Below are positions 1 through 47,068 of a stretch of 47,068 nt of DNA, one piece after another. Source of the DNA: Sulfuriferula multivorans (lineage in GTDB: Bacteria > Pseudomonadota > Gammaproteobacteria > Burkholderiales > Sulfuriferulaceae); assembly GCF_003851125.1 (NCBI RefSeq), contig NZ_BGOW01000050.1, forward strand, positions 2,501 to 49,568, given 5' to 3'. The stretch's first letter is position 1, and the number at the start of each line of letters is the position of its first letter. Below the pieces are notes generated by a model. It was not told the DNA's origin, did not search any database, and saw nothing but the letters and a program-made list of their open reading frames with translations. The position numbers were made by a program, and so were the translations under genes.

Positions 1-1
1 G

Positions 2-322
2 AAACAGTCCACCAAGCAACGTTTCGGCGCACTCGACTTCAACTACCCGGCACACGACATCGAAACTGAGATCGTGGCCCACGAAACCGGCGTCAGTGCC
101 GAAGTGGCCGGCAAGCTTGTATCCATCGCCGAACGCGCGCGCAACCTGAAAGGCCACGGCCTCGACGAAGGCATCTCCACGCGCATGCTGATTTACGCAG
201 GCAGCCTGATCGCCAAGAACGTGGAGCCGACCGCTGCATGCCGTATGGCATTGGTGCGCCCGATTACGGATGACCCGGACATGCGCGATGCGCTGGATGC
301 GGCAGTGAGTACGTTCTTTTAA
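2..322 (+). CDS. cbbQ: CbbQ, C-terminal part (Rubisco activase AAA+ subunit), cut by the window edge
   Basis: The frame is open from base 2 and gives the last 106 residues of a MoxR-type AAA+ ATPase; the Walker motifs lie outside the window. The family is usually about 270 residues, so over half is missing. The visible part has the helical C-terminal lid, including a QRFGALDFNYP stretch, an ISTRMLIYAG sensor-2-like segment and the CRMALVRPITDD tail typical of CbbQ/NorQ proteins. CbbQ forms a hexameric ring that works with CbbO to remove inhibitory sugar phosphates from Rubisco. The assignment depends strongly on the adjacent cbbO, because NorQ is closely related and normally pairs with NorD. 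An ATG at 74 is internal and is not the start. Confidence 0.88.
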   Translation, partial: KQSTKQRFGALDFNYPAHDIETEIVAHETGVSAEVAGKLVSIAERARNLKGHGLDEGISTRMLIYAGSLIAKNVEPTAACRMALVRPITDDPDMRDALDAAVSTFF

Positions 323-443
323 GACGTTGCCGGGCGCGGCGCAGGTAATCAAATCCACGCCGTCCCGCTAACCCGTATACACCCGACTTGGCGCTGCTTT
401 GCGGCTAGTGCCAAAGGCATTCCCAATAAATTTCCGGAGCAGA

Positions 444-2798
444 ATGATGGCGCTCGAACTCGACAAGTATCAAGATATTCTGGACGAGCTCGGAGAGCAT
501 GCAGGCGAAGTGCTGCGTGCCTCCTGGGGAGAAGCTGCGCGCGTATTCAGCCCGCGCGGATTGGAACGCTATTATCTGCAAGGTGCAACCGGGCTCAAAT
601 CACTGGGGCGTGGCACTGATCTGGTGGTGTCGTTCATACAGAACGCGCCCGCCGTGGCGCGCGAGCTGGGCGAAGATGCCGTGGGCGATCTGCTCGCCGC
701 CGCAATCAAGATGTATTCCAAGACCAGCGCCGCGGTGATCGCGTCGATTTTTTCGACCAGTCCGGTGGCTGCTGCACGGTTGGGCGATCCGGAACTGTTT
801 CGCGGCTATCTGCACTTGCTTGACATGTTGCTGGCCCAGGCGCCACGCGGCGTGCGGCCGATGCTGGACCACCTCGGCACCCTGCTGGGCCAACTCACGC
901 TGGGCGGTCTGCGACGCTGGGCGTTGTGGGGTGCGCAGGCGCACAAAACCAATTTTGACGGACAACTGAAATACTTCAGCCTGGACAGCCCGGAATCCAT
1001 CGGCGTATTGCAGCGTGAACGCAAGGGCACCTTATTCATCGACGTGCAACGCCGCATCGGAATGTACCTGCGTGCCCTGTGGGGACGCGACTTCTTCCTG
1101 CGACCCACCAGCGGCGACTTCGAACAGCGCGAGGGTTACCGTCCCTATATCGATGGCTACATCATCCACCTGCCTGATGCCTACGATGATTTTGTGGCGG
1201 ATCCGGCCGCTGACGGGGCGGAGCGGATTGCCGGCATTGCCCTGTATCGAGCCAGCGCGGCGCATGCCGCATGCCATCAGGTCTACACCACACGGCAGTT
1301 TGACAGTGCCGGCCTGAGCAGTTTGCAAAAGGTGCTGATGGGCTTGATCGAGGATGCACGCGTAGAAGCGCTGGCTCTGGAAAAATTTCCTGGCCTTCGG
1401 CAGACCTGGCTGCCGCTGCATACCGCGACGCCGCAGTCGGGCGACGGCGCTGCCGCATTGATGGCACGCCTGGCGCGCGCGCTGATGGATGATACTTACC
1501 AGGATACGCACGCCTGGGTCGCACTGGGGTGCCGTTTATTCCGCGCACGCTGTACTGAATCCGAGCCCGAGGTGTGGGTACGCGAGGTGGGTATCGAGCT
1601 GGCTGACGCCCTGCTCGCATCAGGCGCGAATTACAGTCATACCAATGACGTGATCGACATCGTTTACCGTGATGACAACCGCTATATGTGGGAGTTTGAA
1701 GACATATTCGAAGCCAGCCAGGCGGTGGCCGGCATCGCCACCCAGCAGTTGCGCAAATACGTCAGCGTGATGGAGATGATCAATACGCTGGATGTTCCGG
1801 GTGCCGGCGACGATGCCAACGAGATATGGGTGCTGAACAGCGAATTCTTTCGCGACGAGGAAAGCACCAGCATCAACCAGCAGGAAGGCCGTGAACCACC
1901 GCCGGATCCTTACCACTATGCTGAATGGGATTATCAGATGCAGCTGGATCGGCCAGACTGGTGCACCGTGCTGGAGAAGCGTCCGAAAGCCGGCGAAGTC
2001 GAGCTGATTGACGAGATTGTCGTCAAACACAAGCCACTCGTAGCGCGTCTCAAGCACTTGATCGAGGCAATGCAACCACAGGGGGTGCAGCGTCTGCGCA
2101 AGCAGGAAGACGGCGACGAAATCGACCTCAACGCGGCGGTGAGCGCCATGATCGACATCCGGCTGGGCGAGCAGCCCGACCCGCGCATTATGATGCGCAA
2201 CGTGCGCAAGGTGCGCGATTTGTCCGTACTGCTACTGATCGATTTGTCCGAATCCACGAATGACAGCGTGCTGGGTTCTGACAGCACAGTGCTGCAGCTT
2301 GCGCGTGAAGCGACGGTGCTGCTGGCCGATGCGCTGGACAAAATCGGTGACCCCTTTGCGCTGCATGGTTTTGATTCCAATGGCCGCCATGACGTGGAGT
2401 ATTTTCGTTTCAAGGATTTCGACGACGATTTCAACGACAAGGCGAAGTCTCGTCTGGCGGGCATGAGTGGGCAACTATCCACGCGCATGGGTGCGGCGAT
2501 GCGGCATGCTGGCTCACTGCTCAAGCGACAACCCAGCCATAAAAAACTGCTGCTGGTGATTACCGACGGCGAACCCGCCGACAACGACGTGCGCGATCCG
2601 CAATACCTGCGATTCGACGCCAAAAAAGCAGTGGAAGAACTGACCAGAGAGGGCATTGCGACCTACTGTCTGAGCCTGGATCCGCGCGCCGATGAGTATG
2701 TGTCGCGCATTTTTGGCGCGCGCAATTACATGGTGGTCGATCATGTTGAACGCCTGCCGGAAAAACTGCCGCTGCTTTATATGGGATTGACCCGATGA
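444..2798 (+). CDS. cbbO: CbbO, VWA-domain Rubisco activase adaptor
   Basis: About 784 residues, matching the CbbO/NorD size class. The C-terminal von Willebrand A domain (about residues 585-784) carries a MIDAS: DLSES near residue 600, a TRMGAAMRHAG threonine segment and the ITDGEPADND aspartate segment near 705. In the known CbbQO activase, CbbO bridges the CbbQ ring to Rubisco, and its MIDAS is needed for activation. The open frame extends upstream to a TTG at 399, but ATG 444 or the adjacent ATG 447 follows a CGGAG ribosome site and is preferred. It lies 121 bases after cbbQ, and its stop overlaps the SulP start in an ATGA, which points to translational coupling. NorD is the main alternative; the Calvin-cycle genes in this window favour CbbO. 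Confidence 0.88.
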   Translation: MMALELDKYQDILDELGEHAGEVLRASWGEAARVFSPRGLERYYLQGATGLKSLGRGTDLVVSFIQNAPAVARELGEDAVGDLLAAAIKMYSKTSAAVIASIFSTSPVAAARLGDPELFRGYLHLLDMLLAQAPRGVRPMLDHLGTLLGQLTLGGLRRWALWGAQAHKTNFDGQLKYFSLDSPESIGVLQRERKGTLFIDVQRRIGMYLRALWGRDFFLRPTSGDFEQREGYRPYIDGYIIHLPDAYDDFVADPAADGAERIAGIALYRASAAHAACHQVYTTRQFDSAGLSSLQKVLMGLIEDARVEALALEKFPGLRQTWLPLHTATPQSGDGAAALMARLARALMDDTYQDTHAWVALGCRLFRARCTESEPEVWVREVGIELADALLASGANYSHTNDVIDIVYRDDNRYMWEFEDIFEASQAVAGIATQQLRKYVSVMEMINTLDVPGAGDDANEIWVLNSEFFRDEESTSINQQEGREPPPDPYHYAEWDYQMQLDRPDWCTVLEKRPKAGEVELIDEIVVKHKPLVARLKHLIEAMQPQGVQRLRKQEDGDEIDLNAAVSAMIDIRLGEQPDPRIMMRNVRKVRDLSVLLLIDLSESTNDSVLGSDSTVLQLAREATVLLADALDKIGDPFALHGFDSNGRHDVEYFRFKDFDDDFNDKAKSRLAGMSGQLSTRMGAAMRHAGSLLKRQPSHKKLLLVITDGEPADNDVRDPQYLRFDAKKAVEELTREGIATYCLSLDPRADEYVSRIFGARNYMVVDHVERLPEKLPLLYMGLTR

Positions 2799-4906
2799 CC
2801 CGCACGATAAAAACCCGTGCGTCCACGCTGTTTCCGTTTTTGCGCTGGTTTCCGCTCAGCACTGAAAAACTACGCGCCGACATGGTGGCCGGCATTACTG
2901 TCGCGTTGATACTGGTGCCGCAAAGCATGGCCTATGCCCAGCTTGCAGGCTTGCCCGTGGTGTATGGTCTGTATGCGTCATTGTTGCCGGTGGTGGTGGC
3001 TTCGATGTGGGGTTCGTCGAATCAGCTACACACCGGGCCGGTGGCAATGCTGGCGCTGATCTCGGCGGTGACCATCATTCCGTTCGCTTCGCCTGGCAGC
3101 GACAAATTCATCGAACTGTCCATCATGCTGGCGTTAATGGTCGGCGTGTTGCGTCTGGTGCTGGGCATGCTGCGTCTGGGGGCGCTGGTTAACCTGTTGT
3201 CCAGCCCGGTCGTGGTTGGCTTCACCAATGCCGCCGCGCTGATTATCGGGCTGTCATTGCTGGCCGAGGTGCTAAACGTGCCGTTCCCGCGCAGCGATGT
3301 ATTCATGGCAGATTTATGGCGGGTCGTGGCACAGGTGCAGCACGCGCATCTGTCAACGCTGGGATTTGCCTTTGCCACGGCCGCTATCATGCTCGCTTTG
3401 CGCCGCTATATGCCGAAAATTCCCGGTATTCTGGTAGCAGTAGTATTGACCACACTGGTGAGTTGGGTGATCGGCTTTGAGCGTAACCAGACAGTGCCCT
3501 TGTCATCGGTGACGACAGCCGCGGCTCGCTCCGACATCGATGCGTATGCCCAGACAGAGCGCCAGTTGCAGGTTTTGGCCAGCCAGCTTAGCGATATCAA
3601 CCAACGACTGCGTGAATTAGACAATGGCTCACATGACGCCATCGAAAGAGGTGCTGAGCTGCATGCACAGGCCGAGTGGGCGCGTCGCAAAATAGCCCGG
3701 CTCAAGGCGGACAACAATCTGCGCAGAGTTCAGCTCCATGCACTCCGGTTTGTACGCGAAGCGCAGCCAGACGGCCAGGTTCGCTACCGGCTTGCAGCCG
3801 ATGGAGAAGGTGCAAAATGGCGCTTTGGTAAGATCAAGGACGGCCAGGTCAGCTTTAGCGGCGGTGGTCGCGTGGTCGGGAATATTCCGGCCGGCTTGCC
3901 GTCATTTTCGCCCCCCAGCTTGCGGGGCGATTTACTGCTGCCTCTGCTGCCGGGGGCACTGGTGATGGCATTGATCGGTTTTCTTGAAGCGACGTCCATT
4001 TCCAAGGCGATTTCAGCCATGACGCGCGAGCGTATCAACCCCAGCCGCGAACTGATCGGGCAGGGTCTGGCGAACATTGTCGGTTCGTTCTGCCTGTCGT
4101 TCGTGGTGAGTGGTTCGTTTTCGCGTTCAGCAGTGGTAGCTCGTACCGGGGCGCGTACCGGGCTGTTTGCCATCATCAGCGCGCTGATGGTGGCGCTGGT
4201 GCTTCTGTTCTTTACGCACTATCAGTACCATTTGCCACTGGCAGTGCTGGCGGTGATTGTCATGCTGTCGGTGTTCGACCTGATTAAAGTCCGTCCGCTG
4301 TTGATGGCGTGGAAGGTCGATCGCATGGGCGCGGTAACGGGGGCATTCACGTTTGTTGCAACGCTATCCATGGCACCGTCAATTGCCAATGGTGTATTGG
4401 CCGGCGTGGCGTTGACGATTACCATATTTCTGGTGCGGCGCATGAAGCCGCGAGCTGTCTTGTTGGGACAGATGCCGGATGGAAGCCTCGCCGACATGAA
4501 AGCGCATGGGTTGTCGCCGGTCAGCCCGCATTTTGTGATAATGCGCTACGATGGTTCGCTGGATTTCCTCAATGCGGCGCATTTCGAGGATGTGATATTG
4601 CGCGCCCATGCTGATTTCCCGCGGGCAAAAACCATACTGGTGATCGGTAATGGCATCAACAACATCGATGCTTCGGGCGAGGAAAAAATACGGGAAATCG
4701 CAAAATACATGCATGAGGCAGGCGTAAATCTGGGGTTCAGCAGCCTGAAGCAGCCGGTTCGGGAGAAGTTCGATAGAGCCGGCCTGCAACACTTGCTGGG
4801 CGCGGAAAATGTGTTCAAGAGTCGCGACATCGCATTTCAGACATTGCAGACGCGCTACGCTGCCGGCCTGCAAGCCGCTGCGTACTCGATTCAACCGGGA
4901 AAATGA
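2795..4906 (+). CDS. SulP-family anion transporter with STAS domain and an extra coiled-coil-like insert
   Basis: 703 residues, longer than the usual 500-600 of SulP carriers. The N-terminal half has the SulP core: a VAGITVALILVPQSMAYAQLAGLP segment (in two parts around residues 31-56), a GPVAMLALI helix and a GFTNAAALIIG helix. The C-terminal part (about 580-690) is a STAS domain. Roughly residues 233-355 are an unusual hydrophilic insert. Its first part is rich in Q, L, E, R and A with coiled-coil character; its second part is a small beta-like stretch. The normal SulP sequence resumes at VVGNIPAGLPSFSPPSL. By analogy with known SulP topology the insert would face the periplasm (inference). 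SulP members carry sulfate, bicarbonate (BicA) or dicarboxylates. The overlap with cbbO suggests bicarbonate or another anion linked to carbon fixation, but the substrate cannot be read from sequence. Confidence 0.85.
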   Translation: MTRTIKTRASTLFPFLRWFPLSTEKLRADMVAGITVALILVPQSMAYAQLAGLPVVYGLYASLLPVVVASMWGSSNQLHTGPVAMLALISAVTIIPFASPGSDKFIELSIMLALMVGVLRLVLGMLRLGALVNLLSSPVVVGFTNAAALIIGLSLLAEVLNVPFPRSDVFMADLWRVVAQVQHAHLSTLGFAFATAAIMLALRRYMPKIPGILVAVVLTTLVSWVIGFERNQTVPLSSVTTAAARSDIDAYAQTERQLQVLASQLSDINQRLRELDNGSHDAIERGAELHAQAEWARRKIARLKADNNLRRVQLHALRFVREAQPDGQVRYRLAADGEGAKWRFGKIKDGQVSFSGGGRVVGNIPAGLPSFSPPSLRGDLLLPLLPGALVMALIGFLEATSISKAISAMTRERINPSRELIGQGLANIVGSFCLSFVVSGSFSRSAVVARTGARTGLFAIISALMVALVLLFFTHYQYHLPLAVLAVIVMLSVFDLIKVRPLLMAWKVDRMGAVTGAFTFVATLSMAPSIANGVLAGVALTITIFLVRRMKPRAVLLGQMPDGSLADMKAHGLSPVSPHFVIMRYDGSLDFLNAAHFEDVILRAHADFPRAKTILVIGNGINNIDASGEEKIREIAKYMHEAGVNLGFSSLKQPVREKFDRAGLQHLLGAENVFKSRDIAFQTLQTRYAAGLQAAAYSIQPGK

Positions 4907-4915
4907 AAGCACTTT

Positions 4916-5821
4916 ATGCCACTCGTTGATATGCAGGATATGCTCGGTCATGCCTACCGACACGGTTACGCTGTGGGTGCCTTTGGTGTGGTCAACTGGA
5001 ATGTCCTGGAAGGCGTGATCGCTGCTGCCGAGAAAATGCGCGCGCCCATCATCCTGAGCATTTCCAAGGCGTACCCCGGTACCGACACTATCGAATCACT
5101 GGCACGCGCGGTGACCGAAATGGGACATCGTGCCACCATCCCGGTGACCTTTCAGGTCGAAATAGAAAGTGACCCTGCCGGAGCAGAAGCCGCGATTGAC
5201 ATGGGTTGCTGTGGCATCGTGTTCAATGCGTCCTCGAAGCTATTGCCCGAAAATGTGGCATTGACGCAAAAAGTAGTCGCGCTGGCTGCGCCGCTGGGGG
5301 TGCTGGTGGTCGGTCGGGTGGGGCTGATCGAAACTGGGCAGGAAGACGAGCTGGTCGATGCTTCGGGGAATGGTGCAACCACACCACCGGAAGCCAAATA
5401 TTATGTGGATCGTACAGGTGTAGGGTGCTTGGCGGTGTCGGTCAGCCGGATCTGTTCAGGCGGCAGCAGCAAGTATAATTTTACCCGCCTGTCGAAAATC
5501 AACCAGGCCGTGGGCATCCCGCTTGGTATTCATGGCAGTGCTGGTTACACCGATGACCAGATGCGGCGCATGATCGGTTTTGGCGCAGCCAAGATCAATT
5601 ACAGTGCGCCGCTGCTCGATATCGCCGCTGAGCGCATACGCAACAATGTCACGGCCGGAGCGTTAGGCTATGCGGCGACGGTAGCCGGTGTGCGCGAAGC
5701 GGTGCAGCTTGAAACCGAACGCTGTATCCAGGTCTGGGGCAGCAGCGGCCGTGCAGCAGAGGTATTGCAGCAATGCCGCGCGCGCAAATCTTTTGCACCG
5801 CGTGCAGAAAAAACGGTGTGA
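4916..5821 (+). CDS. Class II fructose-bisphosphate aldolase-like protein with a degenerate zinc site
   Basis: 301 residues, alignable by eye over most of its length with the class II aldolase encoded at 25125-26189, but without that protein's C-terminal extension. The catalytic and metal residues differ. The zinc/catalytic HxDH segment reads QVEI (Q80, V81, E82, I83), so the catalytic Asp is Glu and a zinc His is Ile. The zinc Glu of the GELG motif is Arg134. The zinc His of the GTSHG motif is missing; the region reads RICSGGSSKYNF (178-189). Only the last zinc His is kept (H206, in IHGSAG). The phosphate-binding loop and the KIN segment look preserved. Ordinary zinc-dependent aldol chemistry is therefore unlikely; a divergent enzyme or a sugar-phosphate-binding regulator is possible (inference). 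It starts 9 bases after the SulP stop, in an apparent operon with cbbO and SulP. Confidence 0.82.
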   Translation: MPLVDMQDMLGHAYRHGYAVGAFGVVNWNVLEGVIAAAEKMRAPIILSISKAYPGTDTIESLARAVTEMGHRATIPVTFQVEIESDPAGAEAAIDMGCCGIVFNASSKLLPENVALTQKVVALAAPLGVLVVGRVGLIETGQEDELVDASGNGATTPPEAKYYVDRTGVGCLAVSVSRICSGGSSKYNFTRLSKINQAVGIPLGIHGSAGYTDDQMRRMIGFGAAKINYSAPLLDIAAERIRNNVTAGALGYAATVAGVREAVQLETERCIQVWGSSGRAAEVLQQCRARKSFAPRAEKTV

Positions 5822-5880
5822 CTACGTAATCAGTCGCAAATCGGCTAAAATGCGACACTGGTTTTAACCGGAAGCGCACC

Positions 5881-6254
5881 ATGATCCAGCAACACGACCG
5901 TTTCGCACCGCGCGTTCTGCACTGGGTCGAAAACTTCAGGCTGGGGATATTTCTGCTGGGTACACTGGTGGCTGGATTTCAGGAATTGCGCATCATGGTC
6001 GATGCGGACACTGCCACGCTGACCGATCTGCTGCAACTGTTACTCTGTCTCGAAATTGTCACCATGCTCGGCCTGTATTACAAGCAGGGCCAGCTGCCTG
6101 TGCGTTTCCAATCGATATCGCTATCATCGCGCTGGCGCGTTGTATCATTCTCGGCATGAAGGAAATGGACGAATGGCGCCAGATTGGTGTGGCTGCCGTC
6201 TTCCTAATGCTTACCGTGACGGTGCTGACGGTGAATAAAGAAAGATCAAAATGA
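5881..6254 (+). pseudogene. PsiE-family membrane protein gene, frameshifted
   Basis: The first frame, from ATG 5881, encodes a PsiE-like membrane protein: a VENFRLGIFLLGTLVAG helix, then LLQLLLCLEIVTMLGLYYKQGQLPVRF. At about 6106-6110 the reading must move to another frame to continue the family pattern: PIDIAIIALARCIILGMKE, then MDEW and a last hydrophobic helix ending in VNKERSK. One missing C in the TTCC run would explain the break. The corrected frame ends with TGA at 6252-6254, overlapping the purE ATG by four bases, as expected for a natural gene end. Without the shift the protein ends early at 6159 with an unrelated tail. This is either a real inactivation or a sequencing or assembly error. 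PsiE proteins are poorly characterised phosphate-starvation-associated membrane proteins. Confidence 0.75.
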
Positions 6255-6742
6255 ATACACCTCTAATCGGCATTGTGATGGGCAGCAACAGCGACTGGGA
6301 AGTGATGCAGCATGCCGCGCTGATGCTCAAGTCGCTGGGCGTGGCTTTTGAAGCCAAAGTGGTCTCCGCCCACCGTACTCCAGACCTGCTGTTTGACTAT
6401 GCCGCCAGCGCCGCGCCGCGCGGACTGCGCGCCATTATCGCGGGTGCTGGCGGTGCAGCGCATCTGCCCGGCATGCTGGCCGCCAAAACCACCGTGCCGG
6501 TGCTGGGCGTGCCGGTGCCTTCCAAATATCTGAAGGGCATGGACTCGCTGCTCTCCATTGTGCAAATGCCCAAGGGCATTCCGGTTGCCACGTTCGCCAT
6601 CGGCGAAGCGGGTGCAGCCAACGCCGCGCTGTTCGCTGCTGCGCTGCTGGCCAGTGGCGATGCAGCGCTGGCTGCGCGGCTGGAAGTATTCCGCACCGAA
6701 CAGTCCGCGACCGTGCTCAACATGAGCCTGCCGGAAGCCTGA
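6251..6742 (+). CDS. purE: N5-carboxyaminoimidazole ribonucleotide mutase
   Basis: 163 residues, normal for bacterial class I PurE. It converts N5-CAIR to CAIR in de novo purine synthesis. The N-terminus has the nucleotide-binding [13 protein letters not shown] motif, followed by [11 protein letters not shown] with the catalytic His, [13 protein letters not shown] and the conserved [22 protein letters not shown] segment (written with a break at LKG). Its ATG overlaps the stop of the corrected PsiE frame, and purK follows 3 bases downstream, forming the usual purEK unit. Confidence 0.97.
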
Positions 6743-6745
6743 CCG

Positions 6746-7876
6746 ATGAACCCGATGATATTGCCCGGTGCCACCCTCGGCATGCTGGGCGGCGGCCAGC
6801 TCGGACGCATGTTCACCATTGCCGCGCGCACCATGGGCTACCGCGTGATGGTGCTCGATCCCGATCCCATCAGCCCGGCCGGGCAGGTCGCGGATATGCA
6901 CCTGTGCGCCGACTACCAGGATGAAACGGCGCTGTCGCAGATGGGCCGCGAGTGCGCGGCGGTGACCACGGAATTCGAGAATGTCCCGGCGCAAACCCTG
7001 CGCGCGCTGGCGCAGCATTGCCCGGTCAAGCCGGGCGCCGAGGCAGTGGAAATCGCGCAGAACCGCGTGGCGGAAAAATCCTGGCTGCATGCGCACGGCT
7101 TTGCCACCGCACCGTTCGCGGTGGTCGCAGCGCCGGCGGAGATCGCCGCTGCCTGTGCGCAGGTCGGTTTTCCCGCCGTGCTCAAGGTGTCGCGCTTTGG
7201 CTATGACGGCAAGGGCCAGGCGCGCGTTGCCAGTCTTGATGAAGCGCAGGCCGCATTTGCAGCGATGGGCGGCGAGGTGTGCGTGCTGGAGAAAATGCTG
7301 GCGCTGGAGTGCGAGCTGTCGGTGGTATTGGGGCGCAATGAAGCTGGCGCATGCGCGCTCTACCCGGTGGCGGAGAACATCCACGAAGCGGGCATTCTCG
7401 ATATCAGCATCGTGCCGGCACGGGTGGAGCAAACCCTGGCGCAAACTGCGCGCGCCACCGCGCAGGCGATTGCCGACCAGCTCGGTTATTGCGGTGTGAT
7501 GGCGGTGGAGTTTTTCGTCGTGGATGGCGGCAGGCTGGTCGTCAACGAAATCGCCCCGCGCCCGCACAACAGCGGTCACTATACGCTGGATGCCTGCCTT
7601 ACCAGCCAGTTCGAGATGCAGGTGCGCACCCTGTGCAATCTGCCGATTGGCGCCACCACGCAGCATACGCCTGCGGTCATGGTGAACCTGCTGGGCGACC
7701 TGTGGGGTGCTAGCCAACCCAATTGGACAGCGCTGCTGCAACATCCGGCAGCCAAACTGCACCTGTATGGCAAACAGTCTGCGCGCCCGGGGCGCAAGAT
7801 GGGGCATTTCACCTGCGTGGATGCCTCGCTGGAAACCGCGCTGGCATTGGCGCGAACCATCCGCGCACAGTTATAA
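6746..7876 (+). CDS. purK: N5-carboxyaminoimidazole ribonucleotide synthase
   Basis: 376 residues, normal length. This ATP-grasp enzyme makes N5-CAIR from AIR, ATP and bicarbonate, feeding PurE. The N-terminal Rossmann-like motif is GMLGGGQLGRMF (about residues 12-23). The ATP-grasp core contains LKVSRFGYDGKGQ and VLEKMLALECELSVV. The metal and phosphate region reads GVMAVEFFVVDGG, then VNEIAPRPHNSGHYT. It follows purE by 3 bases, so the two are cotranscribed. It converges with the DUF3108 gene, with only 27 bases between the stops and no clear terminator hairpin there. Confidence 0.97.
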   Translation: MNPMILPGATLGMLGGGQLGRMFTIAARTMGYRVMVLDPDPISPAGQVADMHLCADYQDETALSQMGRECAAVTTEFENVPAQTLRALAQHCPVKPGAEAVEIAQNRVAEKSWLHAHGFATAPFAVVAAPAEIAAACAQVGFPAVLKVSRFGYDGKGQARVASLDEAQAAFAAMGGEVCVLEKMLALECELSVVLGRNEAGACALYPVAENIHEAGILDISIVPARVEQTLAQTARATAQAIADQLGYCGVMAVEFFVVDGGRLVVNEIAPRPHNSGHYTLDACLTSQFEMQVRTLCNLPIGATTQHTPAVMVNLLGDLWGASQPNWTALLQHPAAKLHLYGKQSARPGRKMGHFTCVDASLETALALARTIRAQL

Positions 7877-7903
7877 GGCATACGGTTTTCGCAGCGCCGG
7901 GCA

Positions 7904-8998
7904 TTAGTGTTCAATGTTGATACCGTTGATGACTTGCTCGACGATGCCGAATTTGCTGTGGTCAACCCGAATTTTGACCGGCATGTAGTTGTAATCTTCC
8001 GCCAGCCATACATCAATAGCGTCTTCACCCGCTTCCGCGTTGCGCGCCAGATGCAGCGTGCGTAGCTGTCCCAGCGGCGTATCCAGCAATTCTTCCCCCA
8101 CCACATGCGCAGTATAGGGTTTGAGGCCTTTGCCGGTGGTGACATGAAGCAGTTGCTCGTTCTGGAACGGCGCCAGCATCGCCAGCTGGAAGGTGACGCT
8201 GAGAATATCCTGCGCACCGGGCAGCAGTGGCACGGTCGTGGCGTTGCTCATTTTGCCGACGGTGACCGTATGTTGCCGGTAATCGAAATGGGCGGCGGAG
8301 GTTTTGTCGGGCGTGGGTTTGCCGCGCTGGATCCAGAAATCATCCGGCGCCAACCCCAGCGGCGTGATGTGCCCCTGACTGATCTGCACCAGTTTGCCCG
8401 GCTGGATCAGGGCGATCAGGCCGGTGCCCTCGGTAATGCTGGTCAACACGTAACGGTCGCCACGTACCTGCCAGATATAGGTAGCACGGCCTATTTCGAA
8501 CCCATGATCACCCTTGAACATGGTGTACTGGATTTCGGCTTTGCCAGGCATGGCGTTAAGTGGCGGCGGTGCAGGGGCGTCAGGCGCATTGGCGGGTGCT
8601 TCGGCAGGCGCTTGCTGCGGCGCAGCGGGAGGCGTTTCAGCCGGTACGTCGGCTGCGGCAGCCTCAGTTGCGGGCGCAGGGGGTGCAGGGGGTTCAGGTG
8701 CTGGTTGTGGAGGAGATGCCGGTTTTACAGGGGATTTCGGCCTGGGCTTGGGACGCGGCCTGGGTGCGGCCTTGACCGCCGGTTTGGGCTTGGGAACGGG
8801 TTTGAACACAGGTTTTGGCAACGGCTCGAGACGTGCCTGAATCGTTGATTCATGGCTGTCGTCGGCAGGTAGCCGGAAGCCGGGTGTAGTCAACAACAGC
8901 AAATGCGCCAATACCGATATCGCCAGCGCCAGCAGGAAAATCCTGCGCATTCGCGACGATGAATTCAAGGTGCTGAACCGGTCACTGACGGCAGCCAT
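7904..8998 (-). CDS. DUF3108 protein with membrane anchor and TonB-like proline-rich spacer
   Basis: 364 residues. A single N-terminal hydrophobic helix (IFLLALAISVLAHLLLL) is followed by about 100 residues rich in Pro, Lys, Arg and Ala with many PKP/PRP units. A globular C-terminal domain (about 150-364) resembles the DUF3108 protein encoded just upstream: KAEIQYTMFKGDHGFEIG opening, a GQLRTLHLARN segment and a YNYMPVKIRVDHSKFG end. The layout, inner-membrane anchor plus stiff periplasm-spanning spacer plus periplasmic domain, recalls TonB, but the C-terminal domain is not TonB-like. The start is uncertain: ATG 8998 or MRRIF at 8950, which would give a cleaner signal anchor. It begins 8 bases after the upstream DUF3108 gene. 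No function is known to me. Confidence 0.8.
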   Translation of the reverse strand: MAAVSDRFSTLNSSSRMRRIFLLALAISVLAHLLLLTTPGFRLPADDSHESTIQARLEPLPKPVFKPVPKPKPAVKAAPRPRPKPRPKSPVKPASPPQPAPEPPAPPAPATEAAAADVPAETPPAAPQQAPAEAPANAPDAPAPPPLNAMPGKAEIQYTMFKGDHGFEIGRATYIWQVRGDRYVLTSITEGTGLIALIQPGKLVQISQGHITPLGLAPDDFWIQRGKPTPDKTSAAHFDYRQHTVTVGKMSNATTVPLLPGAQDILSVTFQLAMLAPFQNEQLLHVTTGKGLKPYTAHVVGEELLDTPLGQLRTLHLARNAEAGEDAIDVWLAEDYNYMPVKIRVDHSKFGIVEQVINGINIEH

Positions 8999-9006
8999 GC
9001 ACGGGT

Positions 9007-9693
9007 TTATTCGATCTTGATCTGGTTGAGTGTTTGTAGTGCGGTGGCGCCGTCGTCAACGATGCGTACCTGGGCAGGCAAGTAGTGCCTGTCGCGTGCC
9101 AGCCATACTTCGATCTGCTTTTCGCCCTTTTCCGGCTGGTTGCGGTAATGCAGGGTTTTGAGCGCACCGACCGGTGTGGCGAGGGTTTCCGCACCCACCA
9201 GGGTATAGACTTCGTGGCTCAGGCTATGGCCGGTAGAGACATCGAAATCGAGTTTTTTTGCACCCGGCTTGACGAACATGAATTGGTACAGCACCGACAG
9301 CCGGTCCTGGGCGTCGGCAGGCAATGTGACGGCTTCGCTGCGATCCTTGCTGGTATGGGTAACTTTCCTGGTCTTCCAGTCAAAACTGGAGCTGATATTT
9401 TTTTGTGGGGCGTCGCTGCGGGTTTGCTCGAATTTTGTGGGGCGCAGGCCGTGCGCCGTGATTTTTCCTTCACTGACACTCTCCAACTGACCTTTGAATA
9501 ATACTGCGAGCGGACCTGCGGCACGGGTCTGACTGTCAATGCGATAATTGTTGCCGTTGCGTGTATAGGTTTCGTGCACGGAACCGACTTCGAGGCCGTT
9601 ATGCGACAGGACGTAATCGATCTCCACTTGGCGTGGCGCGGCGAACGCGGGTAGCGCAATCAGGGTAAGCAACAAGGCAATGTAACGCGTCAT
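9007..9693 (-). CDS. DUF3108 domain periplasmic protein
   Basis: 228 residues with a short signal peptide (IALLLTLIALPAFA, cleavage near residue 18). The mature part is the DUF3108 fold: a beta-rich domain starting EIDYVLSHNGLEVGSVHETY and ending with LARDRHYLPAQVRIVDDG. It is the shorter sister of the next gene, and the shared order of motifs suggests duplication. Its start overlaps the purN stop by four bases, and it is probably cotranscribed with purN, as often seen in betaproteobacteria. The function is unknown; an exported or envelope-associated role follows from the signal peptide. Confidence 0.83.
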   Translation of the reverse strand: MTRYIALLLTLIALPAFAAPRQVEIDYVLSHNGLEVGSVHETYTRNGNNYRIDSQTRAAGPLAVLFKGQLESVSEGKITAHGLRPTKFEQTRSDAPQKNISSSFDWKTRKVTHTSKDRSEAVTLPADAQDRLSVLYQFMFVKPGAKKLDFDVSTGHSLSHEVYTLVGAETLATPVGALKTLHYRNQPEKGEKQIEVWLARDRHYLPAQVRIVDDGATALQTLNQIKIE

Positions 9694-10328
9694 GGCAGGC
9701 TTCCGGAAATGAATAGTGTCTGTTCAGACCCGCTATCGTCGCGCAAGTTTACCTGGCCGTTATCGAGCAACAGGAGTCGACCCTGCGCAAACCACGCAAT
9801 GGCTTTGGGGTAAACGCGGTGTTCGGCAGCCAGCACGCGTGCCGCCAATGTGGCGGCCGTGTCGTTTGAGTGCACTGCCACTGCCGCCTGCACGATGATA
9901 GGGCCGTGATCCAGCATGGGGGTAACGAAATGCACCGTGCAGCCGTGAATTTTCACGCCTTCGGCCAATGCGCGTGCGTGGGTATCAAGGCCGGGAAAGC
10001 TGGGCAATAAGGATGGGTGAATATTCATCAACCGTCCTGCGTAATGCATCACGAAGCTGTCGCCGAGAATGCGCAGGTAACCTGCCAATACCACCAGCTC
10101 CGGCTGGTAACGGTCAATGACCTCGATCAGTGCATTGTCAAATGCTTCACGACTGGCGTATTGCTTGTGATCCAGCGGCAGCGCCGGGATGCCTCGCGCG
10201 CGCGCCAGATCCAGCCCGGCGGCGTCGGGACGATTGCTGATGACGGCGGCGATCTCCACCGGGAGTTGTGCGTCCAGTATGGCCTGGAGGTTGGAGCCGC
10301 GCCCGGAAATGAGAACGACCAGTTTCAT
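9690..10328 (-). CDS. purN: Phosphoribosylglycinamide formyltransferase
   Basis: 212 residues, typical PurN. It transfers a formyl group from 10-formyl-THF to GAR, the third step of purine synthesis. Visible motifs are VVLISGRGSNLQAILDA at the N-terminus for phosphate binding, LVVLAGYLRILGDSFV, the active-site stretch NIHPSLLPSFPGLDTHARAL, and GCTVHFVTPMLDHGPII with the catalytic His and Asp. It shares one base with the ABC-F stop upstream (TGATG) and four bases with the DUF3108 start downstream, so ABC-F, purN and the two DUF3108 genes form one tight operon. Confidence 0.97.
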   Translation of the reverse strand: MKLVVLISGRGSNLQAILDAQLPVEIAAVISNRPDAAGLDLARARGIPALPLDHKQYASREAFDNALIEVIDRYQPELVVLAGYLRILGDSFVMHYAGRLMNIHPSLLPSFPGLDTHARALAEGVKIHGCTVHFVTPMLDHGPIIVQAAVAVHSNDTAATLAARVLAAEHRVYPKAIAWFAQGRLLLLDNGQVNLRDDSGSEQTLFISGSLP

Positions 10329-11923
10329 CAGGCCACGCCGCGGCTGGCCAGATAATCCTCGTAGTTGCCGTCATACACGGTCGGGCCCTGATCGGTGATT
10401 TCGATGACGCGGCTGGCCAGCGAGGACACGAAGGAACGATCGTGCGAGGCGAAAATAACGGTGCCCTTGAACAGTTCCACTGCCGTGTTGAGGGACTCGA
10501 TGGATTCCATGTCGAGGTGGTTGGTGGGTTCGTCCAGCACCAGCACGTTGGCGCGCGACAGGATCAGTTTGCCGAACAGCATGCGCCCCTGCTCGCCGCC
10601 GGATAGCACCCGCACCGATTTTTTTGCATCGTCGCCGGAGAACAGCAATTTGCCGAGCACGCCGCGTACCATCTGGTCGTCGTCACCGGGCTGGGTCCAC
10701 TGCTGCATCCAGTCGAACAGGGTGAGGTCGGTGTCGAACTCGGCGGCGTGATCCTGGGCGTAATAGGCGATCTTGGCGTTCTCCGACCATTTGATGGTTC
10801 CGGCCTTGGCGGGCAGTTCGCCGACCAGGGTTTTGATCAGCGTGGATTTTCCCATGCCGTTTTCGCCCAGAATGGCCAGGCGTTGGCCCGCTTCAACCAT
10901 AAAGCTCAATTTGGAAAACAGCGGCGCGTCGTAGCCGATGGCGAGATCCGTCACCTCGATTACATTGCGGTGCAGCGGTTTTTCCTGCTCGAAGCGGATG
11001 TAGGGATACTGGCGTGAAGACGGTTTGAGGACCACCATGTCCTGTTTGAGCTTGTCGATCTGCTTGACGCGGGAAGTCGCCTGGCGCGCCTTGGAGGCGT
11101 TGGCGGAGAAGCGCGATACAAAGCTCTGCAACTCGGCGACTTTTTCCTTGGCGCGCGCATTGGCGGCAGCCTGGCCTTCGCGTGCTTGCGCGGCGGCGGT
11201 CATGTATTCGTCGTAGTTGCCGGGGAATAATTGAATCTTGCCATAGTCCAGATCGGCCATGTGGGTGCAGATCGAGTTCAGGAAGTGGCGATCGTGCGAA
11301 ATGATGATCATGGTGCTGGTGCGCTGGTCCAGCACGTTTTCCAGCCAGCGGATGGTGTTGATGTCGAGGTTGTTGGTAGGCTCGTCCAGCAGCAGGATGT
11401 CCGGGTTGCCGAACAGTGCCTGTGCCAGCAAAACACGCAGCTTCCAGCCGGGAGCGACTTCCTTCATCGGGCCATTGTGCTTGTCGGTGGGAATGCCCAC
11501 GCCGAGCAGCAGTTCGCCGGCGCGCGCTTCGGCCGAATAGCCGTCGAGCTCGGCGAATTTCCCCTCCAGTTCGGCAGCATGCATGTAGTCTTCTTCGGTG
11601 GCGTCCGGATTGGCGTAGATGGCGTCTTTTTCCTGTTTTACCGCCCACAGCTCGGCGTCACCCTGCATCACCACATCGAGCACGATCTGGTCTTCGAAAC
11701 CAAACTGGTCCTGGCGCAGCCAGCCCAATTTTTCGCCGCTGTCCAGCGCGACATGACCGGAGGTCGGGGTCAGTTGACCGGCGAGAATTTTCATGAAGGT
11801 GGACTTGCCGCTGCCGTTGGCGCCGATCAGGCCATAGCGGTTGCCGTCGCCGAACTTGACGGTGACGTTTTCAAATAACGGCTTGGCGCCGAACTGGATG
11901 GTGAGGCCTTGGGTGGAGATCAA
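10328..11923 (-). CDS. ABC-F family ATPase, YbiT-like
   Basis: 531 residues with two ABC cassettes and no membrane helices. The first Walker A is GANGSGKST (residues 34-42) and the first signature region is the variant [15 protein letters not shown], as in YbiT-type proteins, with [11 protein letters not shown] after it. The linker (about 240-310) is charged and helical, as in the P-site interacting domain of ABC-F factors. The second cassette has [22 protein letters not shown] and [14 protein letters not shown] proteins act on ribosomes, resolving stalls or gating elongation; they are not transporters. Both catalytic Glu residues are present. It is the first gene of the unit leading to purN. 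Confidence 0.92.
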
Positions 11924-12013
11924 GATGCATTACCTAAAGATAAATCGGAACAGATGCCATTTTACCAGTGTGGCGCCGGAGTTGCTGGCGCGCATTGCCT
12001 GCGACAGGTGAGG

Positions 12014-14437
12014 TTAAGCCTGGTGAGGTTTGCTCAGCTTGGTTTGCCAGTGTCCACCGCTCGGAATGTCGAGGTAATACCCCTGTACCATGTCGACGCC
12101 CATTTCCTTCAGCACCGCATAGATTTCACGGCTTTCCACGAATTCCGCGACGGTGGTTTTGCCCAGCCCGCGCGCCACGTCCACGATCGCCTTGACGAAA
12201 ACCTTATTGTCGCGTTCGAAGATGATGTCGCGGATGAACAGGCCGTCAATCTTGAGAATGTCCGCCTTGATGTGCTTGAGATACGCGAAAGATGCGAAAC
12301 CTGTGCCAAAATCGTCCAGGCAGATTATGCAGCCGGTGTGGCGTAATGCCTGGATGAAACGTTGTGCCTCCTGCAGGTCCGACAATGCCGAGGTTTCGGT
12401 GATTTCGATCATCAGGCGGTGCGGCTCCACCTGGGCGGAGAGCAATTCGTCGGAAATGAACAGGGCGAGACCCGGATCGTCCAGCGAGCGCCCGGAAATG
12501 TTGACGGCGAGCGCAGGAATGTCCGGTTTGGCCTGAAGCAGCGCAATGCTCTGCTTCAGCACCCAGCGGTCTATCTGTAAAATCTGGCCGTTTTTTTCTG
12601 CCAGCGGAATGAAATGGCCTGGCATGATGAGCTGTTCCGTGTCAGTCTCGTCGCGCATGCGCAGCAGGACTTCCAGGTGCGCCAGCACGCCGCTCTGGGT
12701 GTGATAAATTCCCTGAAAGTGTAATACGAAGCGGTCTTCTTCCAGCGCGCGCCCGATGCGTTCATTCCAGCTCATGCGCTGGATCATCTCGCGCGAGGTA
12801 TCCAGGTCGGCCCGATAGCTGCGCCAGGCATTTTTGCCTGCTTCCTTGGCTTGATACATGGCGGCATCCGCGTGGGCAACCAGTTGCTCGGCACTTTCCG
12901 CCTGCTGGGGATAGGCGGCAATACCGAGGCTGCAAGTCAGGCGCAGGTTTTTACCCTCGAAGCGAAATGGAATCTGCGCCACCGCGCGCACGACGCGTTC
13001 TGCCAGGGATTGAGCGTCCGCTTCGCTTGCGTCGGGCATCAGTATGGCGAATTCGTCGCCACCCAGCCGGCAGAAGACTTCATTGCTGCGGATCAGCGCG
13101 CCCACAGCGCCGGCCACGCGGATCAGCATCGAGTCCCCGGCGCGGTGACCGAAGGTATCGTTGATGTATTTGAATTCGTCCAGGTCGAAAAACAGCAGGC
13201 TGCCGCTATTGCCGTGACGCGTGATGTCGCCCACCATGCGCCACAGTTCGTCCTCAAAACGGCGCCGGTTGTAGAGACCGGTGAGCGAGTCGCGCTCAGC
13301 CAGGTAAATCAGCTGTTCGGCAGTCTGGCGTTCGCGCGTGACGTCTTCAAAAATCAGGATGCGCCCGATGATGCGGCCGTCCTGCTCGCGCACCGGGTAG
13401 GACAGCTGGGTAATCACGCGGCCGTCGGTCATTTCAATTTCCAGACTTTCCGAGCTCTCGTGCGTGCTCATCACGCCCATGATGTGGCGCGAGAAATGGT
13501 CCGGGCGTGCCAGCACACAACCTGAGTCATTGAGCACGTCGGCAATTTCGCGCCCGACCAGATTATCGGTGTTGCGGATCATCCATATCTGGGTGAAAGC
13601 CGGGTTGGTATAGGCTACGCGGTTATTGATGGTGACAAACAGGATGCCCATGTTCATTGCCGACAGTAGCGCCAGCAAGCGGGCTTTTTCTACGCGCGTT
13701 TCGGCGAGATAGCGACGCTGGATGGATTCGGCCTGCTGCAGTGCCTCAATGCGGCTGCGCAGGCTGGCGGCCATGGCGTTAAAAGCTTGATTGAGTTGCC
13801 CCACTTCGTCATGGCTGGTGACCGGGAGATGGATATTGAGGTTACCCGCCGCGATGGTCTTGCTGGCCTCGGCCAGTCGACGCAAATGGCGGGTAAGCCA
13901 CAGGCTGAGAACAATCAGCAGTAGAAAAGACGCTATGAGTGCAATCCCGCCTATCACGATGATTTTGTATTTCATGCGTGCCTGGGCGCTCGTGAGAAAA
14001 TCCGTGGAAACGCCGAAATAAAGCGTTCCATAACGCGCACTTCCCAGCGTGATGGGCATGGCTGTGTTGTACACGCGATCGCTGCCCGCATCGGCGAAGC
14101 CTTGGTCTTGCTTGGGTAATATGCCGCTATCCAGCCCCGCTGCGGCCAGTTGCTTGCCTTGCGCGTCAGTCACAACCAGATAGCTGAGGCCTTTTTCCTG
14201 GTGCATCGAGTTGAGTAATTCCTGTAGCCCGGCGACATCCCGCTGGAACAGCGCGGTGCTTAGTGCGGCATTGAGCGGTAAGCGCAGTTCCTGTATGCGC
14301 AACTCGGCATTTTCCAGCAGGCTTTGCTGAGTCTCACGTAAGTTGGTAAGCGCGAGCAAGCCCAGCAGGGTGAACTGCAGCAGCATGGTGGTCAGAAACA
14401 GTTTGACCCACAAAGGATAGGAGAGATGGCGATTCAT
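12014..14437 (-). CDS. Membrane GGDEF-EAL cyclic-di-GMP protein with HAMP and PAS domains
   Basis: 807 residues. One N-terminal membrane helix (about 9-30), a periplasmic sensing region (about 31-155), a second helix (about 158-182), HAMP (about 183-240), a PAS-like region (about 260-365), GGDEF (about 375-540) and EAL (about 550-800). The synthase motif is intact (RLGGDEF, near 459). The inhibitory RxxD site reads RSNE. In the phosphodiesterase domain the name-giving motif is EVL (near 587), but the other catalytic segments are present: VNISGRSL, IEITETSAL, CLDDFGTGF (near 707), LKIDGLFI, AEFVE and QGYY. Both activities are possible. It overlaps the PhnD-like gene by four bases, suggesting that the binding protein supplies the periplasmic signal. 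Confidence 0.92.
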   Translation of the reverse strand: MNRHLSYPLWVKLFLTTMLLQFTLLGLLALTNLRETQQSLLENAELRIQELRLPLNAALSTALFQRDVAGLQELLNSMHQEKGLSYLVVTDAQGKQLAAAGLDSGILPKQDQGFADAGSDRVYNTAMPITLGSARYGTLYFGVSTDFLTSAQARMKYKIIVIGGIALIASFLLLIVLSLWLTRHLRRLAEASKTIAAGNLNIHLPVTSHDEVGQLNQAFNAMAASLRSRIEALQQAESIQRRYLAETRVEKARLLALLSAMNMGILFVTINNRVAYTNPAFTQIWMIRNTDNLVGREIADVLNDSGCVLARPDHFSRHIMGVMSTHESSESLEIEMTDGRVITQLSYPVREQDGRIIGRILIFEDVTRERQTAEQLIYLAERDSLTGLYNRRRFEDELWRMVGDITRHGNSGSLLFFDLDEFKYINDTFGHRAGDSMLIRVAGAVGALIRSNEVFCRLGGDEFAILMPDASEADAQSLAERVVRAVAQIPFRFEGKNLRLTCSLGIAAYPQQAESAEQLVAHADAAMYQAKEAGKNAWRSYRADLDTSREMIQRMSWNERIGRALEEDRFVLHFQGIYHTQSGVLAHLEVLLRMRDETDTEQLIMPGHFIPLAEKNGQILQIDRWVLKQSIALLQAKPDIPALAVNISGRSLDDPGLALFISDELLSAQVEPHRLMIEITETSALSDLQEAQRFIQALRHTGCIICLDDFGTGFASFAYLKHIKADILKIDGLFIRDIIFERDNKVFVKAIVDVARGLGKTTVAEFVESREIYAVLKEMGVDMVQGYYLDIPSGGHWQTKLSKPHQA

Positions 14438-15279
14438 GGGGTCGATTCTTTCAGCAGGCGCTGCACTTCTACACCATAGCGTGCCATCGTTGTCAGATTG
14501 TGGGCGGTTGCGGGAAGGATGGGTCCAAAGTGCCCATGGTCAAGAAACAGGCGTCCCTGTGGGGTGGTACCGAAGGTCAGCAGGGCTTCTCGCACTGCCT
14601 GAACTGTCGTGGGTGGTAGGAGAGGGTTTGCCATGAAAAAAAAGCTTTTTACTTTGATTGTTGTTCCGATGATGCGCAGTTTGCTGCGCATGTTTTCCGG
14701 GAATTGACTATATGACAGCCCTCCAACAATGGCAGCCGGAACCTCGCCGTTGATCACAGCCAGGGCTGCGTTGTTGTGACTGCCCCGGTTCACGAATTGG
14801 TAGTCAGTCCCACGACGCAGGCCGGTTTCCTGCAAAAAACTTATCCCGAGCATGGTCACGATTGCCAACGGGTCGGGGATGGCGATAGTGCTGCCCCTCA
14901 ATTCGGCAGCACTCCGCAGACGGGACGCCGCTGCCACCACCAGCAGGCCATTGATGGTGCCGGTATATGTGGCCAGTGGCCGGTAGCCGGCCTCCTGCTC
15001 GGCTAGCCAGGCCAGATGCGGGGGGGTCAGCACAATATCGAAATTACCGAGTTGGGTCGCGTCGATAAAGGCGCGGGGGGTTTTTGCAGTATAGAGCTGT
15101 ATCGGCCGTGCGAGCCGCTGTTCCAGATAATCGGTGAGGAGTTGATATAGCCTGAATTGTCGTTCCGGCGACAGGTTGGGAAATACGCCGAAGGTGAGCG
15201 GCGTGGTCGCCGCGCGCGCACCAAGCGGCACGCTGCAACAGAGTAACAGGGTGCAGAGCTGGCGTCGTGTAGGGTTCAT
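14434..15279 (-). CDS. PhnD-like periplasmic substrate-binding protein
   Basis: 281 residues with a signal peptide (QLCTLLLCCSVPLGARA, cleavage near residue 23). The mature protein has the phosphate/phosphonate-binding (PhnD) type II pattern: LTFGVFPNLSPERQF at the start, FDIVLTPPHLAWLAEQ, then LRGSTIAIPDPLAIVTMLG with the anion-binding loop. No ABC permease or ATPase gene lies beside it. It is coupled by a four-base overlap to the GGDEF-EAL receptor, so it more likely presents a ligand to that receptor than takes part in uptake (inference). The ligand is unknown. Confidence 0.85.
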   Translation of the reverse strand: MNPTRRQLCTLLLCCSVPLGARAATTPLTFGVFPNLSPERQFRLYQLLTDYLEQRLARPIQLYTAKTPRAFIDATQLGNFDIVLTPPHLAWLAEQEAGYRPLATYTGTINGLLVVAAASRLRSAAELRGSTIAIPDPLAIVTMLGISFLQETGLRRGTDYQFVNRGSHNNAALAVINGEVPAAIVGGLSYSQFPENMRSKLRIIGTTIKVKSFFFMANPLLPPTTVQAVREALLTFGTTPQGRLFLDHGHFGPILPATAHNLTTMARYGVEVQRLLKESTP

Positions 15280-15287
15280 GCGCCGGA

Positions 15288-16607
15288 TTATAGGGGTTTA
15301 ACGAACACTTTGGAGCGGCGCTGGTAGTTATAAAGTGCCTGTTTGCGGGTAGGCAGCTCACTGACGTCGACTTCTTTAAAGTCGCGCTCGATGAACCAGT
15401 GCGCCGTATGCGTGGTAAGGACAAACAGGCGTTTCAGTTTCAATGCGCGAGCCTTTTTCTCGGCGGCTTCCAGTAGTGCGTCGCCACGGGATTTGCCGCG
15501 GTAATCGATATGCACGGCAAGGCAGGCCAGTTCGCCAGCGCGCTCATCGGCAAACGGATAGAGCGCAGCGCAGCCAATCAGCATGCCGTCGTGTTCCAGC
15601 ACGATGAAGCGTTCGATTTCCATTTCCAGTCGCTCGCGCGAACGCCGTACCAGCATGCCGTCCTCTTCCAGCGGGCGGATCAGTTCCAGGATGCCGCCGA
15701 CATCATCGATACTGGCCGGGCGCAGGGTTTCCAGCCGTGCCGGAGTGAGCATGGTGCCGATGCCGGCGTGCGTGAACAGCTCGGACAATAATGCGCCATC
15801 AACGTGACGGCTGATCAGATGGACCCGGCCGACGCCCTGCTTGCTGGCGGTGATGGCGCATGGCAGATAAAAGCCCACGTCTTCGGGCAAGCTGCGTTTG
15901 GCGGCGACTATTTTTTCCGCCTCCGGCACGGTGAGTACGCGCAGCAGACCACCCCGGGTATTGTGCACACCCTCGGTTTCCATCAGGAAAATCAGCTTGT
16001 CTGCATCCAGCGCCAGGGCGGCTTTGGTGGCTACGTTTTCCAGTGACAGGTTGAATATTTCGCCAGTGGGTGAATAGCCGAGTGGCGACAGCAGTACGAT
16101 GTCGTTGTCTTCCAGGCGCTGGCGGATGGCGGCAGCGTTGATCTTGCGCACTTCGCCGGTGTGCAGCAAATCCACTCCGCCGCGTACGCCCAGCGGCCGG
16201 GCAGTGACAAAATTGCCGCTGGCGACGCGGATGTCGGCGTTGGCCATCGGGCTGTTGGGAAGTCCCATTGATAGCAGCGCCTCGATCTCTACCCGCACTT
16301 CCCCTACCGCCTCTTTGACGCAAGCCAGTGCGGCATCGTCGGTCACGCGCAAGCCGTCGGCGTAACGAATCGCCGCATCGCGCTGGGTCAAATGTTCTTC
16401 CACCTGCGGGCGTACGCCATGTACCAGTACCAAACGCACGCCGAGGCTATTGAGTAGATTGAGATCATGCGCCAGGCGGGTGAACTGGCCGTCGCTAAGC
16501 ACTTCGCCCCCAAAGGCAATAACAAAAGTTTTGCCGCGAAACGCGTGAATATACGGTGCAGCGGCGCGAAACCAGTGGACGAAGGCGGAGGGCGGAGAGG
16601 TGGTCAT
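15288..16607 (-). CDS. argA: Amino-acid N-acetyltransferase (N-acetylglutamate synthase)
   Basis: 439 residues, the classic two-domain ArgA. The N-terminal amino-acid-kinase-like domain (about 1-290) holds FVIAFGGEVLSDGQF, VLVHGVRPQVEEHL and LSPLGYSPTGEIFNL. The C-terminal GNAT domain (about 300-439) has CLAVHIDYRGKSRGDALLE, the acetyl-CoA loop, and a FKEVDVSELPTRKQALYNYQ end. It catalyses the first step of arginine synthesis, acetylating glutamate; in ArgA the kinase-like domain serves arginine feedback. It stands alone between rsmE and the PhnD-like gene, 8 bases before the latter, so read-through is possible. Confidence 0.96.
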   Translation of the reverse strand: MTTSPPSAFVHWFRAAAPYIHAFRGKTFVIAFGGEVLSDGQFTRLAHDLNLLNSLGVRLVLVHGVRPQVEEHLTQRDAAIRYADGLRVTDDAALACVKEAVGEVRVEIEALLSMGLPNSPMANADIRVASGNFVTARPLGVRGGVDLLHTGEVRKINAAAIRQRLEDNDIVLLSPLGYSPTGEIFNLSLENVATKAALALDADKLIFLMETEGVHNTRGGLLRVLTVPEAEKIVAAKRSLPEDVGFYLPCAITASKQGVGRVHLISRHVDGALLSELFTHAGIGTMLTPARLETLRPASIDDVGGILELIRPLEEDGMLVRRSRERLEMEIERFIVLEHDGMLIGCAALYPFADERAGELACLAVHIDYRGKSRGDALLEAAEKKARALKLKRLFVLTTHTAHWFIERDFKEVDVSELPTRKQALYNYQRRSKVFVKPL

Positions 16608-16667
16608 ACGGTTTTGTTATTGGTTTGGATGGATGTGCTTGAAGTGTATAACAAATTACGCGAGATG

Positions 16668-17393
16668 TTACAGGTCTCCCCACAGGGTTTGCATGGCGGC
16701 GAGCGCCGCCAAGGCAGCAGTTTCCGTGCGCAGTATGCGCGGTCCCAGCCGGATCGGGATGAATCCGGCTGCGAGCGCCGCACTGTATTCATGCGCATCG
16801 AAGCCGCCCTCTGGCCCCGCCAGCATGGTAACGTCGCCGTCTGGCCGGGGCAGGGTATGCAGGGTGTGTTGCGCATCCGGTGCGAACATCAGTTTGAGCG
16901 GCGCCTCGGCGGATTGCGCCAGGCTGACCGGCAAAGGAGCAATATCGGATACCTCGGGCACGCGGTTGCGCGCGCATTGCTCGCAGGCGGCAATGACCAG
17001 GTTTTGCCAATGCGTGCGGCGCTTGTCGGCGCGCTCGCCAGACAACTTTACTACGCTGCGCGCGCAGGCGATCGGCCGAATCGCGTGTACCCCCAGTTCC
17101 ACCGCCTTTTGCAGGGTGTAGTCCATGCGCTCGCCGCTGGAGATGCCTTGCGCCAGCGTGACGCGCAGAGTTGATTCGCGCTCCACGTTTTGCCACTCGC
17201 CCACACGCACTTCCACCTCGCGTTTGCCGATATGGTGAATGCTGCCCGTCCATTCACCGCCCTGGCCATTGAACAGTGTTACCGAGTCGCCCACGGACAG
17301 TCGCAATACGCGTGCCGCGTGATGGGCACTGGCATCCGGCAAGGTGATGAAGGTATCTGGAGCAAGCGTTTCGGGCAGGTAAAAGCGTGGCAT
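16668..17393 (-). CDS. rsmE: 16S rRNA m3U1498 methyltransferase
   Basis: 241 residues from the ATG at 17393 (MPRFYLPETL), matching RsmE length; the open frame continues 16 codons upstream but those residues do not fit the family. The N-terminal PUA-like region contains HHAARVLRLSVGD and LFNGQGGEW. The C-terminal SPOUT knot contains LAGPEGGFDAHEYSAAL and the closing LGPRILRTETAALAALA segment that binds SAM. It methylates U1498 in the decoding centre of 16S rRNA. It is divergent from the thioredoxin-like gene at 17462, with a 68-base shared upstream region. Confidence 0.96.
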   Translation of the reverse strand: MPRFYLPETLAPDTFITLPDASAHHAARVLRLSVGDSVTLFNGQGGEWTGSIHHIGKREVEVRVGEWQNVERESTLRVTLAQGISSGERMDYTLQKAVELGVHAIRPIACARSVVKLSGERADKRRTHWQNLVIAACEQCARNRVPEVSDIAPLPVSLAQSAEAPLKLMFAPDAQHTLHTLPRPDGDVTMLAGPEGGFDAHEYSAALAAGFIPIRLGPRILRTETAALAALAAMQTLWGDL

Positions 17394-17461
17394 GACGGCA
17401 AAAGCGGGTAAGGGTGCGTGATATGATAATGCGCATTGCATTGTAATTGGAGTTGAAATAA

Positions 17462-18022
17462 ATGGTCAGTCTGCAAACACCGGTCTGCAATTTTGGCTGG
17501 AAAGCCCCGGATTTTGATCTGCCCGGCGTGGACGGCAAACGTTACACGCTGCAAGCCGCGATGGGCGAAAACGGCCTGCTGGTCATGTTCATCTGCAATC
17601 ATTGCCCCTATGTACAGGCGATACGCCCGCGTCTCGTGCGCGATTGCCGTGAGCTGCGCGATCACCATGGCATCAACAGCATCGCCATCATGTCCAATGA
17701 TCCGGCGGATTATGCGGAAGATGGTTTCGACAATATGCAAAAAGTCGCCGCCGAGTTCGAATTTCCCTTTCCTTATGTTTTCGACGCAAGCCAGGCCGTC
17801 GCACGTTCTTATGATGCAGTGTGTACACCGGATTTCTTCGGATTCAATCGCAGTTTTGAGTTGCAATACCGTGGCCGCTTTGACGCTTCACGCAAGGAAA
17901 CCGCGCCGGAAGGCGTGCGCCGTGACTTGTTCGAAGCCATGAAGCAAGTGGCGCAGACACAAAAAGGTCCGCTGGAGCAGATTCCCAGCATGGGCTGTTC
18001 GATCAAGTGGAAGACGGAATAA
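17462..18022 (+). CDS. Thioredoxin-fold (AhpC/TSA-like) protein with CNHCPY motif
   Basis: 186 residues, no signal peptide, so cytoplasmic. The thioredoxin fold is shown by the opening FGWKAPDFDLPGVDGKRYTL and an active-site-like CxxC in ICNHCPY (C45, C48). A further block, YDAVCTPDFFGFN, contains the expected cis-Pro region. It belongs to a common proteobacterial family of redoxin-domain proteins, about 180-190 residues long, with no agreed function. A TTGGAG ribosome site precedes the ATG. The following phosphatase gene starts within or just after its end, so the two are probably translated together. Confidence 0.88.
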   Translation: MVSLQTPVCNFGWKAPDFDLPGVDGKRYTLQAAMGENGLLVMFICNHCPYVQAIRPRLVRDCRELRDHHGINSIAIMSNDPADYAEDGFDNMQKVAAEFEFPFPYVFDASQAVARSYDAVCTPDFFGFNRSFELQYRGRFDASRKETAPEGVRRDLFEAMKQVAQTQKGPLEQIPSMGCSIKWKTE

Positions 18023-18810
18023 CCGTGCTGCAATCGGTCATTGACGTTGTCAAACACGTTGCTCAGGTCGAGGTGATGCCGCGCTATTTAAAAGTTGCGC
18101 ACAGCCGCAAGGCTGACGGCAGTTTGTGTACCGAGGCTGATCTGGCCTGTCAGGTGGCACTGGTGCGCGAGTTGACACGCATCGCGCCGTATCCGGTGCT
18201 GGGCGAAGAAATGCCCGAGTCCGAGCAGCGCATGCAGTGGATGGCAGGATCAGACGGGCTTTGGTGTATCGATCCCATCGACGGCACGTCCAATTTCGTC
18301 AATGGCGTGCCGTATTTCGCCGTATCTGTGGCGCTGATGAAAGCCGGGCGTAGCGTCATGGGGGTGATTTATGATCCGGTAGCCGATGAGATGTTTTATG
18401 CCGAAAAAGGCCAGGGCGCTTTTTTGAATGGGGAGCGGCTACCGATCAAGACGCGCTCGCCCGACTTGCGCCACAGTCTGGCCGGAGTCGAATTAAAACG
18501 CATCAGCGACGCCATCGCGACCCAGGTGGCGTTACATCCACCATACAGCTCGCAGCGCAACTTCGGTGCCAGTACGCTGGATTGGTGTTACACCGCAGCA
18601 GGGCGGTTCGATGTGTATTTGCATGGCGGCCAGAAATTGTGGGACTACGCAGCCGGCTGCCTGATTATGGAAGAGGCGGGGGGGCAAATGTGTACCCTGG
18701 CTTGCGATGATTTCTGGGCTGATGACCTGTGGGAACGCCCGGTGGTGGCGGCCTTGGGAGTCGATTTGTTCGCGGAATGGAAGGCCTGGATACGTGCCGC
18801 GGATAAATGA
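18007..18810 (+). CDS. Inositol-monophosphatase-family phosphatase
   Basis: 267 residues from GTG 18007; an in-frame GTG at 18025, just after the upstream stop, is an equally good start. The lithium-sensitive phosphatase signature is complete: GEEMPE, then WCIDPIDGTSNFVNGVPYFA with the metal-binding Asp pair, and WDYAAGCLIMEEAGG near the end with the third Asp. The family includes inositol monophosphatase, histidinol phosphatase (HisN), PAP phosphatase (CysQ) and some fructose-1,6-bisphosphatases. The sequence alone does not decide between them. Its position upstream of the Calvin-cycle block makes a sugar-phosphate substrate worth considering, but 350 bases of non-coding DNA separate them. 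Confidence 0.88.
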   Translation: MEDGITVLQSVIDVVKHVAQVEVMPRYLKVAHSRKADGSLCTEADLACQVALVRELTRIAPYPVLGEEMPESEQRMQWMAGSDGLWCIDPIDGTSNFVNGVPYFAVSVALMKAGRSVMGVIYDPVADEMFYAEKGQGAFLNGERLPIKTRSPDLRHSLAGVELKRISDAIATQVALHPPYSSQRNFGASTLDWCYTAAGRFDVYLHGGQKLWDYAAGCLIMEEAGGQMCTLACDDFWADDLWERPVVAALGVDLFAEWKAWIRAADK

Positions 18811-19160
18811 ATATGGCGGCCCAATTAAAAACTTTGATTATCTCCAGCCCGATTTAAAAACCTTCGCGCAGCGCCTTAAAAACCGGGCATTTCCGGCCAT
18901 AAATTCGCGGCTTTCTCCGCCAATTCAGAAGCTTGGCTGGCTTGCCCAAATTGGCTGGCTCGGCCATAATCAAGAACTTTCACTGCATTTTTTACGTAAA
19001 GCAGTGACGTTACCCCGCTTAAGCATTTGAATTGTCTGGCTTGCGTGCACATCGCTGGCTACAAATATTCTGAACGCTCCCTCTTCGGGTATGCCGGTTG
19101 CAAGCCTGAGGGTCCGTTTTTGCAGCATTAAACGTATTTTTATCAACTAAGGAAGAAGCA
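18811..19160. other. 350-base structured non-coding region upstream of tkt
   Basis: I see no gene here. The stretch holds three copies of TTAAAAAC (18825-18832, 18854-18861, 18876-18883), a direct repeat of TTGGCTGGCT (18933-18942 and 18951-18960), and the dyad TCACTGC...GCAGTGA at 18980-19007. A possible weak promoter, TTGCGT, 17 bases, AATATT, lies near 19040-19070. A good ribosome site (AAGGAAG) precedes the tkt ATG. The region probably carries the promoter and control sites of the tkt-gap-pgk-pyk-fba block (inference). Confidence 0.6.
18980..19007. promoter_or_regulatory. Candidate operator: interrupted palindrome upstream of tkt
   Basis: Arms TCACTGC (18980-18986) and GCAGTGA (19001-19007) are perfectly complementary. 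They flank an inner 10-base palindrome, TTTACGTAAA (18991-19000). Without the four bases ATTT at 18987-18990 the whole element would be one continuous perfect palindrome. It lies about 155-180 bases upstream of the tkt start. The dyad could bind a dimeric regulator such as the LysR-type CbbR, but I cannot match a defined consensus. Confidence 0.4.
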
Positions 19161-21146
19161 ATGGCAACTCGTACTGATCTCGCAAATGCTATCCGTGCGC
19201 TGTCCATGGACGCAGTGGAAAAGGCCAAGTCGGGCCACCCCGGAGCGCCCATGGGTATGGCGGAAATCGCCGAAGTGGTGTGGAACCACCATCTGCGCCA
19301 CAACCCGGCCAACCCAAAATGGCCTGACCGCGACCGCTTCGTACTGTCCAACGGCCATGGTTCGATGCTGCTGTATTCGTTGCTGCATCTGACTGGTTAT
19401 GACCTGCCAATGGACGAGTTGAAGCGTTTCCGCCAGCTTCATTCGAAAACGCCCGGCCACCCTGAATATGGCTACGCTCCTGGTGTAGAAACCACGACAG
19501 GCCCGCTGGGGCAGGGCATTACCAATGCAGTGGGTATGGCGATGACGGAAAAGCTGCTGGCTGCCGAATTCAACAAGCCTGGCCACGAAATCGTCAACCA
19601 CCACACCTACGTATTCCTGGGCGATGGCTGTTTGATGGAAGGCATCTCCCACGAATCCTGCGCGTTGGCCGGTACCTGGGGCCTGGGCAAGCTGATTGCA
19701 TTCTGGGATGACAATGGCATCTCGATTGATGGCCACGTCGAAGGCTGGTTTACCGACGATACGCCCAGGCGTTTCGAGGCTTACGGCTGGCATGTGATCG
19801 CTGGTGTGGATGGACACAATGCCGTAGCGGTAGAAGCCGCCGTTCAGGCTGCCAAAGCCGTGACCGACAAGCCCAGCATGATTTGCTGCAAAACCATCAT
19901 TGGTAAAGGCTCTCCCAACAAGGAAGGTACCCACGATGTGCACGGCGCTGCACTCGGTGCGCAGGAGATCATCGATACGCGCAAGCATATCGGCTGGGAT
20001 CACCCGGCGTTTGAAATTCCTGCCGATGTGTATGAAGGCTGGGATGCCAAGACCAAGGGTGAGGGGCTGGAGAAGCTGTGGAACAACAAGTTCGCCGAAT
20101 ACGCTGCCGCTTTCCCGGCTGAGGCAGCCGAATTCAAGCGCCGTATGGCAGGTGAATTGCCGGCGAACTGGAATGCACACCTGGCGCAGGCTGTTGCTGC
20201 CATCAATGCCAAGGGCGAAACCGTCGCCACACGCAAGGCTTCGCAAATCGCCATCAATGCATTGGCACCGGCGCTGCCGGAATTCCTCGGCGGTTCAGCC
20301 GATCTGACCGGTTCCAACCTGACCAACTGGACCGGCTGCCATCACGTCCACGGCAACAGCATCGGCAACTACATTTCTTACGGCGTGCGCGAGTTCGGCA
20401 TGTCCGCCATCATGAACGGCATGGCGCTGCATGGCGGCGTGCTGCCGTTCGGCGGCACCTTCCTGATGTTCTCCGAATACGCGCGCAATGCGCTGCGTAT
20501 GGCGGCATTGATGAAGCAACGCGTGATCTGGGTATTTACCCACGATTCCATCGGTCTGGGTGAAGACGGCCCGACGCACCAGCCGGTTGAGCAAACCGCC
20601 ACCTTGCGCATGATTCCGAACATGGACGTATGGCGTCCATGCGATACCGTGGAAACCATTGTTGCCTGGGGGCAGGGCGTTGAAAAACACGACGGCCCGA
20701 CCAGCCTGATCCTGAGCCGCCAGAACCTGGCATTCATGCAGCGCGATGCAGCTACCATCGCCAACATCGCCAAGGGCGGTTATGTACTGAAAGACGCAGT
20801 CAATGCCAAGGTGGTGCTGATCGCTACTGGCTCGGAAGTCGAACTGGCAGTCAAGGCGCAAGAAGCGCTGGCGGCCGAAGGGATTGCCGCACGTGTGGTG
20901 TCGATGCCTTGCACCAGCGCGTTTGATCGTCAGGATGCCGCTTATAAGGACAGCGTACTGCCCAAGGGTGTGGTGCGCGTGGCCGTTGAAGCAGGCTCTA
21001 CGGATGGCTGGTACAAGTATGTCGGCCTGGATGGCGCAGTGCTGGGCATGCATAGCTTCGGCGAATCAGCGCCTGCACCGGATCTGTTCAAGCATTTCGG
21101 CTTCACCGTGGAAAATCTGGTGAAAACCGTCAAGAGCGTAATGTAA
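19161..21146 (+). CDS. tkt: Transketolase
   Basis: 661 residues, full length. It moves two-carbon ketol units between sugar phosphates with thiamine diphosphate, serving the Calvin cycle and pentose phosphate pathway. Visible motifs: [13 protein letters not shown] near the N-terminus, ATGPLGQGI-type [12 protein letters not shown], the ThDP/Mg motif [23 protein letters not shown], and in the pyrimidine domain [19 protein letters not shown] and [19 protein letters not shown]. It is the first gene of the block, so it may be called cbbT; a second copy elsewhere cannot be excluded. A 77-base gap with a hairpin separates it from gap. Confidence 0.97.
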
Positions 21147-21159
21147 CGGCAATACCATT

Positions 21160-21183
21160 GCCAGGGTGCGTCAAGCCCCTGGC
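21160..21183 (+). other. Hairpin in the tkt-gap junction
   Basis: GCCAGGG (21160-21166) and CCCTGGC (21177-21183) form a 7-base GC-rich stem with a 10-base loop. A run of five T follows only at about 21199, too far for a classical terminator. It may be an RNA-stability or processing element between tkt and gap (inference). Confidence 0.45.
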
Positions 21184-21220
21184 GGCGAGAGGATTCATCT
21201 TTTTATATTGGAGGCGGTAA

Positions 21221-22222
<1,002 letters not shown>

Positions 22223-22357
22223 TCAACAGCAGGCGGCAAGTCAAGACTGGCGCAAGCAACATTGCGTTTGTTTGGCTTGCCCTTGTGCTTTAACGATGTG
22301 AGCTTTAAGGCCTGGGGTGCTCTCAGCCCTTAAACCTTACTTCTCTGGAGAATCACC

Positions 22358-23539
22358 ATGGCAGTTATCCGTGTTACCGATCTTGATCTCAAAGGAAAGC
22401 GTGTTTTCATTCGTGCCGACATGAATGTGCCGGTCAAAGACGGCAAGGTTACTTCGGACGCCCGCATCACAGCGTCCATGCGCACCATAGAGCATTGCCT
22501 CAAGGCCGGTGCAAAAGTCATGGTTACGTCCCATCTGGGACGTCCGACCGAAGGCGAGTACTCCGAAGACAATTCGCTCAAGCCGGTAGGCGATGTGCTC
22601 AGCGCAAAATTGGGTAAACCGGTGCGCTTGATCAAAGACTGGATCGACGGCGGGTTTGACGTTGCCGAGGGTGAGGTGGTGCTGCTGGAAAACGTGCGCT
22701 TCAACAAAGGCGAGAAAAAGAGCCTGGACGAAACCGCGCAGAAATACGCCAAGTTGTGCGACGTGTTCGTGATGGATGCTTTCGGTACGGCGCACCGTGC
22801 AGAAGCTTCGACGCATGGCATTGCCAAGTTTGCACCGGTAGCGGCCGCAGGCATCCTGTTGACCGAAGAACTGGAGGCGCTGACCAAAGCGCTGCTCAGC
22901 CCGGCGCGCCCCATGGTTGCGATCGTGGGCGGCTCCAAGGTGTCCACCAAGCTGACCGTGCTGGAAGCATTGTCTGAAAAAGTGGACCAGATGGTAGTAG
23001 GCGGTGGTATCGCCAATACCTTCCTCAAGGCTACCGGCAAAAACGTCGGAAAGTCCCTGTGCGAGGATGATCTGGTTCCGGTCGCCCAGGCACTGATGAA
23101 GAAAATGACCGCGCGTGGCGCCACAATCCCTATTGCAGTGGATGTGGTGTGTGGCAAGAAATTCGACGCCAATGAACCTGCCGTGCTCAAAGACGCAGGT
23201 GCGGTGGTGGATGACGACATGATTTTCGACATTGGTCCTAAATCAGCCCAGGAACTGGTGGATATCATCATGAAGGCTGGTACAGTAGTATGGAATGGCC
23301 CGGTCGGCGTGTTCGAGTTCGATCAGTTTGGCGAGGGCACCAAGAAAATCGCCGAAGCGATTGCTAATACCAGCGCCTTTACCTTGGCTGGCGGTGGCGA
23401 TACGATTGCGGCAATACAAAAATACGATATCTATGACAAGGTATCTTATATCTCCACCGCTGGAGGCGCTTTCCTGGAGTTTCTGGAAGGCAAGAAATTG
23501 CCTGCCGTTGAAATCCTAGAGCAACGCGCAGCAGGCTAA
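22358..23539 (+). CDS. pgk: Phosphoglycerate kinase
   Basis: 393 residues, normal length. It interconverts 3-phosphoglycerate and 1,3-bisphosphoglycerate with ATP/ADP. Substrate-binding segments are [14 protein letters not shown] and [27 protein letters not shown] and [11 protein letters not shown] follow. The nucleotide domain contains [27 protein letters not shown] and the closing [14 protein letters not shown]. Upstream is a 135-base spacer with an imperfect stem (TTTAAGG / CCTTAAA, about 22308-22338) just before the TCTGGAG ribosome site. It is the third gene of the block and serves both carbon fixation and glycolysis. Confidence 0.97.
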
Positions 23540-23574
23540 ATCCATTAAACGGTGTTTGGCTAGCTTCGGACTTC

Positions 23575-23604
23575 GTTAGCAGGCAGAATATTCTGCCTGC
23601 TAAC
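23575..23604. repeat. Perfect 30-base palindrome between pgk and pyk
   Basis: GTTAGCAGGCAGAAT is followed immediately by its exact reverse complement ATTCTGCCTGCTAAC. In RNA this gives a stem of about 13 pairs with a four-base loop. A T run (23621-23626) comes 16 bases later, so it is not a textbook terminator. It could partly stop transcription, protect the upstream mRNA end, or be a protein-binding site; the sequence does not decide. Confidence 0.7.
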
Positions 23605-23642
23605 GTTGTCTTGACTAGTCTTTTTTCAGAGTAAATAAATTC

Positions 23643-25079
23643 ATGATACGCAGAACAAAAATCGTCGCCACACTCGGCCCTTCATCCAATGACCCTAAAG
23701 TCCTGGACAAAATGATGGAGGCGGGCGTGGACGTAGTGCGTCTCAATTTTTCGCATGGTATCGCCCAGGACCATATCGATCGCGCCGAGATGGTGCGTTC
23801 GCTGGCGCGGACCAGGGGTCGTGCGGTGGGCGTGCTGGTTGACCTGCAAGGCCCGAAAATCCGTGTTGGCAAATTCGCCGACGGCAAGATCACGCTGCAA
23901 GCCGGCGACCGTTTTGTGCTCGACGCCACGTGCGAAATGGGTACCCAGGAACGTGTGGGGCTTGACTACAAAGACCTGCCCAGAGATCTGGAGCGCGGCG
24001 CCACGTTGTTGCTGGACGATGGCCGTATCGAAATGTGGGTTGAAGAAGTCAAGGGTTCGGAAATCATCTGCAAGGTGATACAAGGGGGTGTGCTCTCCAA
24101 CAATAAGGGCATCAACCGTAAGGGTGGGGGGTTGTCAGCCGCCGCGCTGACTGAAAAAGACATTGAAGATATCAAGACTGCCGCGGCACTGAAGGCGGAT
24201 TATGTGGCGATTTCCTTCCCGCGCTCTGCTGCCGATATGCAGCTTGCGCGGAATCTGCTGCGGGCGGCGGGTGGTCACGGCATGCTGGTAGCCAAAATCG
24301 AACGTGCTGAAGCGATTCCGGCGCTGGAAGAAATTCTCGACGCATCCGATGCCATCATGGTGGCGCGCGGCGATCTCGGTGTAGAAGTCGGGGACGCTGC
24401 GGTGCCTGCCCTGCAAAAGAAAATGATCCGCATGGCGCGCCAGCGTAACAAACTGGTCATTACCGCCACGCAGATGATGGAATCCATGATATCCAGCCCG
24501 ATACCGACGCGCGCCGAGGTTTCCGACGTGGCCAATGCTGTGCTGGATGGCACCGATGCCGTGATGTTGTCGGCCGAGACGGCCGCAGGCATGTTTCCGG
24601 TGGAAGCAATTGCCGCCATGGATCGCGTGTGTTGCGAGGCGGAAAAAGAAATCGAACGTGATTTTGTCAATTTGCGGATCAATAAAAATTTCAACCGGAA
24701 AGATGAATCGGTGGCGATGGCCGCCATTTTTACCGCGACTCATCTGCCCAATGTGCGTGCCATTGCGGCGCTGACCCAGTCCGGAAGTACCTGCCTGTGG
24801 ATGTCGCGCATGAGCACGGGCGTACCGATCTACGCCTTGACACCGGAAGTGGAAACCCGTAGAAAAGTTACCTTGTATCGGGGCGTTTACCCAGTCAATT
24901 TCCAGACCGATTCCAAGGATCGCGATCAGTTGCTGATCGAAGCGGAGGATGAATTGCGTCGCCGCGGTGCGGTGCGTGACGGTGATTTGATCGTGCTTAC
25001 CATAGGTGAGCCGATCGGTGAGTCCGGTGGTACCAACACCATGAAGATTGTTACGGTCGGCGAACACAAGAAAGCTTAA
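23643..25079 (+). CDS. pyk: Pyruvate kinase
   Basis: 478 residues, normal length. It converts phosphoenolpyruvate and ADP to pyruvate and ATP. Motifs: KIVATLGPSSNDP at the start, VVRLNFSHG, VDLQGPKIRVG, AKIERAEAIPALEEI with the catalytic Lys, IMVARGDLGVEVG and TATQMMESMISSPIPTRAE. The C-terminal allosteric domain is present, ending with a glycine-rich GESGGTNTMKIVTVG segment. It lies downstream of a perfect palindrome and lacks a clear Shine-Dalgarno sequence before its ATG, so its output may be lower than that of gap or pgk. That would suit an autotroph, where PEP must be spared (inference). Confidence 0.97.
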   Translation: MIRRTKIVATLGPSSNDPKVLDKMMEAGVDVVRLNFSHGIAQDHIDRAEMVRSLARTRGRAVGVLVDLQGPKIRVGKFADGKITLQAGDRFVLDATCEMGTQERVGLDYKDLPRDLERGATLLLDDGRIEMWVEEVKGSEIICKVIQGGVLSNNKGINRKGGGLSAAALTEKDIEDIKTAAALKADYVAISFPRSAADMQLARNLLRAAGGHGMLVAKIERAEAIPALEEILDASDAIMVARGDLGVEVGDAAVPALQKKMIRMARQRNKLVITATQMMESMISSPIPTRAEVSDVANAVLDGTDAVMLSAETAAGMFPVEAIAAMDRVCCEAEKEIERDFVNLRINKNFNRKDESVAMAAIFTATHLPNVRAIAALTQSGSTCLWMSRMSTGVPIYALTPEVETRRKVTLYRGVYPVNFQTDSKDRDQLLIEAEDELRRRGAVRDGDLIVLTIGEPIGESGGTNTMKIVTVGEHKKA

Positions 25080-25124
25080 AGTTTTTCAGGATTTGCAGTC
25101 TATTTATTAACCAAGGAGAAAATC

Positions 25125-26189
25125 ATGGCACTTGTATCCCTGCGCCAACTGTTGGACCATGCCGCTGAAAACGGCTATGGCCTGCCCGCATTCAACGTCA
25201 ACAACCTGGAACAAGTTCAGGCCATTATGGAAGCCGCCGATGAATGCGGCAGCCCGGTCATCATGCAAGCCTCTGCCGGCGCGCGCAAATACGCCGGCGC
25301 CAGCTTTCTGCGGCATTTGATCACCGCTGCGGTCGAAGCTTATCCGCATATTCCTATTGTCATGCACCAGGACCACGGCGCCAGCGCCCCGGTGTGTATT
25401 CGTTCCATTACCGACGGCTTCTCTTCGGTGATGATGGACGGTTCCCTGCAGGAAGATGCCAAGACCCCGGCCAGCTATGAATACAACGTGGAGATCACCC
25501 GCAGGGTAGTCGATATCGCCCATGCTGTAGGTGTTTCCGTGGAAGGCGAACTGGGCTGTCTGGGTTCACTGGAAACCGGTATGGCCGGTGAGGAAGATGG
25601 TAGTGGCGCTGAAGGCATGCTGGATCATTCACAATTGCTGACCGACCCGGAAGAAGCCGCCGATTTCGTCAAGAAAACCGGCGTGGATGCGTTGGCTATC
25701 GCGATTGGCACTTCGCACGGCGCATACAAATTTACCCGTCCGCCCACCGGCGACATCCTCGCCATTGGCCGTATCAAGGAAATCCACGCACGCATCCCCA
25801 ACACGCACTTGGTGATGCACGGCTCTTCCTCGGTGCCGCAGGAATGGCTGAAAATCATCAACGACTTCGGCGGCGACATGGGTGAAACCTACGGTGTGCC
25901 GGTGGAAGAAATCATCGAAGGTATCAAGCATGGCGTGCGCAAAGTCAATATCGACACTGACCTGCGCATGGCATCCACGGGTGCGGTGCGCAAGTTCCTG
26001 GCGGAAAACAAAAAGGAATTTGATCCGCGCAAATTCCTGATTGCTTCCACCAAGGCCATGAAGGCTATTTGTAAAGCGCGCTACGAAGCCTTCGGCAGCG
26101 CAGGTCAGGCGACCAAGATCAAGCCGGTTGATCTGGAAAAAATGGCTGCAAAATATGCCAAGGGCGAGCTGGCTGCAATTATCAAATAA
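25125..26189 (+). CDS. fba: Class II fructose-1,6-bisphosphate aldolase (zinc type)
   Basis: 354 residues, the Calvin-subtype class II aldolase often called CbbA. All metal and catalytic residues are present: HQDHG (catalytic Asp and zinc His), GELGCLG (zinc Glu), GTSHGAYKF (zinc His) and VMHGSSSVP (zinc His). It makes fructose-1,6-bisphosphate, and can make sedoheptulose-1,7-bisphosphate in some members, from dihydroxyacetone phosphate and an aldose phosphate. An AAGGAG ribosome site precedes the ATG. It is the last gene of the block and is followed by a strong terminator. It is the useful reference for the degenerate paralogue at 4916-5821. Confidence 0.97.
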
Positions 26190-26200
26190 TCTTGCGTACC

Positions 26201-26236
26201 CAATAAAAAAGGCAGCTCAGGCTGCCTTTTTTATTG
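26201..26236. terminator. Bidirectional intrinsic terminator after fba
   Basis: CAATAAAAAAGGCAGC, the four-base loop TCAG, and its exact reverse complement GCTGCCTTTTTTATTG. Each strand reads a GC stem flanked by A and T runs, so it can end transcription of fba on the + strand and of yggX on the - strand. Confidence 0.93.
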
Positions 26237-26248
26237 GGGGCGAGAAAC

Positions 26249-26521
26249 TTACTTGGCAGGCGGTACGTAACCGGCAGCTACATCCGCACCTTCACCAAAG
26301 AAATATTTCTCCACCTGTTCGATTAAATATTTACGCGCCTTGGCATCAGCCAAATTCAGGCGATTTTCGTTCACCAACATGGTTTGCTGTTTGATCCAGC
26401 CGGCCCAGGCTTCCTTCGATACATTCTCATAGATACGCTGGCCCAGCGCACCCGGCATCGGCGGAAAATCCAGTCCGTCGGCTTCGCGCCCCAGTTTGAT
26501 ACAATTTACGGTTCTTGCCAT
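26249..26521 (-). CDS. yggX: YggX-family Fe(II)-trafficking / oxidative-damage protection protein
   Basis: 90 residues from the ATG at 26521 ([16 protein letters not shown]), matching the family. An ATG two codons upstream sits only two bases from the AAGGAG site, so the second ATG is the better spaced start. Conserved features are the N-terminal Cys (C7), the [20 protein letters not shown] segment and [15 protein letters not shown]. YggX helps protect iron-sulfur enzymes from oxidative damage and is proposed to handle labile iron. It stands alone, facing fba across the shared terminator. Confidence 0.95.
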
Positions 26522-26572
26522 TGCCATTGCTCCTTACGAAAAACGTGCCCTGATGATAGCGGAATCGTCAGA

Positions 26573-27124
26573 TCAATGCACGTTGTAGCGCGCCAGTTCA
26601 TCCACCAATTTGGCGATCAGATCGCGGCCGTTTGCGCTCATGCCGCGAGTGAGCAGATCCACATCGCGCTCGCCGTTGACCAGGCGTCGCAGGCTGCCGC
26701 CCAGTCGGCCCATATCGCCGCCCACTTTGACCATCTGTTCGGCCATGTCTGCCAATGCAGAAAGCGCCGGCACATCGCCCGTTGCCGCGGCATGAATCAT
26801 TCCCGCCAGCCCCGGTGCGGCGGCACTGGGGTCAGGCTGCTGATTCGGATCGGGCAAGGTGGCGGGATCCTGAATCCCGCGCAGGATCGCCTCGATGATA
26901 ATGCGGTCATCATCATCCAGCCCTGCATACACACTGCTATCACGCTTGCCGGCCAGAACCTGGCGCACCGCCATCACCATCGCACCCCAGCCTTGCTGTT
27001 CAGCCTGCGTAAGCATCTGCTGGGTTTGCGGCATCAACTCCGGCTTGTGACAGGCCGTGGCGATGGCGTGTATAAACTGCGCATAGGTCTGGATCACCTG
27101 CTGGGTACGTTCGGGCAAAGCCAT
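26573..27124 (-). CDS. Conserved-looking hypothetical protein
   Basis: 183 residues, no signal peptide or membrane helix. It is largely alpha-helical in appearance, with many Ala, Gln, Leu and Met, and has a proline/asparagine-rich hinge (DPNQQPDPSAAAPG, about residues 90-103) between two helical parts. The first half contains CHKPELMPQTQQML and an LDDDDRIIIEAILRGIQ stretch; the second contains ADMAEQMVKVGGDMGRLGG. I do not recognise a family. Coding is supported by a full-length open frame, codon use like its neighbours and its fit between yggX and gluQ on the same strand. Confidence 0.72.
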   Translation of the reverse strand: MALPERTQQVIQTYAQFIHAIATACHKPELMPQTQQMLTQAEQQGWGAMVMAVRQVLAGKRDSSVYAGLDDDDRIIIEAILRGIQDPATLPDPNQQPDPSAAAPGLAGMIHAAATGDVPALSALADMAEQMVKVGGDMGRLGGSLRRLVNGERDVDLLTRGMSANGRDLIAKLVDELARYNVH

Positions 27125-27157
27125 GTCGGATTCCTTTCGGGTACAAAGAATAACACG

Positions 27158-28066
27158 TCATACCACCTTAGAACCTGTCTCGCTGCCCGTACGCAATCGC
27201 TGTTGCGGACTCCAGGCAAACCCTGCCCAGCCCCAGAACTCATCCAGCGTACCCACCTCATCCGGTACCGGATGGCTCAGAAATTCCATCGCCCGGCACA
27301 ACTCGGGAAGCGGATTGAGAGGGTTCAGTGCTGCGGCGTTGGTCTGTTTGGAAAGCTTTTGCCCGATTGCGTTAACTGCAACAGGCAGATGCACATAGCA
27401 TGGGGTGGGCAGATGCAGTAAATTCTGCAGGTATATCTGACGCGGGGTGGAAGCAAGCAGGTCGGCGCCACGCACCACTTCGGTCACGCCCAGCTGCGCA
27501 TCATCCACCACGACGGCAAGCTGGTAGGCAAAGATTCCGTCGGCACGCAACACCACAAAATCTCCCAGATCGTCTTGTAACCGCTGGCATATGCGGCCTT
27601 GCAACAGGTCATCGAAACAAATCGGAGTGGTGTCGGTACGCACGCGCTGTGCGCGTACTGTCCTGCCAGGCGGCACGCCGTCGCGGCAAGTGCCGGGATA
27701 GACCGTATCTTCGATGCCGTGCAAGCTGGAGTCGGCGATCTCGCGCCGGGTACAGGCGCAGCCATATACCATTCCTGCGGCCTGCAATTGATCCAGGGCC
27801 GCACGGTAAGCAGGCAGCCGTTGCGACTGATACACCACCGCGCCATCCCATTCGAAACCGAATCGCTCCAGCGTGTGCAGAATATTGTCCGCCATACCGG
27901 GCATGCAACGCGGGGTGTCGAGATCTTCCATGCGCAGGTGCCACTGCCCATGATTCGTTCTGGCTTGCAAATAACTACCGAGAGCAGCCACCAGCGAGCC
28001 AAAATGCAGCGGCCCGGTAGGCGAAGGAGCGAAGCGGCCGATGTAAGGTGACTTTGCGTGTGCCAT
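27158..28066 (-). CDS. gluQ: Glutamyl-Q tRNA(Asp) synthetase
   Basis: About 302 residues from the ATG at 28066 (MAHAKSPYIGRF); the frame also offers ATGs at 28075 and 28087. It resembles the catalytic half of glutamyl-tRNA synthetase without an anticodon-binding domain, the mark of this family. The HIGH-like motif is in RFAPSPTGPLHFGSL, and the zinc-site residues appear as YGCACTRREI and VYPGTC. The KMSKS-like loop reads GQKLSKQT. It attaches glutamate to queuosine in tRNA-Asp. It follows the glycosyltransferase gene closely and may be cotranscribed. Confidence 0.94.
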   Translation of the reverse strand: MAHAKSPYIGRFAPSPTGPLHFGSLVAALGSYLQARTNHGQWHLRMEDLDTPRCMPGMADNILHTLERFGFEWDGAVVYQSQRLPAYRAALDQLQAAGMVYGCACTRREIADSSLHGIEDTVYPGTCRDGVPPGRTVRAQRVRTDTTPICFDDLLQGRICQRLQDDLGDFVVLRADGIFAYQLAVVVDDAQLGVTEVVRGADLLASTPRQIYLQNLLHLPTPCYVHLPVAVNAIGQKLSKQTNAAALNPLNPLPELCRAMEFLSHPVPDEVGTLDEFWGWAGFAWSPQQRLRTGSETGSKVV

Positions 28067-28093
28067 GCGCGCCATTATCGCGCACATGGCGAT

Positions 28094-29254
28094 CTATTTG
28101 GTGTGGCGAGCCAGCACTTCCCGATAAAAATCCAGTATCTGCCGTGCCATCTGCGGAGCGCTCAAGTCTTGTGCATGCTGCTTTGCTTCGCTGCTCAACC
28201 GTGCCCGCAATGCTTTATCAGTAAGCACTTCGCGCAGCGTCGCTGCAAATGCCCTGGGTTCATCCTCGGCCACGCGACAGCCGCGCCCGGCCGCCAGGAT
28301 ATCGCGCGTACCCATCACCGCAGTGGACACCACCGGCACGCCCAGTGCCATGGCTTCGAGCAGTACCAGCCCCTGGGTTTCGGTGCGCGAGGCAAACACG
28401 AAGGCATCGCCTGCACAGTAGCATGCAGGCAATTCAGTGCCGCGCTCCAGGTAGCCGACGAACAGCACATTGTGCGCGAGCCCGAGCGCGGCTACTTCGC
28501 GTTTGAGCCTGGGTTCGGCCGGCCCTTCACCCGCAATCACCAGCAGCGCGTCGGGCAGGCTGTGGCGCAATTCAGCCATCACGGACAACAAAAATCCGAT
28601 ATTTTTCTCGAACGCAACACGACCCACATACACTACCACCGGACGTTCTGGAGCAATGCCGTGTTGCTTGCGGAATGCCGCGCCGTCGCACGCACTGAAA
28701 TCCGCCAGATCAATGCCGGTGGGGATGATTTTGCTGAATGCTCGCACCCCATACCGGGCAAGCGCCTCGTCCATGGCGATGGACGGCAGTACCAACCCGT
28801 CTACCTGGCTGCATTGCTTGCGCGAAAAAAACCGCGCCAGATAACGCATCACCGCTTTCGGCAGGAACGGCACGTAGTGGTACAGGTATTCTTCGAAAAA
28901 GGTATGGTAGGTTTCCACACAGGGGATATTGAAGGCGCGTGCCAGACGCAGGCCGGTGTAGTGAGCGAAGAAAGGCGTGTGGATGTGTACCAGATCGAAA
29001 TGCTGCCCGGCAAGCGCTTCCGGCAACTGTCGCAAAGCGCGCCGCGACATCATGCGATCTTCCGGGTCCAGCAGAACCCTGCGCCCGGGGATGCGCAAAA
29101 TATCCGCCTGTGCCGTCTCGTGCATGTCATAAGCCGGTGCCACCAGCGTCACCTCGTGACCGAGTGCCTGCAACTCGCGGCGCAGGGTCATGATCGATGT
29201 GGACACGCCGTTCACGCGCGGAAAATACACGTCCGAGACCATCAGAATATTCAC
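28094..29254 (-). CDS. Family 4-type glycosyltransferase (GT-B fold)
   Basis: 386 residues from GTG 29254, which lies 7 bases after a good GGAG site; the open frame reaches 29305 but those residues do not fit. The opening VNILMVSDVYFPRVNGVSTSI is typical of GT4 enzymes. The donor-binding half has VVYVGRVAFEKNIGFLL, then FASRTETQGLVLLEAMALG with the conserved ExxxxxxxE pattern, and GVPVVSTAVMGTRDIL. The closest general resemblance is to enzymes that add a sugar to diacylglycerol or phosphatidylinositol-like lipids, but donor and acceptor cannot be assigned. No signal peptide; probably at the inner face of the membrane. Confidence 0.88.
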   Translation of the reverse strand: MNILMVSDVYFPRVNGVSTSIMTLRRELQALGHEVTLVAPAYDMHETAQADILRIPGRRVLLDPEDRMMSRRALRQLPEALAGQHFDLVHIHTPFFAHYTGLRLARAFNIPCVETYHTFFEEYLYHYVPFLPKAVMRYLARFFSRKQCSQVDGLVLPSIAMDEALARYGVRAFSKIIPTGIDLADFSACDGAAFRKQHGIAPERPVVVYVGRVAFEKNIGFLLSVMAELRHSLPDALLVIAGEGPAEPRLKREVAALGLAHNVLFVGYLERGTELPACYCAGDAFVFASRTETQGLVLLEAMALGVPVVSTAVMGTRDILAAGRGCRVAEDEPRAFAATLREVLTDKALRARLSSEAKQHAQDLSAPQMARQILDFYREVLARHTK

Positions 29255-29416
29255 GTCACCACTCCAGCGCAGCGCGATGGGCGGGAACGCCGCATTCACC
29301 TGCAACCGTTTTGTAGCAAAGCAACGTGACGTGCGTGTGACACTGTGTTTATGCGCGGTGAGTGCTGCGGCATGGCAGGGCTTGCCTGCTCATGCGTTGG
29401 AGCATAGGATTACCAA

Positions 29417-29968
29417 TCAGTTTGCAGGGATGTGACGGCTACGCGTGAGGCGGAAAACCAGCCAGGCCGGCACCAGATACAGCATGGCGCTGCCCAGATA
29501 CGGGGGGAAATATTTGGCGACGGCCTGCGTGTATGCCACCACACCCATATCGCCCAGCGTACCGGACCAGGCATACCAGAATGCATTCGACACCACAAAA
29601 GCCGCACTGACAGCCCCCAGCGCCAGCACCGCACTCATGGCAGCGGGGAAATCAGCATGCCGGCGCGCCAGCCAGCGTCCCGCACCCCACAACAAAGCGT
29701 AGGTGGGAATCAGGCCGAAATATGCCGGCGTCATGCACCAGCCTGCTTCGGTCGCGGTTTGCGCCGAAACCACGTCAATACCGAACGCTGCCGCCATCAG
29801 CAAACCCAGACAGCCTGCGGACAGGCCCATCACGCCGGCCAGCAGGAATACCGCCAGACTTGCGTCGGGCAGCAGCGCAGAGGTGCCGAAGTGACTCATG
29901 CGAGTGGTGGCCATGACGACAGCCAGTGCGAGGAGTATCCATAAACGGTGCTTGAACGATAGCGACAT
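29417..29968 (-). CDS. btuM: BtuM-family cobalamin transporter
   Basis: 183 residues from the ATG at 29968 (MSLSFKHR), which follows AAGGAG at a good spacing; an ATG seven codons upstream has no ribosome site. The protein is almost entirely hydrophobic, with about six membrane helices. A Cys in the loop motif GWCMTPAYFGL (C78) fits the cysteine reported to bind and decyanate cobalamin in the characterised Thiobacillus denitrificans BtuM, close to position 80 there. BtuM is a solitary ECF-type S component that moves B12 over the inner membrane. The context is strong: it lies downstream of a TonB receptor under a cobalamin riboswitch. Confidence 0.85.
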   Translation of the reverse strand: MSLSFKHRLWILLALAVVMATTRMSHFGTSALLPDASLAVFLLAGVMGLSAGCLGLLMAAAFGIDVVSAQTATEAGWCMTPAYFGLIPTYALLWGAGRWLARRHADFPAAMSAVLALGAVSAAFVVSNAFWYAWSGTLGDMGVVAYTQAVAKYFPPYLGSAMLYLVPAWLVFRLTRSRHIPAN

Positions 29969-30018
29969 GGGGGACTCCTTAAATTGCATTAACTCGAATT
30001 GTACGCCACCCGACTATC

Positions 30019-30034
30019 CCACCCAAGCGGGTGG
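30019..30034. other. Hairpin in the receptor-btuM spacer
   Basis: CCACCC (30019-30024), loop AAGC, GGGTGG (30029-30034). The stem lies in the 107 bases between the TonB receptor stop and the btuM start. No T run follows it on the - strand, so it is more likely an mRNA-stability element than a terminator. Confidence 0.4.
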
Positions 30035-30075
30035 TCGGATCAAGCAGCTAACGCTTCTTCCAGCTTACCTTATTA

Positions 30076-31989
30076 TCAGAAACTGGCCTTGAAACCCACG
30101 CGGTAGTTACGCGTAAAGCTGACCGGATAAATAACATTATCACTTACCCACAAGCCATTCTTCTGCGCAAACACGTTATCGATAGCGGCTGACAACTCAT
30201 AGGCCTTATAACGGTAGCGATACGCCAGATTGGTGCTCTGGAATGCCGCCTGCTTCTGGGTAAAGTTATTGGCAAAGTCATTGGCGGCGTAGGAGCTGCT
30301 GCGCCAGACGTAGCCCACATTGAAGGTGCTGTGCTCGGACCAGTCGTATTGCATGTCGAGCGTCACGCCGTGACGCGGCACACCGGGCAAATCCTTCCCG
30401 TCGAAAGCACCGCCGCCGCTGTTTGCCCGGTCGATAATGGCGCGGGTATACGTATAGCCCGTACGCAAATTCAGATCTGGCCGGATACGCCAGCTGTCCT
30501 GCAATTCCAGTCCATATTTGTGCGACTGATCGATATTGGTGTTCGCCCAAGTCGCCGGATTGAAATAGATTTCGTTTTTAAGATTGGCGCGAAACACGGC
30601 CAGTTTCAGCCGATGATTGCCTTGCGAGTGATTGGCACCCAGCGTTACCGTCTTCACCTTTTCAGGCGAGATGAAGGCATTAAACGTCCCGCCAAAATTG
30701 AAAAACCGGTCAATATCGGGGGCCTGGAAAGACTGATTGTAGTTGGCAAAAAACGACGTGGTAGCGGTCAGCCGATAATTGCTGCCTATGTCCCACGCGT
30801 TGAGCTGTTGCGTGGCGTGCAAGGCGGTACCTGCATCCGGTACATAGTTGTATTCGACCTTTTCGCGACGCGCGCCGGCCGACAAGGTCAGCTTGTCAAT
30901 CACATACTGCCCTTGCAGGTAGTACCCGATATTGTTTTTGCTGGTTTGGTCGGATGCACCGATGCGCGTGCCATCAAAGCGCTGTATGCCAGTCGTGAGT
31001 TTGAAGGCATTCCCGCTGTGAACCAGCGCAACATCATCCGTCACGTAATCGTAGTTGGCTTTGTAAGGGTAGGGCGAAACATAATTGGACAGCTTGTCCT
31101 CCCGATTACGGCTTGCGGTCAGCTTTGTGTCCGGCGTCAGATCCAGGGACGCACCCAGACGCCATTGGTCGCTATCGAATTTCTGGTGGGTATAGGTATT
31201 CCCGCCATTTTGCGCAGGGTCACTCTGGAATTGCGCCAAGGTCAAATGGCCGGCATAACGCGTATCGATTTTTGAACTTGACCCATCCAGCGTCAACCAC
31301 AGCGCGTCGATTGGACGCACACGCATCTGGCCGCGCTGGGTCGTCAGGCTGGAGGCATCGCGCTGACCGGTCACGTCGGCATCGCTGGTGCCGCGCTGGC
31401 TTTGGTAATCGTTGCTGGCGGAGATGCTGAAATTGTCTCGGGACAAACCGGCCGCCACGGTACCCGACAGCGCACCATAATTCCCGGCAGAACCGGCCAC
31501 TGTCACCCCTTGATAGGGCCGCGTGTAAATCTGGATCGTGCCTGCCGTCGCACCATCGCCATAAATAACAGAGCCACTGCCGCGCGTGATTTCTATGCGG
31601 TCAATGCTGGCAATTGGAATGGCGCCGAGCAACTGCGGCATGCCGTCAATATTGTTCAGGCGCTGCCCATCCAGACTCACCACAATGTTCTGATAACCGC
31701 TGGTCAGGCCATAACCGCGCATGTCCAGCGTCGGCGTGAATTTGTTGCCGTAATTGGGCACCACATTGAGCGTGGTGTTTTGCGTCAAAAAATCAACCAG
31801 GCTGCTCGCCCCGGAGGCCTGGATCATCGCCTGTGTATAGACCTCGGACGCATACGGCGCAGCCACATCCGGCAATGGCGTACGCGTGGCCGTGACAATA
31901 ATGTCATCGAGCGGATAGGTGGAGGGGGCGGCCTGAGCCAAGCTGGAAACAGCGAGCGCGACGGCGCTGAGGGCAAAACGTGTGTGCAT
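30076..31989 (-). CDS. btuB: TonB-dependent outer-membrane receptor, BtuB-like
   Basis: 637 residues, close to BtuB length. A signal peptide (FALSAVALAVSSLAQA, cleavage near residue 20) is followed by a TonB-box-like LDDIIVTATRTP. The plug domain (about 30-150) has MIQASGASSLVDFLTQ, LDMRGYGLTSGYQNIVV and the conserved IDRIEITRGSGSVIYGDGA (broken as IDRIEITRG, SGSVIYGDGA). A 22-strand barrel pattern of alternating polar and aromatic residues fills the rest and ends with Phe (VGFKASF), as required for outer-membrane assembly. The cobalamin riboswitch upstream and btuM downstream make cobalamin or a corrinoid the expected ligand. Confidence 0.93.
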   Translation of the reverse strand: MHTRFALSAVALAVSSLAQAAPSTYPLDDIIVTATRTPLPDVAAPYASEVYTQAMIQASGASSLVDFLTQNTTLNVVPNYGNKFTPTLDMRGYGLTSGYQNIVVSLDGQRLNNIDGMPQLLGAIPIASIDRIEITRGSGSVIYGDGATAGTIQIYTRPYQGVTVAGSAGNYGALSGTVAAGLSRDNFSISASNDYQSQRGTSDADVTGQRDASSLTTQRGQMRVRPIDALWLTLDGSSSKIDTRYAGHLTLAQFQSDPAQNGGNTYTHQKFDSDQWRLGASLDLTPDTKLTASRNREDKLSNYVSPYPYKANYDYVTDDVALVHSGNAFKLTTGIQRFDGTRIGASDQTSKNNIGYYLQGQYVIDKLTLSAGARREKVEYNYVPDAGTALHATQQLNAWDIGSNYRLTATTSFFANYNQSFQAPDIDRFFNFGGTFNAFISPEKVKTVTLGANHSQGNHRLKLAVFRANLKNEIYFNPATWANTNIDQSHKYGLELQDSWRIRPDLNLRTGYTYTRAIIDRANSGGGAFDGKDLPGVPRHGVTLDMQYDWSEHSTFNVGYVWRSSSYAANDFANNFTQKQAAFQSTNLAYRYRYKAYELSAAIDNVFAQKNGLWVSDNVIYPVSFTRNYRVGFKASF

Positions 31990-32130
31990 GATGATTCCTT
32001 AAATTCGCAAGGGTCCCCGCTTGCGGCGGATGAAAGGAAACACGGGGGAAAGCAGACAGGCGCGACAGCGCACAAGGCGCACAGGACGTCCCGGCCACAC
32101 CGCCTCTCCGCGATGTTTCGGATGGTCTGA

Positions 32131-32297
32131 CAGGCCGGTATCCGGGCTCGCAAGATTTGGCGTGTCGCCTTCCCATGCATTCGCACAGTGGCTTAAAGAC
32201 ACACCCACACTCGCTTACCGTTGCGGGGGCAGCACTGGTATTGCACCAGTTTCCCGTTTAACCGCGCAGCCGGAACACGGCGCGGCACCTGACAAGG
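32131..32297 (-). ncRNA. Cobalamin (B12) riboswitch
   Basis: Read on the - strand it shows the conserved order: GGGAAACTGGTGCAATACCAG, then GCTGCCCCCGCAACGGTAA (32215-32233), GCCACTG, GGGAAGGCG and the B12 box GAGCCCGGATACCGGCC (32133-32149). A closing stem P1 can form between CAGGTGCCG (32283-32291) and CGGCCTG (32131-32137). It ends about 140 bases before the receptor start, leaving room for the expression platform. High cobalamin should switch the receptor and btuM off. Confidence 0.95.
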
Positions 32298-32303
32298 CGG
32301 CAG

Positions 32304-32309
32304 ATTATA
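32304..32309 (-). promoter_or_regulatory. -10 box for the riboswitch-btuB-btuM transcript
   Basis: On the - strand this is a perfect TATAAT. Start of transcription would be near 32297, just before the first riboswitch stem, which is the right geometry. The -35 region is poor (TTAGCC at 18 bases). The preceding gene's stop lies only 20 bases upstream. Confidence 0.65.
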
Positions 32310-32329
32310 GCGGAATGCAGTTTAAACGG

Positions 32330-32857
32330 CTAATCCTGTGTGACAACGCGGATGTAGAAGGCACATGGTTGCCCGGGCGTGGGATTGTCCGGCACAGCGG
32401 TGAAAGGATAAACACCGTTGCCCAGTCCATGCGCATCTGCCGCACACAACGCCTGAATGGCCGGGTCCGCGTTGGCATGCAGCGGAAACAGGCGAATGCC
32501 GATGGCTTCGGGGCGCTGGCTGGCCGCCTCAATATACATGCGCCGGGTAACCTCCTGGGTCAGTACGGTAAGCAGTTTCACCAGTGGCTCCAGATCGGCG
32601 CTGAGCCCAGCCCCGATAAGCTGCTGCGCCAGCGCGCGCGGGCCGGTTTGCAGGAACAGCGGGTCGGACAGGGCCTTGAAAATTGCGGTTTCTGTCGCCT
32701 CGCCGTGGGGCAACAGGGTTGAGGCCGCCAGATGGCGTGCGACCAGTTCAAGCGTCACCGGCACCTGCTCCACCCGCGTCTCAGGCGGGACGCCCGCGGT
32801 CACCACACTGCCTTTTGGGGCCCAGCGCGACTTGATGTAATCCAGCAGATAGGCCAT
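32330..32857 (-). CDS. Hypothetical protein, second of a two-gene unit
   Basis: 175 residues, no signal peptide and no membrane helix. It starts MAYLLDYIKSRWAPKGSVV, has a mostly helical middle with LEPLVKLLTVLTQEVTRRMY, and ends with a beta-like PGQPCAFYIRVVTQD. It overlaps the upstream 109-residue gene by one base (TGATG), so the two are translated together. I do not recognise a family. Its stop is 20 bases before the B12 riboswitch promoter, so some read-through into the riboswitch is possible. Confidence 0.72.
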   Translation of the reverse strand: MAYLLDYIKSRWAPKGSVVTAGVPPETRVEQVPVTLELVARHLAASTLLPHGEATETAIFKALSDPLFLQTGPRALAQQLIGAGLSADLEPLVKLLTVLTQEVTRRMYIEAASQRPEAIGIRLFPLHANADPAIQALCAADAHGLGNGVYPFTAVPDNPTPGQPCAFYIRVVTQD

Positions 32858-33186
32858 CAGAAATTTTCGATGCGCGCCTGATAACGGAACACGATCAGAC
32901 GATATAGATCATCGCCCACTTGTACGTGGGTGGACTCGCGCCGCTCCAGGCTGATGGTTTCACCACCATTGGCAGAAAAGGGATGAAATCCGAACAAGTC
33001 GTTTTCGATCAGGCCGGCAAGGATATCCCGGCATTCATCCGGAGCAAGCGCACAACCGGTGTTGTCCACCAGTTCGCATGCTTTGCCACGTTTGGTATTG
33101 CCTGGATAATGCACCGCATCATCACGCAGAGGATTGTTTTCGTCGAAGTCCGCATTGGGGTCGACAAATTGGCTGGTATCACTCAT
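32857..33186 (-). CDS. Hypothetical acidic protein, first of a two-gene unit
   Basis: 109 residues, acidic and without signal peptide. The N-terminal part is Asp/Asn-rich (DPNADFDENNPLRDD). Two cysteines (C37 and C45) frame a DNTG stretch, and a third sits in PDECRDIL. The C-terminal half looks beta-rich (ISLERRESTHVQVGDD, YRLIVFRYQARI). No family recognised. The gene is divergent from the zapB-like gene, with about 70 bases between the two starts, and shares that upstream region. Confidence 0.7.
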   Translation of the reverse strand: MSDTSQFVDPNADFDENNPLRDDAVHYPGNTKRGKACELVDNTGCALAPDECRDILAGLIENDLFGFHPFSANGGETISLERRESTHVQVGDDLYRLIVFRYQARIENF

Positions 33187-33223
33187 TTGTTTAAAAATTA
33201 CTTTCGGTTAGTTCGGTTAACTG

Positions 33224-33253
33224 TTGACGCAGCTGAATTTTCCAAATTATAGT
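33224..33253 (+). promoter_or_regulatory. Promoter of the zapB-like/zapA unit
   Basis: TTGACG (33224-33229) and TATAGT (33248-33253), each 5 of 6 to consensus, with an 18-base spacer. Transcription would begin about 7 bases later, at or next to the ATG at 33260, giving an mRNA with almost no leader. Confidence 0.6.
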
Positions 33254-33259
33254 GTCTGT

Positions 33260-33460
33260 ATGGAAAGTGAACTGAACGCCCTCGAGTCCAAAATTCAGCA
33301 GATGGCTCAATTGTGCCAGAATCTGCGTACGGAGAACCAGAAGCTGCGCCAGCAAATCGCTGCGGCAACCGGCGAAAAAAAGCTGCTTGCCGAGCGCATG
33401 ACGCAGGCACGCGTCCGTATCGAAACTTTGCTGGAAAAAATTCCCGAAGGTGAAGCATGA
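33260..33460 (+). CDS. Small coiled-coil cell-division-associated protein (ZapB-like, TIGR02449 type)
   Basis: 66 residues from ATG 33260; the open frame reaches a TTG at 33224, but that is inside the -35 box. The whole protein is one predicted coiled coil: LNALESKIQQMAQLCQNL, LRTENQKLRQQIAAATGEKK, then LLAERMTQARVRIETLLEKI. Proteins of this type are encoded just before zapA in many beta- and gammaproteobacteria and resemble ZapB, the Z-ring-associated coiled-coil protein. Its stop overlaps the zapA ATG by four bases, supporting a joint role. No ribosome site is visible at the ATG. Confidence 0.85.
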   Translation: MESELNALESKIQQMAQLCQNLRTENQKLRQQIAAATGEKKLLAERMTQARVRIETLLEKIPEGEA

Positions 33461-33786
33461 GTCGCGATAGCAAAGGTATGGATATCAACATTCTGGGGCG
33501 TGAATTTCGTGTCGCCTGCCCGGTCGATGAGCAGGAAGCTTTACTCTCCGCCGCGGATTTTCTGGACAAGAAAATGCGCGAAATACGCGAGCAGGGCAAG
33601 GTCATCGGGGTTGAACGGATTGCTGTAATGGCAGCATTGAATATTGCCTACGAGTTACTTTCCTCAAGGCAGGACAAGGGTTTTGACATCACTGCCATCA
33701 AGCGTAGAATGAATTCCATGGAAGCGTTGCTGGACAAAGCGATGGCCGATCAAAACGAGCTGTTCACTTCTCCAGAATCCAGTTAA
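33457..33786 (+). CDS. zapA: Cell division protein ZapA
   Basis: 109 residues, typical ZapA. The N-terminal domain has the signature MDINILGREFRVACP and EQEALLSAADFLDKKMREIR; IGVERIAVMAALNIAYELL leads into a C-terminal coiled coil. ZapA binds FtsZ and cross-links protofilaments in the Z ring. It is coupled to the upstream coiled-coil gene by ATGA, and 6S RNA follows immediately, the conserved proteobacterial order zapA-ssrS-fau. Confidence 0.95.
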   Translation: MSRDSKGMDINILGREFRVACPVDEQEALLSAADFLDKKMREIREQGKVIGVERIAVMAALNIAYELLSSRQDKGFDITAIKRRMNSMEALLDKAMADQNELFTSPESS

Positions 33787-33961
33787 TGCTCTCTGCGATG
33801 TTGCTCTGGCCGCGAATTCTTTGAACCAATAAATTTGATCTGGTTGCGGCTATATTTTGGTACCGGTGTGCGCGTTACACGTTAATGTGCCTAAAGTACT
33901 TGCGCTGCGACCCCTTGAACCGCAGGTTCAAGATAGCGTCCAGACTGCATCGCGGGGAGCA
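33787..33961 (+). ncRNA. ssrS: 6S RNA
   Basis: About 175 bases between zapA and fau, the conserved position of this RNA. The ends pair: TGCTCTCTGCGATG at 33787-33800 with CATCGCGGGGAGCA at 33948-33961. Near the 3' side is the typical CTTGAACCGCAGGTTCAAG hairpin. The middle would form the open bubble that mimics promoter DNA and captures sigma-70 RNA polymerase. The exact ends are estimated from the pairing. Confidence 0.9.
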
Positions 33962-33968
33962 CCCCCTC

Positions 33969-34595
33969 ATGAACAAATCCGAACTGCGTAAATCTCTGCG
34001 CCAGCGCCGCGCTGCTATCGGCCGCACCGAACGCCGACGCGCCGCCGTCGGTTTGACGCGCAATGCACTGCGTCATGGCTTGCTGACCCGCTATCAACGC
34101 ATCGGCATTTATCTCGCCCACGGCGCCGAAATCAGCACCTTGTCGTTGATCAACCGCGCGCTGATGCTAAAACGCGCGTGTTATTTGCCGATGTTGTCAT
34201 TCGGACGCGGCAGGACGCTGTGGTTCAATCGCCTGCAAGCGGGGCAAACATGGGTAGCCAACCGTTTTGGCATTCCGGAAAACACCACCACTCAGCAGTT
34301 GCATGCACGCCAGCTCGATTTGCTGTTTATGCCGCTGGTGGGATTCGACGACGGCGGCAATCGCATCGGCATGGGGGGTGGTTTCTACGACACGACCCTG
34401 GCCTATCTGCGACGCCGGCAAGCGTGGCGCAAACCTTTTCTGGTCGGTGTGGCGTTCGAGTGCCAGCGTATCAGCGGCGAGCTGCCGCACGACCCTTGGG
34501 ATGTGCCGCTCGATGCGGTGCTGACCGAGCGAGGGTTGTATCGCTTCAAGCGCCGAAATACGCTTCCTGCACTGCAGGATCATCTATCAGCGTAG
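33969..34595 (+). CDS. fau: 5-formyltetrahydrofolate cyclo-ligase
   Basis: 208 residues from ATG 33969 (MNKSELRKSLRQRR); the open frame extends upstream into 6S RNA, but those residues do not belong. It converts 5-formyl-THF to 5,10-methenyl-THF using ATP. The conserved C-terminal block is present: MPLVGFDDGGNRIGMGGGFYD, broken after GNR, followed by YDTTLAYLRRR. Cotranscription with 6S RNA is known in enterobacteria. Its last 50 bases overlap the end of livF on the opposite strand. The symbol ygfA is also used. Confidence 0.94.
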   Translation: MNKSELRKSLRQRRAAIGRTERRRAAVGLTRNALRHGLLTRYQRIGIYLAHGAEISTLSLINRALMLKRACYLPMLSFGRGRTLWFNRLQAGQTWVANRFGIPENTTTQQLHARQLDLLFMPLVGFDDGGNRIGMGGGFYDTTLAYLRRRQAWRKPFLVGVAFECQRISGELPHDPWDVPLDAVLTERGLYRFKRRNTLPALQDHLSA

Positions 34596-35256
34596 CTGCC
34601 GTACCTGCGCCGGTGATATTCCCACTGGCCATGATATAGCCGCGATCACAGCTTTCCAGGGCGAGACGGGCATTTTGCTCGACCAGGAAAATACTGACGC
34701 CGCGCGCAGCAATATCACGCAAGGTGTCGAATATCTTTTCCACCATCATCGGCGCCAGTCCCATGCTGGGCTCGTCCAGCAGCAACAGGCGCGGACGCGA
34801 CAGCAGCGCGCGCCCGATCGCCAGCATTTGCTGTTCGCCGCCGGAGAGTTGACCGGCAGGCTGGTTCCGACGTTCTCCCAGGCGTTCGAAACGCTGGTAC
34901 ATGGCATCGGTTTCCTGACGCACGGCGGCATCATCACGCCTGGCATAGGCACCCATGGCCAGATTTTCTGCCACCGTAAGGCGCGAAAAAATGCCGCGGC
35001 CTTCTGGCACCATGGCCAGCCCTAAACGCACGATCTGAAACGAGGGTTTATGGGTGATGGATTGTCCGGCGAAGTGCACGGATCCTTTGGCTGGCGGCAA
35101 CATTCCCACGATTGCCTTGAGCAAAGTGGTTTTACCCGCACCGTTAGCACCGATCAGGCATACCCGCTCGCCTTCATCCACCTTCAGGCTGACACCACGC
35201 ACCGCCTTGATGTTGCCGTAGGAAACTGCCAGGTTTTCAACGAATAACAGACTCAC
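34546..35256 (-). CDS. livF: Branched-chain amino-acid-type ABC transporter ATP-binding protein LivF
   Basis: 236 residues from GTG 35256, the normal LivF length; the open frame reaches 35367 but only by reading into livG. The GTGA overlap with the livG stop supports this start. Walker A is GANGAGKTT, the signature is QLSGGEQQML, and Walker B is LLLDEPSMGLAP, the LivF-type variant. It powers import together with LivG. The 3' end overlaps fau by 50 bases with the genes convergent, and I see no terminator there. Confidence 0.95.
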   Translation of the reverse strand: MSLLFVENLAVSYGNIKAVRGVSLKVDEGERVCLIGANGAGKTTLLKAIVGMLPPAKGSVHFAGQSITHKPSFQIVRLGLAMVPEGRGIFSRLTVAENLAMGAYARRDDAAVRQETDAMYQRFERLGERRNQPAGQLSGGEQQMLAIGRALLSRPRLLLLDEPSMGLAPMMVEKIFDTLRDIAARGVSIFLVEQNARLALESCDRGYIMASGNITGAGTAATLIDDPAVQEAYFGA

Positions 35257-36023
35257 TTGGCCCCTCCGCCGAGATAGGCGGCGATGACACGCGGGTCGCG
35301 ACGCACCTCGTCTGGTGTACCTTGCGCGATCAGCTCGCCAAAATCGAGTACGGCTATCCGCTCGCACAGACTCATTATCAGCTTCACATCATGCTCGATC
35401 ACCAACACTGTCAAACCCAGCTGGTCGCGCATGCGGCGGATCAACTGCTTGAGTATGTCGCGCTCTGCCGGATTCATCCCCGCCGCCGGTTCGTCCAGCG
35501 CCAGTACCTGGGGATCGGTGGCCAGCGCACGGGCGATTTCCAGGCGGCGCTGATCCCCGTATGACAAATGCTTGGCCAGCCGGTGGGCATGGCTGGCAAT
35601 GCCCACCCATTCGAGCAACTCATGTGCACGCGCGCCAATGGCTGCCTCCTCCGTCCGTGTGGCGGCGTTGCGCAATACCGCTCCGATCACCCCTGCGCGG
35701 GTGCGCGCATGGCGCCCCACCATGACATTCTCCAGCGCCGTCATGTTGGCGAACAGGCGGATATTCTGGAAAGTGCGTGCGATCCCTTGCTTGAGTACCT
35801 GGTGCGGTTTCATGCCCAGCATGGAACAATGTTTGAATTCGATATTACCGCTGCTGGGGGTATACAGCCCGGTGAGGATATTGAACAGCGTGGTTTTACC
35901 CGCGCCGTTGGGCCCGATCAGTCCGAGTATTTCGCCTTCGTGCACTTGCAGCGAGACCTTTTTGAGCGCGTGAATCCCGCCAAAATGCTTGCTGATTTGC
36001 TCCAGCTGGATGAGTTCGGACAT
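35253..36023 (-). CDS. livG: Branched-chain amino-acid-type ABC transporter ATP-binding protein LivG
   Basis: 256 residues from ATG 36023; a TTG two codons earlier is possible. Walker A is GPNGAGKTT, the long LivG-specific segment GIARTFQNIRLFANMTALENVMVG is present (given here as GIARTFQNIRLF then MTALENVMVG), the signature is LSYGDQRRLEIARAL and Walker B is LALDEPAAGMNP. It ends with an ATP-domain tail EVRRDPRVIAAYLGGG typical of the family. It lies 6 bases after livM and overlaps livF by four bases. Confidence 0.95.
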   Translation of the reverse strand: MSELIQLEQISKHFGGIHALKKVSLQVHEGEILGLIGPNGAGKTTLFNILTGLYTPSSGNIEFKHCSMLGMKPHQVLKQGIARTFQNIRLFANMTALENVMVGRHARTRAGVIGAVLRNAATRTEEAAIGARAHELLEWVGIASHAHRLAKHLSYGDQRRLEIARALATDPQVLALDEPAAGMNPAERDILKQLIRRMRDQLGLTVLVIEHDVKLIMSLCERIAVLDFGELIAQGTPDEVRRDPRVIAAYLGGGAK

Positions 36024-36029
36024 CGTCAA

Positions 36030-37154
36030 TTATCGCTTTGCATCATAGACGCTGGCCTGTTCCTGCACCGCGACATCGCCTTTGGCAACCAGTTCGCGCT
36101 TGCGCTGACGCGACGGCAGCAGTCCGGCCGGGCGAAACAGCATGACCAGAATCAGGGCCATGCCGAACAGCAACATGCGCAAATCGGAGGGGTCTATCAC
36201 CACGTGTCCCAGCCACGCACGCTGCAGGTTACCGGTATAACGCAGCGCCTCGGGCAATACGGTAAGCAGCAGAGCACCCAGAATCACGCCGGGAATATTA
36301 CCCATGCCGCCCAGCACGATCATGCACAGAATCATGATGGATTCCATCAGGTTGAAGCTCTCCGGGCTGATGAAGCCCTGGAATCCGGCGAACAACCCGC
36401 CTGCCAGGCCGCCGAAAGTGGCGCCCATGGCAAACGCCAGCAGCTTGATATTGCGTACATTGATGCCCATCGCTTCGGCAGCCACCTCGTCTTCGCGGAT
36501 TGCCGCCCAGGCGCGGCCAATACGGGAATCCTGCAAGCGCAGGGAAACAAATACCACCAGCAGGGTAAGCAGCAAAAACAGGAAGTAATACTGGTGCGGC
36601 GCGGACAGGGTGATTCCGAACAGCTGATGGGTTTTACCCAGTGACACTCCCCACAGACTCACCGGATCGATCTGGTTAATGCCCTGCGGGCCATTGGTGA
36701 TATTCACCGGAGCATTGAGGTTGTTCAGAAAAATACGAATAATCTCGCCAAAGCCAAGCGTCACAATGGCCAGATAATCGCCACGCAGACGCAGCGTGGG
36801 GGCACCCAGCAATACGCCGAATAAGCCGGCGACGGCCGCACCAATGGGCAGCACTGCCCAGAACGGCAAGTGCAGGCCAAATTGCGGCGAGGCCAGCAAA
36901 GCGTAGCAATACGCACCCACCGCATAGAATGCAATGTAGCCGAGGTCGAGCAGCCCGGCGTAGCCCACCACGATATTCAGCCCCAGCGCCAGCATCACAT
37001 ACAGCAACGCCAGATCCATGATGCGCAGCCAGGAGCGCCCCAGCCCGAAATCCACCGCAAACGGCAGCAAGGCCAGCATCATTCCCAGCGCGATAAAGGT
37101 TAACCAGACCTGGCGCTTGCTGCGTGGCATAGGCTTAGGCGCGCTCGCCGACAC
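36030..37154 (-). CDS. livM: Branched-chain amino-acid-type ABC transporter permease LivM
   Basis: 374 residues from GTG 37154; an ATG at 37130 is an alternative. About ten hydrophobic helices. Family motifs: ALGLNIVVGYAGLLDLGYIAFYAVGAY (as ALGLNIVVGYAGLLDLG, then FYAVGAY), RLRGDYLAIVTLGFGEIIR, and the cytoplasmic EAA-like loop SRIGRAWAAIREDEVAAEAMG that contacts the ATPases (SRIGRAWAAIREDE). It forms the membrane channel with LivH. It overlaps the livH end by 20 bases. Confidence 0.95.
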   Translation of the reverse strand: MSASAPKPMPRSKRQVWLTFIALGMMLALLPFAVDFGLGRSWLRIMDLALLYVMLALGLNIVVGYAGLLDLGYIAFYAVGAYCYALLASPQFGLHLPFWAVLPIGAAVAGLFGVLLGAPTLRLRGDYLAIVTLGFGEIIRIFLNNLNAPVNITNGPQGINQIDPVSLWGVSLGKTHQLFGITLSAPHQYYFLFLLLTLLVVFVSLRLQDSRIGRAWAAIREDEVAAEAMGINVRNIKLLAFAMGATFGGLAGGLFAGFQGFISPESFNLMESIMILCMIVLGGMGNIPGVILGALLLTVLPEALRYTGNLQRAWLGHVVIDPSDLRMLLFGMALILVMLFRPAGLLPSRQRKRELVAKGDVAVQEQASVYDAKR

Positions 37155-38064
37155 GCTCGCCCAGCAGGCCGGAGGGTCTGAATACCAGCACCAGGATCAG
37201 CACAAAGAAGGCGAATACATCCTGATAATTGCTGCCCAGGAAGCCACCGGTGAAATCGCCGATATAACCCGCGCCCAGACTCTCGATCACCCCCAGCAAC
37301 AGACCGCCCAGCATGGCGCCTGCCAGATTGCCGATACCGCCCAGCACCGCTGCCGAAAACGCCTTGAGTCCCAGCAAAAATCCCATGTAATAGTGTGCCA
37401 GGCCATAGTAGGCGCTCACCATCACCCCTGCCACCGCAGCGAGCGCCGAGCCCATTACAAAGGTGAGCGAGATTACGGTATTGGCATTCACTCCCATCAG
37501 GCCGGCTAACTGGGGTGATTGCGCCGTGGCGCGCATGGCACGCCCCAGACGGGTTCTTTTTACCAAGATGGTGAGCCCCAGCATCAGCACGACGGAAGTA
37601 ATCAGAATGACGATTTGGACATCGGTAATGCTGGCGCCCAGCAATTGATGACGGCCTTGCGGCAGGATAGGAGGAAAAGAAATATATTGCCGTCCCCAGA
37701 TCAGCATGGCGAGATTCTGCAACACGATGGATACGCCGATTGCGGTAATCAGCGGTGCCAGCCGCGGCGCATTGCGCAGCGGACGGTATGCCAGCCGCTC
37801 AATGGTAAAGCCCAGCGCCATGCACGCCGGGATCGCCGCCAACAAGCCAAGCAATGCGATCACCACGCCGGGCAATTCGACCCCGCTGCCAACCAGCGCG
37901 GAGATCACCGATAATGCAACCATGGCACCAATCATGGTTACTTCACCATGGGCAAAGTTGATCAATTCAAGGATGCCGTAAACCATGGTGTAGCCTAATG
38001 CCACCAGCGCGTACACGCTGCCCAGCACCAGACCGTTGATCAACTGCTGAACAAAAATATCCAT
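37135..38064 (-). CDS. livH: Branched-chain amino-acid-type ABC transporter permease LivH
   Basis: 309 residues from ATG 38064 (MDIFVQQLINGLVLG), the normal LivH length and start; the open frame reaches 38130 inside the livK end. Eight or so membrane helices. Conserved parts: GSVYALVALGYTMVYGILELINFAHGE (as GSVYALVALGYTMVYGIL, INFAHGEV), TRLGRAMRATAQSPQLAGLMG for ATPase contact and KAFSAAVLGGIGNLAGAM. It pairs with LivM. It starts 22 bases after the livK stop. Confidence 0.95.
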   Translation of the reverse strand: MDIFVQQLINGLVLGSVYALVALGYTMVYGILELINFAHGEVTMIGAMVALSVISALVGSGVELPGVVIALLGLLAAIPACMALGFTIERLAYRPLRNAPRLAPLITAIGVSIVLQNLAMLIWGRQYISFPPILPQGRHQLLGASITDVQIVILITSVVLMLGLTILVKRTRLGRAMRATAQSPQLAGLMGVNANTVISLTFVMGSALAAVAGVMVSAYYGLAHYYMGFLLGLKAFSAAVLGGIGNLAGAMLGGLLLGVIESLGAGYIGDFTGGFLGSNYQDVFAFFVLILVLVFRPSGLLGERVGERA

Positions 38065-38086
38065 GCCACGCGCTGGAGAAAACCGC

Positions 38087-39241
38087 TTACTTGCCGTTGA
38101 ATACGGTTTCCAGCGGATGCCAGGCACCATTCTTGACCTGGTATAGCGTTACCGCGCCGCCGCTCACATCGCCTTTGCTGTCAAAACGGATTTTTCCAGT
38201 CACGCCCTGGTAATCGGTTTTGGCAAGCTCTGGCAAGTATTTGGCCGGATCCGATGAATCAGCTCGTTTCATGGCTTCCACCATGACATACACGGCATCA
38301 TAGGCATAAGGAGCGTAATTCTGGATCGGTCCAAAACGCGCGGTGAATTTTTCCTTGAAGGCCTTGCCGCCGGGCATGGAATCCAGAGTCAGGCCAGGAT
38401 TGGAAGCAATTGCGCCTTCAGCGTCAGCACCGGCCAGCTTGATGAATTCGGGTGTTTGCATGCCGTCGCCGCCCAACAGTTGCGTCTTTAATCCCAGCTG
38501 CCTCATTTGCCTGGCCATTGGACCTGCTTGCGGATCCATACCTGCGAAGAACACCAGGTCGGGAGATTTGGACTTGATCGAGGTGAGGATAGACATGAAA
38601 TCGGTAGATCTATCGGTAGTGTATTCACGCGCGACAATTTTCGCACCCGCCGCCTCGGCGGCCTTGGCGAATTCATCTGCCAGCCCCTGACCATAGGCAG
38701 TGCGATCATCAATCACGGCAATTTTTTTTGCGCCAAGTTTATTGACCGCGTACTGGCCCAGCACATGGCCCTGCTGTTCGTCGTTAGTCATCACGCGAAA
38801 CGCGGTGTTGTACCCTTGTGCGGTATACGCAATGGCTGTAGCGGAAGGCGATATCTGCGGGATGCCGGCGGCGTGATAAATAGTCGATGCCGGAATGGTG
38901 GAACCGGAATTGAGGTGGCCGATAACGCCAACAACGCCACTATCCACCAGTTTTTGCGCGACGGTCGTGGCGGTCTTCGGATCGGCCTGATCGTCCTCGC
39001 TCAACAGGTCAATATGCATTTTCTTGCCGCCCAGGGTGAGGCCGGCAGCATTGATCTCATCCACGGCCAGACGTGCGCCGTTTTCGTTGTCCTTGCCCAG
39101 ATGCGCCTGCGGTCCGGTGAGCGGCGACACTGAACCAATCTTGATGATGTTAGAGGACGCGCCGTCATGTTTGCCACAACCACCTAGTACCAATGCCGCC
39201 ATTGTCGCGACCAGTAATGCATTTACGATGGGTTTCAACAT
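38087..39241 (-). CDS. livK: Branched-chain amino-acid-type substrate-binding lipoprotein LivK
   Basis: 384 residues from ATG 39241, which follows a CGGAG ribosome site; an ATG four codons upstream is less well placed. The signal sequence ends with a lipobox (VLGGC), so this is a lipoprotein, tethered to the membrane, not a free periplasmic protein. The mature part is a Leu/Ile/Val-type type I binding protein: IKIGSVSPLTGPQAHLGKDN at the start, VVGVIGHLNSGSTIPAS, then IAVIDDRTAYGQGLADEF, and APYAYDAVYVMVEAM. It heads the complete livKHMGF order. The true ligand could be an amino acid or a related small amide. Confidence 0.94.
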   Translation of the reverse strand: MLKPIVNALLVATMAALVLGGCGKHDGASSNIIKIGSVSPLTGPQAHLGKDNENGARLAVDEINAAGLTLGGKKMHIDLLSEDDQADPKTATTVAQKLVDSGVVGVIGHLNSGSTIPASTIYHAAGIPQISPSATAIAYTAQGYNTAFRVMTNDEQQGHVLGQYAVNKLGAKKIAVIDDRTAYGQGLADEFAKAAEAAGAKIVAREYTTDRSTDFMSILTSIKSKSPDLVFFAGMDPQAGPMARQMRQLGLKTQLLGGDGMQTPEFIKLAGADAEGAIASNPGLTLDSMPGGKAFKEKFTARFGPIQNYAPYAYDAVYVMVEAMKRADSSDPAKYLPELAKTDYQGVTGKIRFDSKGDVSGGAVTLYQVKNGAWHPLETVFNGK

Positions 39242-39267
39242 GTTCTCCGTCACAAAATTTTCTTTAA

Positions 39268-39296
39268 CTTATACCACAAACGCTAAAAGCCGTGAA
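39268..39296 (-). promoter_or_regulatory. Promoter of the liv operon
   Basis: On the - strand: TTCACG (-35, 4 of 6), 17 bases, TATAAG (-10, 5 of 6) with an extended TGG just before it. Transcription would start about 20 bases before the livK ATG. Confidence 0.6.
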
Positions 39297-39340
39297 CGTA
39301 ATGGGACTTGGGCGCAACTCACAGAACGGCTTGCAGGCGT

Positions 39341-39366
39341 AAAAAAAGCCGGCTACTAGAGCCGGC
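39341..39366 (-). terminator. Intrinsic terminator of the cytochrome c gene
   Basis: On the - strand: GCCGGCT, loop CTAGT, AGCCGGC, then seven T. It ends transcription of the gene at 39388-39705 and insulates the liv promoter from it. Confidence 0.9.
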
Positions 39367-39387
39367 CCGGATGATGACTGTTCCTGC

Positions 39388-39705
39388 TTAGAGACTGAGT
39401 ATCCAGCTCACGATTGTTTTCACATCCGCATCTTTGACTTGCGGGTTAGGCGGCATCGGTACCTGCCCCCATACGCCTGCTCCGCCGCGCTTGACCTTCT
39501 CGATCAGCCTGGCCTCAGCACCCTTGTCGCCTTTGTATTTGGCGGCGACGTCTTTGTATGCCGGACCAACAATTTTTTTGTCCACACTGTGGCAACTCAT
39601 ACACGCATTTTTCTGCGCGAGTGACAAACCAGAATCCGCCGCAGCTGCAGAACCTGCGCCGAGCGCAATGATCGAGGCGGTAACAATGCCCATCCATGCC
39701 TTCAT
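39388..39705 (-). CDS. Small class I c-type cytochrome
   Basis: 105 residues with a signal peptide (MKAWMGIVTASIIALGAG, cleavage after AAA near residue 23). The mature protein has one heme-binding motif, CMSCH (35-39), and an axial Met in VPMPPNP (M84). The pattern GPAYKDVAAKY, GGAGVWGQVPMPPNP and VKTIVSWILSL is that of cytochrome c-551/c8-type electron carriers. It works in the periplasm as a soluble electron shuttle, for example to a terminal oxidase or nitrite reductase. A ribosome site (AAGGAGAG) precedes the ATG, and a strong terminator follows the gene, so it is a single-gene unit. Confidence 0.94.
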   Translation of the reverse strand: MKAWMGIVTASIIALGAGSAAAADSGLSLAQKNACMSCHSVDKKIVGPAYKDVAAKYKGDKGAEARLIEKVKRGGAGVWGQVPMPPNPQVKDADVKTIVSWILSL

Positions 39706-39844
39706 AATTATGCTCTCCTTAGTTTAGTTAAAAATCACATGGAAACTACTGTGGGTGAAGCAATACTACCTGAATTGCGCCAGTCCACAAGCCGTACAAT
39801 TTGCTACACAAGCCATTGTAAAATCTACCATAAAGGGCCAGTAA

Positions 39845-40465
39845 TCAAGCTTTTGCATCCAGCCAGGACAATAGATACTGCCATTGTTCAAGCTCGCGCT
39901 CAGCCAGATAAGGCGGCAGATCAAACAGCGATTTCCCCTCAAAGGCGGCGTTCACGTACAACTGGGCTTCGCGCAGATAGGCCAGTATCGGCATATCCAG
40001 TTCCTGCAGGAATTGTTCGAGGGCAGCAGCTGCGAGCGTGCGCGGCGCCATGCGCATGCCTACCACGCCGACAAAGATCTTGCCTTTGCGTATCGCTTTT
40101 TCGGTTTGCAGCACATCCAGAAAGTCCTTGCTGGCGTTCATGTCGAACAGCGAAGGTGCGATGGGCACGACCACCCGATCCACCAGCTTCAGCGCGCGTT
40201 CAAGATTTTTGCCATGCAGGCCAGCAGGTGAATCAATCACCAGCCAGCCTTCATGCGCGGCATTGGTGACCACCTTGTCCGAAAACAGCGTGATCGGCGG
40301 GAGTGCTTCGGATCGCAACGCCAGCCAGCCACTGGCCGACTGCTGGCGATCCATATCCAGCAAGCGCACGGTTTGACCGGCTGCAGCCAGATAGCCGGCA
40401 ATATTGGTCGCCAGCGTCGTTTTGCCGCTGCCGCCCTTGGGATTGGCGATCAGAATGGTTTTCAT
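39845..40465 (-). CDS. ParA-family ATPase without a ParB partner
   Basis: 206 residues, shorter than chromosomal ParA. The deviant Walker A motif is KGGSGKTT (10-17) with the signature first Lys; LLDMDRQQSASGW is the switch I region, and LVIDSPAG is Walker B. There is no DNA-binding N-terminal domain and no ParB gene nearby. Small orphan ParA-like ATPases position various cargoes, such as plasmids, carboxysomes (McdA), chemoreceptors or flagella. The C-terminal part ends in LDAKA. It is 6 bases from the start of ilvD on the same strand, and this is probably a chance neighbourhood. Confidence 0.88.
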   Translation of the reverse strand: MKTILIANPKGGSGKTTLATNIAGYLAAAGQTVRLLDMDRQQSASGWLALRSEALPPITLFSDKVVTNAAHEGWLVIDSPAGLHGKNLERALKLVDRVVVPIAPSLFDMNASKDFLDVLQTEKAIRKGKIFVGVVGMRMAPRTLAAAALEQFLQELDMPILAYLREAQLYVNAAFEGKSLFDLPPYLAERELEQWQYLLSWLDAKA

Positions 40466-40471
40466 AAAAAT

Positions 40472-42343
40472 TTATTGCACATCGCTGCGGTTACGCCGTT
40501 CCACCTGGGTCACATCGCGCACCGCGCCGGTAGCGGCGCTCGTGGTCAATGCTGCATAGGCACGCAGCGCCACGGAAACGAACCGCTCACGCTTTACCGG
40601 CTGCCACGCCTTGTCGCCCCTGGCGTGCATCGCCGTACGGCGGCGCGCCAGTTCAGTGTCGCTCACGGCCAAATGGATGCTGCGATTGGGAATGTCGATT
40701 TCGATGCTGTCACCCTCCTCAACCAGGCCGATGGTGCCGCCTTCGGCCGCCTCGGGCGATACATGGCCGATGCTCAAGCCCGAGGTGCCACCCGAGAATC
40801 GTCCATCGGTAATCAACGCACAGACTTTGCCAAGACCTTTGGATTTGATGTATGAAGTAGGATAAAGCATTTCCTGCATTCCTGGCCCGCCCTTGGGGCC
40901 TTCATAACGGATCAGCACTACATCGCCGGCCTTGACCTGGTCAGCAAGCACCGCTTCCACGGCCGCATCCTGGGATTCAAAAATTCGCGCCGGACCGGAA
41001 AATTTGAGAATGCTTTCATCCACACCGGCGGTTTTGACGATGCAGCCATCCAGCGCCAGATTACCGTGCAAAACCGCCAGTCCGCCATCCTGTGAGTAGG
41101 CATGTTCCCTGTCGCGAATACAGCCCGCAGCGCGGTCAAGGTCGAGATCAGGCCAGCGTTTGTCCTGGCTGAACGCCACCTGGGTCGGCACACCACCCGG
41201 GCCGGCACGATAAAACTGGCGTACTGCCGCATCTTCGGTACGCGATACATCATACTTTTCCAGTGCCTCAGCCATGGTTTTGCTGTGCACCGTGGGCAGG
41301 TTACGATGCAGTAGTCCGGCGCGATCGAGCTGGCCCAGAATCGCCATTACGCCGCCGGCGCGGTGCACGTCTTCCATATGGTATTGCTGCGAGGCAGGCG
41401 CCACCTTGCACAGATTGGGCACCTTGCGCGACATGCGGTCGATATCCTTCATGGTAAACGGCACGCCTCCCTCAAAGGCGGATGCCAGCAGGTGCAGCAC
41501 GGTATTGGTGGAACCGCCCATGGCGATGTCGAGCGCAATGGCGTTTTCAAATGCCTCGAACGTGGCGATGGAACGCGGCAGCACCGAATAATCGTCCTGC
41601 TCATAATGACGTTTTGCCAGATCGACAATGAGGCGTCCGGCCTGCAAAAACAATTGTTTGCGGTCCGCATGCGTGGCCAGCGTCGAGCCGTTACCAGGCA
41701 GCGACAGTCCCAGTGCCTCGGTCAGGCAGTTCATCGAGTTGGCGGTGAACATGCCGGAACACGAGCCGCAGGTAGGGCAGGCGGAACGTTCCATGGTCAT
41801 GACGTCCTCATCCGATTCGCGCGCATCGGCAGCGGATACCATCGCATCCACCAGGTCGAGCTTGACGACCTTGCCGCGGATGGTGACCTTGCCGGATTCC
41901 ATCGGCCCGCCGGACACGAATACCACCGGGATGTTAAGTCGCATCGCTGCCATCAGCATGCCGGGGGTGATCTTGTCGCAATTTGAAATGCACACCAGCG
42001 CATCGGCGCAGTGGGCATTGACCATGTATTCCACCGAATCGGCGATCAGTTCGCGCGATGGCAATGAATACAGCATGCCGCCGTGCCCCATGGCGATCCC
42101 GTCGTCCACCGCGATGGTGTTGAATTCCTTGGCCACCCCGCCGGCGGCTTCGACCTCGCGTGCCACCAGTTGCCCCATGTCTTTCAGGTGTACATGGCCC
42201 GGCACAAACTGGGTAAACGAGTTGGCAATGGCAATGATGGGCTTGTCGAAATCGCCATCCTGCATGCCGGTGGCGCGCCACAGGGCGCGCGCGCCGGCCA
42301 TGTTGCGACCGTGGGTAGTGGTATGGGAGCGATAGACGGGCAT
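40472..42343 (-). CDS. ilvD: Dihydroxy-acid dehydratase
   Basis: 623 residues from ATG 42343 ([14 protein letters not shown]); the open frame extends 72 codons upstream without family similarity and across lgt. It is the third enzyme of isoleucine/valine synthesis and dehydrates dihydroxy acids with an iron-sulfur cluster. Cluster-binding Cys regions are [13 protein letters not shown] and [18 protein letters not shown]. Other motifs are [16 protein letters not shown] and [20 protein letters not shown]. It is divergent from lgt, with 61 bases between starts, and is not linked to other ilv genes in the window. Confidence 0.96.
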
Positions 42344-42404
42344 GGTTGACCTCAGATTAGTGCGATAATACGGAATTGCCAATTTTATCCCATTACCAAG
42401 CACT

Positions 42405-43187
42405 ATGCTGATCCATCCCGACTTCAATCCCATCGCCATTTCCATCGGCCCGCTCGATATTCGCTGGTACGGTTTGATGTACCTGACCGCATTCATGCTG
42501 GTACTGGTGCTCGGGCGCTGGCGCATCAGGCAGCATCCTGATTCCGGCTGGACCACCAAAAACCTGGATGATGTATTGTTTTATGGCGTGCTTGGCACCG
42601 TGCTCGGTGGGCGGCTCGGCTACGTGCTGTTTTACAAGTTCAGCTACTACATGGCGCACCCGCTCGAGATTTTTTATGTGTGGGAAGGTGGCATGTCATT
42701 TCATGGCGGCTTTCTCGGCGTAATTTTTGCCATGTGGCTATTTTCGCGACGCACCGGAAAACCCTGGCTCGCCATCACCGATTTTATTGCGCCGCTGGTG
42801 CCGCTCGGGTTGGGCGCCGGGCGCATCGGCAATTTCATCAATGGCGAATTGTGGGGACGGCCTACCGATGTCCCTTGGGCAATGATCTTCCCTGCCGTGG
42901 ATAATGTGCCGCGCCATCCTTCCGAACTGTACGAATTCGGCCTGGAAGGCATTGTGCTGTTTACTATCGTGTGGCTATTTTCGGCCAAGCCACGTCCCAT
43001 GGGTGCGGTGTCAGGGCTGTTCCTGACCGGCTACGGACTGTTCCGCTTTCTGGTCGAATTCACGCGCGAGCCGGATGATTTTCTCGGTCTGCTCAGCCTC
43101 GGACTCAGCATGGGGCAATGGCTGTCGCTGCCAATGATTGTGGCTGGCATAGCCATGATGGTATGGGCTTATCGTCGCAAATCTTGA
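42405..43187 (+). CDS. lgt: Prolipoprotein diacylglyceryl transferase
   Basis: 260 residues, seven membrane helices. It adds diacylglycerol to the lipobox Cys of prolipoproteins such as the LivK protein here. Conserved catalytic segments: [24 protein letters not shown] (essential His in HGGF), [17 protein letters not shown] and the RHPSELYE region with a conserved Glu. The stop codon overlaps the -35 box of the tRNA promoter. It is divergent from ilvD. Confidence 0.96.
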
Positions 43188-43213
43188 CAGGACAAGGGCA
43201 AAACCCTGATAAT
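43184..43213 (+). promoter_or_regulatory. tRNA-Met promoter
   Basis: TTGACA (43184-43189, perfect -35), an 18-base spacer, GATAAT (43208-43213, 5 of 6). A GC-rich discriminator (CCGCGC) follows at 43215-43220, typical of stable-RNA promoters under stringent control. Its -35 box covers the lgt stop codon. Confidence 0.8.
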
Positions 43214-43232
43214 TCCGCGCTTTGCTTCATGG

Positions 43233-43309
43233 GGTGATGTAGCTCAGATGGTTAGAGCGATGGATTCATAACCCATAGGTCGGCGGTTCGACTCCGCCCA
43301 TCACCACCA
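43233..43309 (+). tRNA. tRNA-Met (CAT), elongator type
   Basis: 77 bases including an encoded CCA. The acceptor stem GGTGATG pairs with CATCACC; the D arm is AGCTCAGATGGTTAGAGC; the anticodon loop GATTCATAACC holds CAT; the T arm is GGCGGTTCGACTCCGCC. The first base pair is G-C, unlike the mismatched end of initiator tRNA. A CAT anticodon also occurs in tRNA-Ile2, but the body fits Met better. Confidence 0.9.
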
Positions 43310-43353
43310 CTCGATTTCTTCGCCCTCAGTCTGATAACTGCCCGGCGCCCATT

Positions 43354-44679
43354 GTGAAAAAAGTCTTCATCAAAACCTTCGGCTGCCAGATGAACGAGTA
43401 CGACTCGGACAAGATGGCAGACGTGTTGCGTGCGTCTGACGGACTGATCCCGACGGACAACCCCGCAGATGCGGACGTCATTCTGTTCAACACCTGCTCG
43501 GTACGCGAAAAAGCGCAGGAGAAAGTATTCTCCGACCTGGGACGGGTGCGCGAACTCAAGGACGCCAATCCCGATCTGATTATCGGTGTGGGCGGTTGCG
43601 TGGCAAGCCAGGAAGGCATGACCATCATAGACCGCGCGCCGTACGTCGACATCGTGTTCGGGCCGCAAACCCTGCATCGCCTGCCGGCGTTAATCGCCAA
43701 AAGGCGCGCTACCGGGCAACCCCAGGTGGATATCTCTTTCCCGGAAATCGAAAAATTCGACCATCTCCCCGCCGCCAGATCGGAAGGCGCCAGCGCCTTT
43801 GTCTCCATTATGGAAGGCTGCTCCAAATACTGCTCGTTTTGCGTTGTGCCTTATACCCGGGGCGAAGAAGTATCGCGCCCATTCAATGACATCCTGGCCG
43901 AAATCACGGCTCTCACCAACCAGGGTGTGAAAGAGGTTAACCTGCTAGGGCAGAATGTAAACGCTTATCAAGGTACGATGGAAGATGGCGACAGCGCCGA
44001 TTTTGCTTTGTTGCTCGAATATGTGCATGACATCCCGAATATCGAACGTATCCGCTATACCACCAGCCATCCACGCGAATTCACCACGCGTCTGATTGAT
44101 GCCTATACGCGCCTGCCCAAGCTGGTTTCACACCTGCATTTGCCGGTACAGGCCGGCTCTGACCGCATTCTGGCGGCGATGAAACGCGGCTACACCGTAC
44201 TGGAATACAAATCCATTATTCGCCGCTTGCGCGAGGCGCGATCGGACATCACTATTTCATCGGATTTCATCATCGGTTTTCCAGGCGAGACCGATGCCGA
44301 TTTCGAAGCAACGATGCAATTGATTGAGGACGTGGGTTTCGATAACTCGTTCAGCTTTATCTACAGTAAACGTCCGGGCACTCCGGCAGCCGAGTTGCTT
44401 GATGAGGTGCCGCATGCAGTCAAGCAGGCGCGTCTGGTGAAATTACAGAAACGCATTGAAGCCAACGAGTTGGCCATCAGCCAGTCTATGGTGGGCAACC
44501 GCGAGCGCGTCCTGGTGGAACGCGTGTCCAAAAAGGATGCCAGCGAACTGGCGGGGCGCACCGACAACAATCGCGTGGTCAACTTTCCGGGCCCTGCGCG
44601 TCTGATCGGGCATTTTGCCGAAGTTGTCATCACCCGGGCGGAGCCGCATTCGTTGCGCGGTGAAAGGGTCACGAATTAA
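43354..44679 (+). CDS. miaB: tRNA-2-methylthio-N6-dimethylallyladenosine synthase
   Basis: 441 residues, normal length. This radical-SAM methylthiotransferase modifies A37 of tRNAs. The N-terminal UPF0004 domain supplies three cluster Cys in [19 protein letters not shown] and GGCVAS. The radical-SAM motif is CSKYCSFC with the following [11 protein letters not shown]-terminal TRAM domain (about 375-441) includes [18 protein letters not shown]. It is the first of four genes in the conserved order miaB-ybeZ-ybeY-corC, and its stop shares one base with the ybeZ start (TAATG). Confidence 0.97.
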
Positions 44680-45620
44680 TGGAAATCGCTTTCGCACCTG
44701 TAGATAACGCACGACTGGCCAATTTGTGTGGGGTTTTGGAAGAAAATTTGCGTCAGATCGAAACCGGGCTGGATGTCGTCATCACGCGCCGCGGCGAACA
44801 CTTCCGCATTACCGGAAAAACAGCCAAGACCCGGCTTGCCGCTCAACTGATGGAAGCGTTTTATCTCAAGGCACGCGACCCGATCAGCGTGGATGATATC
44901 CAGCTGGCATTGGTCGAAGCTACACACCATAACGCATCCAGCCTTGCCCCGGATAGCGTACCGTTACTCATGACGCGCCGTGCCGATCTGCGCGGCCGCA
45001 CCCCGCGCCAGACAGAGTATCTTGCCCAGATTCAGGCGCATGACATCACTTTTGGCGTCGGTCCTGCCGGAACCGGCAAGACTTATCTCGCCGTAGCCAG
45101 TGCTGTGGATGCGCTGGAGCGCGATACCGTCAAACGCATCGTCCTGACCCGACCGGCGGTAGAGGCGGGTGAGCGGCTTGGATTCCTGCCCGGTGACCTG
45201 GCACAGAAGATAGACCCGTACCTGCGTCCGTTGTACGATGCTCTGTACGATCTGCTTGGCTATGACAAAGTGGGTAAGTTGTTCGAGCGCAACACGATTG
45301 AAATTGCACCGCTGGCTTATATGCGTGGGCGCACCTTGAACCAGGCCTTTATCATTCTGGACGAAGCGCAAAACACCACGCCTGAACAAATGAAAATGTT
45401 TCTTACCCGTATTGGTTTTGGCTCCAAAGCCGTCATCACTGGCGATGTCACGCAGGTCGATCTGGCACGCCACCAGAAAAGCGGCCTGGTTGACGCCAGC
45501 GAAGTGCTGCAGAATATACGCGGTATTGCTTTCACCCAATTTCTATCGGAAGACGTTGTGCGCCACCCGCTGGTCGCACGGATCGTCGATGCTTATGAAA
45601 AGCGCGACCAAACCCGCTGA
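44679..45620 (+). CDS. ybeZ: PhoH-like ATPase YbeZ
   Basis: 313 residues. The PhoH-type P-loop is FGVGPAGTGKTYLAVAS (about 126-142); VLTRPAVEAGERLGFLPGD and FIILDEAQNTTPEQM with the Walker B DE follow. An N-terminal region resembles a KH-like domain (about 25-70). YbeZ works with the endoribonuclease YbeY in rRNA processing and quality control in other bacteria. It is tightly packed: it shares one base with miaB, and its end overlaps ybeY by 26 bases. Confidence 0.95.
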   Translation: MEIAFAPVDNARLANLCGVLEENLRQIETGLDVVITRRGEHFRITGKTAKTRLAAQLMEAFYLKARDPISVDDIQLALVEATHHNASSLAPDSVPLLMTRRADLRGRTPRQTEYLAQIQAHDITFGVGPAGTGKTYLAVASAVDALERDTVKRIVLTRPAVEAGERLGFLPGDLAQKIDPYLRPLYDALYDLLGYDKVGKLFERNTIEIAPLAYMRGRTLNQAFIILDEAQNTTPEQMKMFLTRIGFGSKAVITGDVTQVDLARHQKSGLVDASEVLQNIRGIAFTQFLSEDVVRHPLVARIVDAYEKRDQTR

Positions 45621-46092
45621 ACCCTCACCCCGAAGTAGGCCGGCGCGGCCACGTCTTACGCTGTCCGTGCAACGCGCTGTCCGTGCAACCGATGCGCCCA
45701 GCCGTGCCCAGATCATGCAATTTGCGCGAGCCGCGCTCGAACGCGATGCCGAACTCACCATCCGTCTGGTTAATGAGCAGGAAGGCCGTGCACTCAACCA
45801 TGACTATCGTGGCCGCGATTATGCCACCAACGTTTTATCCTTCGTGTATGCCTCAACCCCGGTGATCAGTGGCGATCTGGTTCTGTGCGCCCCGGTAGTG
45901 AGCCGTGAGGCGCAGCAACAAGGCAAACCCATTATCGCCCACTACGCGCACCTGATCGTCCACGGCGTACTCCACCTGCATGGCATGGATCATCAAAATG
46001 ATGCCGATGCGCAAGCCATGGAGGCACGCGAGACCGAAATTATCACTGGGCTGGGCTTTGCCAATCCTTATTTAGAAATGGAGCAGATTTAA
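45595..46092 (+). CDS. ybeY: Endoribonuclease YbeY
   Basis: 165 residues from ATG 45595; ATG 45589 is an alternative, and the start is uncertain because no ribosome site stands out. The zinc-binding signature HGVLHLHGMDH is intact, preceded by HYAHLIV. The substrate-region motif RALNHDYRGRDYATNVLSF is normal. YbeY takes part in 16S rRNA maturation and ribosome quality control. A longer-than-usual N-terminal extension, rich in Arg, Pro and Ser, precedes the domain if 45595 is the start. It lies 1 base before corC. Confidence 0.93.
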   Translation: MKSATKPAEPSPRSRPARPRLTLSVQRAVRATDAPSRAQIMQFARAALERDAELTIRLVNEQEGRALNHDYRGRDYATNVLSFVYASTPVISGDLVLCAPVVSREAQQQGKPIIAHYAHLIVHGVLHLHGMDHQNDADAQAMEARETEIITGLGFANPYLEMEQI

Positions 46093-46093
46093 C

Positions 46094-46921
46094 ATGGAAG
46101 AACCCGCCAAATCCAGTTGGCTAGAGCGCCTTGGCGCATTTCTCTCGCGCGAGCCGGAAAGCCGCGGCGAGCTGGTGGAGATGCTGCATAGCGCCTATCA
46201 GCACAACCTGTTTGATGCTGATGCCTTGTCCATGATCGAGGGTGTGCTTCAGGTTTCAGAAATCCAGGTGCGCGACATCATGATCCCGCGTGCACAGATG
46301 GATATGGTGGATATTAACGATACGCCTGAACTGTTCATTCCCTATGTGATCGAAACCGCGCACTCGCGCTTTCCGGTCATCGATAAAAACAAGGATGACG
46401 TCATCGGCATTCTGCTCGCCAAGGATTTGTTGCGCTATAACGCAGGTGAGGAATTCAACGTGCGCGAAATGCTGCGCCCGGCCGTGTTCATCCCGGAATC
46501 CAAGCGCCTTAACGTCCTGCTCAAGGAATTCCGCGCCAGCCGCAACCATATCGCCATTGTCGTGGATGAATACGGCGGCGTCGCTGGGCTCGTCACTATT
46601 GAAGACGTGCTCGAACAAATCGTCGGCGACATCGAGGATGAATACGATTTCGACGAAACCGAAGACAATGTCATCCGTGACAAGGCCGGGCGCTACCGGG
46701 TCAAGGCGGTGACCGAAGTCGCCGATTTCAACACCGTGCTAGGCACCCAGTTTTCCGACGAGGAATTCGATACCGTCGGCGGTCTGGTGGTGAGCCAGTT
46801 CGGCCACCTGCCCAAGCGCGGTGAGGAAATCGAATTCGACGGCCTCAAGTTTCATGTATTGCGCGCAGACAGCAGACGGCTGCATACGCTGCTGGTGGAA
46901 AAAACAGCTGGCGTCACTTAA
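46094..46921 (+). CDS. corC: CorC/YbeX-type CBS-domain protein
   Basis: 275 residues. Two CBS domains (about 60-185) hold IMIPRAQMDMVDINDTPE and VVDEYGGVAGLVTIEDVLEQIVGDIEDEY (as VVDEYGGVAGLVTIEDVLEQ). A C-terminal CorC_HlyC domain (about 195-270) starts YRVKAVTEVADFNTVLG and includes EEFDTVGGLVV. No membrane domain is fused to it, matching the short YbeX type. It is linked to Mg/Co efflux or ribosome homeostasis. In many relatives lnt follows here; in this window a cytochrome c gene converges instead. Confidence 0.94.
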   Translation: MEEPAKSSWLERLGAFLSREPESRGELVEMLHSAYQHNLFDADALSMIEGVLQVSEIQVRDIMIPRAQMDMVDINDTPELFIPYVIETAHSRFPVIDKNKDDVIGILLAKDLLRYNAGEEFNVREMLRPAVFIPESKRLNVLLKEFRASRNHIAIVVDEYGGVAGLVTIEDVLEQIVGDIEDEYDFDETEDNVIRDKAGRYRVKAVTEVADFNTVLGTQFSDEEFDTVGGLVVSQFGHLPKRGEEIEFDGLKFHVLRADSRRLHTLLVEKTAGVT

Positions 46922-46937
46922 GCCGCCAAAGAGAGGC

Positions 46938-47068
46938 CTATTTCTTCGTAGTCAGGGTAGACACATACGCGGCTACAGCCTGCATCTCCTCCGGCTTGAG
47001 GTCGTGGGCAACCACCTTCATGGCCGCTCCATTGGGACGTTCCTCAGCGGATCTCTGGAACACATTCA
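46938..47068 (-). CDS. c-type cytochrome, C-terminal part, cut by the window edge
   Basis: On the - strand the open frame runs from the window edge to TAG at 46938-46940, giving 42 residues and part of another codon. It ends AVAAYVSTLTTKK; before this is NGAAMKVVAHDLKPEEMQ. This matches the C-terminal part of a class I cytochrome c (c4 or similar), with a likely axial Met in AAMKVV and the terminal helix. The CxxCH heme motif would lie beyond the window. The gene converges with corC, with 16 bases between stops and no obvious hairpin. Confidence 0.75.
   Translation of the reverse strand, partial: NVFQRSAEERPNGAAMKVVAHDLKPEEMQAVAAYVSTLTTKK

Follow-up and report, generated by a model that had tools for sequence, protein, structure and literature searches.

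Why should a gene of class II aldolase ancestry, coding for a protein that has lost the catalytic aspartate and most of the zinc ligands of that enzyme class, be maintained just downstream of the genes of a Rubisco activase? The question is raised by a locus of Sulfuriferula multivorans, analysed here as part of a contiguous stretch of 47,068 nucleotides (the window). A preliminary description, made from the letters of the DNA, had proposed a selective loss of the metal site with retention of the fold, a new activity or a sugar-phosphate sensor as its purpose, and a functional tie to Rubisco. We have examined these propositions by comparison of the protein with its relatives, of the locus with related loci and of the observed changes with those elsewhere in the family.

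An aldolase fold without the aldolase metal site

The open reading frame at 4916-5821 (+) begins with ATG, runs without internal stops and encodes 301 amino acids, of which residues 4-279 match the Pfam family F_bP_aldolase (PF01116) at E 1e-47. This is the sole Pfam match of the protein, as it is of the orthologue in locus L004, and neither carries a Dabb domain. With NCBIfam the window protein stays below the cut-off of every model, the best one scoring 154 bits against a required 423. An AlphaFold (AF2) model computed from a 55-row alignment has a mean pLDDT of 87, and a Foldseek search of the PDB with this model returned class II aldolases as best matches (TM, query, ~0.84; 25-30% identity). 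Among the 50 PDB matches listed (TM, query, 0.76-0.85; 21-30% identity), 49 are aldolases of the same class and the remaining one is an integrative model whose title is silent on the matter. By sequence profile and TIM-barrel fold alike, the protein belongs to the PF01116 fold family. A search of the genome of origin with the protein (E 0.001) gave two matches only, namely itself and an intact paralogue. The features relevant to the site are given below, where clade A denotes the group of 12 orthologous rows described in a later section.

4916..5821, + strand: putative pseudo-aldolase gene at the 3' end of a carboxysome cluster; class II aldolase fold without metal site; PF01116, E 1e-47
5159..5164, + strand: codons of Glu82-Ile83, replacing the catalytic Asp and the first zinc His; Glu82 in 12/12 clade-A rows, Val83 in 11/12, Ile in the window
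5225..5227, + strand: codon of Asn104; Asp in 52/52 intact family rows, Asn in 12/12 clade-A rows
5309..5317, + strand: codons of Val132-Gly-Arg134, replacing EGE (of EGELG); Gln134 in 11/12 clade-A rows
5447..5455, + strand: codons of Arg178-Ile-Cys180, replacing T-V-H (second zinc His; GT.HG motif); Arg178 in 12/12 clade-A rows
5531..5533, + strand: codon of His206, the only zinc-ligand His retained
25125..26189, + strand: intact class II fructose-bisphosphate aldolase (FBA), the paralogue used for comparison; TIGR01521, 655.8 bits (cut-off 496); Pfam E 1.2e-95

Aligned with the paralogue and the family, the window protein shows the substitutions D82E, H83I, D104N, E132V, E134R and H180C, and it keeps H206. 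At the six site positions, which in class II aldolases are the catalytic Asp, a His, two Glu and two further His (the columns themselves being defined by the alignment), the intact family thus reads DHEEHH and the window protein EIVRCH, and the set of three zinc histidines and catalytic aspartate that marks the enzyme is not present. The assignments made earlier by eye are confirmed in this respect: Ile83, Arg134 and a stretch 178-184 devoid of His (Cys180 in the alignment) account for the lost ligands, Glu82 stands for the catalytic Asp in 12/12 rows, and His206 is the sole survivor. Ligands displaced yet present, the outcome that the preliminary description had named as contrary to its own interpretation, were not seen in the alignment with paralogue and family. 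Judged from these residues and from the selection described below, the protein is best classed as a pseudoenzyme, which has lost its catalytic residues and whose gene is kept by selection.

Retention of the fold, as proposed, is borne out by the PF01116 match and the AF2 model, whereas the phosphate-binding segments, likewise thought to be kept, are so only in part. The motifs HGG[TS]G and NYYT, presumably those that bind phosphate, appear in the window as HGSAG and NYSA. HGG[TS]G is retained in 1/12 clade-A rows, its Ser/Thr being changed in 11/12; in NYYT, Ala replaces the Thr in the window and in the closest relative (G001), the remaining rows having Ser or Thr.

The gene belongs to an alpha-carboxysome cluster

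Upstream of the gene, on the same strand, lie two genes of the CbbQO Rubisco activase and a transporter gene.

2..322, + strand: 3' part of cbbQ (MoxR AAA+ subunit of the CbbQO Rubisco activase); CbbQ_C PF08406, E 6.9e-35; the gene starts upstream of the window
399..2798, + strand: cbbO (VWA-domain adaptor subunit of CbbQO); VWA PF00092, E 6.2e-08
2795..4906, + strand: SulP-family transporter with STAS domain; PF00916, E 9.4e-88, and PF01740, E 9e-10

The adjacency of cbbQ, cbbO, SulP and the gene, remarked on before, is real and tight: the SulP frame overlaps the cbbO stop at an ATGA, and the pseudo-aldolase frame starts 10 bp beyond the end of the SulP stop. Between 2600 and 6400 no promoter-like sites were found, and terminator-like sites numbered 5, compared to 3.8 (sd 1.6) in shuffles. 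In the SulP protein the Sulfate_transp match is interrupted by a hydrophilic insert of ~125 residues (~228-355), comparable to that in both SulP copies of G045. The SulP gene of G001 (L158) is read in two overlapping frames and looks frame-broken; the pseudo-aldolase behind it is intact. Past the gene, at 5881-6253 of the window, a small membrane-protein ORF, presumably PsiE-like, is apparently split over two frames; in the G001 region it occupies one frame.

Eight of the 12 clade-A loci show, in one stretch and on one strand, the order cbbL-cbbS-csoS2-csoSCA-csoS4A-csoS4B-csoS1-bacterioferritin-acRAF-like-ParA-cbbQ-cbbO-(transporter)-gene, in which csoS1 is present in two or three copies and which in one case begins at cbbS; gene names were assigned by Pfam on one genome, and the acRAF-like protein matches a pterin dehydratase model weakly. 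Among the other four, the window and G017 are split at contig ends, and the stretches of L058 and L062 are partial. In the genome of the window, ParA-cbbQ-cbbO-SulP-gene occupy one contig, and the part from cbbL to csoS1 extends up to the end of a second contig. Location of the gene within the cso cluster and on its strand is hence seen directly in eight loci, and for the window by way of ParA-cbbQ-cbbO. The window CbbO is, by tblastn, 82-95% identical to that of the eight clade-A neighbourhoods containing CbbO, as opposed to 50-62% in 12 others.

The transporter position ahead of the gene is filled by SulP in the window and G001, by a SulP-SulP pair in G045, by DabBA in G008, G012, G013 and L062, and by DabBA-SulP in G017; it is empty in G006, G007 and G011, and in L058 DabBA is followed by other ORFs. 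A tie of the gene to the transporter instead of the carboxysome is rejected on account of this variation. Across the 18 genomes of the genus, CsoS2 was detected in ten, and clade A is present in 9/10 CsoS2-positive compared to 0/8 CsoS2-negative genomes (Fisher p 4e-4; four of the eight negative genomes are only 64-80% complete). In G010, the one CsoS2-positive genome without clade A, the CsoS2 is lower-scoring and the family is absent. The suggested link to the Rubisco activase genes is therefore real, and it is more exactly described as a link to the alpha-carboxysome cluster.

Orthologues under purifying selection

Clade A comprises 12 distinct rows, ten of them from 100 related genomes and two (L058, L062) from a scan of GTDB genomes. 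The 11 orthologues are 68-92% identical to the window protein, and all lack the metal site. Members of the wider family were counted by hand in 21 of the 100 related genomes, 10 of these being clade A; the clade-A rows outside the genus Sulfuriferula are G045, L058 (Gallionellaceae) and L062 (Nitrosomonadales).

The open frame is intact in 12/12 rows. Nei-Gojobori dN/dS lies between 0.05 and 0.14 in 11 clade-A pairs at dS up to ~1.1, to be compared with 0.06-0.14 in 15 pairs of intact family members and 0.02-0.04 in three of six group C pairs, the other three being saturated. With dN/dS in this range the clade-A gene is not decaying; together with the conservation, these values lead us to reject decay, in agreement with the original view of the loss as selective. 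The residues E82, N104, V132, R178, Y187 and S230 are fixed in 12/12 rows and Q134 in 11/12, hence the changes at the site do not represent free drift. Two more specific expectations failed. Arg134, proposed as a key residue, is private to the window species, Gln taking its place in the 11 other rows, and it was rejected as such; the SGGSS loop recurs in 2/12 rows.

Broken or fragmentary copies were also encountered. In L062, a second clade-A copy stands broken in tandem behind the intact one (9481-10192), and in L163 (G011) a fragment at 13261-13416, resembling an intact-type aldolase with DHG motif, lies between cbbO and the pseudo-aldolase. The latter is possibly the trace of an earlier aldolase copy.

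Relation to a Rubisco-linked aldolase-Dabb family

Clade A is part of a family of Rubisco-linked aldolase-Dabb proteins (groups B and C and a gamma-proteobacterial Q branch) that are 35-47% identical, share N- and C-terminal motifs and mostly stand beside cbbQ-cbbO or cbbL. Descent from this family is evident from the position of clade A inside a 39-row clade (SH-aLRT 100 and 99) and from the family motifs, kept by clade A in 104/108 N-terminal and 70/84 C-terminal cells. The first tree held 98 family rows: 52 intact, 24 of the gamma-proteobacterial branch, 12 of clade A and 10 others. Outside clade A the site is intact in 52/86 rows and a Dabb match is present in 71/80 loci, whereas the window protein has neither. 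The latter count refers to the best 80 of the 369 relatives found in the GTDB scan, which were analysed as loci; Pfam confirms the Dabb match, situated behind the aldolase, in L014, L066 and L172 and does not reach it in L012, and group C, L069, L079 and L083 are likewise without Dabb. The family members tested likewise stay below all NCBIfam cut-offs.

CbbO, CbbL or CbbM is encoded in 62 of the best 80 loci, and in 50/61 of those with at least 5 kb of upstream sequence. The common order, where carboxysome genes are absent, is cbbL-cbbS-cbbQ-cbbO-(100-aa protein)-aldolase. The protein of ~100 amino acids recurs in Rubisco operons, either at this place, before the aldolase, or between cbbS and cbbQ (e.g., L166, 6683-6985); the copy tested had no Pfam or NCBIfam match at E 0.001. 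Among 369 genomes sampled at class level, the family was detected in 50 (E 1e-60), and Rubisco is present in 49/50 of these as compared to 126/319 genomes without the family; the exception, G398, is an assembly of ~400 contigs. The aldolase-Dabb gene was also observed after a divergent second Rubisco (CbbL ~56% and CbbS ~28% identical to the reference) in L081, L096, L104, L110, L112, L116, L188, L189, L193 and L195. In six genomes with both kinds of gene (G006, G008, G011, G012, G013, G017), the two copies differ in the type of the accompanying cbbO, one type standing with the clade-A copy and another with the remaining copy.

The intact cousins are very likely aldolases. The 24 rows of the gamma-proteobacterial branch (including L066, L073, L075 and L087) carry a natural H180Q together with E132V/I/T in an otherwise intact site, and group C of Sulfuriferula has E134K/I and H180Q. 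According to PDB titles, an H180Q variant of the Helicobacter pylori FBA was crystallised with FBP and with DHAP; by analogy, proteins of the gamma branch may bind substrate yet fail to turn it over normally. A search of open-access papers for literature on this variant found none.

Recurrent loss of the metal site beside carboxysome genes

Clade A does not stand alone in having lost its metal site in such a setting. Written in the order of the six site positions, the family gene of G097, which follows a full cso cluster and cbbO at ~14 bp past the end of the cbbO match, reads RWGV.E; at the 3' end of other cso clusters, G408 and G180 read GSE[AG].Y, G254 DREKTH and G339 HHEARY; and the Dab-linked members G305 and G002 read DGEERS and DREEDR. 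The class-level search at E 1e-60 missed the most eroded members, and a looser one (E 1e-12) of 71 CsoS2-positive genomes added four readable open frames, G219 and G334 (AVEEDD), G188 (GPICPP) and G135 (YQGWER). These four (L208-L211) point away from the cbbL-cbbS-csoS2 genes that they immediately precede, whereas the window gene lies 3' in its cluster. The family member of G304 is split over two frames.

A family member adjoins cso genes in 12/71 CsoS2-positive genomes, so the family is no core part of the carboxysome; eight of the 12 have lost at least two of the histidines, one is split and three are intact. A strict rule that carboxysomal members are disarmed was rejected, given the exceptions G134, G335, G432/L136 and, from the GTDB loci, L074 and L098, all intact beside carboxysome genes, and the carboxysome-linked L113, which has lost one His only. 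The existence of intact members in this position implies that the carboxysome setting does not force the loss.

The association was also expressed in counts of rows. In a first set, which considered the same strand and upstream genes only (L062 being set by hand as Dab-linked) and which omits 22 family rows whose context is uninformative or whose cso or dab genes lie on another side, 18/20 carboxysome- or Dab-linked rows are disarmed compared to 2/72 other Rubisco-linked rows. In a wider set, which admitted cso or Dab genes regardless of side and strand, was partly set by hand and omits 17 rows, at least two histidines are lost in 23/29 as against 2/72 rows. The sample is non-random, low-scoring and CsoS2-near members having been picked deliberately, and Fisher values at the level of rows ignore kinship and are descriptive only. 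Dropped before the trees were built were the truncated G144 and G249 and, later, the split G304 and G361 and the fragment G440. With the site columns masked, the first tree requires at least six changes for zinc-His loss, and the wider tree at least six for the loss of two or more His; long branches meet in the latter (G188 with G135, with a program warning), and several placements are unsure. Supported independent contrasts number two in the first set (four on all branches) and four in the wider set (eight), and of the four in the wider set an average of 1.6 go in the expected direction and 2.4 show no difference. So few independent contrasts cannot reach significance in either set, and disarming beside carboxysome genes is a pattern and not a statistical proof.

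Retained motifs and competing explanations

What the disarmed proteins have kept was assessed on 93 columns conserved to at least 90% in 61 intact rows, with region limits set by us. In clade A, 157/348 conserved cells remain at the barrel mouth, where the active site lies, compared to 435/576 elsewhere and to the N- and C-terminal values given above. The trend is stronger in G408/G180 (mouth 8/58, elsewhere 61/96, N-terminal 15/18, C-terminal 12/14), and G219 follows it also (11/29, 36/48, 8/9 and 6/7). Of the 29 mouth columns, G334, G188 and G135 retain 9, 4 and 2; of the nine N-terminal columns 8, 9 and 6; and of the seven C-terminal columns 6, 4 (the weaker case) and 6. G254/G339, G002 and L088 are milder, with 69-74% of mouth cells retained. 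Normal FBAs, for comparison, keep only 10/28 C-terminal cells. Active-site motifs have thus been eroded and the terminal motifs of the family retained, from which pattern of residues the protein seems to be selected for something other than the old active site.

The explanation we favour is that a Rubisco-linked class II aldolase, typically fused to Dabb and encoded beside cbbLS-cbbQ-cbbO, would have entered the alpha-carboxysome cluster, been stripped there of metal site and Dabb domain, and persisted in disarmed form at the cluster's 3' end. Its product, folded but not catalytic, would serve carboxysomal Rubisco or CbbQO as a partner through the retained surfaces, be it as adaptor, stabiliser or cargo, and not by aldol cleavage. 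We give this proposal, in which both the partner and the function are inferred, an even chance of being correct. CbbO or Rubisco is our first guess for the binding partner, since the gene accompanies the cluster irrespective of whether the intervening transporter is present, absent or swapped. The broader notion of a repeated recruitment, in which aldolases of Rubisco operons came to lie beside alpha-carboxysome genes, were disarmed in that place and became structural or regulatory partners of carboxysomal Rubisco and CbbQO, is advanced more tentatively. If it were true, the active Dabb-fused ancestors would also have been Rubisco partners, perhaps cleaving misfire products such as xylulose-1,5-bisphosphate.

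An alternative we consider unlikely is that of a new enzyme, its barrel mouth rebuilt around E82, R178, Q134, Y187 and H206 for a metal-independent reaction or one with another metal. The low dN/dS and the fixation of residues in clade A, E82, R178, Y187 and S230 in particular, make a rebuilt active site or a new ligand conceivable, yet the window species differs at 134 (Arg) and 180 (Cys) while under the same selection, and the other carboxysome-linked members have changed the same positions to unrelated residues (GSEA, HHEA, RWGV, AVEE, GPI, YQGW), so that no common new site is visible.

The sugar-phosphate sensor of the preliminary description, which would bind a bisphosphate of the Calvin cycle or a Rubisco inhibitor without cleaving it and signal to CbbQO, has lost ground and now appears distinctly improbable. 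The position of the gene beside an activase described as removing sugar phosphates (PMC8718961, in the portion available) would suit it, as would the added positive charge of R178 and the natural H180Q of the gamma branch when seen with the ligand-bound H. pylori variant; the reading is weakened by the altered phosphate-binding motifs, with the HGG[TS]G Ser/Thr changed in 11/12 clade-A rows and the NYYT Thr replaced by Ala in the window and G001, and further by their outright loss in several other carboxysome-linked members.

That the protein is an ordinary Calvin-cycle class II aldolase with unusual ligands, the view behind the annotation of the Acidithiobacillus ferrooxidans relative as FBA (PMC2942843, as far as accessible), is in keeping with the family fold, the Calvin-cycle operon and the intact cousins, but it is made very improbable by the replacement of the catalytic Asp, two of three zinc His, D104, E132 and E134 in 12/12 rows and by the complete FBA at 25125-26189. 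A recently disabled gene drifting to loss, for which the decayed copies in L062, G011 and G304 provide a precedent, is scarcely credible in view of 12 intact frames and the dN/dS maintained over dS up to ~1.1.

Comparison with known systems

Work on the engineering of carbon fixation takes in carboxysomal Rubisco and its activase, and the disarmed aldolase offers a concrete and easily testable candidate part: as suggested here, a non-catalytic helper of the carbon-fixing machinery not recognised as such and concealed by routine annotation under the name fructose-bisphosphate aldolase. Because the family spans intact, one-ligand-lost and fully disarmed members in related operons, the step from enzyme to partner is directly testable.

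The class II fructose/tagatose-bisphosphate aldolases (PF01116; KbaY/GatY, FBA class IIb, SFP aldolase) share the fold with the window protein across the whole domain; the latter differs in lacking the catalytic Asp and the metal site and in NCBIfam scores far below the cut-offs. The CbbQO activase of carboxysome clusters is encoded in the same operon, and the published cluster types with and without dab match those found here; the word aldolase is absent from the accessible text of that account (PMC8718961). The satellite genes of the cso locus (acRAF, ParA, DabAB, Ham1), which the locus frequently carries and some of which are of unknown function, are likewise accessory around the shell genes (PMC12918739); aldolase is absent from the accessible parts of this review as well as of PMC12285272 and PMC5552976. 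Aldolase genes near Rubisco have been reported and taken as encoding the Calvin-cycle enzyme (PMC7895386, in part). Active-site loss in Rubisco- or carboxysome-linked aldolases was not found in our searches of the open-access literature, including the available parts of PMC4207490, PMC10892978 and PMC6908604, nor was any account of Rubisco, aldolase and Dabb domain together.

The closest known system is the cbb1 operon of A. ferrooxidans, in which, according to the sections accessible, cbbL1S1, seven cso genes, cbbQ1, cbbO1 and cbbA form one transcript by RT-PCR (PMC2942843). The gene cbbA (ACK80290.1; Pfam01116 and Pfam07876; annotated as fructose-bisphosphate aldolase; also in PMC6458275, in part) resembles the window gene in position, as it closes a carboxysome operon behind cbbQ1-cbbO1. 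Translated by eye in reverse complement, the published primer for cbbA gives GYAVGA, part of the N-terminal motif of the family, which indicates that the family had been described in such an operon before, under the name of an ordinary aldolase; an exact match to the primer was found in none of 199 loci or 369 genomes. What is already in print, therefore, is a Dabb-fused aldolase gene in a carboxysome operon; the disarming was not found in print in these searches. Compared by annotation, domains and primer, in so far as the source gives them, A. ferrooxidans CbbA is a Dabb-fused annotated aldolase, whereas the window protein is without both Dabb domain and metal site.
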